From assembly GCA_016795505.1 (NCBI GenBank), contig JAEUHH010000007.1, positions 1 to 64,000 of the forward strand: 64,000 nucleotides of DNA, given 5' to 3'. Shown piece after piece: positions 1 through 64,000 of the stretch. Position 1 is the first letter of the stretch. Every line of letters starts with the position of its first letter. The stretch is from Verrucomicrobiales bacterium. Its GTDB lineage: Bacteria; Verrucomicrobiota; Verrucomicrobiia; Verrucomicrobiales; DEV007. Under the pieces are notes generated by a model, which ran no database searches, was not told where the DNA came from, and was given only the letters and a program-made list of their open reading frames with translations. A program made the translations under genes and the position numbers.

Positions 1-38
1 GATCTGTTTCCCTCGGGGTTCGCACCGTCCCCCCCCAC

Positions 39-129
39 GGAGCGGCGGCGCCCCCGCCGCCGCCACAGCCTCCGCCTGACCGGCTTGATGAAGCCTCCAC
101 TAGCTCGGCGGCGGGGGCGCCGCCGCTCC
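39..129. repeat. Long perfect inverted repeat (24-bp arms)
   Basis: Arms at 39-62 and 106-129 are exact reverse complements over 24 bp and are made almost wholly of GGCGGC/GCCGCC triplets. The loop is 43 nt. The structure could form a cruciform or a very stable RNA hairpin. No coding frame here is convincing. It may be the 3' end region of a gene left of the window or a dispersed GC-rich palindrome. Confidence 0.7.
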
Positions 130-268
130 TTGAGGCAAAGCCCGCGCGACTTTGCCATTCCTTCTTCCCTGCCTCCCGCCCATCCCCCGTCATGATTCCA
201 CCGCCTCCTGATTCTGTCCCCCTCCCCCAGCCCCGCGCCGACCGCCTGACCGCCCGGAGGACCCCATT

Positions 269-339
269 TCCGATCCGACAGGGTTGCCTCTCCGATCCAA
301 CAGGGTCTCCTCGCCGATGGTACCCTCTTTCATCGGAGT
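269..339 (+). repeat. Two-core ACAGGGT repeat, copy R1 (three units, last inverted)
   Basis: Two direct cores (ACAGGGT, 22 bp apart, each preceded by CCGATCC) are followed by a third unit in inverted orientation (ACCCTCTTTCATCGG). It is the most diverged copy of the family also found at 13397, 23466, 29944 and 40628. It lies in non-coding sequence. Confidence 0.6.
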
Positions 340-927
340 AGGCAGGCCGCGGGAGCGCGTTTGGGTATCCGACCGGCCCATGCCCGGCGTCGGCCGATTC
401 GGTCAGGCGGCCCTGTGGCCCATCCCACTCCGGCAGCCCGGCGGCGCCGCTTTCGCCAACCCACCGGGACCGCGGGCGTCCCGCCCGCCCCACGGGAAAC
501 GCCGCCGCACCCCGGCCACCCCATCGCCCCGACCGACTCTCTGCCAGCGACTTGCGCGCCACACCCGCCACCCACCGGCCCCGCCGCACCCGTCGGGCCG
601 GCGCACCCGGTCCGGTCAGCCACCCGCGCCGGTGTCCCAACCCGGCCGGCTCGGGCCGGAGACGGGAAAATCAGAAAAAAAACGCTGCCTGAGAAAAAAG
701 CTTGGCAGCGACGCCCTTTTTTGAAAAAACGGGCGCAGCCATGGCCGGCACCTCTCCATTTCTCCTTTTCGGCCACGCTGGAAGCCCTCCAGAGGCGGCC
801 CCCTGTACCGCGACCGGCCGCCATTCCGCCTCCCCGCCGCCGCCGCCGTCACCGCCGGTTGCCACGCTGCTCTCCGGGCCGTTCCCGGCCCCCCGTCGCC
901 GTCGGCGGGAGGCTTTGTTTTTGTCTC
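340..927. other. GC-rich intergenic stretch without a credible gene
   Basis: Several overlapping open frames exist on both strands, but all are Pro/Arg/Ala-rich, share no family motif and look like products of GC-rich composition. The only structure seen is the hairpin pair near 683-735, listed separately. No RNA gene was recognised. Confidence 0.5.
683..735. terminator. Tandem hairpins with A/T runs (terminator-like)
   Basis: A 7-bp stem (CGCTGCC 683-689 with GGCAGCG 704-710) is followed by a second stem. CGCCC plus TTTTTT (712-722) pairs with AAAAAA plus GGGCG (724-735), with one bulged C. The second hairpin resembles a bidirectional Rho-independent terminator. Which transcript it would end is unclear because no gene is adjacent. 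Confidence 0.4.
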
Positions 928-1166
928 TAGGTACACGTACCCAGCTTCTAGGTACGTGTACCCAGGCTTTAGGTACACGTACCCAGCTTCTGGGTACGTG
1001 TCACCAGCCTTTAGGTACACGTACCCAGCCCCTGGGTACACGTCACCAGGCATTAGGTACACGTACCCAGAGGCTGGGTACACGTCACCAGCCTTTAGGT
1101 ACGTGTACCCAGCGGCTGGGTACGTGTCACCAGACGCCAGGTACACGTACCCAGCCGCCAGGTACA
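926..1166. repeat. 21-bp tandem array of near-palindromic units
   Basis: Eleven full units and one partial unit begin every 21 bp from 930 (GG at 930, 951 and so on to 1161). The core is GGTAC-AC-GTACC or its reverse complement GGTAC-GT-GTACC, followed by CAG. About every second unit from the fourth on has GTCACC in place of GTACC. The units therefore alternate in orientation and are strongly dyadic. The period equals two turns of B-DNA and also seven codons, so open frames on both strands read Tyr/Gly/Pro heptads. No spacers, so this is not CRISPR. Confidence 0.9.
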
Positions 1167-1231
1167 GGCCCTTTTGCCGTTTTCGGGCCTGTTTCGGCCC
1201 ATTTCACCCTGAACCCTTGCCCGCCGACCAC

Positions 1232-2116
1232 ATGAAGACCCTCCACTGGGACATGATCGATCCGGCCACCGGGAGACCCTACACGTTCGATAATCCGAAC
1301 CTCAGGTGGGGATCTCCGAGCGTCGTGCTTGAACCGGGGGACCCGGGCTATGTGCCGGTCGCCCCCGTTTCCGAGAAACCGAAACCAAAAAAAGAAACCA
1401 TGAAACAGCGATACTACCCGCCGAGAGCTGCCGCCCAGGTGCAGTGGCTCACCAACTTCTGGCTCAAACTCCTCGTCCACGGCCCTGCCGTCGACTTGAC
1501 GCCGGACGTCATCAACAAACGCGTCGCCGACGCCCGATGGCTCGCCTACGCGATCGGCGCCTGGATCGGGACCATCCGCACGTTCGGCAAGAGCGCCACG
1601 GCCGCCTTGGAGGACGTGCGCTTTGGCGACGACTCAGGCGAGCCGGGACTTCCCGTCCTGACCCTGCCCGCGCTGCCGCCCTCCGAGGGTACCGTGCCCG
1701 CCGTGGTCCCGCAGCCGCCGGGCGCGCTGAACCGCATCTTCGCGGTGGTGCAGCAGATCAAGGAGGCGACCGGCTACACCGACGCCATCGGCGCCGATCT
1801 CGGCCTGATCGGACCGGAGGAGTCGCCGCCGGATTTGACGCTGATCCAGCCCGACCTGGGCATCTCGATCTCCGGCAACAAGGTCCTGATCGATTGGGGC
1901 TGGGAGGGCTACGAGCGCTTCGTGGACCAGTGCGAGATCCAGGTGGATCGCGGTGCCGGCTGGACCCTGCTCACCATCGACACTACCCCCGGCTGCATCG
2001 ACAGCCATCCCCACCCCGCCACCCCGACCAAGTGGAGCTACCGCGCCATCTACCGCGTCGACGACGAACCCATCGGCCAGTGGAGCCCGGTGCGCAGCGT
2101 GTTGTTGGGGCAGTGA
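1232..2116 (+). CDS. Hypothetical protein with C-terminal fibronectin-like region
   Basis: This 294-residue protein has no recognised function. The start chosen is the ATG at 1232 (MKTLHWDMIDPATGRPYT); a GTG at 956 would place the 21-bp array inside the protein and is less likely. The N-terminus is rich in Pro, Lys and aromatics, with no signal peptide. A middle segment (about 65-190) has a helical stretch with WLAYAIGAWIGTIRTFG. The last 80 residues (ISISGNKVLIDWGW to the end) look like a beta-sandwich or FN3-like domain with Trp/Tyr spacing. From memory, similar lineage-restricted proteins occur in Verrucomicrobiota, but this is unverified. A hairpin follows at 2175. Confidence 0.7.
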   Translation: MKTLHWDMIDPATGRPYTFDNPNLRWGSPSVVLEPGDPGYVPVAPVSEKPKPKKETMKQRYYPPRAAAQVQWLTNFWLKLLVHGPAVDLTPDVINKRVADARWLAYAIGAWIGTIRTFGKSATAALEDVRFGDDSGEPGLPVLTLPALPPSEGTVPAVVPQPPGALNRIFAVVQQIKEATGYTDAIGADLGLIGPEESPPDLTLIQPDLGISISGNKVLIDWGWEGYERFVDQCEIQVDRGAGWTLLTIDTTPGCIDSHPHPATPTKWSYRAIYRVDDEPIGQWSPVRSVLLGQ

Positions 2117-2174
2117 GGGGGAGGACAACCTGAAATCGGTCGCCGAGACCCTGAAACCCGGTATTCTGAACTCG

Positions 2175-2220
2175 ACCGCCGCAGCGCGCCGTTTGGTGGC
2201 GTTGCGGCGGTTGAATTTTT
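2175..2220 (+). terminator. Probable Rho-independent terminator after the 1232-2116 gene
   Basis: A 9-bp perfect stem (ACCGCCGCA 2175-2183 with TGCGGCGGT 2203-2211) has a small inner CGCC/GGCG stem and is followed by TGAATTTTT. It lies about 60 bp after the stop codon and marks the switch from GC-rich DNA to the AT-rich island. Confidence 0.5.
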
Positions 2221-2274
2221 CTGCTTTCCGAAGCCAACTTTTGACCTTAAGAACCTTCAGTCTAATAGCCTCTC

Positions 2275-3282
2275 ATGAATTCACCTAATATTTCATTTCA
2301 AGACGCTGTATCCAACCCAGCATTAGCAGACGAGCTTTTTTCTAGGCAAATATTTGCATCTTTAATAGCCAGCGGTCGTTACGTCGAAGGATTCGACTCA
2401 GGAATCGCTTTTTTACAAAAAATGAAAGAATCGAATGAGGAATCTTTCGATCTAATACACAAAGGAGCGGCTTATTTCTGGCTGGGAATTGCTGCAATTT
2501 TCTCAAGAGATTTCGAAGCGGCAACCTTTTTTATCGATGCGGCCGCCGAGGAGGACATCAGACGCCAGAGCCCAATAGATCACGCATCAACACCAGCGAT
2601 CGGATTTCTACTTATTGCCCCGGACAGTCCACCAAATATTGCCTCGCCGGTCGTCGCTCGAATTCGGGTCCTTATAGAAGATAAGATCTCAGTTTACAAA
2701 TCCTTTGAAGACTCGAAACAATCGTTTCGGATTAATATGTTTGAAGATCTGTTGAAAAAATTAGTAGCCGACAAAGAAATCAGAGCAACCCAAGCAAACC
2801 CTGATAAGAAGCTGAAATCAACGGGCTCCCAAACTCTTGCATCATCGCTTTTAACATATTTTTTAGAGCAAAGCGAAAGAGCAAAGTTGATTTCATTCGG
2901 AATTTCAAACGGAACCTTTGAGCCATTTCATCTCAACCTGCTGAAAGGATGCATTTTATTTGAAAGCATAATGCGATTTTACCACCCAGAAGTCGCAGAC
3001 AAAAACCCCAAGTGCACCTTGGGGAGCTTTAAAGATTTCCTTCCAGGAGGTGATGCAAAATTTAACTGCACCGATTTCGAAGAAATTACATCTCTCGCAG
3101 ATCAATTAGACGAGAACCGGAATCCAAACATTAGTCTAGCGTACAGAATTACCGGGAAACTTCGGAACAAAATTGCGCACTCATTTTATTTTGACACACA
3201 AATTAATCACAAATTGTTTCAGAGACTATCCAACGCAATTACATCATCAATAATTGACAAGATAGCTAAAGGACACATCTGA
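2275..3282 (+). CDS. HEPN-motif hypothetical protein (first gene of AT-rich pair)
   Basis: A 335-residue soluble, mostly helical protein of unknown function. Near residues 299-304 it carries RNKIAH, the RNxxxH form of the HEPN nuclease motif (R-x4-6-H), inside a helix context (YRITGKLRNKIAHSF). The preceding helix (LLKGCILFESIMRFY) would suit a HEPN four-helix bundle. The N-terminal half shows helical repeats similar to TPR-like packing. Codon use is visibly AT-rich compared with the surrounding GC-rich genes, which suggests horizontal acquisition. A second gene starts 18 bp downstream on the same strand, so both are probably co-transcribed. HEPN proteins are common RNases in defence and toxin-antitoxin systems; the assignment here rests on one motif. 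Confidence 0.75.
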   Translation: MNSPNISFQDAVSNPALADELFSRQIFASLIASGRYVEGFDSGIAFLQKMKESNEESFDLIHKGAAYFWLGIAAIFSRDFEAATFFIDAAAEEDIRRQSPIDHASTPAIGFLLIAPDSPPNIASPVVARIRVLIEDKISVYKSFEDSKQSFRINMFEDLLKKLVADKEIRATQANPDKKLKSTGSQTLASSLLTYFLEQSERAKLISFGISNGTFEPFHLNLLKGCILFESIMRFYHPEVADKNPKCTLGSFKDFLPGGDAKFNCTDFEEITSLADQLDENRNPNISLAYRITGKLRNKIAHSFYFDTQINHKLFQRLSNAITSSIIDKIAKGHI

Positions 3283-3300
3283 AAATAGGCAACATACAGC

Positions 3301-3885
3301 ATGGAAGACAAAAGTGACAACCTTGAATCATTTAATCTGCTAATTTCGGATGTAAAGGTGCTCTTTCAGTTTGTGCACCCTTGCAACTCCAACCTCCACA
3401 CCTATTCGCATCGCTGTTACGAATTACTTTTGCGGAGCTGCACCGAATTCGAATCTCTAATTAAACAACTTATGACATCCGAAAAGCCGAACAAAAGACT
3501 CACCATGAGAGATTTCGCCATCTTCGGATCTGATGCCGGATTACACGAGCCAACATTTGTTTTTACAAATTGGAATCCCACCCCCCTTTATCTTGCCCCG
3601 TTTTCCGAATGGAAACAAGACCCCGCGCTCTCACCTTCGTGGTACCAATCATACAATAAAGTGAAGCACAATAGATCTATTAATTTTCCGGAAGCTTCGC
3701 TCAACAATGTGCTTCATGCGATTGCTGCATGCGCAATCGTTTTAACAAAAATGAAGGCAATTTCTCCGAGCCTTCCAGATCACCGCCACTTACCTAACGA
3801 CCAAATCATAATGTATTTTAGAGATTTTCCATTTGCCCTCCAAGGAACCTCGAACGGTTGGTTTTTCGAGAATGCTGTCGATTGA
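3301..3885 (+). CDS. Small hypothetical protein with YNxVKHxR motif (second gene of AT-rich pair)
   Basis: A 194-residue soluble protein with no recognised family. Near residues 117-125 it carries WYQSYNKVKHNR, followed by an amphipathic helix (ASLNNVLHAIAACAIVL). The N-x-x-K-H-x-R arrangement resembles HEPN-type active sites (N/R...H), but the canonical RxxxxH spacing is not strict. A helical N-terminal half (SHRCYELLLRSCTEFESLI) would fit the same fold. Composition is AT-rich like its upstream neighbour. Both genes form an isolated two-gene unit between GC-rich, repeat-bearing flanks. It could be a nuclease partner, an inhibitor or a sensor subunit; no direct evidence decides. Confidence 0.7.
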   Translation: MEDKSDNLESFNLLISDVKVLFQFVHPCNSNLHTYSHRCYELLLRSCTEFESLIKQLMTSEKPNKRLTMRDFAIFGSDAGLHEPTFVFTNWNPTPLYLAPFSEWKQDPALSPSWYQSYNKVKHNRSINFPEASLNNVLHAIAACAIVLTKMKAISPSLPDHRHLPNDQIIMYFRDFPFALQGTSNGWFFENAVD

Positions 3886-4401
3886 CTCTTTTAGCCAACT
3901 CACCCGGATAGTGCTAGGCGTTTGCTGAATTAGGCTTTGGTTTCAAATTTAAATCACCCCGTCGCGTTCCGTCACGGCGTGAGTTACTGCAGGAGGGCTC
4001 CATACGTCTCCAACTAAATCCAGGACACTCTTCCTGACGATCGATCAGAAAATCTTATTACCCCCGAGAGCCGGAGGCTCACCGGAAATTAGCCGGCGGC
4101 GTCAGCCGCCGGTTCGCACCATTTTTATCGACCGCCCCGGAGGGGCGGCGGAGCGCCAGCCATTCGCCGGCTTGATTTCCTCATCCATCCCGGCAGGCGC
4201 CGATCGAGACAAACCACCCGGACCGCCGCGGTTCCAGCGCCCCTGCCGGGGCGCTCTTCCGTGTGAGATTCGTATCCGGTGGCTGTCGCCACCGGCTCAT
4301 TTCCGTCGTCCCTCCGGGACGCGACTCACCCGCTCCCGCCAACGGTCCGGTCCAACGCGCCGCCTCTCCTCACACCCCGCTCTCGCCTCTCTCCTTCTCC
4401 C
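3886..4401. other. Intergenic region with three GC hairpins
   Basis: No gene was recognised. It holds three short strong hairpins: 4093-4100/4105-4112 (CCGGCGGC), 4132-4138/4142-4148 (CCGCCCC) and 4236-4243/4248-4255 (AGCGCCCC). These GC-rich palindromes resemble REP-type intergenic repeats. The first 150 bp remain AT-rich and may be the right edge of the acquired two-gene island. Confidence 0.5.
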
Positions 4402-4464
4402 TTTTCACTCTCCACTCTCCACTCTCCACTCTCCACTCTCCACTCTCCACTCTCCACTTTTCAC
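4402..4464. repeat. 7-bp tandem repeat (TTTTCAC/TCTCCAC)
   Basis: Nine contiguous heptamers: TTTTCAC, seven TCTCCAC, TTTTCAC. The array ends 7 bp before the stop codon of the minus-strand hybrid kinase, so it is in its 3' flank. The same heptamer (TTTTCAC) forms an array between ilvB and ilvN at 21307. Confidence 0.85.
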
Positions 4465-4471
4465 TCCCCTC

Positions 4472-7400
4472 TCACCCCGCCAGAGCCACGGGCGGCAGGG
4501 GCGCGGTGTCGCGGGCGGGGGTCTCGGCGCCGCCGTCGAAGTGGAGGTGGGGGAGATTCCGCGAGATGACGCCGAACAGCTCTTCGCGGCGGAAGGGTTT
4601 GGCGAGGAAGTCAGAGCACCCGGCCTCGATGGCGGCGCTGCGGTTCTGGTCGAGGGCGAAGGCGGTGAGGGCGACGATGACGGGCAGCCACTCGGCGCCG
4701 GTCTCCTCGGCCTCGGTCATGATGGCGCGGGTAGCCTCGCGGCCGGTCATGTGGGGCATCTGCTCGTCCATGAGGATGAGGTGGGGCTGCCATTTGCGCC
4801 ACATCTCGACGGCGGCGGCGCCATCCTCGGCCTCGCGGAGCACGAAGCCGGCGGGCTCGAGGTGCTTGCGCAGGAGGAGGCGATTCGGCATCTGATCCTC
4901 GGCGATGAGGATGCGCACCTCGGGCTGGCCGGGGGCGAGGCGGCGGAGGGCGCCGTTGCTGTTGTGACCACTGCCACTGCCGGAGGCGGGAGATTTCGCC
5001 GCGGCGGGGCGGTGTCGGACCAGGGCGGGCGAGCCGCCGGCGAGGGCGCCGGCTCCGGCGGTGGGCTCGGGCTCGATCTCGATGTCGGCGCTGGGCTCGG
5101 CATCGAGGGCGCCGCTGGCGGAGATCTCCTCGCAGGCGATGTGGAAGCGGAAGGTAGTGCCGGCGCCGACGGTGCTGTCGACGGTGATGTGGCCGCCGAG
5201 CAGCTCGACGAAGGCTTTGGCGATGGTGAGGCCGAGGCCGGTGCTGTCGGCGGCGCCTTTGCCGGACTCGGTCTGGGTGTACTGGTCGAAGAGGGTGCCG
5301 ATCTCGTCGGGGGCGATGCCTTTGCCGGTGTCGCGGACTTCGAAGTAGAGGCGGATGGGCCGGCGGCGCAGGCCCTGGTCCTGGGTGGTCTCGCCGGTGA
5401 CTTCGGCCCAGGCAGCGAGGGTGACGCTGCCGGTATCGGTGAATTTCAGGGCATTCCCGAGGAGGTTGATGAGGATCTGGCGCAGTTTGCTTTTGTCGGT
5501 CTCGACGAGGCGGGGCAGGGCGGTGAGCAGCTCCAGGGGGAAGCCGAGGCCCTGGGAACGGGCGCGGAGGCTGAGCATCTTGTGGAGGGAGCGGAGCATG
5601 CGCTCGATCTCGAAGCGGCCGGGGTGGATCTCGATCTTGCCGGCTTCGATCTTGGCGAGGTCGAGGACGCCGTTGATGACTTCGTGGAGGTGCTCGCCGC
5701 TGTTGTTGATGATGGCCATGACCTCGCGCTGGCGGTCGTTGAGCTCGGAGTCCTCGTTCATGACCTCGGAGAAGCCGAGGATGGCATTGAGCGGGGTGCG
5801 GAGCTCGTGGGTCATCTTGGCGAGGAAGTCGCTCTTGGCGCGGTTGGCGGACTCGGCGGCTTCGCGGGCGACCTGGAGGGCCTCGCGGTGGATGCGGTCC
5901 TGCCGGGCGACGCGCCACTGGGCGATGGCGATGCCGAGTTGGTTGGAGAGGGACTCGAGGGTCTGGACGTCGACGGAGGCGAGGCTCTCGGCGCCGGGGG
6001 GACGCTGGAGGATGATGGCGCCATTGGGCCGGTCGAGGAAGGCGGTGCGGCGCAGGATGAATCCGCCAGCGGGCGACCAGTGCTCGGCGATGGTGTGCAG
6101 GGCGCCGCTGCGGGAGGCGGCGGAGCCGCGGGGGATGATGGCGATCTCGGACTGGGCGACGACTTCGCGGATGGCGGCATCGAGGGCGTCGTCGACGGCG
6201 ACGAGGTCGGGGGTGCCGTCGGCGAGGGGCACGGCGCGGTAGTCGGCGAGGAGGTGCAGGGTGCCGTCGGCGCCTTCGCCGGTGAAGGCGTCGGAGGGAC
6301 AGGCGACGATGGAGCAGCGGGTGGCGTCGAACTGCTGGGCGACGATCTTCAAGGCGCTGTGGAAGAGGTCGCGGGGGTCGCGGTCCTGCCCCAACTCGCG
6401 GCCGGCCTGGTCGAGCAACAGGGCGTGCTGGAGCTGGCGGGCGAGCTCGGCTTCGGCGCGGTCGCGCTGCTGCTCGGCGCGCTCGATGAGGCGGCGGTGG
6501 TAGCGAGTCCGGGACAGGCCGATGAGGCTGGCGATGCCCCAGACGGTGAGGCCGAAGGCGACGACATAGAGGAGGTAGGCCCACCAGGTGCGGTACCACG
6601 GGGGGCGGACGATGACTTCGAGGTGGCTGCTGACATCATTCCACTGGATGCCATCGGGCGAGCTCTGGGCTTCGAACTGGTATTTGCCGGGCTGGAGGGC
6701 GGTGTAGATGGCCTGGCGGTCGGAGCCGGCGACATTCCACATCAGATCCTGGCCGGCGAGACGGTAGCGGAAGTGCTCGGGGCCGGTGTCGGTGAGGCCG
6801 CCGGAGGCGAGTTTGATGGCAAGGCGATTGGCCTGCTCGAAGGCGAGGACGAGGTGACTGGTCTCGGCGAGGGGTTTCTCGATCGGTCCTCCGGGGCGGG
6901 GCTCGACGGTCTCGCCGGACAGCTCGAGGGCGGCGAGGACGGGCGTGGGGGTGGTCCGCTCGGGCGGGAGGTTGGACGGGTCGATGATGTTGAATCCATC
7001 GGCCCCGCCGATGACGAGGGCGCCATTCTGCAGGCGGGCGGCGGCTCCGGGGTGGAAGACGCCGTGCTGGAGCCCGTCCATGTGGCCGAAGCGGCGCATG
7101 CGCCCGGTGGCGGGATCGAGTCGGCCGAGTCCGCTGCCGGTGGCGACCCACAGGATGCCGGCGGCGTCCTCGGCGAGGGAGGCGACGCGATCATCGGGCA
7201 GGCCGTGGCTGGAGCGGGTGTAGCGGGTGGTCTCTCCGGACACGGGATCGATGCGGTAAACGCCGTCGCCGAGGGTGCCGACCCAGAGCTGCCCGCTGGC
7301 ATCGATGCGGAGGCTGGAGACGGGGGACTCGCCGAGGTCGAGGGATTTCAGGGCTTCGATGGAGCGGTAGCTGGACAATTTCCCGAGATCGCCATCGAGC

Positions 7401-9049
7401 ACATAGAGGCCCTCCAGGCTGCCCACCCAGGTCTGGCCGCGGGGATCGCCCACCATGGCGGTGATGTGCCGGCAGTCGAGGATGGCCTCTTTCGCACCGT
7501 CTTCACTGACCCCGCGGTCGGTCAGGGCGGCGAGGAAGCTGCGGCCGGAGCCCGGGTCCATGAGGCGGGCGATGCCACCGCCCATGGTGCCGACCCAGAG
7601 GCGGCCTTTGGCATCCTCATGAAGCGCGGTGACGGAATCGTGGGGCAGCGAGGCGGCATCGTCCGAGCCGCGGGTGTACTGCTGGAGCGTGCGGTCGGCG
7701 CCGACGCGGAACAGTCCATCGCCGCGGGTGCCGACCCAGAGGCGGCCGGTGGTGTCGCGCAGCAGGGCCTGGACGAAGGGCTCGCCGGGCAATCCATTGA
7801 CCCGATCGGGAAAATCCACCGGGCGCGGCATCCAGCCCTGCTCGGCATGCCAGCGCAGCAATCCGGACTCGGACGCGACCCAGACGGAGCCGTCGGCTTC
7901 CTCGGAAAAGGCCCAGATGGCTCCCTCGCCGGGCTTGACGCCGTTCGCGTCGCTGTCCTCGGCCCGGATGCGGCTGAAACCGAAGGCGCCGACATCGACG
8001 CGGCTGACCAGGCCGGTGCTGACCCCGACCCACATGCCGCGGTCGCGGTCCTCGCACAGGGCAGTGACGAGATGGCCGGGCAGGCTGCCGGAATCGATGG
8101 GATCGTGCCGGTAGATGGCGACATTGCCGCTGGCGAGTTCGATGCGGACGAGGCCTTTCGGGATGGCGACCCAGAGGTGGCCCTTGCTGTCCTGCCTGAC
8201 CGTGCCGAGCATGCGCGACGGGAGCACCACGCCCGGATGTCCGGTGCCGGTGAGGATCGTCATGGTGGCCGGATCGTAGCGGAACAGCCCGGAGCCCTCG
8301 GTGGCGATCCACATGGCCGCGCCGGTGCCGGGGGCGATGGCGGAAATGGGCGTGGTGGACTGCCAGACGCGGTAGAGCTCGGTCTCGCCGCGGCGCTGCA
8401 CCACCAGGGCACCATCGTAGAGCCCGATCCAGAGATCGCCTTCGGCGCTCAGAGCCAGCGCGGACACCCGTGTATCGCCAATGGCGGGGCGAAAGGTGAC
8501 GATGCGGTTTTCCGCCAGATCGAGCTTGGCGAGGCCCTGATTGGTCCCGATCCACAGGTCGCCCTTCAGGTCGGTCTGGAGCGCGAGGATCTCATCGCCC
8601 GGCAGGTCGTGGATCGAGGCCCGCACCTTCGACACGCCGCTGAGGGGGTCGACCTGATGCAGCTCGCCCGATGCGGTGCCGACCCAGACCTCGCCCTTCA
8701 GCCCGGCCGTCATGGCGGTCACGGCTTTCCGACCAAAGGCGGCCTGTCCGTCCTGCCCCGCCAGTTGCACCCGATACCCCCGGTGGTCGAACCGATACAG
8801 CCCCGAGGCACCAGCCAGCCAGAGCCCGCCCCGGCTGTCGAGCATGATCGACCGCACCTCGACCGGCGGCAGCTCGTCGGCGCCGATGAGCCGCTGAAAG
8901 CGCACATTTTTCCAGTCGCGGTATTCCTGGGCCTTGCCGGCATTCAGCGCAGCCGGTTCGACGGCATGGTCCTCCCCCGGCCACCCCAGGCAGCCCAGTG
9001 CCACGGCCCAACCGATCAGCCGGCTCCCCATTTTGCTGAAATTCACCAC
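4472..9049 (-). CDS. Hybrid two-component system: reg_prop propeller, Y_Y_Y, GAF, histidine kinase, receiver
   Basis: A 1525-residue one-protein signalling system of the HTCS type. A signal or anchor segment is followed by many reg_prop beta-propeller repeats (about 60-700; recurring LWVGT/GLYRFD patterns) and a Y_Y_Y-like domain (about 740-815). A single membrane helix (about 825-845) and a GAF-like domain (about 880-1050) follow. The HisKA domain carries MTHELRTPLN (phospho-His about 1081). The HATPase shows LINLLGNALKF, DTGKGI and GLGLTIAK, and the C-terminal receiver has LILMDEQMP (phospho-Asp about 1427). There is no DNA-binding domain after the receiver, so output must pass to a partner or by phosphotransfer. 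The propeller would sense a periplasmic ligand. A second in-frame Met lies at residue 7. It is divergent from the FMN protein at 9216. Confidence 0.93.
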   Translation of the reverse strand: MVNFSKMGSRLIGWAVALGCLGWPGEDHAVEPAALNAGKAQEYRDWKNVRFQRLIGADELPPVEVRSIMLDSRGGLWLAGASGLYRFDHRGYRVQLAGQDGQAAFGRKAVTAMTAGLKGEVWVGTASGELHQVDPLSGVSKVRASIHDLPGDEILALQTDLKGDLWIGTNQGLAKLDLAENRIVTFRPAIGDTRVSALALSAEGDLWIGLYDGALVVQRRGETELYRVWQSTTPISAIAPGTGAAMWIATEGSGLFRYDPATMTILTGTGHPGVVLPSRMLGTVRQDSKGHLWVAIPKGLVRIELASGNVAIYRHDPIDSGSLPGHLVTALCEDRDRGMWVGVSTGLVSRVDVGAFGFSRIRAEDSDANGVKPGEGAIWAFSEEADGSVWVASESGLLRWHAEQGWMPRPVDFPDRVNGLPGEPFVQALLRDTTGRLWVGTRGDGLFRVGADRTLQQYTRGSDDAASLPHDSVTALHEDAKGRLWVGTMGGGIARLMDPGSGRSFLAALTDRGVSEDGAKEAILDCRHITAMVGDPRGQTWVGSLEGLYVLDGDLGKLSSYRSIEALKSLDLGESPVSSLRIDASGQLWVGTLGDGVYRIDPVSGETTRYTRSSHGLPDDRVASLAEDAAGILWVATGSGLGRLDPATGRMRRFGHMDGLQHGVFHPGAAARLQNGALVIGGADGFNIIDPSNLPPERTTPTPVLAALELSGETVEPRPGGPIEKPLAETSHLVLAFEQANRLAIKLASGGLTDTGPEHFRYRLAGQDLMWNVAGSDRQAIYTALQPGKYQFEAQSSPDGIQWNDVSSHLEVIVRPPWYRTWWAYLLYVVAFGLTVWGIASLIGLSRTRYHRRLIERAEQQRDRAEAELARQLQHALLLDQAGRELGQDRDPRDLFHSALKIVAQQFDATRCSIVACPSDAFTGEGADGTLHLLADYRAVPLADGTPDLVAVDDALDAAIREVVAQSEIAIIPRGSAASRSGALHTIAEHWSPAGGFILRRTAFLDRPNGAIILQRPPGAESLASVDVQTLESLSNQLGIAIAQWRVARQDRIHREALQVAREAAESANRAKSDFLAKMTHELRTPLNAILGFSEVMNEDSELNDRQREVMAIINNSGEHLHEVINGVLDLAKIEAGKIEIHPGRFEIERMLRSLHKMLSLRARSQGLGFPLELLTALPRLVETDKSKLRQILINLLGNALKFTDTGSVTLAAWAEVTGETTQDQGLRRRPIRLYFEVRDTGKGIAPDEIGTLFDQYTQTESGKGAADSTGLGLTIAKAFVELLGGHITVDSTVGAGTTFRFHIACEEISASGALDAEPSADIEIEPEPTAGAGALAGGSPALVRHRPAAAKSPASGSGSGHNSNGALRRLAPGQPEVRILIAEDQMPNRLLLRKHLEPAGFVLREAEDGAAAVEMWRKWQPHLILMDEQMPHMTGREATRAIMTEAEETGAEWLPVIVALTAFALDQNRSAAIEAGCSDFLAKPFRREELFGVISRNLPHLHFDGGAETPARDTAPLPPVALAG

Positions 9050-9215
9050 AGATTCTTGATTCGGTCCTGATTCCCCGCGTCCAAATTAGAATTTATTGTA
9101 ATTTTATCAATTGTAATTTCTAAGCGGCAAAAACTAGCCTCGAAACGGGTCTTCTAGCCCCAACCCGGCGTTTCTGTGGCTGAAATCCCCTGATCCCGGC
9201 GCTATCTTCGCCGCC
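9050..9215. promoter_or_regulatory. Divergent AT-rich promoter region with direct repeat
   Basis: The gap between the hybrid kinase and the glutamate-synthase-like gene has an AT-rich core at 9080-9122. It contains a direct repeat ATTGTAATTT (9095-9104 and 9110-9119) whose starts are 15 bp apart. It is the likely site of both divergent promoters and possibly an operator. No unambiguous -35/-10 pair could be assigned. Confidence 0.4.
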
Positions 9216-10760
9216 ATGCTCTGGCTTTGGATTTCCCTGGGAGTGCTCCTCCTGCTGTTGCTCGCGCTCCTGGTCCACGACCTCACCCAGCGCCGGCATG
9301 CCATCCTGCACAATTTCCCCATCATCGGTCATTTCCGCTATCTGCTGGAGGCGATCGGCCCGGAACTGCGGCAGTACATCGTCACCGACAACGACGAGGA
9401 GCGTCCCTTTTCCCGAGACCAGCGGCGCTGGGTCTATGCGTCGTCGAAACGGGAGAACAACTATTTCGGCTTCGGCACGGACAACGACATCGAGCACGCG
9501 TCGAACTACCTGATCCTGAAGCACGCCGCCTTTCCCCTGATCAAACCCGAGCCCGGCGAGCCGGGACACGATCCCAACTACCGCCTGCCCTGCGCCAAGG
9601 TGATGGGCGCCCACCGGGGCCGGGCAAGGGCCTTCCGCCCGGACTCCCTCGTCTATGTCTCGGGCATGAGCTACGGCTCCCTGGGGTCTGCCGCGGTCGA
9701 GGCGCTCAACCGCGGCTGCCAGATCGCCGGCGCGCTGCAAAACACGGGCGAGGGCGGCCTGTCGGACCACCACCGCCACGGCGGCGATCTGATCCTCCAG
9801 ATCGGCACGGCTTACTTCGGCGTGCGGGATGCGGCCGGGCGTTTCAGCCTCGAAAGACTGGTCGAGACAGTCCAGGGCACCCCGGAGATCCGCGCCCTGG
9901 AGATCAAATTGAGCCAGGGCGGCAAACCCGGGCTCGGCGGCCTGTTGCCCGGCAGCAAAGTCACGCCCGAGATCGCCCGGGTCCGCGGTGTCGAGCCGGG
10001 CAAAACCTGTCACAGCCCGGCCGGACACCGGGAGTTCCACGATGCCGACAGCCTGCTCGATTTCATCGAGAGGCTCGCCGCCGCCACCGGCCTGCCGGTG
10101 GGCATCAAGTCGGCCGTCGGCGAGATGCCTTTCTGGGTGGATCTCGCCCGGCTGTCCGCCACCACCGGACGGGCGCCGGACTTCATCGTCATCGACGGCG
10201 GCGAGGGCGGCACCGGTGCCGGGCCGCTCGTCTACACGGACCACGTCGCCCTGCCTTTCAAGCTGGGATTCACCCGCGTCTATCGCGAATTCACCCGGCA
10301 GGGACTGCACGACAAGATCGTCTTCGTCGGCTCGGGCAAGCTGGGCTTTCCCATCGATGCCCTGTTCGCCTGCGCGCTCGGCTGCGACCTCATCGCGGTG
10401 GCCCGCGAGGCCATGCTGGCCATCGGTTGCATCCAGGCCCAGCGCTGCCACACCGGCCACTGTCCCGCCGGCATCGCCACGCACAACCGCTGGCTCATGG
10501 CCGGGCTGGAACCCACGCTGAAAGCCGCGCGACTGGCCAACTACCTCGTCAGCCTGCGGATGGAGATGCTCAAGCTCTGCCACACCTGCGGCGTGGAGCA
10601 CCCCGACCTCATCAGCCCCGACCATTTCGAGATTCTCGACGACCGGTTCGGCTTTTCGACCGTCGAGTCGGTCTTCGGGCTCGACCAGCCGCTCCCCCGC
10701 CCCACCCCGGATGCTTTCGAGCGGGCGCGGATGCTGATGAACGGCACAATCCCGGCTTGA
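9216..10760 (+). CDS. FMN-binding glutamate synthase family protein, membrane-anchored
   Basis: A 514-residue protein of the GltB central/FMN-domain family. An N-terminal membrane helix (about 2-20, WLWISLGVLLLLLLALLV) anchors a cytoplasmic TIM-barrel domain. Visible signatures are VSGMSYGSLGSAAVEALN, NTGEGGLS, IKLSQGGKPG and IDGGEGGTGAGPL, which bind FMN and substrate. A Cys cluster follows (CIQAQRCHTGHCPAGIATH, about 405-425) typical of the iron-sulfur site. It lacks the glutaminase domain of true GltB, so ammonia supply or even glutamate synthesis is uncertain; such stand-alone proteins often act in other oxidoreductions. It is divergent from the giant kinase. Confidence 0.88.
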   Translation: MLWLWISLGVLLLLLLALLVHDLTQRRHAILHNFPIIGHFRYLLEAIGPELRQYIVTDNDEERPFSRDQRRWVYASSKRENNYFGFGTDNDIEHASNYLILKHAAFPLIKPEPGEPGHDPNYRLPCAKVMGAHRGRARAFRPDSLVYVSGMSYGSLGSAAVEALNRGCQIAGALQNTGEGGLSDHHRHGGDLILQIGTAYFGVRDAAGRFSLERLVETVQGTPEIRALEIKLSQGGKPGLGGLLPGSKVTPEIARVRGVEPGKTCHSPAGHREFHDADSLLDFIERLAAATGLPVGIKSAVGEMPFWVDLARLSATTGRAPDFIVIDGGEGGTGAGPLVYTDHVALPFKLGFTRVYREFTRQGLHDKIVFVGSGKLGFPIDALFACALGCDLIAVAREAMLAIGCIQAQRCHTGHCPAGIATHNRWLMAGLEPTLKAARLANYLVSLRMEMLKLCHTCGVEHPDLISPDHFEILDDRFGFSTVESVFGLDQPLPRPTPDAFERARMLMNGTIPA

Positions 10761-10862
10761 AAAAGATCGCCCTTTCGGCCAAATGGTGCGCGCCCGCGGC
10801 GGCAACCCGCCCCGACGGGATGAATCCAAAAACCTTCCGCTGCCGAATCCTTCCCATTACCC

Positions 10863-11834
10863 GTGAAATTCCTGTCAAATGCCGTCCTGACCGTCCGCCA
10901 ATGGTGGGACTCCGATTATGTGCCGCCCGGCGCGCCTCCGCTGCCGGATGAAGACCGCTTCGACTTTCCGCGCCTCGTTCCCTATCTTTTTCTCCATGCG
11001 GGCTGCCTGCTCCTCCTCTGGGTGGGCTGGAGTTGGTTCGCCGTGGCCGTCGCAGCGGCGCTCTATGTGGTCCGCATGTTCGGCATCACCGCTTTTTACC
11101 ATCGCTACTTTTCCCATCGCGCCTTCCGCACCTCGCGTTTCATGCAGTTCTGCTTTGCCCTGCTCGGCAATACCTCGATGCAGCGCGGTCCACTGTGGTG
11201 GGCGGCGACCCATCGCCATCACCACGCGCATTCCGACGAGGAGCACGACAAGCACTCGCCGGTCCAGAGCGGCTTCGTCTGGTCGCACATCGGCTGGCTG
11301 ACGAGCCGGCGGAATTTCCCGACCGACTATGGCAAGGTGAAGGATTTCGCCGCCTACCCGGAGTTGGTCTTTCTCAACCGGCACGATTTCCTCGTCCCGG
11401 TCCTGTTCGGCGTCCTGCTGTGGGCGATCGGAGCCGCCCTCGCCACCTGGGCGCCGGAATTGGGTACCAACGGCCCGCAGCTCTTCGTCTGGGGCTTTTT
11501 CGTCAGCACCGTGGTGCTGCTCCACGGCACCCTGTTCATCAATTCCCTCGCCCACATGCTCGGCCGGCGCCGCTTCCAAACCACGGACGACAGCCGCAAC
11601 AGCCTGCCGCTCGCCCTGATCACGCTCGGCGAAGGCTGGCACAACAATCACCACCGCTACGCCCACTCGGCCCGGCAGGGCTTCTACTGGTGGGAAATCG
11701 ACATCTCCTGGTACGTGCTGCGCCTGATGGCCGCCGTCGGACTGATCTGGGATCTCAAGGGCGTGCCGCCCTCGGTCTACCGCGAAGCCGAAGCCCTGAA
11801 ACAGGGTAAGCCAGTGGCAGCCTCGGCGGAATGA
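10863..11834 (+). CDS. Acyl-CoA/acyl-lipid desaturase (delta-9 type)
   Basis: A 323-residue membrane di-iron desaturase. The three histidine boxes are present: HRYFSH (HxxxxH), HRHHHAHSD (HxxHH type) and EGWHNNHHRYAH (HxxHH). Hydrophobic segments flank the boxes as in stearoyl-CoA desaturases. It would place a cis double bond in a fatty acyl chain, the substrate of the CFA-type methyltransferases encoded downstream. The next gene starts about 190 bp downstream on the same strand, so it probably opens the lipid-modification operon. Confidence 0.92.
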   Translation: MKFLSNAVLTVRQWWDSDYVPPGAPPLPDEDRFDFPRLVPYLFLHAGCLLLLWVGWSWFAVAVAAALYVVRMFGITAFYHRYFSHRAFRTSRFMQFCFALLGNTSMQRGPLWWAATHRHHHAHSDEEHDKHSPVQSGFVWSHIGWLTSRRNFPTDYGKVKDFAAYPELVFLNRHDFLVPVLFGVLLWAIGAALATWAPELGTNGPQLFVWGFFVSTVVLLHGTLFINSLAHMLGRRRFQTTDDSRNSLPLALITLGEGWHNNHHRYAHSARQGFYWWEIDISWYVLRLMAAVGLIWDLKGVPPSVYREAEALKQGKPVAASAE

Positions 11835-12020
11835 TGGCTGCCGCCACTCCGGCTTTGGCCAAAAAGTCGCCGGGCTCCAGCCAGAAAAGCTACTGAAACC
11901 GACGCGAAACGGTTGCCCGTTCGCCGCCGAACCTGCCCGCGCCAGGCATCCGACTGCCCCCCGGCGGACGAATTCCCGTTTTCACCCCGCTCTTCCTTTC
12001 CGTCCCCTTTTCCCCAACTC

Positions 12021-13286
12021 ATGCGCATCGCCATCATCGGAAGCGGCATCGCCGGCCTGGGCTGCGCGTGGTTCCTCCATCGCCGGCACGAGGTCACCGT
12101 CTACGAAGCCGACGACCGCATCGGCGGCCACAGCCACACGGTCGATATTTCAGAGGGCGATCGCACGGTCTCGCTCGACACCGGCTTCATGGTGTACAAC
12201 GAGGTGACCTATCCACACCTCACCCGACTCTTCGCGGCCCTGGAGGTGCCGACCCAGCCCACCTCGATGTCCTTCAGCGTCCAGCATGGACCCAGCGGGG
12301 TGGAATGGAACGGCGCCGGCTTCAACACCCTCTTCGCCCAGCGGAAAAATCTGCTCAATGTCCGCCACTGGCGCTTCCTGATGCAGCTTAACCGCTTCAA
12401 CCGCGAGGCTGTCGCCGCGCTCGACGAGCCCCGCTGGGCCGCGATGAGCCTGGCCGAGTACGTTGAGGCCCGTGGCTACGGCCGGGATTTTCTCGAGCGC
12501 TACCTCGTCCCGATGAGTTCCGCCGTCTGGTCGACCCCGCCGGACAAAATGCTCGACTTCCCCGCGCTGACGCTGCTGCGATTCTGGCACAACCACGGCT
12601 TCCTCGGCCTCCACACCCAGCACCCCTGGCGCACCGTCACCGGTGGCTCACGGGAATACGTCACCCGGCTCATCGCGCCCTTTCGCGACCGCATCCACAC
12701 CGCCACGCCGGTGCAGTCGGTGACCCGCACACCCCAAGGCGTCACGATCACTTCCCCGCGTGGCGAGGAGAGCTACGACCGCGTGATCCTCGCCGCCCAC
12801 GCCCCCGCTTCGCTGAAGATGCTGACCGATCCCACGCCACTGGAGTGGGAGATCCTCCCGGCATTCGCCTATCAACCCAATGCCGTGGTGGTGCACTCCG
12901 ACGACCGCGTCATGCCGCGCACCCGGCGCTGCTGGGCCTCGTGGAATTACCGCACCGAGCCGGATGGCCGGCGCACCTCGACCCATTACTGGATGAATTC
13001 GCTCCAGGGAGTCTCCGATCGCGCCAACTATTACGTGACGCTGAACGCTCCCGAGCCGCCCGCCGCCGACAAACGTCACCGCGACCTCGACTACGAGCAC
13101 CCGCTCTTCGACCTCGCCGCCCGGCGCGCCCAGGAACGCCTGCCGGAGCTGCACCGGGCCGCCCGCGATTCGCGCACCCATTTCTGCGGCGCGTGGACCC
13201 GCTACGGCTTCCACGAAGACGGCTTGCTTTCCGCCGTGACCGTCTGCGAGACTATCTTCGACGGCGATCCCTGGTCGCTGCGATGA
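12021..13286 (+). CDS. FAD-dependent oxidoreductase (COG2907 amine-oxidase type)
   Basis: A 421-residue flavoprotein with an N-terminal dinucleotide fold (IAIIGSGIAGLGCAWFLHRR), the second FAD motif YEADDRIGGHSHTV and a C-terminal closing motif (RTHFCGAWTRYGFHEDGLLSA). ATG 12021 is chosen because the FAD motif starts at residue 2; a longer frame from 11913 has no conserved content. The COG2907 family is repeatedly found next to DUF1365 and CFA-type methyltransferase genes, as here. That context suggests it oxidises or desaturates a (methylated) fatty acyl chain. It ends one base before the next start codon. Confidence 0.88.
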   Translation: MRIAIIGSGIAGLGCAWFLHRRHEVTVYEADDRIGGHSHTVDISEGDRTVSLDTGFMVYNEVTYPHLTRLFAALEVPTQPTSMSFSVQHGPSGVEWNGAGFNTLFAQRKNLLNVRHWRFLMQLNRFNREAVAALDEPRWAAMSLAEYVEARGYGRDFLERYLVPMSSAVWSTPPDKMLDFPALTLLRFWHNHGFLGLHTQHPWRTVTGGSREYVTRLIAPFRDRIHTATPVQSVTRTPQGVTITSPRGEESYDRVILAAHAPASLKMLTDPTPLEWEILPAFAYQPNAVVVHSDDRVMPRTRRCWASWNYRTEPDGRRTSTHYWMNSLQGVSDRANYYVTLNAPEPPAADKRHRDLDYEHPLFDLAARRAQERLPELHRAARDSRTHFCGAWTRYGFHEDGLLSAVTVCETIFDGDPWSLR

Positions 13287-13287
13287 G

Positions 13288-14100
13288 ATGACCGGCCGAC
13301 GCTCAGCCTTGTACGATTGCGAAGTGGTGCATCAGCGCCTCTCGCCCAAGCGCCACGGATTCCGCTACCGCCTGTTTTATTTCGACCTCGATCTCGCGGA
13401 GATACCCTGTTTGATCTCCGATCTGACCCTGTTCAGTCGGAATCGCTTCAACCTCTACACCTTCCGGGACGACGACCACTTCGCTGTCGGGGCCGGCCCC
13501 GACCTGAGGGCCAATCTCGCGGCGTGGCTCGCGGAGCGCGGCGTGATCCTGGAGGCATCGGATCGCGTCCGACTGATCACGCTGCCGCGTATCGTGGGCT
13601 ACATCTTCAATCCGGTCTGCTTTTACTTCATCCACGACGCCTCGGGCCGGGCGAAACATGCTGTGGTGGAAGTCTGCAACACCTTCCGAGAACTCAAACC
13701 CTATCTCATCGCCACTCCCGAATCGCCCGATACCTTCCACCTCACCACGCCGAAACATTTCTATGTCTCACCTTTCACCCATCTCGACGCTTCCTTCGAC
13801 TTTCGCCTCAAGGTCCCCGGCGACGACATCGAAATCCACATCGACGACCTCGAGAAGGGTGAGACCATCCTGGTGAGCTGGATCCGCGGCCATCGACGCC
13901 CCATCACCGATGCGAGGCTGGCTTGGTATGCGATCCGCTATCCCCTGTTGACTCTCCAGATCATCTTTAAAATCCACTGGCAGGCATTTCTGCTCTGGCT
14001 GAAGCGACTGCCCTTCATCCGCAAGTCCGACCGGCCCGATCTCCAGCGCGACCTCCACCGCCCCCATCCGTCACTCACCCCACCGACACCGAAACCATGA
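13288..14100 (+). CDS. DUF1365 family protein
   Basis: A 270-residue DUF1365 protein: YDCEVVHQRLSPKRHGFRYR at the N-terminus, LFSRNRFNLYTFRDDDHF, then LPRIVGYIFNPVCFYF and the C-terminal HWQAFLLWLKRLPF. The family has no proven reaction but accompanies COG2907 and CFA synthases in bacterial lipid operons. Residues 40-48 (PCLISDLTL) are encoded by a copy of the dispersed two-core repeat. The protein length matches family expectation, so the repeat overlays a variable loop instead of adding an insertion. The stop codon overlaps the next start (ATGA). Confidence 0.9.
   Translation: MTGRRSALYDCEVVHQRLSPKRHGFRYRLFYFDLDLAEIPCLISDLTLFSRNRFNLYTFRDDDHFAVGAGPDLRANLAAWLAERGVILEASDRVRLITLPRIVGYIFNPVCFYFIHDASGRAKHAVVEVCNTFRELKPYLIATPESPDTFHLTTPKHFYVSPFTHLDASFDFRLKVPGDDIEIHIDDLEKGETILVSWIRGHRRPITDARLAWYAIRYPLLTLQIIFKIHWQAFLLWLKRLPFIRKSDRPDLQRDLHRPHPSLTPPTPKP
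13397..13442 (-). repeat. Two-core ACAGGGT repeat, copy R2, inside DUF1365 gene
   Basis: Read on the minus strand it has two ACAGGGT-type cores exactly 22 bp apart (AACAGGGTCAGATCGG, then GATCAAACAGGGTATC). Its second unit is identical to copy R6 over about 22 bp. It is read in frame by the host gene as PCLISDLTL. Confidence 0.85.
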
Positions 14101-15398
14101 ATCTCAGCGAATCCACCGCCTCCACTCCGGCCGTCACTGCCGCGACGCGCGAACGCTCCTGGCTGACCAGCCTGCTGCGCCGTCCCCTGCTCGCCACGCT
14201 GCGCGATTTCCGGCTCGGCCGGCTGCATGTCGATCTGCCGGACGGATCGGTGGAAGTCTTCGGATCGGATGAGCCCGGCCCGCGCGCCCGCATCGCGATT
14301 CGGAACGACGATTTCTTCCGCAAATGCGCCCTCCACGGGAATGTCGGCCTCGGTGAGGCCTATCTCGACGGCGACTGGGACACCCCGGACATCCGCGCGG
14401 TGATTGAATGGTTCATCGTCAATCTCCACGCCGATCCCCGCACCCGCGGCTCGTCGCAGCGGCTCAAGCTGGTCGGCCTGCTGCGCCTGCTGGACCGCGT
14501 GGGCCACCGGCTCCGCGCCAACAGCAAGACGATGAGCCGGCGCAACATCGAGGAGCACTATGATCTGGGGAATGACTTCTACCGACTCTGGCTCGACCCC
14601 AGCATGACGTACTCATCGGCCCGCTACACCCACCCGGAGCAGTCTCTGGAGTCCGCCCAGGCCGAGAAATACGAAAACCTCTGCCGCCTGCTCAAGCTCC
14701 AGCCCGGCGACCGGGTGCTGGAGATCGGCTGCGGCTGGGGCGGCTTCGCCCTCCACGCCGCCCGCCACCACGGCGTCCACGTCACCGGCGTCACCATTTC
14801 CCCTGCCCAGCACGACGAAGCCACCCGCCGCGTGCGCGAGGCCGGTCTGGAGGACCGCATCGAGATCCGGCTCCAGGATTACCGCGATCTCTCGGGCACC
14901 TTCGACAAGATCGTCTCCATCGAGATGCTGGAGGCCGTCGGCGACCGCTACCTGGAGACCTGGACCGCGAAATGCCACGAGGTCCTCGCCCCCGGCGGTT
15001 TGCTCGCCGTGCAGATGATCACCGTGCCGGACTGCGATCACGCGGAGCTGAAACGCGGCACCGATTTCATCCAGAAGCACATTTTCCCCGGCTCCCTGCT
15101 CCTCAGCATCGGCCGGATGAATGAGGCCATGAACCGCACCGGCACGCTGTTCCTGCATGGCTTGGAGGATCTCGGCGCCTCCTATGCCCGCACCCTGCGC
15201 GAATGGCACGCGACCTTTAATGGCCGCCTCGACGCGGTCCGGGAACTGGGCTTTTCCGAGCGTTTCATCCGGAAATGGAATTACTACCTGAAATACTGCG
15301 AAGCGGCCTTCGCCACGCGCAACATCAGCGTCGTCCAGGCCGTCTATACCCGGCCCGCCAACCAGGCCACCCTCCATCGCGAGGATGGTCTCCTCTGA
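14097..15398 (+). CDS. Cyclopropane-fatty-acyl-phospholipid synthase family SAM methyltransferase
   Basis: A 433-residue CFA-synthase-type enzyme that transfers a one-carbon unit from SAM to the double bond of an acyl chain in membrane lipid. It shows an N-terminal lipid-binding region, then EEHYDLGNDFYRLWLD, the SAM motif VLEIGCGWGGFALHAA (about 205-220), VTGVTISPAQ and VSIEMLEAVGDRY. The FIQKHIFPG and RKWNYYLKYCEAAF segments are typical of CFA enzymes. Start by ATGA overlap with DUF1365. Within this gene order it could make cyclopropane, methyl-branched or furan-precursor acyl chains; sequence alone does not decide. Confidence 0.92.
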   Translation: MNLSESTASTPAVTAATRERSWLTSLLRRPLLATLRDFRLGRLHVDLPDGSVEVFGSDEPGPRARIAIRNDDFFRKCALHGNVGLGEAYLDGDWDTPDIRAVIEWFIVNLHADPRTRGSSQRLKLVGLLRLLDRVGHRLRANSKTMSRRNIEEHYDLGNDFYRLWLDPSMTYSSARYTHPEQSLESAQAEKYENLCRLLKLQPGDRVLEIGCGWGGFALHAARHHGVHVTGVTISPAQHDEATRRVREAGLEDRIEIRLQDYRDLSGTFDKIVSIEMLEAVGDRYLETWTAKCHEVLAPGGLLAVQMITVPDCDHAELKRGTDFIQKHIFPGSLLLSIGRMNEAMNRTGTLFLHGLEDLGASYARTLREWHATFNGRLDAVRELGFSERFIRKWNYYLKYCEAAFATRNISVVQAVYTRPANQATLHREDGLL

Positions 15399-15900
15399 AC
15401 CGACCGCCGTGCCCCAAACCGATGACCGACCCGGCTTTTGGAGGCGCCGCGTCCTCCTGCCGATCCGATCGCAGCTCACCCAGGGAGCCAGCCCGGCCGC
15501 CCTGTCCCGTGCGGTCGCCTGCGGGGTCGTCTGCGGGGTCTTCCCCATCCTCGGCACCACCGGCATCGTCGCCACCGCGGCGGGCTGGGCACTGCGGCTG
15601 AACCAGGCGGTCATCCATTCGCTCCACTGGCTGCTCTACCCGCTGCACCTCTTGCTCATCCCCGTTTACATCCGGGCCGGGGAGCGGCTGTTCGGCGCCG
15701 AGCCAATCCCCTTCTCCATCCCCGAGGCTCTGAAACTCTTTCTGCGCAGCCCATCGGCTTTCTTTGGTGAATTCGGCATGAGCTGCGTCCATTGCATCGC
15801 CGCATGGGCGGTCAGTTCGCCGCCGATCGCCATTCTCGTCGCCTGTTCGGTCCACCCGCTGATCCGGCGGCTCGCGTCACAACTCCCCACGGCACCATGA
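15385..15900 (+). CDS. DUF2062 membrane protein
   Basis: A 171-residue integral membrane protein of the DUF2062 family. It contains RAVACGVVCGVFPILGTT, a glycine-rich first helix typical of the family, and three more hydrophobic segments. It overlaps the end of the CFA methyltransferase by 14 bp and the start of the DUF1295 gene by 4 bp, so translation is likely coupled. Function is unknown; DUF2062 proteins often sit near lipid or glycosyl-transfer genes. Confidence 0.85.
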   Translation: MVSSEPTAVPQTDDRPGFWRRRVLLPIRSQLTQGASPAALSRAVACGVVCGVFPILGTTGIVATAAGWALRLNQAVIHSLHWLLYPLHLLLIPVYIRAGERLFGAEPIPFSIPEALKLFLRSPSAFFGEFGMSCVHCIAAWAVSSPPIAILVACSVHPLIRRLASQLPTAP

Positions 15901-16712
15901 ACGACTCTGCCCTGACTCTCACGGCCGGCGCCGTCCTGCTCTCGGTTTGGTTCGTCGCCGCCTGGCGTCTCGCGGTGCGGCTGGACAATTACGCCCTCGT
16001 CGATGTCGCCTGGGCGCTGGCTTTCGCTCCCGTGGCCACCCTCTATGCCGCTCTGGGCGACGGCTGGGGACCGCGCCGTCTGTTGATCGCCGCCCTCGTC
16101 GCCGCCTGGAGCCTGCGGCTTGGCCTCTATCTCTGGCGTCGCGTCGCCCGGCACCATCCGGCTGAGGATGCGCGCTACCGGGTGCTTCGCAGCCACTGGC
16201 AGGACCGCCTCGCGGCGAATTTCCTCGGCTTTTTCCTCGGCCAGGGGCTGCTGGTCTGGCTGCTGATGCTCCCCGTCTTCTGGATCGCGCGCCAGCCCGG
16301 AGCCGACTTTCATCCGCTGGAGATCGCCGGTTTCGCCCTGTGGTTTGTCGGACTCGCCGGCGAGGGTCTGGCCGACCGCCAACTCGCGCGCTTCAAGGTG
16401 GCTCATCGCGACGATCCCCAGGCCCTCTGCCAGGAAGGGCTCTGGGCCTGGTCGCGGCATCCCAACTACTTTTTCCAATCCCTACTCTGGTGGGGCCTCT
16501 TCCTCGCCGCCCTGCCCGCCCCGGGTGGCTGGAGCGCCATTCTCGCTCCTCTGGCGATGCTGTGGTTCCTGATCAAATTCACCGGCATTCCCCTGACCGA
16601 AGCCCTCGCCCTCGAAAAACGCGGCGACCGCTACCGGGACTACCAGCGTAACGTCAGTGCTTTCATCCCCTGGCCGAGAACCTCCCCGAGGGATGGCAAA
16701 ACAAACGCCTGA
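15897..16712 (+). CDS. DUF1295 / steroid 5-alpha-reductase-like membrane protein
   Basis: A 271-residue polytopic membrane protein. The C-terminal signature [20 protein letters not shown] and the end [23 protein letters not shown] are diagnostic for DUF1295 (steroid 5-alpha-reductase C-terminal fold), an NADPH-dependent double-bond reductase or isoprenyl-Cys methyltransferase-related fold. Start ATG 15897 overlaps the DUF2062 stop. In this operon it might reduce an acyl or isoprenoid double bond, which is inference. Confidence 0.88.
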
Positions 16713-16743
16713 TCCCGACGCCACCCTGACCCAAGATTTTCCC

Positions 16744-17793
16744 ATGCCTTCCATCAATGACCTCCTCGCCCGCGGCGCCCTGCCCGATTCCGTGATCCGC
16801 TTTGGCATCCGCCGGCGGCTGGCCCAGACCCTGCGGGAGGTCGTCCATCCCACCGCCGAAGCCCAGCGCGCCGCCTTGATGAGCCACATCGCCGGCCTGA
16901 AGCAGAGCCCCGTCGCCATCCATACCGATGCGGCCAACGAGCAGCACTACGAGGTGCCAGCCGGCTTCTACCTCAAATGCCTGGGCCCTCGTCTCAAATA
17001 CAGCTCGGCGTGGTTCGACTCACCTGAAGACTCGCTGGCCGAGGCGGAGGAGAAAATGCTGCGTCTCACCTGCGAGCGCGCCGGGCTGGCCGACGGGCAG
17101 CACATCCTCGAGCTGGGCTGCGGCTGGGGTTCGCTTTCGCTCTGGATGGCCGAGCATTATCCGAAGGCCCGCATCACCGTGGTGTCGAATTCCGCCTCCC
17201 AAAAGGCCCACATCGACCGCGTCGCCGCCGAGCGCGGCTTTGGCAACCTCACCGTCCGCACCGCGAACATGATCACCTACGCCGGCGAGGGCGAGGGCGT
17301 CTTCGACCGGGTCGTGTCGGTCGAAATGTTCGAGCACATGAAAAATTACGAGGAATTGCTTCGCCGCGTCGCCGGCTGGCTGAAGCCGGGCGGCTCGCTC
17401 TTCGTCCACATCTTCACCCACCGCGTGGCGGCTTATCACTACGAAGCCAAGTCCGACGACGACTGGATGGCGAAGTATTTCTTCACCGGCGGCCAGATGC
17501 CCTCCGACGACCTGCTGCTCTACTTTCAGGACGACCTGCGCATCCGCGACCACTGGTGCGTCAGCGGCCGCCACTACCAGCTCACTTCGGAGTGCTGGCT
17601 GAAAAACATGGACGCGCACCGCGACGAGATCTTTCCGCTCCTCGAGAGCACCTACGGCCCTGCCGAGGCCCTCAAATGGTGGCACTACTGGCGCGTCTTC
17701 TTCATGGCCTGTGCCGAATTGTGGGGTTATCGTGGCGGCGAGGAGTGGATCGTCTCCCATTACCGATTCGAAAAGCCCCCCATCCTGCCATGA
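16744..17793 (+). CDS. Second CFA-like / coclaurine-N-methyltransferase-like SAM methyltransferase
   Basis: A 349-residue class-I methyltransferase related to CFA synthase but closer in motifs to the coclaurine N-methyltransferase-like branch. It has [40 protein letters not shown] (SAM site about 118-135), [16 protein letters not shown] and [23 protein letters not shown] 16744 is chosen (MPSINDLL); ATG 16693 would add 17 residues and overlap the previous gene. Its stop overlaps the next start (ATGA). Having two different CFA-family enzymes in one operon suggests sequential steps or different substrates. Confidence 0.9.
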
Positions 17794-18566
17794 CACCCCA
17801 CGCCTGGATCCTGCCCCTGACCCTGTTGCTGTTCGCCCTGCGGCTCGACGCCGCCCGCGGGAACGAGGCCGCCGTCGCACTCATCATCCGCGGCGATGCC
17901 CTCGACGCCCAGTTGCAAACCGCCGGGGCCCTCGACGCCTATCTCGAAGCCGAGAAACTCCAGCCCGACAATCCCGAACTGCTGATCAAGATCGCCAAAC
18001 AGTATGGCGAGTCGATGGTCGATCTCGCCGACGAGGACCGCCGCCGCGCCGCCGGAGAAAAGGCTCTCGCGTATGCCCAGCGCGCGCTGACACTCGCTCC
18101 CGATCTGGCCGACGCCCATCTCGCCGTGGCGATCTGCTACGGTCGCCTGCTGGATCTGGTTCCCGCCCGGCAAAAAGTCGAGTATTCGCGTCAGGTGAAG
18201 ATCCACACCGAAAAGGCCATCGCCCTCGACGAGCGCTCCGACTATGCCTGGCACATGCTGGGCCGCTGGCATCGGGCCGTGGCCGACACGGGTGCCTTGC
18301 TCAAAGGCATCGTCAAGGTGGTCTATGGCGGCCTTCCCGATGCCTCGCACGAGGATGCCGCGGCTGCTTTTGAAAAGGCAATCGCCCTGAAGCCCGACCG
18401 CGTCGCCCACCATATCGAACTGGGACTCACCTACGCCGAGATGAATCGAAAAGCTAACGCCAAACAGGCATTGGAACGCGGTCTGGCCCTGCCGTCGAAA
18501 GAGCGGGACGATCCCGGCACCAAAGCTCGCGGCAAAGAAGCCCTCGCCGATCTGGCGAAGGAATAA
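17790..18566 (+). CDS. Secreted TPR protein resembling regulator of microtubule dynamics (RMD) family
   Basis: A 258-residue protein with an N-terminal signal peptide ([19 protein letters not shown]) and TPR-type helices. The segment [20 protein letters not shown] followed by [20 protein letters not shown] is the pattern of RMDN/RMD1-like TPR proteins, also found in bacteria. Its role in a lipid operon is unknown; it may scaffold envelope enzymes. ATGA overlap couples it to the methyltransferase gene. It ends 9 bp from a convergent gene. Confidence 0.85.
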
Positions 18567-18575
18567 AGCACCGCT

Positions 18576-19196
18576 TTACAGCCGACCCTTGACCCAGCGA
18601 ACCTGGGGACCGACCACCGGGATATGTTCGAAGATCCCTCGCGACGCATCCCAGAAATCCTGATGCAGCACGACGCGACCTTCGGCGTCGAATCGGAGCT
18701 GCGACATGCCGATCGTCCGGATCGGCTCACCGCCGGCCAGCTTTTTGCCCCGATAGACCATTTCCCAGCGCACATACCAGGTGCCGTCGGCGGACCGCAG
18801 GGTGTCGTGGTACTCGACCGTGCCGCTGTGGAGCAGTTTCGCCGTCTCCAGCAGGTATTCCTCCACCGCCTCGCCGCTGCGCAGCGTCTTGAGTGTGTCG
18901 TTGAAGAAAGTCTCGTCCGCATAGACCCGGCTGGCGCGACCGCGGATGTTTTCTTCGGTCAGATTCGAAAGCAGGCCCTTCCAGGCTTCCAGTCCGCGCT
19001 GTTCAGCCTCCGGAGTGGGCGTCGAAACGGTCCGCGCCAGCGCCGCGCGATAGTCTTCGATGGGAGCGTCGTTCATGGTCGTGGATGAGGTGGCACAGCC
19101 CGCCGCGAACAGCCCCAGCAACAGCGGCGAGACGATCAAGCCGGCACCAAAGGCGAGTAGCGAGCGGGATTTTTCCTTCATGGCGGGAGTCGGCAT
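18576..19196 (-). CDS. NTF2-like (SnoaL-type) lipoprotein
   Basis: A 206-residue protein with a lipobox-type signal (LLGLFAAGCATSS) and a C-terminal NTF2-like domain (YADETFFNDTLKTLRSGEAVEEYLL; TWYVRWEMVYRGKK; MSQLRFDAEGRVVLHQDFWD). NTF2-like proteins accompany COG2907/DUF1365/CFA clusters in other bacteria, so it probably belongs functionally to the lipid operon although it is convergent to it. The start may be residue 1 or the Met at residue 6. Confidence 0.83.
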   Translation of the reverse strand: MPTPAMKEKSRSLLAFGAGLIVSPLLLGLFAAGCATSSTTMNDAPIEDYRAALARTVSTPTPEAEQRGLEAWKGLLSNLTEENIRGRASRVYADETFFNDTLKTLRSGEAVEEYLLETAKLLHSGTVEYHDTLRSADGTWYVRWEMVYRGKKLAGGEPIRTIGMSQLRFDAEGRVVLHQDFWDASRGIFEHIPVVGPQVRWVKGRL

Positions 19197-19397
19197 TGGC
19201 CGACCACCAGTCTACGCCCCTCATGGCGGCTCTGAACGCCCTTTTCGCGAAAATCTCTCCCGTTGGGCCATTTCCATCACCGCGTCGCCCACTTCCCGCC
19301 AAAAACCTGCCATTTCCCTCACGAGGCTCGGCCCAAAATGGCCCATTTTACCAATTTTGCCCCATTTTTAACTTCCAAATCGATTCAAAAGGCGAAT

Positions 19398-19433
19398 CTT
19401 TCGCGTAAAACACGCATTTTTTATTTGCGAAAG
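19398..19433 (+). promoter_or_regulatory. Inverted-repeat leader upstream of ilvB
   Basis: The arms CTTTCGC (19398-19404) and GCGAAAG (19427-19433) enclose a smaller GCGT/ACGC hairpin followed directly by TTTTTT. Two alternative pairings are possible, as in an attenuator, about 55 bp before the ilvB start. No leader peptide rich in branched-chain residues was found, so regulation is speculative. Confidence 0.25.
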
Positions 19434-19487
19434 CCAGATGAGAGCCGATTTTTGTGTCGAAACCTTCAATTTTTCCCCATCACCACC

Positions 19488-21218
19488 ATGGCCAAGGAAC
19501 AACTCGACGGCGCCCAGGCGCTCATCAAGACGCTCGATGAACTCGGCATCGAATACATTTTCGGCTATTCCGGCGGAGCCGCCCTGCCGATTTTTGACGC
19601 CTTGGAGACCGTCAAAACGAACATCAAGTTCGTCCTGACCCGCCACGAACAAGGCGCGACCCACATGGCTGACGGCTATGCCCGCGCCACCGGCAAGCCC
19701 GCCGTGGTGCTGGTGACGTCCGGCCCCGGAGCCGGCAACACCATCACCGGTATCATGACCGCGCAGATGGACTCGGTGCCGATGATCATCATCACCGGCC
19801 AGCAGGTCACCTGGATGCTGGGTAAGGACGCCTTTCAGGAAGCCGACATCTTCGGCATCACCATCCCGGTGGTGAAGCACAACTATCTGGTGCGCAACAC
19901 CAACGACCTGCCCCGCATCGCCCGCGAGGCCTACCACATCGCCACCACCGGTCGTCCCGGCCCGGTGCTGATCGACGTGCCGAAGAATGTGAGCCAGTCG
20001 CCCTTCACCGGCGATCTCGACAGCGAGATCGACCTGCCCGGCTATCATCCCGAAGCCGGCTTCGACTTTGACGAGGAGGCGGTCGAGCAGGCCGCCCGGC
20101 TTATCGCCCTGTCGAAGCGGCCCGTCATCCTCGCCGGTCATGGCGCCATGATCGCCGGTGCCGAGAAGGAACTGATGCACCTCGCCACCACGCTCGGCTG
20201 CCCCGTGACCAATACCCTGCTGGGCAAGGGCGTCTTCCCCGAGACCCATGCGCTCTCCCTGGGCATGCTCGGCATGCACGGCACCGCCTACGCCAACAAG
20301 GCCATGTGCGAGTGCGACCTGATCCTCAACGTGGGCTCGCGCTTTGACGACCGCATCATCGGCCAGGCGGACAAGTTCGGCGCCAATGCCAAGATCATCC
20401 ACATCGACATCGACCCGTCGGAGATGAACAAGATGATCCGCCCCGATGTCCAGATCGTCGGCGACGCCAAGGCGGTGCTGAAATCGCTCAACCAACACAT
20501 CAAGCCCCTGCCCACCGCCGATTGGCTGGAGCATCTCGACGGCTACAAGAAGAAGTTCCCGCTTTCCTACAAGAAACAGGGCGGCCTGCGCATGCAGCAG
20601 GTGCTCGACGAACTCTTCGAAGTCACCGAGGGCAAGGCCATCGTCACCACCGACGTGGGCCAGCACCAGATGTGGGCGGCCCAGTTCTACCGCAACGACG
20701 AAAGCTGGAAGTGGATCAGTTCGGGCGGCGCCGGCACCATGGGCTTCGGCTTCCCCGCCGCCATCGGTGCCCAGTTCGCCTGTCCCGACGACATCGTCGT
20801 GGCCGTGGTCGGCGACGGTGGCTTCCAGATGACCCTCTGCGAGTTGGCCACCGCCGTCATCAACAAGCTTCCCGTCATCATCCTGGTGCTGAACAACCAC
20901 TACCTCGGCATGGTGCGCCAGTGGCAGGAGCTCTTCTTCGACAACCGCGAAAGCGGCGTCGATCTCGATGGCAATCCCGACTTCGCCAAGCTGGCCGAAG
21001 CCTACGGCGCCACCGGCCTGACGGTGAAACGCCCCGCCGATGTGCGCAAGCGCCTCGAAGAAGCCCTCGAACTTCGCAAGAACGGCCCCGTGCTGATCAA
21101 TGCCGAGTGCATCAAGACGGAAAACGTCTTCCCCATGATCCCCGCCGGCGCCGCCCTCGAGGACATGCTCATCGAGCCCCCGAAGTACAAGATGGAGAAG
21201 CCCGTGGGTTCCACCTGA
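19488..21218 (+). CDS. ilvB: Acetolactate synthase large subunit, biosynthetic
   Basis: A 576-residue ThDP-dependent enzyme that condenses pyruvate to acetolactate or acetohydroxybutyrate, the first common step of Val/Leu/Ile synthesis. The N-terminal Pyr domain has IFGYSGGAALPIFDAL and the catalytic-Glu segment RHEQGATHMADGYARATG. The ThDP-binding motif GDGGFQMTLCELATAV...NN is in the C-terminal domain, and NNHYLGMVRQWQELFF is typical. ATG 19488 is chosen because an in-frame extension to 19263 lacks family residues. The small-subunit gene follows after about 145 bp that hold a heptamer array. Confidence 0.96.
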   Translation: MAKEQLDGAQALIKTLDELGIEYIFGYSGGAALPIFDALETVKTNIKFVLTRHEQGATHMADGYARATGKPAVVLVTSGPGAGNTITGIMTAQMDSVPMIIITGQQVTWMLGKDAFQEADIFGITIPVVKHNYLVRNTNDLPRIAREAYHIATTGRPGPVLIDVPKNVSQSPFTGDLDSEIDLPGYHPEAGFDFDEEAVEQAARLIALSKRPVILAGHGAMIAGAEKELMHLATTLGCPVTNTLLGKGVFPETHALSLGMLGMHGTAYANKAMCECDLILNVGSRFDDRIIGQADKFGANAKIIHIDIDPSEMNKMIRPDVQIVGDAKAVLKSLNQHIKPLPTADWLEHLDGYKKKFPLSYKKQGGLRMQQVLDELFEVTEGKAIVTTDVGQHQMWAAQFYRNDESWKWISSGGAGTMGFGFPAAIGAQFACPDDIVVAVVGDGGFQMTLCELATAVINKLPVIILVLNNHYLGMVRQWQELFFDNRESGVDLDGNPDFAKLAEAYGATGLTVKRPADVRKRLEEALELRKNGPVLINAECIKTENVFPMIPAGAALEDMLIEPPKYKMEKPVGST

Positions 21219-21306
21219 GGTTTTGACCTACGCATTCAGCGGTCAGTTTTCGGTCGGCAGCAAGTCTGCCGACCACACCTCATCACTTCTTCGAAAGACT
21301 GATCAC

Positions 21307-21348
21307 TTTTCACTCTTCACTTTTCACTTTTCACTTTTCACTTTTCAC
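21307..21348. repeat. 7-bp tandem repeat TTTTCAC between ilvB and ilvN
   Basis: Six heptamers (TTTTCAC, one TCTTCAC) end 15 bp before the ilvN start codon, where a ribosome-binding site would be expected. Slippage would change leader length by 7 nt without affecting frame. The same heptamer family occurs at 4402. Confidence 0.85.
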
Positions 21349-21363
21349 TCCCCCAGACCCGTC

Positions 21364-21909
21364 ATGTCCCGCACCATCACCACTACTGACCAAAAGCCCA
21401 AGCCGCGGCCCGATATCGTGGGCGGTCACACGCTCTCCATGTTTGTGAACAACCAGCCCGGCGTGCTGATGCGCATCTGCCAGGTCTTTGCCCGCCGCGC
21501 CTACAATATCGACTCGCTCGTCGTGTCCCAGGGGCGCGACCCGCGCTTTTCCCGGCTCACCCTGGGCATCTCGGGCGATCCCGCCGGACTCGACCAGATC
21601 ATCAAACAGTGCGAGAAGCTCATCGACGTCATCCACTGCACCGAGCACACCCCCGCCGATGCCGTGGTGCGCGACATGGTGCTGGTGAAACTGCGCGTCA
21701 TCGGCGGTGAAAAGCGCACCGAGGTGCTCCAGATCATCGAGCATTTCGGCGGCAAGACCGTGGACCTCTCCGAGACCTCCATGATCGCCCGCATTGAGGG
21801 CGACTCTGAGAAAGTCGATGCCGCCATCCGCCTCCTGTCCGGCTACGACATCATCGAGACGGTCCGCACCGGCAAGGTCGTCATGGCCCGCGGCGAACAG
21901 CCGACCTGA
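21364..21909 (+). CDS. ilvN: Acetolactate synthase small (regulatory) subunit
   Basis: A 181-residue regulatory subunit. It has an N-terminal ACT domain (LSMFVNNQPGVLMRICQVFARRAYNIDSL) and a C-terminal ALS_ss_C domain (VRDMVLVKLRVIGGEKRTEVLQI; VDLSETSMIARIEGD). It binds IlvB and confers valine feedback. Start ATG 21364 (MSRTITTTDQ) is the first in-frame ATG after the heptamer array. It lies downstream of ilvB on the same strand, so the two form an operon. Confidence 0.95.
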   Translation: MSRTITTTDQKPKPRPDIVGGHTLSMFVNNQPGVLMRICQVFARRAYNIDSLVVSQGRDPRFSRLTLGISGDPAGLDQIIKQCEKLIDVIHCTEHTPADAVVRDMVLVKLRVIGGEKRTEVLQIIEHFGGKTVDLSETSMIARIEGDSEKVDAAIRLLSGYDIIETVRTGKVVMARGEQPT

Positions 21910-22035
21910 TCGCGCGGCCGACTTCCCGGCTGCCGGAAAGATCCCCTCCGTGGTGCCTCGACCGCGCGTTCGCGCATCGATGACACCGTGCTTTCCGGCT
22001 TGCGGTGCGGTCGGTGACCCGGCATCATCGACGGC

Positions 22036-23451
22036 ATGAAAACGGCCGCCGCCCGCCGGCTCCATCCCGTCGCGATCGCGATCCTTGCCACCTTGTTCGC
22101 CTTCGGCTCCGGCCGCGCCGACGAGAGGCCGAACATTGTCTTCATCATCGCTGACGATCTCGGCTGGGCCGATGTCGCCTTTCACGGCGGCACTATGCCC
22201 ACTCCGCATCTCGACCGCCTGCGGGCCGAGGGGGCCGAGCTCACCCGGCACTACGTGGCCCCGGTGTGCACCCCGACTCGCGCCGCCCTGATGACCGGGC
22301 GTTTCTGGAGCCGCTTCGGCGTCACCAGCCCGCAAAACGAGCGCGCCCTGCCCGCCGACACCGTCACCCTGCCCCGCGCCCTCCAGACTGCCGGCTATGA
22401 CACCTGCCTCACCGGCAAATGGCACCTCGGCTCCCGGCCCGAGTGGGGGCCGAACCACTACGGCTTCGACCACAGCTACGGCTCCCTCGCCGGCGGCGTC
22501 GGCCCCTATGACCACTTTTACAAAAAAGGCCCCTACAGCACCACCTGGCACCGGAATGGCACCCTCATCACCGAGACCGGCCACGTCACCGACCTCATCG
22601 CCGACGAGGCCGTCCGCTGGATCGAAGAACGGCCCGCCGCCGGCACACCCTACTTCCTCTACGTCCCCTTCACCGCCGTCCACCTGCCGGTGAAAGAGCC
22701 CCAGGCTTACCTCGACCGGGTGCCGCCCACCATCGTCGGCGATGTGCCCCGCCACTACGCCGCCTGCATCGCCCACCTCGACGAGGCCGTCGGTCGCATC
22801 GTCGACGCCGTCGATCGCAAGGGGCACCGCGAGCGCACCCTCATCGTTTTCACCAGCGACAACGGCGGCAGCACCGCGGAAAATAACGACACCAAATACC
22901 CCGCCGACGACTATCCCCAGGGCGCCCTGACCGGCAGCAACCGGCCCCTCCGCGGCAAAAAAGGCGACCTCTACGAGGGCGGCATCCGCGTGCCCACCCT
23001 CGCCCGCTGGCCCGGCCGCATCCGGCCCGGCTCCACCATCGGCTACCCGGCCCACATCAGCGACTGGATGCCCACCTTCTGCTCCCTGGCCGGCTACCAG
23101 CCGGACCACGACCTGAAATGGGACGGCATCGATCTGACCATCGACCTCACCGGTAGTCCCGCCTGCCACAGTCTTCGGCTGATCTACTCCGTCGCCCCCG
23201 GCTTCCGATCCCGCGCCCTCATCGCCGGCGACTCCAAGCTCATCGTCCACGGCCCCGTGCCCGGTCTCGATCCCAAAGCCGACCCGAACGCTCCCCTCCG
23301 CGCCGAACTCTACGATCTCGCCGCCGATCCCGGCGAGACCAACGACCTCGCCACTCAGAATCGGCCCCATCTCGACGAGATGCTGGAGCGCCTCCGCACC
23401 GCCGCCCAAGCCGACCGCGACGCCGTCGCTCCGCGCGAAAAACAGCCCTGA
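22036..23451 (+). CDS. Secreted S1-family sulfatase (arylsulfatase type)
   Basis: A 471-residue sulfatase. A signal peptide (MKTAAARRLHPVAIAILATL... up to about 28) precedes NIVFIIADDLGWADVAF, whose Asp pair binds calcium. The formylglycine motif CTPTR starts at Cys78 in VCTPTRAALMTG. CLTGKWHLGS, FTSDNGG and the C-terminal LYDLAADPGETNDLA are all family signatures. The Cys-type motif requires conversion to formylglycine; no maturation enzyme is in the window. It probably removes sulfate from carbohydrate. It ends next to a repeat and a convergent Fe-S gene. Confidence 0.93.
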   Translation: MKTAAARRLHPVAIAILATLFAFGSGRADERPNIVFIIADDLGWADVAFHGGTMPTPHLDRLRAEGAELTRHYVAPVCTPTRAALMTGRFWSRFGVTSPQNERALPADTVTLPRALQTAGYDTCLTGKWHLGSRPEWGPNHYGFDHSYGSLAGGVGPYDHFYKKGPYSTTWHRNGTLITETGHVTDLIADEAVRWIEERPAAGTPYFLYVPFTAVHLPVKEPQAYLDRVPPTIVGDVPRHYAACIAHLDEAVGRIVDAVDRKGHRERTLIVFTSDNGGSTAENNDTKYPADDYPQGALTGSNRPLRGKKGDLYEGGIRVPTLARWPGRIRPGSTIGYPAHISDWMPTFCSLAGYQPDHDLKWDGIDLTIDLTGSPACHSLRLIYSVAPGFRSRALIAGDSKLIVHGPVPGLDPKADPNAPLRAELYDLAADPGETNDLATQNRPHLDEMLERLRTAAQADRDAVAPREKQP

Positions 23452-23465
23452 TCGTCTTTGCCCGT

Positions 23466-23515
23466 TTCCGATCAAACAGGGTCTGATCGCCGATCAAACA
23501 GGGTCTGATCAGAAT
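23466..23515 (+). repeat. Two-core ACAGGGT repeat, copy R3 (canonical)
   Basis: Two exact copies of GATCAAACAGGGTCTGATC, 22 bp apart, lie between the convergent sulfatase and sufT genes. Each unit has GATCA/TGATC dyad ends. This is the cleanest copy and best defines the unit. Confidence 0.9.
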
Positions 23516-23542
23516 CGTCAGGCCACCCGGCGGGCGCTGAAA

Positions 23543-24097
23543 TCAGACCATGCCGAGCTTCATCCGCCCCTCCTCGGAGATCATGTCCTGATTCCACGGC
23601 GGATCCCACACCAGATCGACCTGGGCATGGGAGATCGGGCCCAGATTCATGATTTTCGACTGCGCATCGGCCGCGATGGTCGGCCCCATGCCGCAACCGG
23701 GAGCAGTGAGCGTCATCTTCACGTTCACCGTGGTCTCGCCCTCCTCTTCCTTGACCGTGCAATCGTACACCAGTCCGAGATCGACGATATTCACCGGGAT
23801 CTCGGGGTCATAGACCATCTTGAGCTGTTCCCACACCGCTTTCTCCAGATCACCGGCTTCGATGGCCTGCTGGGCGGCGCTTTTCTTGTCTTTTTCCGCA
23901 TCGAGATCGATGCCGAGCGCGTCAGCGTTGTCCTTCGAGATCCGCGCGAGCCCGGCCTGGGTGGCGATGGTGTAGGTGCCGCCGAGGGCCTGCGTGATCA
24001 TCACCCGCGTGCCGGCCGGGAGCGAGATCAGGTTGCCGCTGGGGATCTGGATGGCTTCGACCTCGCGGTTCAGTTCGATTTCTTCGTGGGTTCTCAT
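23543..24097 (-). CDS. sufT: Putative Fe-S cluster assembly protein SufT (MIP18/DUF59)
   Basis: A 184-residue protein of the SufT type. The N-terminal half (ITQALGGTYTIATQAGLARI) is the SufT-specific extension. The C-terminal DUF59/MIP18 domain has YDPEIPVNIVDLGLVYDC, MTLTAPGCGMGPTIAADA and VDLVWDPPWNQDMISEEGR. It helps iron-sulfur maturation. The scaffold gene lies just upstream on the same strand, supporting a small Fe-S assembly operon. Confidence 0.92.
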   Translation of the reverse strand: MRTHEEIELNREVEAIQIPSGNLISLPAGTRVMITQALGGTYTIATQAGLARISKDNADALGIDLDAEKDKKSAAQQAIEAGDLEKAVWEQLKMVYDPEIPVNIVDLGLVYDCTVKEEEGETTVNVKMTLTAPGCGMGPTIAADAQSKIMNLGPISHAQVDLVWDPPWNQDMISEEGRMKLGMV

Positions 24098-24133
24098 GGG
24101 AAAATGGGGCTGAATGGATGAAATGGCGACGTG

Positions 24134-24646
24134 TCAGGCGCCGGCGTCGTCGAGTTTGACGATCTTGAGCTTTCCGCCTGACGGCGCCGGACCGGAAAGC
24201 CGGCCCAACAGGGTCTGTCCGGCGGGGGAAGACGGTGGCTCCGCGGCGGCCGGAGTCTCGCCGGCGGCTTCCTCCTCAAGCGCCTGTCGCAGGGCGCCTT
24301 CGACCATCTGGCCGCAGTGAATCTTCATCGGCGGGAGCGGCCCCAGCGGCCGGGCCAGATCGCCTGCGTCGAGTTTCAGGGCTTCCTCGACCGTCTTGCC
24401 GGCGAGCAGCTCCGTGGCCACGCTCGCCACGGCGATGGCCGTCTGGCAGCCAAAGCTCTGAAAGGAGGCCCGGTCGATGACCTTGCGACCGTCCTTTTCC
24501 TTGAATTTCAGCCACATCCGCAGCATGTCGCCGCAGTCGGGGCTGCCGACGGTGCCCACGGCGTCGGCGTCGGCCATCTCGCCCATGTTGCGGGGGTTGG
24601 CGATGGCTTCGCGGATGCGCTCTTCGGTGCTGTGGTCGGCAGTCAT
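24134..24646 (-). CDS. Iron-sulfur cluster assembly scaffold protein (NifU/IscU N-terminal type)
   Basis: A 170-residue scaffold. Three ligand cysteines are visible in SPDCGDMLRMWL, SFGCQTAIAVAS and MKIHCGQMVEGALRQAL. The region after residue 135 is a low-complexity Ala/Pro/Gly tail not needed by the family. The tail includes SPAGQTLLGRLSG, encoded where the DNA shares AACAGGGTCTG with the dispersed repeat, so the tail may come from a captured, decayed repeat. It is expressed with sufT and the rhodanese-like gene. Confidence 0.9.
   Translation of the reverse strand: MTADHSTEERIREAIANPRNMGEMADADAVGTVGSPDCGDMLRMWLKFKEKDGRKVIDRASFQSFGCQTAIAVASVATELLAGKTVEEALKLDAGDLARPLGPLPPMKIHCGQMVEGALRQALEEEAAGETPAAAEPPSSPAGQTLLGRLSGPAPSGGKLKIVKLDDAGA
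24199..24225 (+). repeat. Possible degenerate single repeat unit in scaffold gene tail
   Basis: The segment shares the 11-bp core AACAGGGTCTG with copies R3 and R5 and has GCC/GGC flanks. Only one core is present and the GATC ends are lost, so assignment to the family is tentative. It is read in a different frame from that used in copies R2 and R5. Confidence 0.35.
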
Positions 24647-24673
24647 GGGGTGGATCTGGGAAAAAAGCTCAGA

Positions 24674-25240
24674 TCATTCAAATTCCACCCGGTAGCGCGG
24701 CAGACTGGGATCGATCTGCTGGCTCCACGCATCGATGCCTCCGCGGAGCGCCCGCGTGGCGCGGTAGCCGTGCCCGATCAGGTAGGCGGCGGCGTCGAGG
24801 CAGCGGTCGCCGGCGTGGTCGTAGACGACGATGCCGCGGTCCTTGGGCCATTGGCCGAAAATCTCGTGGGTCAGCTCGTTGCTGAACAATTCGGACCCGG
24901 CGATGGCCACGGCTTCGTGCTCTTCGCGGGTGCGGAGATCGATCAACACGGGCGGCGCGTCGGATTTCAGCCACCCGTCGAGGTCGGCGGGATCGATCAA
25001 CACGCGGAGGTCCTCCTCGTGGCTCGACTCGATGTGGGCGATGACTTCGTCGACCGGCAGGTCTTCGTTGCGCTCGCACACCTCGGCGAGGGTTTCATCG
25101 TCCCGATAGGCACAGCTCTGGCAGCCACCGATGTGATAGCGGGCAAAGAGCGCCCGCCGCGCGCCGGGAAAGACGGCGAGCAGTTCACCCATGCGGGTGT
25201 CGGGGCTCAGATCGGTGGCGGCGGGGCTGGAGACGCTCAT
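24674..25240 (-). CDS. Rhodanese-like protein with N-terminal CxxC domain, lacking catalytic Cys
   Basis: A 188-residue protein starting at ATG 25240 (MSVSSPAATDL). The N-terminal part (about 15-70) resembles a DUF1858-type domain with GGCQSCAYRDDETLAEVCE. The C-terminal rhodanese domain has PPVLIDLRTREEHEAVAIAG and GYRATRALRGGIDAW. The active-site loop reads VVYDHAGDRCLDAAAYL where active rhodaneses have Y-C-x-x-G-x-R, so the nucleophilic Cys is Asp. It may bind but not transfer sulfane sulfur, or use the N-terminal Cys pair. It sits upstream of the scaffold and sufT genes. Confidence 0.85.
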   Translation of the reverse strand: MSVSSPAATDLSPDTRMGELLAVFPGARRALFARYHIGGCQSCAYRDDETLAEVCERNEDLPVDEVIAHIESSHEEDLRVLIDPADLDGWLKSDAPPVLIDLRTREEHEAVAIAGSELFSNELTHEIFGQWPKDRGIVVYDHAGDRCLDAAAYLIGHGYRATRALRGGIDAWSQQIDPSLPRYRVEFE

Positions 25241-25322
25241 GTGCCGGTCACTATGCGGGCGGATGGGGGGCGGTTCAAGCGCGTTCGATCCGCGGACCGG
25301 CCGGTCCGGCCAGGGAGGCCCC

Positions 25323-25514
25323 TTACTGACAGACCGTGCAGCCTTCCTCCATCGAACAGGCCTCCACCTGCCGCTCGCCCAGCTCGACATCGCCAAAATC
25401 GTCGTCGTCATCCATGAGCGCGCTGGTGGCCGAAGCTACCGGCGTCGGCAAGCCACTGGTCGGATTGTTGGATTCGAGTTCTGAGCCGGTGAGAGGAGAA
25501 AGTTCAGCGTTCAT
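25323..25514 (-). CDS. Small Cys-rich C-terminal protein (63 aa)
   Basis: A small ORF starting at ATG 25514 (MNAELSPLTGSELESN), with an acidic middle (MDDDDDFGDVELGE) and a C-terminal CSMEEGCTVCQ containing three cysteines. It lies directly upstream of the rhodanese/scaffold/SufT genes on the same strand. It may be a lineage-specific metal- or sulfur-binding accessory. No family recognised; the coding call rests on position, the Cys motif and the acidic block. Confidence 0.55.
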   Translation of the reverse strand: MNAELSPLTGSELESNNPTSGLPTPVASATSALMDDDDDFGDVELGERQVEACSMEEGCTVCQ

Positions 25515-25773
25515 GACTTTCAAGCTGCCAGTGTCCCCGAGCCGTGTCAAATCTCCGGCTCGGGAATCCCTCCGGGCGCCTTCCCGACGCCGACGGAGCC
25601 CAGAAAACAACGCTTTCTGCGCCCCTGCCCGATTTTTCCGCCTTGCGGTTGGCTCCGGCTATTGGCTACAAAGGGCGGACTCGTCATCTCCGAATTCACC
25701 CGCCCTCGTCGCCGCGACGATCGGTCCGGGTCTTGTCGCCGGTGGCTGTCTGGTTCTTTTTCGCCTGCTGATC

Positions 25774-27207
25774 ATGATCTCCACCCGTCGCCAAACTCTC
25801 CTCCATCGCCGCCCGGCACCGGCTCCGGGGCTCCTGCTTGCCGTCGGACTCGCCATGCTGGCCTCCGGGGTGGACGCGGCAGAGGCGACGCCGCCCAACA
25901 TCGTCGTCATCCTCGCGGACGACCTCGGGTGGGCCGATCTGCCGGTCTATGGCAATCGCTTTCACGAAACCCCCGCCATCGACCGGCTCGCGGCGGAGGG
26001 GCTGCGTTTCACCCAATTCTACTCGGCCGCGGTGTGCTCTCCGACGCGCGCCAATCTCCAGACTGGACGACACGAGGCGCGGTTCGGCATCACCCAGCAC
26101 ATCCCGGGACACCGCCGGCCCTATGCGCGGCTGATCGATCCGACGGTGCCGCCAGCCCTGCCGCTGGAGGCCGTGACCTATGCCGAGCGGCTCGCGGCGG
26201 CAGGCTATGCGACGGGCTATTTTGGCAAATGGCATCTCGGCGGCGAGGGATACGGCCCGGAGGACCAGGGCTGGCAGACGGTGGTGGAATGCCAGGGTCA
26301 CACCGTGCCACCGGCCATCACTGGCGAGCCGGAGCCGCTCCGCACGGTGGACTTTCTCACCCGCCGGGCAGTCGATTTCATCCGCCGCCACCGCGACCGG
26401 CCCTTTGCCCTGCAAGTCTCCCACTACGCCGTGCATCTGCCGATCAGCACGACGCCCGACCGCCTCGCGAAATACGAAAAGAAGGCGCCCCAGCCCGGAT
26501 TCCCCAGCCGACCCGACTATGCCGGCCTGCTGGAGGAGTTGGACGACAGCGTGGGCGGCATCGTCCGCGCCATCGACGAGGCCGGACTCGCCGGGCGGAC
26601 CCTGATCGTCTTCGTCTCCGACAATGGCGGCCTGATCCACGACCAATCGGGCACCATCCACACATCGAACCTGCCGCTCCGCAGTGAGAAAGGCACCCTC
26701 TATGAAGGCGGCATCCGCGTGCCCGCCATCCTGCGCTGGCCGGGCACGATTCCCGCCGGCACGATCTGCGAGATGCCGGCGCAGACTGCGGATCTGCACC
26801 CCACCTTCCTCGATCTGGCGGGCATCCCGGCTGCTGCCGACATGCCCCCGGACGGCATCAGCCTGACCCGCTGGCTGCGCGAGCCCGGCGCCCCACCCAC
26901 CCGCGAGGCCCTGCACTGGCACCTCCCGCATTACCACCACGACTCACCAGCATCAGCGATCCGGCGGGGCGACTGGAAGCTCATCCGGCATCACGAAGAC
27001 GGCCGGCTTTCTCTCTTCGACCTCGCGGCCGATCCCGGGGAAACGAACGACCTGTCCACCAGCCGGCGGGAACTTGCGGTCGATCTCGACAGCTCCCTGA
27101 CCACCTGGCTCGCCACGACGGAAGCCCGGATGCCCCGGCCCAATCCCGACCACGATCCTGCGCGGGCGAACGAACTGGCGGGAAAAGGTGGACGGAAAAA
27201 GCGCTGA
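25774..27207 (+). CDS. Secreted S1-family sulfatase
   Basis: A 477-residue sulfatase with ATG 25774 giving a signal peptide (LLLAVGLAMLASGVDAAEA). Signatures are NIVVILADDLGWADLPVYG, the formylglycine motif CSPTR at Cys88, YFGKWHLGG, VFVSDNGG and LFDLAADPGETNDLS. It is a paralogue of the sulfatase at 22036 but with a different substrate loop, so they probably remove sulfate from different sites of a glycan. The C-terminus is a basic GKGGRKKR tail. It is convergent with xth. Confidence 0.93.
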   Translation: MISTRRQTLLHRRPAPAPGLLLAVGLAMLASGVDAAEATPPNIVVILADDLGWADLPVYGNRFHETPAIDRLAAEGLRFTQFYSAAVCSPTRANLQTGRHEARFGITQHIPGHRRPYARLIDPTVPPALPLEAVTYAERLAAAGYATGYFGKWHLGGEGYGPEDQGWQTVVECQGHTVPPAITGEPEPLRTVDFLTRRAVDFIRRHRDRPFALQVSHYAVHLPISTTPDRLAKYEKKAPQPGFPSRPDYAGLLEELDDSVGGIVRAIDEAGLAGRTLIVFVSDNGGLIHDQSGTIHTSNLPLRSEKGTLYEGGIRVPAILRWPGTIPAGTICEMPAQTADLHPTFLDLAGIPAAADMPPDGISLTRWLREPGAPPTREALHWHLPHYHHDSPASAIRRGDWKLIRHHEDGRLSLFDLAADPGETNDLSTSRRELAVDLDSSLTTWLATTEARMPRPNPDHDPARANELAGKGGRKKR

Positions 27208-27220
27208 GGCGCGCGCGGCT

Positions 27221-27979
27221 TCAACCCAGCACCAGTTCCACCGGGCAGTGGTCGGACCCCTCCACATCGGCGTGGATGGCCGCCGAGCGGATGCGGTCGC
27301 CCAGTCGCGGCGACACGCAGAAATAGTCGATGCGCCAGCCGACATTCCGGGAGCGCGCGCCGCCACGGAAACTCCACCAACTGTAGTGGCCCGGCTCGCC
27401 GGGATGCAGGTGGCGGAAGCTGTCGATGTAGCCCGCCCCGACGATCGCATCAAAACCGGCCCGCTCCTCGTCCGAAAAGCCGGCGCTCATCCGATTCTCC
27501 CGCGGCCGCGCCAGATCGATCTCGGTGTGGGCCACATTCAGGTCGCCGCCGAAGATCACCGGCTTGGTCGCCTCCAGCCCACGCACCCAGGCCAAAAAAT
27601 CGCGATCCCAGCGCTGGCGGTAGTCGAGACGCCGCAGGCCGTCCTGGGCGTTCGGCGTGTAGACGCTGATCAGGAAAAAATCGGGGAATTCCAGCGTCAG
27701 CACCCGCCCCTCGTGATCGTGCTCGTCGATGCCGATGCCGAGCCGCACGTCGAGCGGCTCCTCGCGGGTGAAGATGGCGACTCCGGAGTAGCCCTTTTTC
27801 TCGGCGGAATTCCAATGCACCCGCCAGTCGCTCAGGGACGAGGGCAGTTCCACCTGATCCGGCGTGGCTTTTGTCTCCTGAAGCAGCAGCACATCGGGCC
27901 GGTGAGCCAGCACGTACTCCGCGAATCCCTTTTTCTGCACGGCACGCAGGCCGTTGACGTTCCAACTGTGCAACTTCAT
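27221..27979 (-). CDS. xth: Exodeoxyribonuclease III
   Basis: A 252-residue AP endonuclease/3'-5' exonuclease for base excision repair. It has [17 protein letters not shown] (metal Glu), [24 protein letters not shown], and the C-terminal [12 protein letters not shown] and [13 protein letters not shown] with the catalytic Asp-His. Full family length. It follows the TPR gene with a gap of a few bases, so both are likely co-transcribed. Confidence 0.96.
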
Positions 27980-27983
27980 CGGA

Positions 27984-29396
27984 TCAGTTGCCGCCGTAGG
28001 ACCGCTCCACGCGCTCGGCCACGTCGCGATAGCCGTAGTCGGCGGCGTAGATCTGCTTCAGCGCCTCGAGGGATTTTTCCTTCTCCCCCATCTCGTCGTA
28101 GAGCAGGCCGATGTTGTAGAGAAGTTCCTTCTTCGTCTCGTCCATGCCGGTGATCTCCGCCACGGCCTCCTCGAACTGTTGCGCCGCGAGGTCGACCATC
28201 TTCATCTTCGCATAGCACTGGCCCAGCATGTTCATCACCTTGATGCGCAGGTTCGGGCTGCGCTTGGCCATCTGGAGGTGCTGGATGGCGTCGCGGTACT
28301 GTTCGGCGCCGAAAAGCCGCTGGCCCAGTTCGTAGCGGAGTTGCATGTCGGTGGGGTTCCGGTCCACCCGTTTGCGGGCCTCGTCGATGAGACCGGACGA
28401 CATCTGGCCCTCCATCTCGGCGAGGCGCGCCTTTTGCTCCTCGATCTCGGGGTGGTCGGGATTGTCCGTGATCCAGGTCTTCAGATCCTTGAGATACTGC
28501 GCCTGCACCCGCTCCCTCAGCTCCCCGACCTTGCGCTCAAGCGACGGGTCGTTGCTGCTGAGCTGGTGGGCCCATTCGTAGTAGGTCAGGGCGCTGTTGA
28601 AGTCCTCCAACTGCTCGTAGCAGTCGGCGATCTGCTTCACGACATTCAGATTGTTCTGATCCACCGCGTACTCCTCCAGCAACTGCGCCAGGCGCTGCTC
28701 CAGCAGTTCGCGCGTCATGCCGGCGCGATTGGCCTGCTCGAGCTTCTTCGCCTCGTCCTTGTTTGCGATGAGGTCCTTGAAGCTGCCGCCCTCCCATTTC
28801 TGCGAGGTCATCGACTGCCGGGCGGTGGCGTCCTTCTCCATCTTGATCGCCACCAGGTCGGCGGGATCCTTTTTCCGGATTTTTCCGTATACCTCGGCAG
28901 CCTTCTCGTACTGGTTCTGCTGGTAGTAGAATTCGCCGAGTTGGTGCCAGTATTTGTTGTTGTCCGGGTGCCCCTCGGTCAGCGTTTCCAGGGCAAAGCC
29001 GGCCGTGAGGGGGAGATTGGTGGCCATGGCCGCCTCGAACAGCACCTGATTGCCCTGCGGATTGAAGGGATCGGTGGCCAGCACGTCCTTCTCGACCGAA
29101 ATCATGGCTTCGGCCGGATTTTTCTTCACCTCGCGCTGCAGGGCCATCGCCTTCACCGACTCGGTGCCGAACGCCTTCTTGCCGGCCTGCTGCTTCACCG
29201 CCGCCAGCCGCAATTGCCGCCGGCAGTCGAGGAAGCGCGGCTCCTGCTTCAGCACGGCCTGGAAAAGGCTGATCACATAGCCCCAGTTGCGCAACTCCAT
29301 GGCGCTCACGCCCCGGAGATAGAGATCGCGGAGTTTTTTGTCCAGATCCTGCTCGGTGACGACGTCTTGGTTCTGTTCGTTGGCGGCGTTTGACAT
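27984..29396 (-). CDS. TPR repeat protein
   Basis: A 470-residue cytoplasmic helical-repeat protein without signal peptide. TPR motifs are visible around 20-55 ([20 protein letters not shown]), 145-180 ([20 protein letters not shown]), 255-290 ([20 protein letters not shown]), and 355-440 ([39 protein letters not shown]). It probably mediates protein-protein contacts; partner unknown. It is upstream of xth in the same unit. Confidence 0.88.
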
Positions 29397-29554
29397 GGTG
29401 GAAAGGGTCTTTCTGTTCGTTCTGAGGGCCGGTCTCGGTCGGCCGGGGGGGAAATGGAGTCGCCATCCTATCGCGATGGCGGACCAGTCGTCTAGCGAAT
29501 CTTCCCCGCCGGATCAATGAAAAAGTGCGCCGGACAGGCTCGCAACCGGCCAAA

Positions 29555-30103
29555 TCACGTCTCCAGGCAGAATCCCCACGGCAGCAGCCGGTCCACATCG
29601 ACGATCTCGCCGATGGTGCCCTCGGCTCCCGAGTCCAACACAATCAGCGTGTCGGCGCCGGCAAACTCCCGGATCACCTGCCGGCACAAGCCGCAGGGCG
29701 AGCGGCCCTCGACCGGCCCGTCGGCGGGAGCCGCAGTCGAGACGGCCAGCAGGGCGATGCGCCGGAATCCGGCCGCCACGGCGGACTGGATCGCATTTCT
29801 CTCCGCACAGATGGTCGCGCCGTAGCTGGCGCTCTCCACATTGCAGCCCTGAAAAATCCGTTCCGCGGGGTCGTCGGCCATGATCAGCGCGGCACCCACG
29901 GCAAACCGGGAATAGGGCGCGTAGGCCCGGGTCGCCGCCTCGCGAGCAGACAGGGTCAGATCGGAGATCAAACAGGGTCTGATCGGAATGCGCCGCTCGG
30001 GCAGCGCCCGCCCCGGCAGGATGAGCCGTCCGGCGGGCGTCCCGAACGCCACAGCCGGCTCGTCGACCGCGGGCAGCACGATGGTGACGGCATCGGTGGA
30101 CAT
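29555..30103 (-). CDS. cdd: Cytidine deaminase with repeat-derived N-terminal segment
   Basis: A 182-residue zinc enzyme that deaminates (deoxy)cytidine in pyrimidine salvage. The core begins at about 52 (AREAATRAYAPYSRFAVGAAL), with zinc ligands in CAERNA (Cys99, Glu101) and PCGLC (Cys137, Cys140). The first 51 residues are extra; residues 43-51 (PCLISDLTL) come from a dispersed repeat copy. A TTG inside that repeat could be an alternative start that yields normal length. It begins 6 bp after the upstream ABC ATPase gene, so it is the last gene of that operon. Confidence 0.92.
   Translation of the reverse strand: MSTDAVTIVLPAVDEPAVAFGTPAGRLILPGRALPERRIPIRPCLISDLTLSAREAATRAYAPYSRFAVGAALIMADDPAERIFQGCNVESASYGATICAERNAIQSAVAAGFRRIALLAVSTAAPADGPVEGRSPCGLCRQVIREFAGADTLIVLDSGAEGTIGEIVDVDRLLPWGFCLET
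29944..29990 (+). repeat. Two-core ACAGGGT repeat, copy R5, inside cytidine deaminase gene
   Basis: Two ACAGGGT cores exactly 22 bp apart (AGACAGGGTCAGATCGG and GATCAAACAGGGTCTGATC). The host gene on the minus strand reads it as RPCLISDLTLS, the same frame and peptide as copy R2. It sits precisely at the border between the extra N-terminus and the conserved deaminase core. Confidence 0.9.
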
Positions 30104-30109
30104 GGCATC

Positions 30110-31081
30110 TCAGGTGCAACAGGGGCACGGCTGCACCCAGTGGCCGGGCGCCACCTCCTGGAGGGTCAGGTCCATGCCCACGCTCTCCCGCCACTTCGGA
30201 TGTCCCATGCGGTGGCCGAAGGCACAGCCCTCCGGAGGATTGATCGGCGAGGGCACATCGCCCTCCAGCGGCCGCCGGTCGCGCCGGACCTGGGGATCGG
30301 GCACCGGGATGGCGGCGATCAGCGCCTTGGTGTAGGCGTGTCGGGGATTTTGGTAAATGGCATCGGCGTCGGCCATTTCCACGATTTTGCCGAGATACAT
30401 GATCGCCACCCGGTCCGAGACATGCTTCACGACCGCGAGATCGTGGGCGATGAAGAGGTAGCTCAGGCCGCGCTCCTCCTGCAACTCCATCAGCAGATTC
30501 AGCACCTGGCTTTGCACGGATACATCGAGCGCGGAGACCGGCTCATCGCAGAAAATCAGCTTCGGGTTCAGGGCAATGGCCCGGGCGATGCCGATGCGCT
30601 GCCGCTGGCCACCGGAAAACTCGAACGGGAATCGGCTGCCCATCTCCTCGGAAAGCCCGACCCGCTCGAGCAATTCGGCGACCCGTTTGCGACGCTCGCC
30701 GCTGGTGCCGATTTTCTGGATTACGAGGGGCTCCTCGACAATGTCGCGCACCGAGTGACGGGGATTCAGCGAATCGGCCGGGTCCTGAAAGATCATCTGC
30801 AGGTTGCGCCGGAGAGGTTTCAGGGCGTGCTGGCCGATCCGGGTGATGTCGCGCCCCTCGAACTCGATGCGCCCCCCGGTCGGAGTGAGCAGGCGGGACG
30901 CGGCTTTGGCCAGCGTCGATTTGCCACAGCCCGATTCACCCACCAGACCAACGGTCTCGCCCTCTCCAACGGTGAGGGAGACGCCATCGACTGCCTTGCA
31001 GGCGCCCACGGGACGCAGGAAGACACCGCCCTTCACCGGGAAGTGGACCTTGAGGTTTTCGATCTTCAGAATGGGATTCAT
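30110..31081 (-). CDS. Peptide ABC transporter ATP-binding protein (OppF/DppF-like)
   Basis: A 323-residue ATPase. Walker [13 protein letters not shown], signature [14 protein letters not shown], Walker [16 protein letters not shown]-loop [11 protein letters not shown], and the C-terminal oligopeptide/dipeptide transporter extension ending in CPCCT. Start ATG 31081 overlaps the upstream stop (ATGA). With the OppD-like partner it forms a heterodimeric motor at the inner membrane. Confidence 0.94.
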
Positions 31082-32109
31082 CGTTCGGCTGTGGCATTGG
31101 CGAGCGCCTCGCGAAAACAGGGGCAGGCTTCCACCCAATGACCGGGGCGGAACTCGACCATCGGCGGGCGCTGGGCCAGCACGGTATCATCATGGGGATT
31201 CGAGCACCGCGGGGCGAAGCGGCAGCCGGCCGGCATGCGGCTCAGGGACGGCACCGTGCCCTCGATGGTGCGGAGTTTTTGTTTCCTCGGGTGATCGAGC
31301 CGGGGGATGGAGTCGAGCAGACCGCGCGTGTAGGGATGGGTGGGCGACCCGAACAACTCCAACACCGGCGCCTGCTCGACGACGCGGCCGGCATACATCA
31401 CGACCACGTCGTCGCAGTTCTCGGCAATCACCCCGAGATCGTGGGTGATCAGGATCACGGCCATGCCCATTTCGGCCTGGAGCTCCTCGATCAGGGCGAG
31501 GATCTGCGCCTGCACGGTGACATCGAGAGCGGTGGTCGGCTCGTCGGCGATGAGCAGCTTGGGACGGTTGATCAGGGCCATGGCGATCATGACACGCTGC
31601 CTCATGCCGCCGGACAACTGGTGGGGGTATTCGCCCACGCGGATCTCCGGCGAGGGAATGCGCACCCGTTTCAGCATTTCGACCGCCTGCTCCAGCGCCT
31701 CGGCGGGGCTGATCTTTTGGTGCAGCAGCACCGCCTCGGTCAGTTGGCGGCCGATGCTGTGCACGGGATTGAGCGCCGTCATGGGCTCCTGGAAGATCAT
31801 GCCGATCTCTCCGCCGCGCACCTGGTGCATCTCCTCGGGCCGCACCTTCAGCAGGTCGCGGCCATCGAACCAGACTTCTCCCGACCGGATCCGGCCCATC
31901 GGCTGGGGCAGCAGGCGGATCAGACTCAGGGCGGACACGCTTTTCCCGCAGCCGGACTCGCCCACGATGCCGAGCGTCTTGCCCCGATGCAGGGAAAAAT
32001 CGACATCATCCACCGCCACGAGCGGGCCGGACTCGGTGTCAAAGGCGACCGACAGGTCCGTGACCTTCAGCAGGATATCGTCGTCGCGGTTGCCAGTCTC
32101 CGGCGTCAT
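31078..32109 (-). CDS. Peptide ABC transporter ATP-binding protein (OppD/DppD-like)
   Basis: A 343-residue ATPase with Walker [13 protein letters not shown], signature [15 protein letters not shown], Walker [15 protein letters not shown] and H-loop [11 protein letters not shown]. The C-terminal peptide-transporter extension has [10 protein letters not shown], a conserved Cys-containing region. It overlaps the SBP gene stop by 4 bp. In the YejABEF systems the two ATPases are fused; here they are separate genes. Confidence 0.94.
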
Positions 32110-34034
32110 GGGATGCGGTGTTGATCGAAGATTTCAGTCGTTTCCGGGTAGGTGCGGCCTTCCCGCCTGGCGGCGAGGGTCTCCTCCTTCACCACCGGAT
32201 CGATCCAGTGGACATGTGCCTCATCCGGCTCGGAACTGACGCGCACATTCAGAGTACCTTCGGGAAACTTCAGCCAGCGCCAGTATCCGAAGCGGTAGTA
32301 ATCGCGGTGGAACAGCGGCACCCAGGGGGCCATCTCGTGGAGCACTTCCTCGATGGCGTGGCAATGGCGCTCCATCTCCTCCTCGGACGTCGCGCGGCGG
32401 ATGGCGGTGCTGTGTTCGTCGAGCCTGGGGTCGACGCTCACGGTGATGTTGTTGGTGTTCGGCTTGGGCGTCTTCGACCCCTCGTCGTAGGCATTCGACG
32501 AGTGGAAACCCTGATGATAGTCGGGATAGGGTGGCGTCACCCCCCAGCCCCAGAGACAGATCTGGTGCTTCTTATCCATCACCTTCTGGAAAAACGCGGT
32601 GCCATCAAGCGCCTCGATCTGGTACTCCAGCCCGGCTTTGGCGGCTTCCTCCTTCAGCCGCAGGAGGATGCGGTTGGTCAGCGGATCCTGCTGGGTGCTG
32701 ATGGTGACCGAAAGCCGCGTCCCATCCGGTTTCGCTAGGATGCCGTCGGAACCGCGCTGGGTGAAGCCGGCCTTGGCAAAGGACTCCCTCGCCTTGGCCA
32801 CATCGTAGGGCCTCGCGATGATCGCCGGGTTGGTGAAGCGGCCGAAGCCTTCCGAGTAGCTGTTGGAGCGCTTGTAGTCGCCCCGGAAGTCGAACTCGAT
32901 CAGCTTTTTCACATTGGTCGCGTGCTGTAGCCCGACGCGGATGTCCACATTGTCGAGCAGGGGCTGTGAGCAGTTGATGTAGAGCCCCCGGGGCACCCGC
33001 GGATAATCGTTAAAATAGACCGCCTTCTTCACATACCCGTCATGCACCGGCGGGATCTCGGTCTTCTCGTTCCAGAACCGCGGCTCGTTGAGGAGGAAGT
33101 AGTCGATCTCCCCGTTGCGGAACAACTCGAACTCCTTCTCCGAACTGCGCACCATCCGGTAACGGATCTGGTCGGGATTGTAGCGGTTCTTGTAAAAGCG
33201 CCGATCCCGTGCCCACCAGTCCTTGACGCGGCTCAGGGTGACGAGGCGGCCCTTGCGGGTCTCCGTCTCGTCGATCACGTAGGCGCCGGTGACCGGCTTG
33301 ACCCGCCACTGGTAGCGCTGGGGGAAATCCGGTCCGAATTCGCGGAAAAAATGCGACGGGCTCGGCAGGATCGTCGCGAAGTAGGGCGCTTTCGGTTTCG
33401 GCGTTGCCAGTGTGATGGCGATGGTGCGGTCGTCGTACTTCGTGATACTCTGGTACTCGGTCGTGTAGTACTGCTTGTAGAAGGGGGCGTTCGCGTAGTC
33501 TGATCGGAAAAGGTAGAATGTCATCAGACAGTCGTCCGCCGTGATTTTGACTCCGTCCGAGAAGGTCGCCTCGGGATCGATCCGAAAAAAGACGGTCTGA
33601 TTGTCCGCAGTCACCGCCCACTCACTCGCGACCCCGGGGATCACCGCCATCGTCTCGGGATGCAAGCCGACCAGGGACACCTCGATGTTGTCGTAGAATT
33701 GTCCGCGGAAGCTGTGATTGCTGTCCGGCCCGAAGGTGCGGAAGGTCGGGGGAAAGGTGCTGATCGCCAGATTCATCACCCCGCCTTTGCGGGCCCGGTC
33801 ATCGCCGATCTCGGGCTGGTCCATCCCGTTTTCCCACTTCAGGTCCGCCGGTATGTCGGCCGGCGTGGCGAACTTGAAAAACTCCGGATGCGCCTCGTAG
33901 TATGCCTTTACCTCGGCCGTGTTGTCATAGGGCCGCATTCCGGCAGGACCGCCGCAACCGGCCAGCATCGCCGCCACCAGGGCTGTCGCCGGCCACCACC
34001 GCATGCGCTTTGACTGTGTTGCCTGCCGGTCCAT
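32106..34034 (-). CDS. Family 5 extracellular solute-binding lipoprotein (YejA-like)
   Basis: A 642-residue periplasmic binding lipoprotein; lipobox AAMLAGCGG. The family 5 fold is recognisable from [57 protein letters not shown] and [14 protein letters not shown]. Length and the [19 protein letters not shown] region fit the YejA/microcin-C-type subgroup more than OppA. It would capture peptides or peptide-like compounds for the permeases encoded just upstream. Confidence 0.92.
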
Positions 34035-34037
34035 CAG

Positions 34038-35552
34038 TTACTTGTAGGTCGTAAATTTCTTCGGGTCGAATGCCTCGCGCACCGCCTCGCCCACGAAAGT
34101 CACCAGCACCAGCACGATGACCGTGCCGGCAAAGGCGCCGCTGACGATCCACGGGGCGCTGAGATTGTCCGCTCCCTCGCTGAGCAGACGGCCCCAACTG
34201 GGATACTCCAGCGGCAGGCCGAACCCGAGGTAGTCCAGTGCCGTCAGGCTGCCGATCACGGCAGTGACAGAAAAGGGCAACAGAGTGACGACGATGGCGA
34301 TGGTGTTGGGCAGGATGTGTTTGAAAATCACCCGGCCCGTCCCGGCTCCCATCAGGCGGGCGGCCGCGACATAGTCCCGTGCCTTCTCCCGGTAGGTCGC
34401 GGTTCTCAGGTAGTAGGTCATCCCGATCCAGGAAAAGAGGCAGAGCACCCCGACCAGCACCGGCATCGGGGGCCGCTCGATGACCGATGCGATGATGATC
34501 ACCACGTAGAGAAACGGCAGATTCGACAGGATCTCGATGAACCGCTGCACCACGATGTCGAATTTGCCACCGAAGTATCCCATGGCACACCCCAGCGACA
34601 CGCCGATGGCATAGGTCACGATGAGATAGATGACATTGGCCTGCAGGAGGATCTGCCAGCCGCCGAACAGTTGGGCCAGAATGTCGTTTCCACCCGTGTC
34701 GGTGCCGAGGAAGTGCCTGTCCTCCCATGAGGGACGGACCGGCGGGTAGAGCACCACGGTGAGGGGGGACAGTTTTTCGCCATCGGCGCGCTCCAGGCCC
34801 GCGGCATCGACCGTCTCTCGACTGACTTCGGCTCCGGCCTTCCAGAGTCCCTTTTCTACCCGGTTGCCCTGGAGGTCCCACCCTTCCATCGGCCCGTCCT
34901 TGAGCCCTTTCCGGAATCGCCACTCCTGCCGCTTCATCTCGGGCGACGCTTCGAAAAAGATCGATGCCAGCCCCGAATAGGGACGGGACTGGCCCTCTTC
35001 GCGATAGAGCCCGTCCGCGCCCTGCACCAATCTGGCCACCTGCTCGGCATCGGAGTCCAGGGTCGGATCCCAGGGCACCGGAGGCATCAACACCCATCCG
35101 CCGCCATCAGCGGCCAATCGCTGCTGCAAAGCCCGGTAGTCCGTCTCGCCATCACCCTCGCCTCCGAAGGTGCTGGCCGGAATCGGATCCGACAGCGCCG
35201 GGAAAAACCAGTGCCCGTCATACCGCACCACCAGCGCCCGCTTGCCGACCACGAGATTGTCCAGCATCGCGAGCACCACCAGCGCCACCAGGAGCCACAG
35301 CGACACGTAGCCGCGCCGGATCGACCGGAACCGCGCCATCTGCCTCGCCGTCTGCGGGCTGAACTGGAAATCCCGCGGTCCGAAAATGGCCAGGGCCAGA
35401 CCTGTCGCCGTCACCAGCCCGCAAACTGTCCATCCGAACCCCTCGCTGCCGGCAAAGAACCACTTCAGGGTGGGAAACCGGATCTCCAGCAGATGGAACA
35501 GCATCGCCAGCGCTCCGATGGCCGCGAGGCCGTATCCCAGTTTGCGAAACAT
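34038..35552 (-). CDS. ABC transporter permease (YejE/OppC-like) with large periplasmic insert
   Basis: A 504-residue permease; OppC/DppC members are about 300 residues. After two N-terminal helices and a third near 95 there is a periplasmic insert of about 200 residues (RALVVRYDGHWFFPALSDPI through HFLGTDTGGNDIL). The usual permease domain follows with the EAA loop AAARLMGAGTGRVIFKHILP. Start ATG 35552 (MFRKLGYG) is chosen because the upstream in-frame sequence is antisense to the partner gene. The insert could dock the binding protein. Confidence 0.9.
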   Translation of the reverse strand: MFRKLGYGLAAIGALAMLFHLLEIRFPTLKWFFAGSEGFGWTVCGLVTATGLALAIFGPRDFQFSPQTARQMARFRSIRRGYVSLWLLVALVVLAMLDNLVVGKRALVVRYDGHWFFPALSDPIPASTFGGEGDGETDYRALQQRLAADGGGWVLMPPVPWDPTLDSDAEQVARLVQGADGLYREEGQSRPYSGLASIFFEASPEMKRQEWRFRKGLKDGPMEGWDLQGNRVEKGLWKAGAEVSRETVDAAGLERADGEKLSPLTVVLYPPVRPSWEDRHFLGTDTGGNDILAQLFGGWQILLQANVIYLIVTYAIGVSLGCAMGYFGGKFDIVVQRFIEILSNLPFLYVVIIIASVIERPPMPVLVGVLCLFSWIGMTYYLRTATYREKARDYVAAARLMGAGTGRVIFKHILPNTIAIVVTLLPFSVTAVIGSLTALDYLGFGLPLEYPSWGRLLSEGADNLSAPWIVSGAFAGTVIVLVLVTFVGEAVREAFDPKKFTTYK

Positions 35553-35614
35553 GCGTCTAGTCGTCTTGAAAGAGGGTGAAAAAAATGCTCGTCTTGTCCG
35601 ACTGGCCGGCCGCG

Positions 35615-36922
35615 TCACTTGAAACTGACCCGAGGGTCGACCATCGCCACCAGAACATCCGACAGGATATTGCCCAACAACATCAGCAAGGCGGCAAAGG
35701 ACAGGGTCCCCATCACCACCGTGTAGTCGCGCTCCAGCACCGCGTTGTAGCTGAGCAGACCGAAGCCATCGATGTCGAAAATCTTCTCGATCAGCAGCGA
35801 GCCTGACACGAACAGGGTGATATTCTGCCCGAACGTCGTCGCGATCGGGATGATCGAGTTGCGGAAGGCGTGCCGGAACACCGCGGTCCGGTAGGGCACG
35901 CCCTTCGCGGCAGCGGTCCTGACATAGTCGGCCGCCAGATTGTCCATCAGGTTGTTTTTCATCAACATGGTGAGGAAGGCGAAGCTCCCCACCATGTAGC
36001 AGATCAGCGGCAGCACGCTGTGATGGACCAGATCCTTGATCTTGCCCCACCAACTCAGCGTATCAAAGTCCTCCCCGACGAAGTCCATGATCGGAAACCA
36101 GCCCAGCCGCGATCCGAGATACACCACCATCAGCGCTCCCAGAACGTAACCCGGTATCGCGTAGCCCACGAAGACCAGGATAGACGACGCGGTGTCGAGC
36201 ACGGTTCGGTGCTTGATCGCCTTCAAGATGCCCAGTGGGATGCAGACCGCGTAGGTGAGGATCAGAGTGATCACCCCGTAGTAGATCGAGACCGGGAAAC
36301 GCTCCACCATCATCGACCAGACGGGTTCGTTGTAGCGCGTCGATTCGCCGAGGTAGCCTTGGAAGACCCCGGCAAAGCGCGGCTGGAACAGGGCGACCCT
36401 GGGAAGGTGTTCGGCAGGCTCCTCCTGTCCGCGATTCAGACGCCGCCATTTCTCCCCCACTTCTTCGGCGGACTCCACCCGGACCTTCCAGCCTTCGATC
36501 ACGGACGGGTCTCCTGTGATGACCTCCATCGCCCCGTCACCCGGGCGCGACACCCGCACCGTCGTCGTCGTGCCGGGAATGCTCACCTCCACCGTCTCCT
36601 GGGTGGCATCCGGAAAGCTCTCATGCACCCGGTTCAACTCCCGCGGCAACACACCAAGCCAGGTAAAGTAAGCCCGCACCGCCGACTGGTCGTAGCCATA
36701 GTAGGCCGCCAGCGCCTCCTTGGCCTGATCGTCGATGCCGGAGCCGCCCTTGCTCTCCCGCGCGCCGCGGACCGACTCCCCCCCCTGCCCGAGCGTACCC
36801 GCCATCAGAGCAGTCTCCAGGGGACCGCCGGGAGCAAACCGCGTCACCAGAAACACCAGCAGGGTCAGCCCGAACAGGGTGAGCGGCACCAGCAGGAGGC
36901 GTCGGATGAAGTAATCGCGCAT
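35615..36922 (-). CDS. ABC transporter permease (YejB/OppB-like) with periplasmic insert
   Basis: A 435-residue permease beginning MRDYFIRRLLLVPLTLFGLT, the typical OppB start helix. An additional soluble segment (about 40-195) precedes the core helices. The EAA motif is AAAKGVPYRTAVFRHAF, and the C-terminus VLVAMVDPRVSFK is typical. It is the first gene of the minus-strand transporter operon: permease, permease, binding protein, two ATPases, cytidine deaminase. Confidence 0.92.
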   Translation of the reverse strand: MRDYFIRRLLLVPLTLFGLTLLVFLVTRFAPGGPLETALMAGTLGQGGESVRGARESKGGSGIDDQAKEALAAYYGYDQSAVRAYFTWLGVLPRELNRVHESFPDATQETVEVSIPGTTTTVRVSRPGDGAMEVITGDPSVIEGWKVRVESAEEVGEKWRRLNRGQEEPAEHLPRVALFQPRFAGVFQGYLGESTRYNEPVWSMMVERFPVSIYYGVITLILTYAVCIPLGILKAIKHRTVLDTASSILVFVGYAIPGYVLGALMVVYLGSRLGWFPIMDFVGEDFDTLSWWGKIKDLVHHSVLPLICYMVGSFAFLTMLMKNNLMDNLAADYVRTAAAKGVPYRTAVFRHAFRNSIIPIATTFGQNITLFVSGSLLIEKIFDIDGFGLLSYNAVLERDYTVVMGTLSFAALLMLLGNILSDVLVAMVDPRVSFK

Positions 36923-37017
36923 TCGGGACGGGATTCTGTCGGCTCAGCCCTGTTTGTTTGCCGATCGGGAAGAGGCACCGGTCCGACTGGCGCCTCCTAG
37001 CGATCGCCCTGCCGGAT

Positions 37018-37881
37018 TCACGGCTTCCACGCCTTCACGAAGTCGATGCACTGCTTCACCTCGGGGAGCGAATTTTCCCAATTGTGCTCGTATTCGATCG
37101 AGGCGGGACCCGAGAAACCCTGAGCCTTCAGTTCCGCCAGGATCGCCGGCATATCAGCCTCCCCTGTGCCGTAGGGCACATCGTGTACGCCCTTGCCGTA
37201 GCCGTTCAGGTCCTTCAGGTGGCTGCTCACGATGCGGCCTTTCAGGATCTTGAGACAATCCACCGGCTTCAGGCCCGAACGCATCCAGTGGCCCGTGTCG
37301 GCGCAGGCCCCGATGCGCGGGTCGCGGTCCTTCACCAGTTCCACGATGTAGTTGGGGTCCCAGACTTTGTAGTTCGGGTCGTTTTCCCGCTTCGGGTGGT
37401 TGTGAAAGCCCACCTGGATGTCGTATTCCTTCACCAGTTTCTCGGCGGTATCGAGCGCGTCGGTCGATTCGGTGTTGATCACGCGGATACCCATCGTTTT
37501 GGCAAATTCGAAGACCTTGCGGCACTCCGCCTCATCCTTGCTCAGCCCCACCACGCCGTAGGCCACCGCGATCAGGCCGTGCTCAGCGAGCTTCGCCTTC
37601 ACCTTGGCCAGCGTCTCCGGCGAGGCGTTGTGATCCAGCTTGGTGTCGGGCTCGGCCGGCGACAGCTTCTGGCCCGGATAGAATTCGATCACCTTGCCTC
37701 CCGCGGCGGCCGTTTTTTCGATCGCCTCAAAGGCCGAGAAACGATTGAACGTGTAGGCCTGGCAGCCGATCGCGATGCCGTTGATGCGGTGCTCGGCCGG
37801 AATCGGCTCGGCAGCGGAGGAAACGACGCCGGAAAGCAGGCTCAGTCCCAGCAACAGAGAGGTGTAAGTCAGGATTTTCAT
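37018..37881 (-). CDS. Secreted sugar phosphate isomerase/epimerase-like TIM barrel protein
   Basis: A 287-residue AP-endonuclease-2/xylose-isomerase-like TIM barrel with an N-terminal signal peptide (LLLGLSLLSGVVSSAAEP), so it acts outside the cytoplasm. Likely metal-binding residues lie in VIEFYPG, INTESTD, VGFHNHPKR, GACADTGHW, SSHLKDLNG and SIEYEHNW. Such exported barrels are common in PVC bacteria and often epimerise or isomerise sugars or keto-sugars. It lies 95 bp upstream of the permease genes on the same strand. Confidence 0.87.
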   Translation of the reverse strand: MKILTYTSLLLGLSLLSGVVSSAAEPIPAEHRINGIAIGCQAYTFNRFSAFEAIEKTAAAGGKVIEFYPGQKLSPAEPDTKLDHNASPETLAKVKAKLAEHGLIAVAYGVVGLSKDEAECRKVFEFAKTMGIRVINTESTDALDTAEKLVKEYDIQVGFHNHPKRENDPNYKVWDPNYIVELVKDRDPRIGACADTGHWMRSGLKPVDCLKILKGRIVSSHLKDLNGYGKGVHDVPYGTGEADMPAILAELKAQGFSGPASIEYEHNWENSLPEVKQCIDFVKAWKP

Positions 37882-37978
37882 GGATTTCAAAAACAGTCGC
37901 AATCGTAGCCGCTGGCCCCGCTCTCGCAAGCCCCGCCCGGACCGGAAATGCGCCGATCCCCGCCCATCGGGGGCTGAT

Positions 37979-38437
37979 TCAGGCTGGCAACAGCCGCCCG
38001 GCAATCGCCCGGCCCAAGTCCATCAGCCGCGCCTTTTCCGCATCGGAAAAATCGTAGGGTTCCAGCTTTCCCACCCCCAGCGTGCCGCAGAGCCGGCTGC
38101 CATCCAGCACCGGCACCGCGAGCGAGCCCTGCACGTGGGTCTGTTTGGCACCCGGTTTCGCCACGCCCGAGGTGTCCGTCTGGAGGTTGCAAATCTCCAC
38201 CGGTTCGAGCCGCTGAGCCGCCGTCCCGGCGATGCCCTTGCCGATCGGGATCGAGCCGATCACCGGCATCAGGGCCTCCGGAATGCCCCGATGCGCCACC
38301 AATTTCAGGTGTTGGTCCGCTGGATCGAGCCGGTGCAGCGTTCCCGTCGTGCAGTCGAAGGCGGCGATGGTGTCGTCGAGGAACCGGCTCCATTCCGCGG
38401 AGTCCGGCTGGGGGCTGAGGCTGGCGGCGGGATTCAT
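37979..38437 (-). CDS. GAF domain protein
   Basis: A 152-residue protein starting at ATG 38437 (MNPAASLSPQPD). It is essentially one GAF domain: FDCTTGTLHRLDP, LVAHRGIPEALM, IGKGIAGTAAQR, QGSLAVPVLDGSRLCGTLGV and a C-terminal helix. No output domain, so it may be a cytoplasmic ligand or redox sensor partner, or a free methionine sulfoxide reductase-like protein; the fRMsr catalytic cysteines are not evident. Confidence 0.82.
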   Translation of the reverse strand: MNPAASLSPQPDSAEWSRFLDDTIAAFDCTTGTLHRLDPADQHLKLVAHRGIPEALMPVIGSIPIGKGIAGTAAQRLEPVEICNLQTDTSGVAKPGAKQTHVQGSLAVPVLDGSRLCGTLGVGKLEPYDFSDAEKARLMDLGRAIAGRLLPA

Positions 38438-38552
38438 GGCCAAATCGGGTGAAATGCGGAGCAAAGATCGATACAAACGAATACGAAAGCCCCTCGCAGG
38501 GGTCAAGACAGGCGCATTCCCATGAACGCGCCCCACGCCTCCGGCCGATCGC

Positions 38553-39593
38553 TCAAAGCGGGCGAAAGGCGCGCTTCTTCGGCTCCACCGGTCCCGGAGC
38601 GACCGGTGCCGGCGCCGTCTCCTGGTGACCAGCAGGGGAAATCTGTGCCGCTGCCAGTTCCATCGTCAGCGGGCGCACCTTGCGCACCACCGTCGGCTGA
38701 CTGGCAGCCGGTGCCGGACTCGACACGGCGGCCGCAGCCACCGCCGGAGCCTGGGCCGGGCGGATCGCCGGCTCGGTCGTCGCCGGCATGGGCGGCGAAG
38801 TCGGCGCCGGCGCAGAGACAGGCGGCTTCGTCGGAGCCTGGGCCGGAGCAGTCGCCGCCACGACCGGACCCGTGACCACCTCGGTCACGGGCGCAGGTAC
38901 CGTAGCTGGAGTCGGAGCCGGCTTCGACTGCGGCGCTGGTTTTGGCTGCGGTGCTCGTTTCGGGGCATCCGCGGCGGCCAAAGCCATCGACGGAGCGGAC
39001 TTCGGCGACTCCGGAGCCGACGGCAAAGCCGGAGCCTTCGCCGGGGCCGGGTCGGGGGCCTTGGCCTTCTCCTGGGCGCGCTTGAACAGCGACCAGCCCC
39101 GCTCCCCGTCTTTCTGCTGATTGTCGATCGCCGCCAGCATCTGACGGACGTGCGCGTATTTGGTCCGGCCGGCGAGGATCTCCCGGCTTTTCTCAAAATC
39201 ACCCATCTCCAGCACCTGGATATCCACATGCCGCACCCCCCAGTTGTTCATGGCCGACCGCGACGGCTTGTAGATGTCGATCGTCTCCGTGCCCACCAGC
39301 GCGCGGCCGTAGTCATCGACCACGAAGGTCGTGTCCATCCCCTCGATCTTGAATTTCGTCCCCAGCGGATACTTCGACCAATCCGCCGCCGCCGAGGAGT
39401 AGCCCTTTCCGTATCGCAGAGTCGTGCCCGCCGCCGTTTTGCGACCGTACTCGATGTGATCTGCCTCCGTGTGGGTGTAGGCCGTCGTCCTCACCTCATC
39501 GATGCGCTTCGACCCCAGGGAGAAAGGCTCCTTCGCCTGCCCGCTGACTGCCAAAACGCCCAAGATCACTCCGGAGATCGCATGCCAATTCAT
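38553..39593 (-). CDS. 3D domain protein with long Ala/Pro-rich C-terminal tail
   Basis: A 346-residue exported protein. A signal peptide (MNWHAISGVILGVLAVSGQA) precedes a 3D domain (about 30-125) with TTAYTHTEADHIEYG, YPLGTKFKIEGM and FVVDDYGRALVGTETIDIY, the double-psi-barrel fold of MltA-type lytic transglycosylases. The conserved aspartates are present. Residues about 170-346 are a Pro/Ala-rich tail suited to crossing peptidoglycan or binding envelope. It probably acts on cell wall. The start ATG follows an AT-rich promoter (39600-39650). Confidence 0.87.
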   Translation of the reverse strand: MNWHAISGVILGVLAVSGQAKEPFSLGSKRIDEVRTTAYTHTEADHIEYGRKTAAGTTLRYGKGYSSAAADWSKYPLGTKFKIEGMDTTFVVDDYGRALVGTETIDIYKPSRSAMNNWGVRHVDIQVLEMGDFEKSREILAGRTKYAHVRQMLAAIDNQQKDGERGWSLFKRAQEKAKAPDPAPAKAPALPSAPESPKSAPSMALAAADAPKRAPQPKPAPQSKPAPTPATVPAPVTEVVTGPVVAATAPAQAPTKPPVSAPAPTSPPMPATTEPAIRPAQAPAVAAAAVSSPAPAASQPTVVRKVRPLTMELAAAQISPAGHQETAPAPVAPGPVEPKKRAFRPL

Positions 39594-39596
39594 AAG

Positions 39597-39650
39597 TCCC
39601 GATATTTTACAATACTTAAGTAAATTTTCCATAAATTTCCGCAAATTTCT
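39597..39650 (-). promoter_or_regulatory. AT-rich promoter of the 3D-domain gene
   Basis: Reading toward the gene, ATTTACTTAAGT is followed after 8 nt by ATATCGG and, 6 nt later, the start codon. The same combination (ATTTACATAAGT, then ATATCGG) precedes the sensor kinase start at 45687, suggesting a shared promoter class. It also contains repeated AAATTT blocks. Confidence 0.35.
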
Positions 39651-39903
39651 CAAAATTCCACCCTCTCTGCCGCGCCCGACGACCAGCCCCTGAGCGCCGG
39701 CTCTGGCTATGAACCTCTTTGCAGCCACCCGCCGTCAGACCATCGGCAGACGGCTCTCACCATCCCCTCCCCTAGTCATCAGACTTGGGGAGGCCCCGAC
39801 CGGCGATAGCGGCCAGAAACTCGAAACGACGGGAGAAATCCCGGCTGGACATCGCCTTCATCTTCTCCAACTTGGCTTCCCCCCGCCACCAATCTGCCCA
39901 GCC

Positions 39904-40548
39904 ATGAAACATCTGCCCCATCTCATCGATGCGAACCGCCATTGGGCGGCGTCGATGACCGATCGCGACCCGGATTTTTTTAAACGACTCGCCGATCAGC
40001 AAAAGCCCCAATATCTCTGGATCGGCTGCTCGGACAGCCGGGTGCCCGCCAACGAGATCGTGGGCCTGCTGCCGGGCGAGATTTTCGTCCACCGCAATGT
40101 GGGAAATGTGGTGGTCCACTCGGACCTGAATTGCCTGTCAGTGATCCAATTCGCCGTGGAGATCCTCGGGGTGCGGGACATCATCGTGTGCGGCCATTAC
40201 CGCTGCGGTGGGGTGATGGCGTCACTCTCGGGCGCCCGCCACGGACTGGTGGACAACTGGCTGGGCCACGTCCGCGACGTGGCCGAGCGCCACGAGCCAA
40301 GTCTCCAGGACATCGCAGACCCCGACGCCAAGGCCGACCGCCTCTGCGAACTCAACGTGATCGAACAAGTCGCCAACGTCTGCCGCGTCACCTCCGTCGG
40401 CGACCGCTGGGCCGCGGGCGGTCAATTGACCATCCACGGCTGGATCTACGACATCCGCGACGGTCTCCTGCGCGATCTGGGCTTCTGTGTCGATGGCTCC
40501 GAGACGTTTCAGGCGGAGTATGCCCGCGTGATCAAAAGCCGACACTGA
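39904..40548 (+). CDS. can: Beta-carbonic anhydrase
   Basis: A 214-residue beta-class enzyme that interconverts carbon dioxide and bicarbonate. The zinc site is complete: Cys42 with Asp44 and Arg46 in GCSDSRVPANE, and His98/Cys101 in CGHYRCGG. The start ATG 39904 (MKHLPHLIDANRHW) matches the family; an in-frame extension to 39709 does not. HRNVGNVV and the C-terminal helix are also typical. It is convergent with an outer-membrane protein gene, with a dispersed repeat between them. Confidence 0.96.
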   Translation: MKHLPHLIDANRHWAASMTDRDPDFFKRLADQQKPQYLWIGCSDSRVPANEIVGLLPGEIFVHRNVGNVVVHSDLNCLSVIQFAVEILGVRDIIVCGHYRCGGVMASLSGARHGLVDNWLGHVRDVAERHEPSLQDIADPDAKADRLCELNVIEQVANVCRVTSVGDRWAAGGQLTIHGWIYDIRDGLLRDLGFCVDGSETFQAEYARVIKSRH

Positions 40549-40627
40549 TCGACTCGGGCACCCAGGCGCTCCGACAAAACGTCGCCCCTTCCACCAGGCC
40601 TCCGGTTGGCTCCACACGCCCCGGCTT

Positions 40628-40675
40628 TTCCGATCAGACAGGGTACCATCTCCGATCAAACAGGGTATCTCCGCG
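40628..40675 (+). repeat. Two-core ACAGGGT repeat, copy R6
   Basis: It reads CCGATCAGACAGGGTACC then CCGATCAAACAGGGTATC, with cores 22 bp apart, in the gap between the convergent carbonic anhydrase and beta-barrel genes. Its second unit is nearly identical to copy R2 in the DUF1365 gene, so these two copies are the closest relatives. Confidence 0.88.
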
Positions 40676-40705
40676 ACCGGAGACACGGATCGCCCGGCCA
40701 AAGGC

Positions 40706-41458
40706 TCAGAAGCTCACGCTCAGGCTCACCCCGCCGTGGACGATGTCGTCCTGGAAGGCTTCGACCGCGTCGAGCGCGAACAGGCCGGCCACGTACGGCT
40801 CCAGCAAGACCTCTTCGCGCAGCGCGATGGGCAGGGAGATCATGGCGTAGGCGTGATTCCACTGGCCGCCGGCCACGTGATAGTCGATCTGGTAAGACAC
40901 GCCACCGCTGATCACCAACTCGGCGGCATCACAGAGCGAAAACGCCTTGCTCAGACCGGTCTCGAAGTACCAGCCTTCGATGACGAAATCGTGACTGGCG
41001 GTGGCATTCCAATCGAGCCAGCCGAGGCTGCGCTCCAGCGACAGACCCAGCTCGTAGGTGGCCTCGTCGCCGGAATCCGGGTAGAAGTATCCCAACATCG
41101 TCAGCGCTGCATCGAATCCGGCGACTTCGCCGCCGATGCTCGCGTAAAGATCGAGTTCATCGTCGAGCAGACCATCGGTGGGATTCACGTACCACACCCC
41201 GATATCGACCGGGATCGGCAACTGGCCAATGGTGTAGTCGAGGCCGGTCCACACGGCATTCCCACCGTAGTCGACTCCGTAAAACACGTAGTGGCTCATG
41301 TAGCCGACGCTGAGGGTGGCTCCGAGTGGCTCCTCGGCGGGAACGACGGCAGCCTCGACGACTTGAGCCTTGTCACCGGCCACGAGGTGCAGTGGCAGGG
41401 CCAGGGCCAGCAGGGCGGGAGCCAGGGTGGACGGGCAAGGAAGGCGGTGGGTTCTCAT
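40706..41458 (-). CDS. Outer-membrane beta-barrel-type protein
   Basis: A 250-residue exported protein with a signal peptide (TLAPALLALALPLHLVAG) and alternating beta-strand pattern ending in a C-terminal Phe (GGVSLSVSF), the usual outer-membrane insertion signal. LSVGYMSHYVFYGVDYGGNA and DLYASIGGEVAG resemble the TIGR02001-type or Gcw-chitinoporin-like families. It may be a pore or surface protein; the substrate is unknown. Confidence 0.78.
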   Translation of the reverse strand: MRTHRLPCPSTLAPALLALALPLHLVAGDKAQVVEAAVVPAEEPLGATLSVGYMSHYVFYGVDYGGNAVWTGLDYTIGQLPIPVDIGVWYVNPTDGLLDDELDLYASIGGEVAGFDAALTMLGYFYPDSGDEATYELGLSLERSLGWLDWNATASHDFVIEGWYFETGLSKAFSLCDAAELVISGGVSYQIDYHVAGGQWNHAYAMISLPIALREEVLLEPYVAGLFALDAVEAFQDDIVHGGVSLSVSF

Positions 41459-41513
41459 CGTGGTTTGGTTGGTTGTTGGTTGGCTTGATTTTCAGAAACG
41501 GACAGCTCGTCGG

Positions 41514-43631
41514 TCATCCCGGCAGGGTCACGATCCGCTCGAGATCGACCTTTTCATGGATCGGCAGACTGGAGATGGTCTCGGCCAGGACCGCCTGATC
41601 GTAGGGCTTCGGGATGAAGCGGCGCAGGGGTCCCATCGGCGCGGCACTCCCCTCGATGAGCTCGCTGGAATAGCCGCTGGCCAGGATGATGGGCAACTCC
41701 GGCCTCTCGGACTGAATGGTCTCCGCAAGTTGCAGGCCGCTCATCCCGCCGGGCATGACCAGGTCGGTGATGACCAGATCGATCTCCCGCCGACGCTCAC
41801 GCCATTTCGCCAATCCGGAGTGTCCGTCAATGGCCTCGATCGCCCGGTGACCGAGGGACTGGAGCAGGCGGAGCGCGATCCGGCGCACCGCGGGCTCGTC
41901 CTCGACGACGAGGATGTCGAGACCCGGAGCACCGGCGCTGGCACCTGACAGGGCGAGTCCCGACTCCCGGTCGGCAATATCCGGCACAGGCACCGACGGC
42001 AGGAGCACGCGGAAATTCGCGCCTCGACCGGGTGCGGTATCGAGAGTGATCGCTCCCCGGTGCCGCTGGACAATGCCAAACGCGGAGGCGAGGCCCAGTC
42101 CCGTGCCTTTGCCGATCTCCTTGGTGGTGAAAAAGGGCTCGAAGACGCGCTCCGCGACCTCCGGCTCCATCCCTGCGCCCGTATCGGAGCATGTGAGGCA
42201 GACAAAGGCACCGGGATCGACCCGCAGCCGGTTGGCTTCGGCCGGATCGTCGATGCGGCCGGTGGAGGTGGCGAGGGTGAGGCGTCCACCGCCCAGCATG
42301 GCATCGCGGGCATTGATCGCGAGATTCAGCACGACCTGCTCGATGCTGGCGACATCGGCATGCACCCAGTCTCCAGCAGCCACCGGCTGCCAGACGATCT
42401 CGATATGCTCGCCAAGCAGCCGGGCGAGCAGGGAGATCTGATTTTCCAGCAGTTGATTGAGACTGATCGGACGGGGCTGGAACACTTGGCGGCGGGTGAA
42501 AGCCAGCAACTGGCGGGTGAGGTTGGCGGCGCGGGCGGAGGACTCGATGATCTCCTCGATGAGTTGCTCCTCGAACTCCAGCCCGCTCTCGCGCGCCTGA
42601 CGGGCGAGTTGGGCATTTCCGGCGATGACCGTGAGCAGGTTGTTGAAATCGTGCGCCACGCCGGCCGCCAGTTGGCCCACGGCGTCGAGTTTCTGCATCT
42701 GCCGGATGTCGGACTCGAGCTTTTTCCGCTCCGTCACGTCGTGGATCATCAGCAGCAGCGAGGGCGTGCCGCTCCGGTCGATGATCACCGAGGAGATCAA
42801 AACCTGTCGCTCCATGCCGGCTCGATCCTGCAGGGTCGTCTCGACGCCTTCGATGGGATGGTGCCAGCGCAGGACTTCGCCGAGACCGGACGCCTCAATC
42901 GCCCGCAGGGCGGCGGGGGCATGGCTCCAGATCTCGGGGCCACAGCCGGTCAGCCGGCACAGGGCTTCATTGACCTCGAGCCGCTCGGGTCCCCGGCTGT
43001 CGACGATCATCTGTGCCAGGGGCGCTGACCGGAAGAGGGTGGCAAAGTGTTCCCGGCTGGCTTTCAGGGCCGCAGTGCGCTCCTCGACCCGGCGGTCCAG
43101 CGCCTGCACGTGGTGGGTGATCTCGCGGGCCATCTCCCACTTCCGAGTCAGGTTGTGCGCGATCTGGAGCACCTCGACCACGTCAAAGGGCTTCTTCAAA
43201 ATCAACAGCCCGTCCGGCCTGCCCAGACGGGCTCTGATCTCGTCCCACGAATAGTCCGAGTAGGCCGTGCAGATCACGATCTGGATGGCGGGATCGACGG
43301 AGAGGATTCGCTCGGCGGTCTGGAGACCGTCCCAGCCCGGAGGCATGCGCATGTCGATGAAGGCGACCGCATAGGGGCTGCCGGCTTCCACTGCCTGACG
43401 CGCGAGATGGAATCCCTCCTCGCCCTGCAGTGCATGGGACAGGACGAAACCACTCCCGACCGGAGCCGGAGCGGGAAAGGCGCCCGATGCGGCGCTGCCA
43501 AAGAGCAGGGCCTCGGCCTCGCCCAGGGCATCGGCTCCGGACGGAGCGGCGGGTGCGAGGATCTTGTCGAAGTCCTCGTGAATCGCCGGATTGTCATCGA
43601 TGACAAGGATGCGCGATTCAGGCGGCTTCAT
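41514..43631 (-). CDS. Hybrid sensor: receiver, PAS, histidine kinase, receiver
   Basis: A 705-residue cytoplasmic signal protein. The N-terminal receiver has ILVIDDNPAIHEDF and phospho-Asp in VAFIDMRMPPG. A PAS region (about 200-310) is followed by HisKA with GVAHDFNNLLTVI. HATPase motifs are LNLAINARDAM, CSDTGAGME and GTGLGLASAFGIV. The C-terminal receiver has ILVVEDEPAVRR and VITDLVMPGG. It overlaps the upstream kinase gene by 14 bp, implying translational coupling and a phosphorelay between the two. There is no DNA-binding output. Confidence 0.93.
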   Translation of the reverse strand: MKPPESRILVIDDNPAIHEDFDKILAPAAPSGADALGEAEALLFGSAASGAFPAPAPVGSGFVLSHALQGEEGFHLARQAVEAGSPYAVAFIDMRMPPGWDGLQTAERILSVDPAIQIVICTAYSDYSWDEIRARLGRPDGLLILKKPFDVVEVLQIAHNLTRKWEMAREITHHVQALDRRVEERTAALKASREHFATLFRSAPLAQMIVDSRGPERLEVNEALCRLTGCGPEIWSHAPAALRAIEASGLGEVLRWHHPIEGVETTLQDRAGMERQVLISSVIIDRSGTPSLLLMIHDVTERKKLESDIRQMQKLDAVGQLAAGVAHDFNNLLTVIAGNAQLARQARESGLEFEEQLIEEIIESSARAANLTRQLLAFTRRQVFQPRPISLNQLLENQISLLARLLGEHIEIVWQPVAAGDWVHADVASIEQVVLNLAINARDAMLGGGRLTLATSTGRIDDPAEANRLRVDPGAFVCLTCSDTGAGMEPEVAERVFEPFFTTKEIGKGTGLGLASAFGIVQRHRGAITLDTAPGRGANFRVLLPSVPVPDIADRESGLALSGASAGAPGLDILVVEDEPAVRRIALRLLQSLGHRAIEAIDGHSGLAKWRERRREIDLVITDLVMPGGMSGLQLAETIQSERPELPIILASGYSSELIEGSAAPMGPLRRFIPKPYDQAVLAETISSLPIHEKVDLERIVTLPG

Positions 43632-45687
43632 GATGCGTTAGGGAAACCGCGGACTGGGAGACGCCCAACTCCAGGGTAAACATGGCACCGCGACCGGGAC
43701 CGTCGCTGTGGGCCGTCAATGCCCCGCCCATCTCGCGGGCGGCGGCCTCGCTGCTGTGCAGACCGAAGCCATGGCCGTCCTTGCGGGTGGTGAATCCGTG
43801 CGAGAACAGCTTGCTCATGTTTTCCGGGGCGATACCGACGCCGGTGTCGGCCACGGTGATGCGCACGCGATCATCCCCATGCCGCTGGATGGCGATGCCG
43901 AGGAGTCTCTGCTCGTTCTCCGAGTCATCCACGGCGTGCTTGGCATTGCGGATCAGGTTTACCAGGATCTGCAGCACCTTGTTGCGATCGGCCAGCACAG
44001 GCGGCACGCCCTCGTCGTAGCGCTTGATGATCTTGATGCGATGCCGGCTCAGTGACGCGGCATTGATGCCCATGGCATCCTCCACCAGATCGATGAGGTC
44101 GATCGGCTCCATCGTGCCGCCGGTGCGGGCGTAGCTCTGCTGGAGATCGACGATATTCTTGATGTGCTCGATGTTTTTGACGAGTTGGTCGACCTCGGTG
44201 AGCACCTCCTCCTGCTCCCGGCGCAGGTGTCCTGCCAGCGTCTCGATGTAGGCCGGAACCATCTTGCCGCGCGGGTCGATCGTGAAAAAGTCGCCCAGTT
44301 TGTCGCCCTGTGCTTTGAGCAGATCGGCCAACTGTCCCAGACTGCCCGCCCGGCTGCCATTGAGCCGCTGGTGGATGAGCGTGCTCGCGACATTCACGCT
44401 GTTGAGCACATTTCCCACATTGTGCAGCACGCCGGTGGCCACTTCGGCCATCCCGGCGCGGCGGGAGGTGTCGACGAGTTGGCGGTGGGTCCGCTCCAGT
44501 TCCTCATGGGACAGCTTCTGGTCCGTGATATCCGCGAGCACGCCGCGCAGCAATGTCACCGCGCCCGCCTCGTCGCGGACCGGATGTCCCGTCTCCCGGA
44601 TCCACAGGATGCGGTTCTCGCCGTCGTAGAGGCGGTATTCGAAGCTGTAGGTGCCACTGCCCCGGGCCGCTTCCTGTCTCGCGGCGATGGCACCGTCCCG
44701 GTCGTCAGGATGCAGATGTCCCTCCCAACGCCCCGGCTCATCCATCCAATAGCCCGCCTCGCGGCCGAGAATGCGCTCCGCCTGGGTGCTGACGAAGGAA
44801 AAGCCCCCCGCCACCGGGTCAAACTCATAGACCACGCCTTCGATGGAATTGACCAGCGTCTCGAATTTTTCTTTCGCCTCCCGCGTGACTGCGGCGACCT
44901 CACGCTCGCGGCGCGAAGCCTGCAGGATCAGTTGGTTCGACGCCAGTGAGGCCCCGCCGGCCACCGCGAGGATGATCAGCCCGGCATAAGCCAGCATGGT
45001 GCTGCGAGCCCGCTGGATGGCCCCCACCCACTCCCTCGCATCGAAGTCGACGCCCAAAGCCGCCTCCACCTTTCCATCCGGACCAAAGATCGGCGCATAG
45101 GCACTGACCCAAGTGCCCCACCGGTCACTGGATGGATCTCCGCTGAAAGTCGGATGCCCAAGAAAGACCTTCAACATCTCAGCGTCGGTCTCGACAAACT
45201 CTTCGCCGATCTCCACCCGCATCTCGTCGTCACCCTCGTAGGTGCCGTTCTGGTCGTGGTCCACTTCGGCACACACCACGAAATGGACTGGCTCCCCCGC
45301 GGCCAGACGATAGTCCCGGTCGGCATGGCGACGATACGTGTAGATCGACGCGACCCGCGGATTGGCCAGCAGCCAGTCCTTTTGCACCTCGATCAGCCTC
45401 AGATACCGCTCATCGTCAGACACGGTTTCCAATCCGATCTCCTCGTGCCCCATCCGGGCCATCTCCATCGCGTAGGTCGGCGCAAAACCCACCAGCGGCT
45501 CCATCAAATACCGGCGCTCCCGCTGCTCCGCCTTTTCGGTGATCGCCCACGCCAGCGGCAGCGCCATCAGCAGCACCGCCCAGGCCAGAAAATGCACCGC
45601 TCCCAGACACTTCCGCCACCAGAAGGCATGAAGCCCGGCGAACAGCGCAAAGGAGGTGATGGCAAAGATGAGGAAGTCGGCTTTCAA
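43618..45687 (-). CDS. Membrane sensor histidine kinase with periplasmic sensor and PAS
   Basis: A 689-residue kinase if it starts at the TTG at 45687; the longest frame begins at ATG 45813. The TTG is preferred because an AT-rich promoter-like sequence lies between the two and the first helix then begins at once. Two helices, a periplasmic dCache-like domain (ERRYLMEPLVGFAPTYAM through AYAPIFGPDGKVEAALG) and a further helix come first. A PAS domain (about 300-400) and a divergent HisKA follow, with LHNVGNVLNSV. The HATPase shows LIRNAKHAV and DTGVGIAPENM. The LHNVGN type is common in Planctomycetes/Verrucomicrobia kinases. Confidence 0.88.
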   Translation of the reverse strand: MKADFLIFAITSFALFAGLHAFWWRKCLGAVHFLAWAVLLMALPLAWAITEKAEQRERRYLMEPLVGFAPTYAMEMARMGHEEIGLETVSDDERYLRLIEVQKDWLLANPRVASIYTYRRHADRDYRLAAGEPVHFVVCAEVDHDQNGTYEGDDEMRVEIGEEFVETDAEMLKVFLGHPTFSGDPSSDRWGTWVSAYAPIFGPDGKVEAALGVDFDAREWVGAIQRARSTMLAYAGLIILAVAGGASLASNQLILQASRREREVAAVTREAKEKFETLVNSIEGVVYEFDPVAGGFSFVSTQAERILGREAGYWMDEPGRWEGHLHPDDRDGAIAARQEAARGSGTYSFEYRLYDGENRILWIRETGHPVRDEAGAVTLLRGVLADITDQKLSHEELERTHRQLVDTSRRAGMAEVATGVLHNVGNVLNSVNVASTLIHQRLNGSRAGSLGQLADLLKAQGDKLGDFFTIDPRGKMVPAYIETLAGHLRREQEEVLTEVDQLVKNIEHIKNIVDLQQSYARTGGTMEPIDLIDLVEDAMGINAASLSRHRIKIIKRYDEGVPPVLADRNKVLQILVNLIRNAKHAVDDSENEQRLLGIAIQRHGDDRVRITVADTGVGIAPENMSKLFSHGFTTRKDGHGFGLHSSEAAAREMGGALTAHSDGPGRGAMFTLELGVSQSAVSLTHHEAA

Positions 45688-45750
45688 GGGGAGGACCGAT
45701 ATGGGAAACTTATGTAAATTATAGAAATTATTAACAAAGTCAACCAAATA
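45688..45750 (-). promoter_or_regulatory. AT-rich promoter of the sensor kinase gene
   Basis: Toward the gene: TTGACT, an AT-rich spacer, TATAAT, then ATTTACATAAGT and ATATCGG ending 8 nt before the TTG start. The TTGACT-TATAAT spacing is about 14 nt, shorter than usual. The ATTTAC/ATATCGG part recurs upstream of the 3D-domain gene at 39597-39650. Confidence 0.4.
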
Positions 45751-45916
45751 TCCTGCCTTTTTTGACTGTTTTTGGACTCCAACAGCTTCAATTTCACCGA
45801 TTAACCCGCCCATTCAGGGTCGTTCCTCTGACGAACCCGGTCTGTCGGACAAAGGACGGCGTGCAATCGTCAGTCGATGCCGAGCATCAAACTCGCTTTG
45901 GCAAGATCGGTGTCGG

Positions 45917-46375
45917 ATGAATCGCAATTCAATGCCTTCTCGGATGTCGGGAATTCTTTGGGCAGTCATCATGGCCGGATGTCTGCCGGCGTGTCAGCAG
46001 GTTGGCAAGGATGGGTGGTCCACGCAGCCTGTCACGGGTTTTGATCAGGTGAAGCCGATTTTGGAAAGTCGTTGCCTGCCCTGCCATCAAGGGGATTTCA
46101 TGGGTGCCCCGGTGCCGGACTTCCGCACCTCCCAAGCCCTCTATGATCCGGCTCGCCAACCTCGAATCATTGTTCCGGGCGATCCGGAACGGAGTCGGCT
46201 GGTTCAGGTCATCTATTTGACTGAGGAATCGGTGGGCACCATGCCACCACTGGGACACGGTCTGACGCTGGAGGATAAGAATACGCTCGGCGAATGGATC
46301 CTTCAGGGAGCGAAATGGCCTGCCGGCAAGACGCTGCAAAGCACAGCGGTTGCCGACCTAAAGAAGTTACGGTGA
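45917..46375 (+). CDS. Small secreted CxxCH (PSCyt1-type) cytochrome-like lipoprotein
   Basis: A 152-residue exported protein; signal with lipobox-like ILWAVIMAGCLPAC. It holds one heme motif, CLPCH (about 54), in the planctomycete-type cytochrome C context: VKPILESRCLPCHQGDFMG, IVPGDPERSRLVQVIY, MPPLGHGLTLEDKNTL and WILQGAKWP. This is a stand-alone PSCyt1 domain, also found fused at the front of DUF1549/1553 proteins such as the 52677-56387 product. It may donate or accept electrons in the periplasm. The start could be Met6 or Met10. Confidence 0.85.
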   Translation: MNRNSMPSRMSGILWAVIMAGCLPACQQVGKDGWSTQPVTGFDQVKPILESRCLPCHQGDFMGAPVPDFRTSQALYDPARQPRIIVPGDPERSRLVQVIYLTEESVGTMPPLGHGLTLEDKNTLGEWILQGAKWPAGKTLQSTAVADLKKLR

Positions 46376-46499
46376 AAGTGGGAGCGAGATCCTGTCGCGA
46401 ACACCTTTGCTCGCGGGCCATTTGTCCGCCTGACTCATCCGGGCGCAGGCACGGCTATCGCGGCATCCAGGAAACCGGCGCACCTGCGAAAATGACGAG

Positions 46500-47711
46500 T
46501 CAAAATGGCAGAGGCGTATTGGGCGGGACGGCGTCCTTCGGCCAGGGATAAGCGGCGTTGAAAACTCTCATCTCCTCTTCGGTTTCGACTTTGACGAAGG
46601 ATTCGGTGATGGGCTCTTCCTTCGCCCACAGGCGCAGACTGTCGAGCCCCAGGTGCCGGATGAAGAAGGGATAGGCGGCGAGGCGCTTGCTCGGTCCGTA
46701 GTCGTGCCCTTCCAGCGGAAAATGGGCGTTCACGACTTTGTCGGCGGCTCCGTACAGGCTGTAGATGTGCTGGATGTAGGGAAACTCCACCTCGGGTGTG
46801 TTTTTGGTGTAGTCCGCGCCGTTGGAAATGATGAGTTGGGGGCGCGGGGCCGTCATGGCGGCGATCTCCGCGTTGTTGGTTTTGTGGCGTGGCCCCCAAT
46901 GCACGGGCATGCCGCTCTCACAGGGGCATCCACCAAAGAAGTGGGCGGAAACCTGGCAACTGGGCACCGCGACCGCGATGCGCTCGTCGAGGGCTGAGAG
47001 CATGAAGGTCTGGGTGGCGCCGCCGGAATTGCCGGTCATGCCGATGCGTTTGGGATCGACTCCCTCGATCGAGGAAACAAAATCGAGGGCGCGGATGCTG
47101 TTCCAGGTGATTAACCGGAGGATCTCGGGAACCTTGCCGTGGTCCCAGCCGGCCGCCTTGGTGTCGCCGTAGCCCACCATGTCGTAGTGGAAAACCACCG
47201 CCCCCATGCGGGCCAGCACGGCGCAGCGGGTCTGGCGCGACGGGAGAAAGCGACCGCCGTGGCCGTGCGCCGACACGATGCCGGCATAAGGCGGCTTCAT
47301 GTCGATGGGCCGATAAACGGTGCCGGTGACATAGAATCCGGGCCAACTGCGGATGTAGACACTTTCGGCGGTGTAGCCATCGTAGGTCCGCTTGTTGGAG
47401 TAAACCGGATCCAGGGGCGGCTTCTCCGGCGGATTCGCCAGCCGGGCCCCCTCGAGAATCCCCTGACGAATGGCCGCCTTCCGCTTTTCCCAACTCGCAA
47501 GGTCCGGGGTGGCCTTCTTGAAGGCTTCCAATTCGGCGATGGCCTCCTCCGGTGTTTGCGCGTTGCCCATTCGCAGTTGCCAGCCGGACGGCAAGGCCGC
47601 GCCGGCATCGGCCCCGAAGACGGATGGGCTCCACAAGCCAGCGAACAGGGCGGTTCCCGACGCTTTCACGAAGGAGCGGCGATTGAAGTGGGGACGATGG
47701 CGGTGATTCAT
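46500..47711 (-). CDS. Tat-exported alpha/beta hydrolase, acetylxylan esterase-like
   Basis: A 403-residue secreted esterase. The N-terminal Tat-type signal [19 protein letters not shown] starts at ATG 47711. The alpha/beta-hydrolase core has [11 protein letters not shown], the nucleophile in [14 protein letters not shown] (about residue 227), [13 protein letters not shown] with the acid residue, and catalytic His in LEGHDYG. It resembles acetyl xylan esterase (AXE1) or glucuronoyl-esterase-like PVC enzymes. It is divergent from the ceramidase-like gene, and the repeated 105-bp element lies in the gap. Confidence 0.87.
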
Positions 47712-47742
47712 GCGGATGGATGGTGGTTGGCTGCGGGTGGTT

Positions 47743-47847
47743 CGCTTAGCGGACCGCAACGCCCCGATCAAGTCCGCATCACCGTTGGTGGCGTCACGCA
47801 TTGACGGGTGGCCCGCGACCCCGTATGCCGCCCGTCTTGCGGGAGCG
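47743..47847. promoter_or_regulatory. Conserved 105-bp element E1 in divergent promoter gap
   Basis: Hand alignment with E2 (57276-57380) gives about 83 of 105 identical positions without gaps, and a near-identical core (TCACGCATTGACGG, then CCCGCGACCCCGTATGCCG and CTTGCGGGA). A CCCGC/GCGGG stem is conserved in both. It lies between the divergent esterase and ceramidase-like genes. It may be a shared operator, an RNA leader element, or a mobile repeat. Confidence 0.75.
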
Positions 47848-47970
47848 TGGAGAGAGGTCTAGAGAGTCTTTCCGCGACAAAACGTCACGCTGGAAACCGG
47901 CTCGCAAACTCCGCCAAGAAAAACACCGACATCCCGGCTTTTCGAGATGCACCAACCCCTTATTCCCCCC

Positions 47971-49419
47971 ATGCGCTTTTTCTTGCTCTGCCTGCTCATC
48001 GCCACTTCCTCCATCGCCGCCGCCTCGGAGTTGCATGTGGGCGCGGCGACGATCGACATCACTCCCGCCCGTCCCGTGGCGCTGGACGGGCAGATGCATG
48101 TGCGCATCGCCGAGAAAGCCGAGACGCCCATCTTTGCAACCGCACTGGCTCTGGAGTCGCGGGAGGGCGACACGGCGCTGGACCAGGCCATCATGATCTC
48201 CTGCGATCTCGTGGCCATCCGCCAAGGGCTGATTGAATTGGTCCGGGAGAAAGCGAAGGACAAACTGCCGGGATTCGACCTAAACAAGCTGATCCTCAAT
48301 GCAACCCACACCCACACCGCTCCGGTGACGATGAAGGGCGAGCGCTACGGTCTGCTTCGCCAGGATGTGATGCTGCCCATGGAATACACCGAATTCCTCG
48401 TCGATCGCATCGTGGAGGCAGCGGCGCAGAGTTGGAGCCATCGAAAGCCCGGCAAAGCAGGCTGGGGCCAGGGACAGGCGGTGATCGCGCAGAATCGTCG
48501 CGCGACCTACGCGGACGGAACCGCCAAGATGTATGGCCCCACGAACGTGCCGGAGTTTCGCGCCATAGAGGGTTATGAGGATCACAATCTCGACGTGCTG
48601 TTCTTTTGGGATGAGAACGACACGCTCATCGCCACGGCGGTGAACGTCCCTTGCCCCTCCCAGGAAGTCGAAGGGCTCAAAGTGATCCATGCCGACTTCT
48701 GGGACCCGGTGCGCCGTCAGTTGCGCGAGCGTCATGGCAAGGATCTGCACGTGCTCGCCTGGACCGGCGCAGCCGGAGATCAGGTGCCGCGCCCGATGTA
48801 TGGCAAAGCCGCCGACGAGCGCATGCGCCGTCTCCGCGGACTGACGCGGCTCGAAGAAGTCGCCCGGCGCGTCGTTCGCGGCTGGGAGGAGGCGTATGAA
48901 GGCGCCAAACTGGAGCCGGTCAGCGGCGCGGTGTTGCAGCATCACACGAGAAAGATCGACCTGCCCTGGCGGAAAGTGACGGAGAAGGAGCTGGCTGATG
49001 CCCAAATGGCTGTCGAGCAATACAAAGACGACCCCAAGGAGCAGTGGCGGTATCTCTGGAACAAAAGTGTGGTGGATCGCTACGAAGCCGAAAAAGCGGG
49101 CACTTCCGGCGTCTTCCAGATGGAACTCCACGCCCTGCGTCTCGGTGACGTGGCCATCGCCACGAATGAGTTTGAGCTTTTCACCGACTACGGCGTGCAG
49201 ATGAAATCCCGCAGCCCGGCCGTGCAGACTTTTCTCATTCAGCTCACCGGTTCAGCGGGCTATCTGCCCACACCACGGGCCGTGGCCGGAGGCAGCTACA
49301 GTGCCATCATCCAGAGCAGCCGCGTCGGTCCCGAAGGCGGCCAGGTGCTCGTGGATGAAACCGTGAAGGCCTTCAACGATCTCTGGCCTGCGACGGAATC
49401 GACCGGCGAAAAAAAATAA
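47971..49419 (+). CDS. Neutral/alkaline non-lysosomal ceramidase-like secreted hydrolase
   Basis: A 482-residue exported protein (start ATG 47971, signal FFLLCLLIATSSIAAA; ATG 47947 would add eight residues). It belongs to the N-terminal ceramidase fold: LHVGAATIDITPARP, NATHTHTAPVTM (zinc-type HTHT), WTGAAGDQ, LGDVAIATNEFELFTDYG and SAGYLPTPRAVAGG. The fold is a metallo-amidohydrolase; in PVC bacteria members are many and rarely characterised, so lipid cleavage is not assured. It is paralogous to 58281-59693. Confidence 0.88.
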   Translation: MRFFLLCLLIATSSIAAASELHVGAATIDITPARPVALDGQMHVRIAEKAETPIFATALALESREGDTALDQAIMISCDLVAIRQGLIELVREKAKDKLPGFDLNKLILNATHTHTAPVTMKGERYGLLRQDVMLPMEYTEFLVDRIVEAAAQSWSHRKPGKAGWGQGQAVIAQNRRATYADGTAKMYGPTNVPEFRAIEGYEDHNLDVLFFWDENDTLIATAVNVPCPSQEVEGLKVIHADFWDPVRRQLRERHGKDLHVLAWTGAAGDQVPRPMYGKAADERMRRLRGLTRLEEVARRVVRGWEEAYEGAKLEPVSGAVLQHHTRKIDLPWRKVTEKELADAQMAVEQYKDDPKEQWRYLWNKSVVDRYEAEKAGTSGVFQMELHALRLGDVAIATNEFELFTDYGVQMKSRSPAVQTFLIQLTGSAGYLPTPRAVAGGSYSAIIQSSRVGPEGGQVLVDETVKAFNDLWPATESTGEKK

Positions 49420-49463
49420 AATCGCCAAACGATCCTATCCCTCGCCGGCAGTTTTCTCCCCAC

Positions 49464-50486
49464 ATGAATCCTCGATCATTCCTCCTCTCGCTGCTTTTGT
49501 CCGCGATGGCTCCCGCTTTGCTCGCGCAAGGACCGGGCCAGGAAGGTGCCTTTGCCGGGAAACGGGTGCTCTTTATCGGCATCGACGGTTGCCGTGCGGA
49601 TGCGGTGACGGCGGCGATGGAACGCGGGCTGGCTCCACAACTGAAAATGCTCTGCGAGGGCGACAACGGCCTCCTCACGCTGAAATGCTACGCCGGGGGC
49701 GAACTTGGCACACCGACGCATCAGCGGACAGTCAGCGGTCCCGGCTGGACGAGCCTGCTCACGGGCGTGTGGGTGGACCGGCACCGCGTGAAGGACAATC
49801 AATTTCTCGGCGGACGGTTTCAGACCTACGCGCACTTCATGCGGCGGATCAAGGAAGTGCAGCCCCGGTCCTTTTGCGCCTCCTTTGTCGACTGGCCGCC
49901 GATCCATGACTTCATCGCCGATGCATCGCGGGTGGGAAGCGATGAATTCCTCGATGTGAAGTTCACCCGTGCGCCGGATGCCAAGCGGCACTTCATCGAC
50001 AACCCGGAAAAGGACATCGAGGTGCGTGACGCGGCGCTGAAGACCCTGCGTGAGCAGGATCCCGACGCCATGTTCGTCTATTTCGGCTCCGTGGATGAGT
50101 TCGGCCACGGCGCCATCGACGAGCGTGGCAGTTTCTCACCCGAAAACATCATCTACCTCAACGCGATCAGCCATGTGGACTCCCACGTCGGCGAGCTGGT
50201 CCGGGCGATGCGGGCGCGACCGAGATTTGCCGAAGAAGACTGGCTGGTGCTCATTACCACCGATCATGGAGGTCGTGGCAACTCCCACGGCGGCGACAGC
50301 GACGTGGAGCGGAACATCTGGCTCATCGCGAACGGCCCGACACTGCCACGCGAGCGTCTCCTCGACGCACCGGTGCCGCAGACAGCGCTGGTGCCGATGA
50401 TCTACGCGCATCTCGGCATAACCCCAAAGCCGGAGTGGACGCCGGAGCCACCCAAGCCTCCAGTCGGCGCCGAGCCGAAGAAGTAG
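49464..50486 (+). CDS. Secreted alkaline phosphatase superfamily phosphodiesterase
   Basis: A 340-residue exported member of the type I phosphodiesterase/nucleotide pyrophosphatase family. The signal peptide is SFLLSLLLSAMAPALLAQG. Metal-site motifs are VLFIGIDGCRADAV (Asp), nucleophile Thr in SGPGWTSLLTGVW, FGSVDEFGHG and TTDHGGRGNSHGG. It would release phosphate or phosphodiester head groups, possibly from lipids or sugars. It is between the ceramidase-like and propeller-like genes on the same strand. Confidence 0.9.
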   Translation: MNPRSFLLSLLLSAMAPALLAQGPGQEGAFAGKRVLFIGIDGCRADAVTAAMERGLAPQLKMLCEGDNGLLTLKCYAGGELGTPTHQRTVSGPGWTSLLTGVWVDRHRVKDNQFLGGRFQTYAHFMRRIKEVQPRSFCASFVDWPPIHDFIADASRVGSDEFLDVKFTRAPDAKRHFIDNPEKDIEVRDAALKTLREQDPDAMFVYFGSVDEFGHGAIDERGSFSPENIIYLNAISHVDSHVGELVRAMRARPRFAEEDWLVLITTDHGGRGNSHGGDSDVERNIWLIANGPTLPRERLLDAPVPQTALVPMIYAHLGITPKPEWTPEPPKPPVGAEPKK

Positions 50487-50524
50487 TCGTAAACCAGATT
50501 GTCTTTGATTGGAAAACAACCCGA

Positions 50525-51292
50525 ATGAAGTCCCTACCCTACGCTCTGATCGCGCTCGTGCTCGGCGCTTCTTCCATCTCCGCGACGGAGCCCATCATCT
50601 GCCAGGGCGAGGCCAGCGGGCATCTGCAGGGATTCGACTCCGACGGCTCGTTCATCTACTGGTCGATGTTCACGAATCTCGTGAAGACCGATTTCACCGG
50701 GCGCGTCATTGCCGAGCGGGCGGTCGATCCGCATCACGGCGATTGTTGCGTTCATGACGGCAAGGTCTATGTGGCGACGCAGAACCGGACGAAGGAGAGG
50801 CGCGGCGTCTTCATCAACGTCTATTCATGTGATGACCTCCGGCCCGCGGGGGAGTTTCCGATCAACTTCTCCTTCGAAGGTGGAGTCGACGGCATCACCT
50901 ATGCGGACGGCTTCTTCTATATCGGCGAGGGCAAGCCAAAGGATAACGAACAGCCTTTCAACTGGGTTCACAAGTTCACACCCGACTTCGTCGCCGTCGA
51001 CAAGATCAAGGTTCCCGGTCAAACGACCTATGGCATTCAGACCATCACCTTTGCCCACGGATTTTTCTGGCTCGGCACCTACAGCAAAGACCGGACCTAC
51101 CAGTGCGACCCCGACCTAAAACTGCTCACCCACCACGACGTCGACATCTCCGTCGGCGCCTTTGCCCTGCCGAAAAGCCCCGGTGGTGAACCCCGCCTGA
51201 TGGTGGCCAGAAACATCAAGAAGGATAACGGCCGCTGGACGGCATCGGCCGCCCCGGCGATTTTGAAAGAAGGACGGCTCGTGATGGAATGA
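50525..51292 (+). CDS. Secreted propeller-like protein, paralogue A
   Basis: A 255-residue exported protein (start ATG 50525; signal LPYALIALVLGASSISATE). Repeated beta segments such as LVKTDFTGRVIAERAV, DGKVYVATQNR, DGITYADGFFYIGEG and TFAHGFFWLGTY suggest a beta-propeller/WD-like fold. It shares HLQG, LVKTD, HHGD and DGKVYVAT with the protein at 57469-58260, so the two are paralogues. Function unknown; each lies in a cluster with a ceramidase-like gene. Confidence 0.83.
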   Translation: MKSLPYALIALVLGASSISATEPIICQGEASGHLQGFDSDGSFIYWSMFTNLVKTDFTGRVIAERAVDPHHGDCCVHDGKVYVATQNRTKERRGVFINVYSCDDLRPAGEFPINFSFEGGVDGITYADGFFYIGEGKPKDNEQPFNWVHKFTPDFVAVDKIKVPGQTTYGIQTITFAHGFFWLGTYSKDRTYQCDPDLKLLTHHDVDISVGAFALPKSPGGEPRLMVARNIKKDNGRWTASAAPAILKEGRLVME

Positions 51293-51364
51293 AACGATGA
51301 AGTAGGCCGTAGAAGGGATTTCAAGCTGGAGCCTGCCGCCATTCCACGGCCGATCATCGCGCTC

Positions 51365-52642
51365 CTACGCAAAGAGCGCTGCAATGGGGCTTCCCTGGTC
51401 GGTGATCGGCACGGGGCGGTCGCCGTCGTAGAGATTCTTGCCGTAGTCCACGCCTAGAGCAGCGCAGACGGTGGCGAAGAAATCGGGGACACTCACGGGA
51501 TTGGAGACGATTTTTTTCCCGATGTCATCGGTCTCGCCCCAGGCACCGCAGTGCTTCAGGCCTCCCCCTGCTAGAACGCAGGCGAAGGCGCTACCCTGAT
51601 GCCCGCGCCCGCCGCCACTGTCGAACTCCGGCGGCCTGCCGAATTCTGTAGTGACCATGATGAGCGTTTTATCGAGCAATTTCTTGGCCTCCAAATCGCG
51701 GATCAAGGCGGCCATGGCGGTGTCGAGTTCGCGAATCAGCTCGTGTTGCTTGAGAATGGCCTCCTTGTGGGCATCCCAGCCGGCTCCATTAATGAAGTTC
51801 AGGTTGTGGGAGACTTCGATGAAGCGCACCCCGCGCTCGACCAGGCGGCGGCTGAGCAGGCAGCGCTGTCCGAACTCCCCACCATATTCATTGCGCAAGC
51901 CCGCGGGCTCCGAGTCGAGCTGAAACGCGCGATTGAAGGCTGGCCCGCTCAGTTTCAAACTTTGCGCGATGGCGGCGTCGTAGCTTTGCAATTGGCGGTC
52001 GTTGGTCTGTCCGGCACTGGCCTGAAGGGCGGTGAGATAGCGTTCGCGTCGTTCCTGACGCTTCATCGTGATGCCCGGAGGCAGTGAAAGCCCCGCCGGT
52101 CCGCGGGCGGTGTCGGTCAGGTAAAGGTAGCCGGACTGAGCACCGAGAAATCCGGGGCCGCGCGTGACATTCGGATAACCGATCAGGACATAGGGCGGAG
52201 CCTCCTCGGCGGCGGCTCCTCGCTCGTGGGCGATGATGGAGCCGATGGAGGGGTAGCCGATCGTGCCACTGATCGCCCGCCCGGTGTGCATGCGGTTGGT
52301 GGCGGCGGCATGCTCGTCGATGACGTCGTGATTCACCGTCCGCACCGCCGTCACACGATCCATGAGCGGGGCCACCTTGGACAAATGCTCGCAGACCCGC
52401 ACACCGGGGACTGCCGTATCGATGGATGGGTAGTAGGAGCCGGGCTTGTTCGTTTTCGGGTCACCCAGAAGCTTGGGGTCAAAGGTGTCCGTCTGTCCCA
52501 TGCCACCGCCAAGCCAGATGGAGATGACGTGCTCCGCTTTTCCGCGAATCGGCTTGGAATCCGGCTCGGCGAACAGCGAACCCGGCAAGGCAAGGCCGCC
52601 GCCCAAGGATGCACTGGTTTGGAGAAAGCGTCTGCGGTTCAT
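51365..52642 (-). CDS. DUF1501 domain secreted protein (sulfatase-fold)
   Basis: A 425-residue Tat-exported protein ([18 protein letters not shown]; start ATG 52642). DUF1501 signatures are [68 protein letters not shown] and [19 protein letters not shown]. The family is related to the alkaline phosphatase/sulfatase fold and almost always pairs with DUF1549/DUF1553 proteins in PVC bacteria, as here (35 bp downstream). Confidence 0.92.
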
Positions 52643-52676
52643 GAAAGCGGTATTGGCGGGTTGGCAGGCATCGGGT

Positions 52677-55600
52677 TCAAGGCATCCAAACAAAGTCGCG
52701 ATGGGTGATGAGGCTCCAAACAATATCCTCATAAACCTCTCTCCATTCCGGTTGAAGTCGCGGATCGGGGCTGGGGCCTTGTTGCACCCGGTTTTCGATC
52801 TCCTGCTGGATGGTGTTGGCGTCTGGTATCACATGGTTGAGCCAGGTGACGAGGCGGAGCGGTTGCTGCGGAGCGGGCTCCACGATTTGATCCTGCGGAG
52901 TGAGCCGTGTTTCAAAGCCGGAGCGCAAGTCCGGAAGGAACGAGTCTCGCTCAGTGGGCAGCGGCTTGCGGCTGAGAAAACGGAGGAATAACTGCTCCAG
53001 CAATACCTCAGGCGACCCGGCCTCGACCGCCAAATCAGCCAGTTCCGACTTCCAGGAGGCCCGGGACAGGGATTGGGTGAGGGTGCCGTTTTCCAGGATG
53101 CCGGGCTGCAAGACATTGGATTCGATATCGCGGACAAAGACGGGCTTTTGACGGGCACCGTTCCAGCCAAAAGCCTCCAGAACATTCACCACGGCCTGCG
53201 CACGCGGCAGGGCGAGGCTGGGACGGTCGCGTTCGTTGTTGAGGCTGGCGAACATCCACGCTCGACGCGGAAGACCGAGATCCTGACGCGATTGCAGAGT
53301 CTTCGAACCGTCGTGAACGAAGGTCATGGGTTCGGAATCGATGGCAGCACCGGCGGCCGCATGGAGTGAGTCCACGATCTGCTCGGCGGTGAGACGCCGC
53401 CGCCCCGGCGCATGGAAAAAGCGCTCTTCAGGGCCGGCGGCAGCCCGATTCTCCGTGCCGGCCTCACGCTGGTAAGCCTGCGAGGTGACGATGAGCCGGA
53501 TGACGTGCCGGACATCGTAGTCCGCGGTCAGCAGTTCGTTGGCAAGCCAGTCCAGCAACTCGGGATGGCTGGCCTCCTGCCCTTCCCAATCGTGAACCGG
53601 CTCCACAATTCCCGCTCCCATGAGCCGTCTCCAGATGCGGTTCACCATGACACGGGGGAAGCGGCGATTCTCCGGCGAGGTGATCAGGGCTGCGAGGCGC
53701 TCACGGGTATCCTTCGGATCTTCGACCATCGCATCGAGACCTGCATTGTCCGCCGCACTGGTCAGGGCGGCAAAGGGCCAGACCGGCGACACGGTCTCGT
53801 CCGGCTTCAGCGTGACGCGGATCAAGGACTCACGGGTCTTTTTTTCAAAGAACGCGGCAGGCACACGGCTGGTTTTCGGCACCGTCACCGTCTTGCGCTC
53901 CAGCATCGCGGCGAGGGAATAGAGATCACGCTGTGTGGTCGAGTGATAGGGTGAGTCATGACAGCGCGCGCACTGCAACTCCACGCCGAGAAACGCCGAT
54001 GCCACAATGTGGCCCTTCGTCGCGAATGGCGCATCATTCTCCGCCGCCTGCGCAAACCCGGCGCTGCCTCCGTGCGCGGCATCTCCCCGCATCATGAGCA
54101 GTTCCGTCACCATACGGTCGAGCGCCTTGCCATCGCGCAGGGAATCGAACAGAAACCAGCGGAACGGGCCAGTGCTGTTGAGGGAGGCATTGATCAGTGT
54201 GGGATTCTCCGCCAGCGCATCCAGCCATTCGCCCATCGCATGATCCGCGCAGCGTTCATCGGCGAGGAGGCGATCGATTAGCTTCGTGCGTTTGTCAGAA
54301 TCGGAGTCCGCGAGAAAGGCGCTGACCTCTTCCGCGGCAGGCGGCAGGCCGATGATGTCGAGATAAAGGCGGCGGAGAAAGGCCGCATCGGAGGTGATTG
54401 GCGTTTTAGCGAGTTTGGATGCATCCACGGGTGGTGAAGGCCATGGAGCACCGTCGCGAATCCACGATTCCAACCGCGCGATCTGCTCTTTGGTCAAACG
54501 ATCACCCGTGGGCGGCATGACGGTGTCTTCGTCATCGGAGCGAACACGTTTGAGCAGCTCACTGGCTGCGGGATCACCCGGGATGATCGCGGCCAGCTCC
54601 GAGTCACCCGCCCGCAGCGCCGCCTCGCGGGCATTCAGTTTCAGTCCGCCCTTATCTTTCTCCCCGTGGCAACGGAAGCACTGCTCACGCAGGATCGGCA
54701 GCACCTCAACGTGGAAGGATTTGGCCGCCGCCGAGGTGGTCGCGCTCGTCGCAAGCGCCGCCTCGATCTTCGCATTGATGAAGGCATCCACCGGATGACC
54801 CGGGCGCGGCGGTTGGGGCGCAGGGTGCTGCTTCACCCAGGTCCTGGCGATGGCATGTCGCTTCTGCCAGAACGAATCGCGGGACTTCGCGGCTTCGCGT
54901 CGGTTTGTATCGTCAAGACGGGCCAACGTGGCTTCGATCTCAGCGAGCGCAGGCTCGACCTGCGCATCAGTCAAGGGAAGCTCCTCCTTGCCGGCGGCAC
55001 GCAGGATCGAGAATGCATCACCCCCAGCTGACTCGATGGCGACACAAACTTCGCCCGTCTCCGTGCGCATGTTTTTCCCTCCGACGATCAACTCCAACAC
55101 CACTCGCGAAGAGGTTTGCCGAGGCGGAGTCGTCACCGATCCGAAGACTTCCTGTTGCTTGTAGCCCTTCACCCGCACGCCGGGGTGGGGCGGCTCGGCC
55201 AGCGGCGTGAGCGGATCAAAACCATTCTCTCCGTTGGCGACGGCTGGTCTGGTTTCGGCGATCAATTGGCCATCCACCCATAGCCGGGCGAGACCACGGG
55301 TGCGCAGCAACAGGCGGCGTGATCCCTCCGGTAGATTCACGTCAGCCGCCACGCGCAACAGCACGGGTGCCGTCCAACTCGAACGGATGCCCCAGTCATC
55401 ATAACGCACCGGCATGCGCGGCAGAAGAAAGGCGTCACCCAACCAGCGCAGCCTTTCCTTCGGATTCTCCAGAGAATTCGGCCAACGGTCGGAGGCCCCG
55501 AGGCCCTCGTTGACCTGCACGAGCACGGTGCCCTTCTCGATTCGTCCCATCTCCGGCATCTTCGCCACTTCGGGGAGCACCACCTGTGGACCATCTTTAC

Positions 55601-56387
55601 GCCGGCAATGTTTTGCAATCTCCGCATCGCTCAGCGCACGGCGATGGATCGCCACGCCGTCCAGCAATCCCGTCAGGCTGTTGCCGGCGCTCCCGCCCAG
55701 CGACGAGCCGATCCAGACGTCGTCATCATCCACCACGGGAGCCTTCGTCGTGGCCCCGTCCACACTCCAGTCCCCATCGGTGGCCACGCCGTCGATCCAT
55801 CCGCGCATCGTCTCCGGCCTACCAAACTCATAAGCCACCGCCACATGATGCCAGCCCGTCTTGATCTGAAAAGAAGCCGTCGAGTTCCAGAGATGCCAGG
55901 TGTTTCCACCACCGGGCGCGGGAGCGCTAGCAAAGAGAAAGCTCAGATGCGCCAGCCCCTCGCCCCCGCCGATGACCCGCAGCGACCAGTTCTGATTGTG
56001 GCGGGCGAAGTGCGGCGAGTTCGTGCGGCCCTTTCCGATCAAATAGACCGGCTGGCCGGGGCTGATCTCGTCCACCCTCACCCAGGCCTCCAGCGTGATG
56101 GCATCGCCATTCGTGAAATCGAACGGACTGTGCGGCCCGGTATCCTTGATTTCGTATCGCGAGCCCTTTCCCCGGAACTGGATCGCGGTGTTGTTCGCCT
56201 CGAGATCCGGAAACTCCGGCGGGCGCGGCCCGGCCTGATCGCGCACCACGTTGCCGACGGCAATCAACGGCGCGGATTCCTCCTGTCCAAAATCCAGTTG
56301 CAACACCGGCTTGGCATCATCGGCAAGAAGTCCGATCGCCATGCTCTGGAAGAGGGCGGACAGCGCCAGCGTGGCTCTCAAGGTCAT
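52677..56387 (-). CDS. LamG + PSCyt1 + DUF1549/DUF1553 secreted protein
   Basis: A 1236-residue exported protein. The signal peptide is followed by a LamG/concanavalin-like domain (about 70-260; [24 protein letters not shown]) and a linker. A PSCyt1 heme motif FRCHG (about 572) is in [21 protein letters not shown]1549 has [13 protein letters not shown] and a second CARCH (about 806) in [15 protein letters not shown]1553 has [15 protein letters not shown] and [19 protein letters not shown]-like residues. PVC DUF1549/1553 proteins are thought to oxidise or cleave complex substrates with heme. The LamG domain suggests glycan binding. Confidence 0.93.
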
Positions 56388-57115
56388 GCTTTTTCAGGGC
56401 GAAATGGTTGAATGACCTTTCGATAGCTCTCGCGCAGGAGCGTGATGTCGGTCTCTATGGCCAGGTGAGTGAAGCCGAGCGCTTGCAGTTCGGCGAAATC
56501 GTCGGCCTGACGACAAAGCAGCCCACAGGCCTTGCCAGCCGCACCGGCCGCTGACGCGACTTCCCTCAGACAGGCGGCAAAGTCGAGATGGGAACGCTCG
56601 GGGTAGGATTGGAGTTGGAGTTTCAGGTCCATCGGGCCGACAAAGAGCACATCCACCCCATCCACCTCTGCGATGGCACGAGCATTCTGCACACCTTCGA
56701 TGGTCTCGATCTGGGCGTAGAAAACAGGAGACGGCATGTCGCGATGCAGCCCGTATTGAAAGCCACGCACCATTCCCGCCAGACCACGATCTCCACGCGG
56801 TGGATAGCGCATGGCACGCACGCAGGCCTCTGCTTTCTCTGCGGTGGACACCATCGGCACCATGATGCCAGCCGCGCCCCAATCGAGCGAACGCGCGATC
56901 TGCTCCGGATGCGGAGCGCCGACCCGAACGATGGCGGAGGCATGCCGAATGACCTGAATCTGCGGCAGCACCGTCGCCTCCGTGCCGCAACCGTGCTCAA
57001 GATCAATGAGCAGCCAGTCGAATCCGCTCGCATCGGCAATCTCGGCGACGACAGTCGAGCCTGTTTGCAGCCAGGATCCAAGCCGGAGGTCGGATTCGGG
57101 ACGGGCGGTGGTCAT
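56384..57115 (-). CDS. HpcH/HpaI-type aldolase/citrate lyase family protein
   Basis: A 243-residue class II metal-dependent aldolase (start ATG 57115, MTTARPESDLRLGSWLQTGS). It has DWLLIDLEHG, WGAAGIMVPMVSTAEKAE, YPPRGDRGL, FYAQIETIEGVQNARAI (metal Glu) and VLFVGPMDLKL. These enzymes cleave 2-keto-3-deoxy-type acids to pyruvate and an aldehyde, often the last step of sugar-acid catabolism. It is the first gene of a minus-strand operon with DUF1553 and DUF1501 proteins, overlapping the former by 4 bp. Confidence 0.9.
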   Translation of the reverse strand: MTTARPESDLRLGSWLQTGSTVVAEIADASGFDWLLIDLEHGCGTEATVLPQIQVIRHASAIVRVGAPHPEQIARSLDWGAAGIMVPMVSTAEKAEACVRAMRYPPRGDRGLAGMVRGFQYGLHRDMPSPVFYAQIETIEGVQNARAIAEVDGVDVLFVGPMDLKLQLQSYPERSHLDFAACLREVASAAGAAGKACGLLCRQADDFAELQALGFTHLAIETDITLLRESYRKVIQPFRPEKA

Positions 57116-57275
57116 GAAATGAAACAGGCAGGAGAATGGATCTGAGGATGAAGGCAGCCTTTCATGTCTTCTACTGCCTGTCATGGGAGCAGCCCCGAAA
57201 AAGGGAGGCCCTTCATGTCGTTCGACACGCCCTGGCCGGACCGTGTGGGGATCAATCATCCGGGTGCAATCTATG

Positions 57276-57380
57276 CGCTTAGTGGAACCCCACAACCCAA
57301 TCAAGCGCGGATCGCCGTCGGCATCCTCACGCATTGACGGCTCCCCCGCGACCCCGTATGCCGCCCACCTTGCGGGAACG
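57276..57380. promoter_or_regulatory. Conserved 105-bp element E2 in divergent promoter gap
   Basis: Second copy of the E1 element, in the same orientation relative to the divergent gene pair: aldolase on the left (minus), propeller-like gene on the right (plus). The core conserved between copies is TCACGCATTGACGG and CCGCGACCCCGTATGCCG plus CTTGCGGGA. Sequence outside 57276-57380 does not align. Confidence 0.75.
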
Positions 57381-57468
57381 CGATGTGGGATCAAGCTTCC
57401 TCAGTCGACTTTCTCTCCCGGTGACTGCCGAAAGAGCCACGCCGCCATTCTGATCCGCCACCCTCCTG

Positions 57469-58260
57469 ATGAAACCGCTCTTCCTGCTCCCCATCCTCGC
57501 CGGACTCGCTTGCGCCCACGGCGCGGAACCCTTTTCTCCCGCCGCCTGTGAAGGCACCTATCCCCGACACCTCCAGGGGATCTGCACCGACGACCAGGAT
57601 GCCATCTTTTGGTGCTGGACCGATTTTCTCGTGAAGACCGACGCGGCCGGCCGCGTCCTCAAGAAGGTGCCCGTGGCCAATCACCATGGTGACCTCTGCT
57701 TTCACGACGGCCGCGTCTATGTGGCCACCAACCTAGGTAAGTTCAACCAGCCCGCGGGCCAGGCGGATTCCTGGGTCTTTGTCTATGATGGCGACACGCT
57801 CGCCGAACTGGCCAGACATCCCGTGCCGGAGCTCGTCCATGGTGCCGGGGGCATGGCTTTCCATGACGGGAAGTTCATCCTCGTCGGAGGCCTCCCGCCC
57901 GGGGTGGAGGAAAACTACGCCTACGAGTACGACGGGAATTTCCGCTTCCAGAAACGCCACGTCATCGCCAGCGGCTACACCCACATGGGCATCCAGACGG
58001 TCGCCTATGCCGACGGTGCCTGGTGGTTCGGCTGCTACGGCAAGCCATCGGTGCTGCTGCGCGCGGACGAGGACTTCAAAATCACCGGCAAATGGGAGTT
58101 CAATGCGTCCGTCGGGATCGCCCCGGCCGGCGATGGTCGTTTCCTCATCGCCGTGAACGAGGCATTGAAGGATGCCGACGGGAAGACGACGGCTCATAAA
58201 GCCCATGTCATCCTCGCCCGTGCCGACCACACGGCCGGGATGACGATCGTGAAGCCGTGA
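57469..58260 (+). CDS. Secreted propeller-like protein, paralogue B
   Basis: A 263-residue exported protein (signal LFLLPILAGLACAHGAE). It is a paralogue of 50525-51292: HLQGICTDDQDAIFWCWTDF, LVKTDAAGRVLKK, HHGDLCFHDGRVYVATN, GGMAFHDGKFILVGG and MGIQTVAYADGAWWFGCYG. A beta-propeller-type fold is likely; no catalytic residues are recognised. It is next to the second ceramidase-like gene, mirroring the other cluster. Confidence 0.83.
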   Translation: MKPLFLLPILAGLACAHGAEPFSPAACEGTYPRHLQGICTDDQDAIFWCWTDFLVKTDAAGRVLKKVPVANHHGDLCFHDGRVYVATNLGKFNQPAGQADSWVFVYDGDTLAELARHPVPELVHGAGGMAFHDGKFILVGGLPPGVEENYAYEYDGNFRFQKRHVIASGYTHMGIQTVAYADGAWWFGCYGKPSVLLRADEDFKITGKWEFNASVGIAPAGDGRFLIAVNEALKDADGKTTAHKAHVILARADHTAGMTIVKP

Positions 58261-58280
58261 CCCATCGATCCTTTCCCCTC

Positions 58281-59693
58281 ATGAAAACACCGCTGATCCT
58301 CTGTCTCGCGCTCCTCCCCTTCCTGGCTTCGGCCCAGGACAAGCCCGTCTTCAAAGCCGGAGCCGCCACCAGCAACATCACCCCTCCCCTCGGCATGGAG
58401 ATCGTGGGGAATTTCGCGCCGCGGCCGATCGCGACGAACGTGCATGACGAACTGCATGCGCGATGCCTCGTCCTCGACGACGGATCGACGAAGCTGATCT
58501 TCGTGGTGGCGGACACCATTTCCCTCGCCCGCGATGTCTGGGACGAGGCGAAGAAAAGACTGGAGGCCGACACCGGGATTCCCGCCTCCCACATGATGTT
58601 CTCGGGTACCCACACGCACTCCAGCGTGTCGGCGATTCCGCACCCGGAATCGGGCATCGACTATCGCAGCCTCGTCATCTCCCGCGTGGTGGATGGCGTG
58701 AAACGCGCGCTGAACCGTCTCGAACCGGCCCGCATCGCCTGGGGCACCGGCACGCTGCCGCAGTGGGTCGGCAACCGCCGCTGGATCCTGAAGGAAGGTG
58801 TGACGAATCCGAATCCCTTTGGTGGGAAAGATCGCGTCGTGATGAACCCGGGCAGTTTGCTCATTCCAAGCTTTGAAGGTCCGGCCGGACCCACGAATCC
58901 CGAGGTCTACTGCCTCTCGGTGCAGGCCGTCGACGGGCACCAGATCGCGCTCATGGCCAACTACTGGCTGCACTACGTGGGCGGCGTGCCGCGCGAGGAC
59001 TTGTCGGCGGACTACTTCGGTGAATTCTGCCGGCTCGTCGAAGAGGCGCTCGGCGCGCCGTGTGTCGGCATCCTCGCCAATGGTCCCTGCGGCGACGTCA
59101 ACAGCAACGACTACAGCGGCAAAACGCCCGCGGTGAAATACGAGCCCTACGAGAAGATCGCCCTCGTCGCCGGCGACCTGGCGCGCGAGGTCCTGCGCGT
59201 CCACGAATCGCTCGCTTATCAGGACTGGGTGCCACTCAGCGCCGCGGCGAAGGATCTGGAGCTCGCCGTGCGCCGTCCCACCCCTGAACAGATCCAATGG
59301 GCCGAGGGCGTGCTCGCCAAGCCAAAGGATGCCGCGCCTGTCCATCGTCTGGAGCAGCCCTACGCCCAACGCGTCATGGACGCGCACAAAGCGCAGCCCG
59401 ACACGATCCAAGCAGTCATCCAGGCCTTCCGCATCGGCGATCTCGGCATCACCTCCATCCCCTTCGAGGTTTTCACCGAAACGGGCCTCGAAATCAAAGC
59501 GAAGAGCCCTTTCAAGGACACCTTCACCATCGAGCTCGCCAATGGCAGCCACGGCTATCTGCCCACGCCGAAGCAACTCGACCTCGGCGGCTACGAAACC
59601 TGGCTAGGCACCAATCGCGTCGAGCGCGAAGCCTCCGAAAAGATCACCGCCCTCGCCCTCGAACTGCTGAGCGATCTCCACGCCGCTCCGTGA
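58281..59693 (+). CDS. Ceramidase-like secreted hydrolase, second copy
   Basis: A 470-residue exported protein (start ATG 58281, signal PLILCLALLPFLASAQ; a GTG at 58257 would add eight residues). Ceramidase-fold signatures are FKAGAATSNITPPLGM, MFSGTHTHSSVSAI, LANGPCGDVNSNDY, ITSIPFEVFTETGLEI and SHGYLPTPKQLDLGG. The HTH metal segment and C-terminal sheet match the other copy at 47971, but the middle regions differ, so substrates may differ. It follows the propeller paralogue by about 20 bp. Confidence 0.88.
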   Translation: MKTPLILCLALLPFLASAQDKPVFKAGAATSNITPPLGMEIVGNFAPRPIATNVHDELHARCLVLDDGSTKLIFVVADTISLARDVWDEAKKRLEADTGIPASHMMFSGTHTHSSVSAIPHPESGIDYRSLVISRVVDGVKRALNRLEPARIAWGTGTLPQWVGNRRWILKEGVTNPNPFGGKDRVVMNPGSLLIPSFEGPAGPTNPEVYCLSVQAVDGHQIALMANYWLHYVGGVPREDLSADYFGEFCRLVEEALGAPCVGILANGPCGDVNSNDYSGKTPAVKYEPYEKIALVAGDLAREVLRVHESLAYQDWVPLSAAAKDLELAVRRPTPEQIQWAEGVLAKPKDAAPVHRLEQPYAQRVMDAHKAQPDTIQAVIQAFRIGDLGITSIPFEVFTETGLEIKAKSPFKDTFTIELANGSHGYLPTPKQLDLGGYETWLGTNRVEREASEKITALALELLSDLHAAP

Positions 59694-59728
59694 AAAAGAC
59701 GCGGATTTTTCACTCCAGCCCTTTGATC

Positions 59729-62362
59729 ATGTCCTTACCCAACCCGCCTGTCCTTCCAAAAATCTCCATGATGCTTTTGTCCGGTTTCGCACCCGGCCTC
59801 CTGACCGCGCTCATGGCGGCTCCTCCAGCCCCCGAGGCCAAGGCGCTCCGCGAAGGGGTCAGCATCGAGATGATCGCCGAACATCCTGCCGTGGTCACGC
59901 CGATCGGCCTCGACGTGGACCCGCAGGGCAACGTCTGGCTGGTCGCCTCCCACACCCACGAAACGCCGAAGGATTATCAGGGGCCGGACCGCGACGAGGT
60001 GCTCGTGTTCGACTCCGAAGGCAAACGCACCGTCTTCTACAACCGGACGGTCCATACCATGGATCTGGAGCTGGGACGGGACGGGTGGGTCTACCTCGCC
60101 GAGCGCGGCCGCATCCTGCGCATCCGGGACACGGACGGCGACGGCCGCGCCGACCAGGAGGAAACAGTGGCGCAACTGGAATCCGAGGAGAGCTACCCGC
60201 ACAACGGCCTGTCAGGGCTCGCCTGGCATCCCGACGGGGATCTGATCTTCGGGCTCGGGGAAAACTTTGCCAAACCCTGGTCTCTCAAAGGATCCGATGG
60301 CAGCACCCACGCGGGACGCGCCGAGGGTGGCATCTTCCGTTGTTCCGCCGACGGCTCCAAGCTGCGCTGGATCGCCCGCGGAGTCTGGAACCCCTTCGGC
60401 ATCTGTGTGCGCGAGGATGGAGAGATCTTCGCCGTGGACAACGACCCCGGCGAGCGTCCCCCCTGTCGCTTGCTTCACATCGTCGAAGGCGGCGACTACG
60501 GATACCGCCGACATTATGGCGGAGAGGCGCACCACCCTTTTGTCGGATGGAACGGCGAGCTGCGCGCTTCCCTGCCCATGATCAACCCCTCGGGCGAAGC
60601 CCCCTGCGCCGTTCTGCCGCTGGGCCGCGGCATGCTCATCCCGTCGTGGGGTGATCATCGCATCGATTTCTTTCCGCTTGTGCCCCGCGGAGCCAGCTAC
60701 CGGACGGAGTCGCGCATTCCCCTCGTGCAGGGCTCCTTCTTTTTCCGACCCACCTGTCTCGCGAAAGATCCGTCCCGAAAAGACCCTGACAAACACACCT
60801 ACTACATGACGGACTGGGTCGACGGGCGTTATCCCGTGCACGGCTTCGGTCGGCTTTGGAAACTGGAGATCGACCTGACCAAGGCGGACTGGCTGGGGCC
60901 GCTCGATCTGGAAAAACCGACCCAGGAGGCCCTGCTCGCCCGGGACATCCGCGCAAAGACGCAGGAGCTGAGCGAGGACGACCTTTTCAAGCTGGCCGCC
61001 CATGAGGATGCCTTCATCGCACGAGCCGCCCTCGTCCGTCTGGCCGATGAGACCGCGTCCCGCTGGACGCCTGAAGCGTTTTCCCGTCTTTCTCCGGAAC
61101 GCCGCATGCTCTCCGTCCTTGCCCTCTCCTCCTCGGATGTGAATCCCGTACCGTGGGTTGAAACCCTCCTTAACGATCCCGATCCGGTTGTGAATTTCGA
61201 AGGCCTGCGCTGGTTTTCCCACCGCGAGACCCGTGAGGCCCTCACCGGCGTGAAGGAGTTCCTGAGCCGGAGCGATCTCGACTTCGAAACCTTCGAGGCC
61301 GCCATCGCCGCCCACAACACCCTGTCGGGAATCCCCGAGCAGGGCGTCCGCAATCGCGAACTCCTTCTCGACCGCATCCGCGACAAAAACAGCACCCCGT
61401 CGCTGCGTGCCTTCGCGCTGCGACTGCTGCCGGCACAGGACTGGCGTCCCCGCGAATCGGGACCCGTGAGCCGGGTCAGCTTCCCTGCGGAACTCACCCC
61501 CGGACTCCTGCGTGAACTGTTGGCCGAGGGCAACGAAGACCTTTCCCGCGAAGTGATCCTCGCACTCTCCGATAATCCGCAGGCGGGGACCGATCTTCTC
61601 GTCCAAGTGGCGGCAGACGCCGCGGCCGATCCCATCCTGCGCACCCTTGCCGTCGCCGGCCTGGCCTCCGTGGCGGATCAATCTCCCCTGCTGCTGCGAC
61701 TCGCGGAGGACGATCACCGTGCCCTGCGCGAGGAATCGCTCCGCGCCCTGCGCCATCGCACCTTGGGCGACGGAGAAAAAGAGAAGCTGAAAGCCCTGCG
61801 GCCGCGTTTCCCCGAATCCGACGATCTCTTTGCCGCCGTTCTCACTCCCGAAGTGCTCTTTCAGGACCGCCCACCCGCGACCGACACTGCGGCATGGAAA
61901 AAGCGCCTCGACGCCGTCCCCGGCGAGCCGGATCTGGCGGCGGGAGCGAGAGTCTTTCACCATCCCTCCATCGCTCTCTGCGCGAACTGCCACCGTCACG
62001 AGGGACGCGGGCGGAGCATCGGACCCGATCTCGGCAGCATCGAAGCCGGAGAGGTGCGCGACGGCCTGATCGAAAGCATCCTGCAGCCGAGCCGGAAGAT
62101 TGCGCCCGAATACCTGCCCCGCGCCGTCACCCTGAAAGACGGCCGCACCATCGTCGGCATCCGCATGCAGTCCTACACCCGCGAGCGCGTGAAGGATGTC
62201 AACGGCCACTCCCTGACCTTCGAGTTGGAAGAACTCGAATCCATCGCCGAACTCGACACCTCCCTCATGCCCCCCGGACTCGCGCTCTCCCTGACCGACC
62301 GCGAACTGCGAGACCTCGTGGCTTTTCTCATGACTTCTGAAGGGAAGACGAAATGGGAATGA
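59729..62362 (+). CDS. PVC-type heme-binding CxxCH protein (propeller, HEAT-like, cytochrome)
   Basis: An 877-residue exported protein starting at ATG 59729. The N-terminal propeller-like dehydrogenase domain (about 40-380) has IGLDVDPQGNVWLVASHTHE, DGWVYLAERGRILRIRDTDG and GVWNPFGICVRED. A HEAT-repeat region (about 390-690) follows. The C-terminal cytochrome domain has CANCHRHEGRGRSIGPDL (about 750). This is the GDL/PVC CxxCH arrangement thought to pass electrons from sugar-alcohol-type oxidation. It may form a unit with the ceramidase-like and symporter genes. Confidence 0.92.
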   Translation: MSLPNPPVLPKISMMLLSGFAPGLLTALMAAPPAPEAKALREGVSIEMIAEHPAVVTPIGLDVDPQGNVWLVASHTHETPKDYQGPDRDEVLVFDSEGKRTVFYNRTVHTMDLELGRDGWVYLAERGRILRIRDTDGDGRADQEETVAQLESEESYPHNGLSGLAWHPDGDLIFGLGENFAKPWSLKGSDGSTHAGRAEGGIFRCSADGSKLRWIARGVWNPFGICVREDGEIFAVDNDPGERPPCRLLHIVEGGDYGYRRHYGGEAHHPFVGWNGELRASLPMINPSGEAPCAVLPLGRGMLIPSWGDHRIDFFPLVPRGASYRTESRIPLVQGSFFFRPTCLAKDPSRKDPDKHTYYMTDWVDGRYPVHGFGRLWKLEIDLTKADWLGPLDLEKPTQEALLARDIRAKTQELSEDDLFKLAAHEDAFIARAALVRLADETASRWTPEAFSRLSPERRMLSVLALSSSDVNPVPWVETLLNDPDPVVNFEGLRWFSHRETREALTGVKEFLSRSDLDFETFEAAIAAHNTLSGIPEQGVRNRELLLDRIRDKNSTPSLRAFALRLLPAQDWRPRESGPVSRVSFPAELTPGLLRELLAEGNEDLSREVILALSDNPQAGTDLLVQVAADAAADPILRTLAVAGLASVADQSPLLLRLAEDDHRALREESLRALRHRTLGDGEKEKLKALRPRFPESDDLFAAVLTPEVLFQDRPPATDTAAWKKRLDAVPGEPDLAAGARVFHHPSIALCANCHRHEGRGRSIGPDLGSIEAGEVRDGLIESILQPSRKIAPEYLPRAVTLKDGRTIVGIRMQSYTRERVKDVNGHSLTFELEELESIAELDTSLMPPGLALSLTDRELRDLVAFLMTSEGKTKWE

Positions 62363-62645
62363 CAGCCCCCTGTCTGCCCGGCCCACGCTGGATCTTCCTC
62401 CGCATCGCCTGGGGGGCCGAGCATGGATGGCATGCGGGACAATCTGGAAGCCGGGAGAAGGGGCGGGGTGGAGTGGACAGGGACCGCGCGGAGTCTTCGC
62501 CTGATTTCCACCTGAAACAGCGAAGCGCCTCGCTTTTTCCGCCGGATTCATTCACCGTTTTCCGGTTGCGACCGAGCCCACCCCATGGCCCGGTTCCTCC
62601 CCTACCCCTGTAAAGACCATCCCACCCTCAACGCCCCCGGCCTGC
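62363..62645. other. Intergenic gap before symporter
   Basis: About 280 bp without a recognised gene or hairpin terminator. It has weak short frames on both strands only. It must hold the symporter promoter or a run-through region; no motif stood out. Confidence 0.4.
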
Positions 62646-64000
62646 ATGACCCTCCTCACTTTCCTCTTCTTCACCGCCCTCGTCGGATTCCTCACCTGGC
62701 TGCTCACGCGGCGGGACGACCACGGCACCTCCACCGGCTACTTCCTCGCCGGCCGCACCCTGACAGGAGGCTACATCGCCGGCTCGCTGCTGCTCACCAA
62801 TCTCTCCACCGAGCAACTCATCGGTCTCAATGGCGCCGCCTTCACCGACGGCATTGCCGTGATGGCCTGGGAAGTCATCGCCGGCGCCTCCCTCGTCGTC
62901 ATGGCCCTCTATTTTCTGCCCAAATACCTGCGCAGCGGCATCGCCACCATCCCCGAGTTCCTCGAAAAACGGTTCGACGGCTCCACCCGGACCATCACCA
63001 GCATCATCTTCATCCTCGCCTACGCCATCATCCTCCTGCCCATCATCCTCTACACCGGCGCCACCGGCCTCATGGGCATCCTCGACCTCAAGGCCCTCAC
63101 CGGCATCGAAAGCCACACCACCCTGCTCTGGGTCACCGTCTGGTTCATCGGCATCGTCGGCTCCATCTACGCCATTTTCGGCGGCCTGCGCACCGTCGCC
63201 GTGTCGGACACGCTCAATGGCTTCGGGCTCCTCGTCGGGGGTGTGCTCATCACCTGGTTCGGCCTCCAGGCCGTTGACGACGGCGGCACCCTGACCGCCC
63301 TGAGGACTCTCCACGCCTCCCACCCGGAAAAGTTCAACTCCCTCGGCAGCTCTGAATCATCCGTGCCCTGGCACACCCTTTTCACCGGCGTCCTGCTGCT
63401 CAATCTCTTCTACTGGACCACCAACCAGCAGATCATCCAGCGCACCTTCGGCGCCAGCAATCTCGCCGAGGGCCAGCGCGGCGTCCTCATCGCCGGCGTC
63501 TTCAAGCTCCTCGCTCCCATCATCCTCGTCATCCCCGGCATCGTCGCCTACCACCTATACTCAGCCGAGGGCATCAAGCCCGACCACGCCTACGGCACCC
63601 TCGTCAGCCGCGTGCTGCCCCCCTGGCTCACCGGCTTCTTCGCGGCCGTCGTGGTCGGCGCCATCCTCAGCTCCTTCAATTCCGCACTGAATTCCACGGC
63701 CACCCTTTTCTCCCTCGGCGTCTATCAGCACCTCATTAAACAAGACGCCGTCGATGAGAGAAAAGTCATCGCCAACGGCAAGCTCGTCGGCACCCTCGTC
63801 GCCCTCCTGGCGATGACCGCCGCCCCGCTCCTCGACGGGCAGGAGAGCATCTTCGGCTACCTGCAAAAGATGAACGCCCTCTATTTCATTCCCATCTTCT
63901 CCGTTGTGCTCGCCGGCTTCCTCTTTCCCCGCGCCGGCGCCGTCGCCGCCAATGTCTCGCTCATCGCCGGCTGCGTCATCCTCATCCTCGGCTACTTCGT
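62646..64000 (+). CDS. Sodium:solute symporter (SSS family), 3' end cut by window
   Basis: At least 451 residues, still open at the window end, so partial. It starts [20 protein letters not shown] with a leading helix and many hydrophobic segments. Family signatures are [65 protein letters not shown] and [17 protein letters not shown]. It resembles sodium/glucose (SglT) members. It would import a sugar or organic acid released by the secreted enzymes of the cluster. Confidence 0.9.

What the first reader, a model, noticed from the sequence alone, without database searches (positions are those of the whole stretch)
2275..3885. AT-rich two-gene island whose products both carry HEPN-like motifs
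Two same-strand genes 18 bp apart lie in clearly AT-rich DNA between GC-rich, hairpin-bearing flanks, so horizontal acquisition is likely. The first protein has RNKIAH (RNxxxH HEPN motif) near its C-terminus. The second has YNKVKHNR followed by a helix. HEPN domains are RNases common in defence and toxin-antitoxin systems. Neither protein belongs to a family I recognise, so this may be an undescribed two-component HEPN system.
Basis: partly seen in the sequence, partly recalled or inferred. Interest (0 to 1): 0.78.

Follow-up and report, generated by a model that had tools for sequence, protein, structure and literature searches.

The report
Mobile pair of HEPN-like defence genes
A small, probably horizontally acquired, two-gene cassette in a Verrucomicrobiota chromosome carries one orphan gene with a classic RNA-cutting (HEPN) motif and one member of a widespread, uncharacterised HEPN-fold family that often sits beside toxin and anti-phage genes, so it may be a phage-defence or toxin module, although the exact pair is seen only here.

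Summary
Two same-strand ORFs (2275-3282 and 3301-3885, 18 bp apart; 41% and 43% GC against about 64%) lie in an AT-rich island.

ORF2 is not an orphan. It belongs to a family spread over many phyla, plasmids and phages, matched only by phrog_19461 and absent from Pfam, NCBIfam, PADLOC and PDB sequences. Its AlphaFold model (pLDDT 85) matches mainly HEPN toxins. It lacks the catalytic R of RNxxxH: the motif is YNxxKH[DN]R, plus an Ex3K motif. The window copy sits in a supported 'short-form' clade. Short forms repeatedly follow a toxin or effector gene: RelA/SpoT, VapBC, BrnTA, SIR2, and DUF4145-HEPN in Thermus (4-nt overlap) and Paenibacillus.

ORF1 has canonical LRNKIAH and Ex3R, but its only profile hit is sub-threshold (pEK499_p136 HEPN, E 0.05), its fold model failed, and no relative turned up in about 1,300 genome searches, three congeners included.

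So 'both HEPN' is supported for ORF2 and plausible for ORF1. 'A two-component HEPN system' is not a conserved pair, but HEPN genes next to this family recur with unrelated partners. Best reading: a mobile RNA-targeting abortive-infection or toxin module. The widespread partner family is the most interesting part.

The parts
2275..3282 (+). ORF1, 335 aa, predicted all-helical (low confidence); C-terminal half carries HEPN hallmark motifs; orphan
   Evidence: model failed, pLDDT 38; sub-threshold pEK499_p136 HEPN, E 0.049
3163..3180 (+). RNKIAH (ORF1 R297-H302), canonical HEPN Rx4H motif within LRNKIAH
2962..2976 (+). ESIMR (ORF1 E230-R234), HEPN-type Ex3[KR] motif, 72 residues before H302
   Evidence: motif definition from PMC3710099
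3283..3300 (+). 18-bp intergenic gap, consistent with an operon
3301..3885 (+). ORF2, 194 aa, short form of the KHxR HEPN-like family (phrog_19461)
3652..3675 (+). YNKVKHNR (ORF2 118-125), family motif at the place of Rx4H; KHxR kept in the relatives examined except Lactococcus (KHDK), Y/N in most
3451..3465 (+). ESLIK (ORF2 E51-K55), HEPN-type Ex3[KR] motif, 72 residues before H123
2218..4060 (.). AT-rich island between GC-rich host flanks
2169..2217 (.). 19-nt inverted repeat (84% complementary, 11-nt loop) at the left edge, possibly the terminator of the upstream gene

Best explanation
A horizontally acquired RNA-targeting abortive-infection or toxin-type cassette. ORF1 is a HEPN ribonuclease: its C-terminal HEPN domain cuts RNA with R297/N298/H302 and E230, and its N-terminal helical half is a sensor or oligomerisation part. 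ORF2 is a HEPN-fold partner that lacks the canonical arginine. It pairs with ORF1, either as a dimer partner that holds the RNase inactive or as the element that senses infection and releases it, in the way that other members of its short-form clade follow different toxins. Shown here: coordinates, composition, motifs, ORF2 family membership, ORF2 fold similarity to HEPN toxins, and recurring toxin neighbours. Inferred: the HEPN fold of ORF1, RNase activity, joint action and the phage trigger.
For: ORF2 model pLDDT 85, pTM 0.82. The five best Foldseek PDB matches and most of the top 29 are HEPN or HEPN-MNT proteins (best prob 0.97, target TM 0.62). VIA Z 6.4-8.3 for Csm6, HI0074, HEPN-MNT toxins and AF0298. 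Ex3[KR] and the motif H are 72 residues apart in both proteins. ORF1 LRNKIAH in 0.015% of shuffles; the only Pfam match of its C-terminal fragment is a HEPN family at E 0.049. Short-form clade support 100/99. Genes just upstream of short forms: RelA/SpoT PDC-S33 E 6.6e-117, 33 bp; VapC E 5e-24, 4-nt overlap; BrnTA, 8-nt overlap; SIR2_2 E 9e-8; DUF4145 in Thermus, 4-nt overlap, and Paenibacillus. Other family members lie between hsdS and hsdR, after AbiEii and in the cos-proximal defence hotspot of a P2-like phage.
Against: ORF1 is found only here, so co-evolution of the pair cannot be tested. ORF1's fold is untested (model pLDDT 38). ORF2 relatives are often solitary. Genes more than 4.5 kb away in the same loci also include defence and HEPN families, so HEPN adjacency is not enriched over the local island background. 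Foldseek E-values are weak (0.2 at best), and Z under 8 can arise for helical bundles by chance. ORF2 lacks the catalytic R. The whole-length ORF1/ORF2 comparison is not significant (14 of 156 identities; the A3 profile finds nothing in ORF1).
Confidence: 0.42

Rival explanations
1. Two independent cargo genes in one island: ORF2 acts alone, as its solitary relatives must, as an RNA-binding or RNA-cleaving defence protein using K122/H123/R125; ORF1 is an unrelated orphan gene next to it.
For: Most family members are single ~310-345 aa genes without a fixed partner; solitary copies sit in phage and prophage cargo positions; HEPN families with H but no R are known (Parep1/8, c2405; PMC3710099).
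Against: 18-bp spacing, shared composition, HEPN-type motifs in both proteins, and repeated toxin-ORF2 operons among short forms.
Confidence: 0.35
2. Plain toxin-antitoxin pair: ORF1 is a HEPN toxin and ORF2 its antitoxin.
For: Gene order, spacing and similar pairings with RelA/SpoT-like and DUF4145 genes.
Against: In the BrnTA and VapBC loci a cognate antitoxin is already present, and the RelA/SpoT relatives checked on plasmids have no ORF2-like neighbour among the tblastn hits, so ORF2 is not a dedicated antitoxin there.
Confidence: 0.15
3. Housekeeping or regulatory HEPN-fold proteins (non-catalytic RNA binding, MtlR-like) with no defence role.
For: Catalytic R absent from ORF2; some neighbours are ordinary metabolic genes.
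Against: Patchy distribution (7 of 387 genomes of the phylum), plasmid and phage carriage, AT-rich island, defence neighbours.
Confidence: 0.08

Closest known systems
phrog_19461 (PHROGs, function unknown)
   Same: Sequence homology over ORF2 residues 10-148 (E 3.7e-18)
   Different: The PHROG profile is 331 positions, with an N-terminal region ORF2 lacks; no function known
HepT/MntA and other HEPN-MNT toxins (PDB 8yuf, 8xdj, 7ae8, 6m6u)
   Same: Best fold matches of the ORF2 model; motif H near the end of the helix before the last one
   Different: HepT has RX4HXY and an adenylylating MNT antitoxin (PMC7641770); ORF2 has YNxxKHNR and no MNT next to it
HEPN families with H but no R: Parep1/8, c2405 (PMC3710099)
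   Same: Histidine kept and arginine of Rx4-6H lost; other conserved basic residues (Parep1/8)
   Different: No sequence link was tested; c2405 is fused to AbiTii
Bxe_C0808 HEPN (operon with AbiU2; PMC3710099)
   Same: An AbiU2-like gene with LRNRRIAH lies 48 bp upstream of an ORF2 relative in Reyranella
   Different: Bxe_C0808 is listed as keeping Rx4-6H, the ORF2 family does not; sequences not compared
pEK499_p136 HEPN (PF18736) and DUF4145 (PF13643)
   Same: ORF1 C-terminus gives one sub-threshold hit to pEK499_p136 covering the LRNKIAH region
   Different: Score 13.8 bits against a cut-off of 26.6; no significant similarity to the Thermus DUF4145 partner

Membership tests
HEPN superfamily (ORF2) | HEPN four-helix fold | tested here: met
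   Model pLDDT 85; top PDB matches are HEPN proteins, TM 0.6 to target, VIA Z 6.4-8.3. Scores are moderate, so met by consistency of the list rather than by one strong hit
HEPN superfamily (ORF2) | Rx4-6H active-site motif | tested here: not met
   Y118-N119-K-V-K122-H123-N-R125; no Rx4H in ORF2. PMC3710099 accepts families lacking R, so this lowers the claim of canonical catalysis, not of the fold
HEPN superfamily (ORF2) | Conserved upstream acidic residue in Ex3[KR] | tested here: met
   E51 in 76 of 79, K/R at position 55 in 44 of 79
HEPN superfamily (ORF1) | Rx4-6H motif with polar residue after R | tested here: met
   LRNKIAH 296-302, 0.015% of shuffles
HEPN superfamily (ORF1) | HEPN fold | tested here: inconclusive
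   Single-sequence AlphaFold model failed, pLDDT 38; no homologues for an alignment
HEPN superfamily (ORF1) | Significant profile match to a HEPN family | tested here: inconclusive
   Only PF18736, E 0.049, below cut-off
phrog_19461 / KHxR family (ORF2) | Sequence homology and KHxR motif | tested here: met
Known defence system (PADLOC 2.0.0) | Match to a PADLOC model | tested here: not met
   None for ORF1 or ORF2; isolated weak hits only among 79 relatives
HEPN-MNT toxin-antitoxin | Adjacent MNT nucleotidyltransferase with GSx10DxD | tested here: not met
   ORF1 has no nucleotidyltransferase match; flanking genes are a hypothetical protein and a hybrid histidine kinase
Bxe_C0808 HEPN | Sequence similarity to Bxe_C0808 | not tested
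   Sequence not at hand; only its table entry was read
Conserved two-component HEPN system | ORF1 and ORF2 homologues found together elsewhere | tested here: not met
   ORF1 found only in its own genome and in none of the ORF2-family loci

The most novel reading that the evidence does not exclude
The KHxR HEPN-like family, to which ORF2 belongs, is a widespread, promiscuous accessory component that plugs into many different toxin and defence operons (HEPN, RelA/SpoT, VapC, BrnT, SIR2, AbiEii, type I and type IIG R-M) as a shared trigger, brake or second RNase; the window pair is a HEPN-HEPN heteromeric version.
Probability: 0.2. Interest if true: 0.8.

Novelty: new variant of a known kind. Interest (0 to 1): 0.5.

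Why it matters
If the family works as its neighbourhoods suggest, it would be a common but unnamed part of bacterial immunity, with a HEPN fold whose active site is rebuilt around KHxR instead of Rx4H, and a case of one partner shared by many unrelated toxins. The window locus would give a compact two-gene test of whether a canonical and a degenerate HEPN act together.

Tried and rejected
ORF1 homologues: Pfam, NCBIfam, PHROGs, PADLOC, PDB sequences, phages, plasmids, viral contigs, and 387 genomes of its phylum plus samples of four other phyla and 75 genomes of its family: nothing. LA2681 (TPR-HEPN) family in the phylum: nothing, but its control was also silent, so uninformative; same for PF18736. 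ORF1 model: unusable. ORF1 and ORF2 as paralogues: best local alignment reached by 1.2% of shuffles and not at the motif, no ungapped or profile support. ORF2 as dedicated partner of PDC-S33 RelA/SpoT: four plasmid relatives show no ORF2-like neighbour and are absent from the ORF2 tblastn list. Empty-site test in a congener: the upstream gene has an ortholog (55%), but the window's other neighbours do not follow it there, so no clean empty site. Near-versus-far neighbour control: both sets hold defence genes, so no enrichment claim for HEPN neighbours. Direct repeats flanking the island: none convincing. Promoter and terminator scans: no more sites than in shuffles, so nothing drawn from them.

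Full report
OBSERVATION. Their GC is 41% and 43% against a window mean near 64%. Random DNA of that composition would rarely stay open so long. RNKIAH is real but spans residues 297-302, so the residues to mutate are R297 and H302. As a bare Rx4H it means little (27% of shuffles); as LRNxIAH it is rare (0.015%). YNKVKHNR is at 118-125 of ORF2.

THE GENOME. The window is the first 64 kb of contig C48 of a 6.55-Mb assembly, 97% complete. An Ereboglobus genome (Opitutaceae, Verrucomicrobiota) appears to be the same as a 'same class' relative in the phylum search (L057 and L143 carry the same neighbouring ORF), so the host is in Verrucomicrobiota. The left flanking gene has further matches elsewhere in the genome and the right flank is a hybrid two-component kinase, so the flanks look like host DNA.

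ORF2 IS A FAMILY MEMBER. It hits phrog_19461 (E 3.7e-18) and nothing in Pfam, NCBIfam, PADLOC or PDB sequences. tblastn finds relatives on Klebsiella, Rhizobium, Bacteroides, Delftia, Acinetobacter and other plasmids and in Salmonella phage SEN8. A profile scan finds 105 genome stretches and 36 viral-contig stretches, and 7 of 387 genomes of its own phylum have a match. Caution: the genome scan was seeded with [ASG]YN[KAR][VTI]KH[DN]R, so the invariance of that string in alignment A3 is partly by construction. Relatives found without that seed keep KHxR, with N replaced by T, Q or I (L132, L133, L136, L014); Lactococcus has KHDK. Members are long forms (about 300-345 aa, motif near 230) or short forms (about 190-260 aa).

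FOLD OF ORF2. With 79 aligned sequences AlphaFold gives pLDDT 85, pTM 0.82. The best five PDB matches and most of the top 29 are HEPN proteins; VIA gives Z 6.4-8.3 to Csm6, HI0074, HEPN-MNT toxins and AF0298. The scores are moderate for a helical fold, but the list is consistent. The family also has the HEPN Ex3[KR] motif (E51 in 76 of 79). The catalytic R of Rx4-6H is replaced by Y, as in the Parep1/8 and c2405 families that keep H without R (PMC3710099). Whether K122/R125 replace it is inference.

ORF1. It has the two HEPN hallmarks, LRNKIAH and FESIMR (Ex3R), with E230 and H302 72 residues apart, the same spacing as E51-H123 in ORF2 (noticed after the fact, so weak). The C-terminal fragment gives one Pfam match, below cut-off, to a HEPN family (PF18736, E 0.049). 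The structure model failed. No relative was found in any collection or in about 1,300 genome searches, three congeners included. So HEPN membership of ORF1 is likely but unproven.

NEIGHBOURHOODS. ORF1 itself accompanies no other family member. The window copy falls in a 13-row clade with 100/99 support made of short forms and close kin. In short forms, inside this clade and outside it, the gene just upstream is repeatedly a toxin or effector: a RelA/SpoT protein matching PADLOC PDC-S33 (33 bp, E 6.6e-117), VapBC (4-nt overlap), BrnTA (8-nt overlap), SIR2, a DUF4145 homologue in Paenibacillus (166 bp), annotated DUF4145 in Thermus (4-nt overlap), and a gene with LRNKHFAH in Vibrio (117 bp). 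Long forms lie between hsdS and hsdR (L055, L091, L094), directly after an Eco57I-type enzyme (L044), after AbiEii, after an AbiU2-like gene judged by eye (L030) and between cos and gene Q of a P2-like phage, the hotspot described in PMC9122126. Control: genes more than 4.5 kb away in the same loci also include defence families and two DUF4145. The family is therefore found in defence-rich regions, but HEPN adjacency as such is not shown to be enriched.

INTERPRETATION. Best reading: a mobile RNA-targeting abortive-infection or toxin-type cassette in which ORF1 is the HEPN RNase and ORF2 a HEPN-fold partner (confidence 0.42). Main rival: two independent cargo genes, ORF2 acting alone (0.35). 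A simple toxin-antitoxin pair is less likely because ORF2-type genes join operons that already hold their antitoxin. The literature searches turned up no description or test of this family; absence from that library is not proof.

NOVELTY. The HEPN fold and HEPN defence genes are well known. A widespread HEPN-like family with KHxR in place of Rx4H, without a Pfam or PADLOC entry and with many different toxin neighbours, is a new variant of that kind. Overlap with Bxe_C0808, listed only by name as an AbiU2 neighbour in PMC3710099, could not be excluded by sequence.

Noticed in passing
window 925-1166: Tandem array of a 42-bp unit (5.4 copies, 86% match) rich in GGTACACGTACCCAG palindromes, directly upstream of a hypothetical gene at 1232-2116.
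   Followed up: no
window 1232-2116: Hypothetical protein starting MKTLHWDMIDPATGRPYTFDNPNLRWG with five further matches in the same genome and one 55% ortholog in a congener.
   Followed up: partly
window 4472-9049, minus strand: 1,525-aa hybrid sensor kinase with Reg_prop propeller, HATPase and response-regulator domains.
   Followed up: no
L015:1684-3435: RelA/SpoT-domain gene matching PADLOC candidate PDC-S33 followed after 33 bp by an ORF2-family gene in a Planctomycetota MAG.
   Followed up: partly
L165:3549-4627: Thermus thermophilus plasmid: DUF4145 gene overlapping an ORF2-family gene by 4 nt.
   Followed up: partly
L055:805-1752, L091:4567-5502, L094:6686-7621: ORF2-family genes inserted in type I R-M operons, next to hsdS and upstream of hsdR, in small (0.9-1.4 Mb) genomes.
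   Followed up: partly
L004:3716-4900: The Chryseobacterium plasmid copy of the ORF2 family is split over two frames.
   Followed up: no
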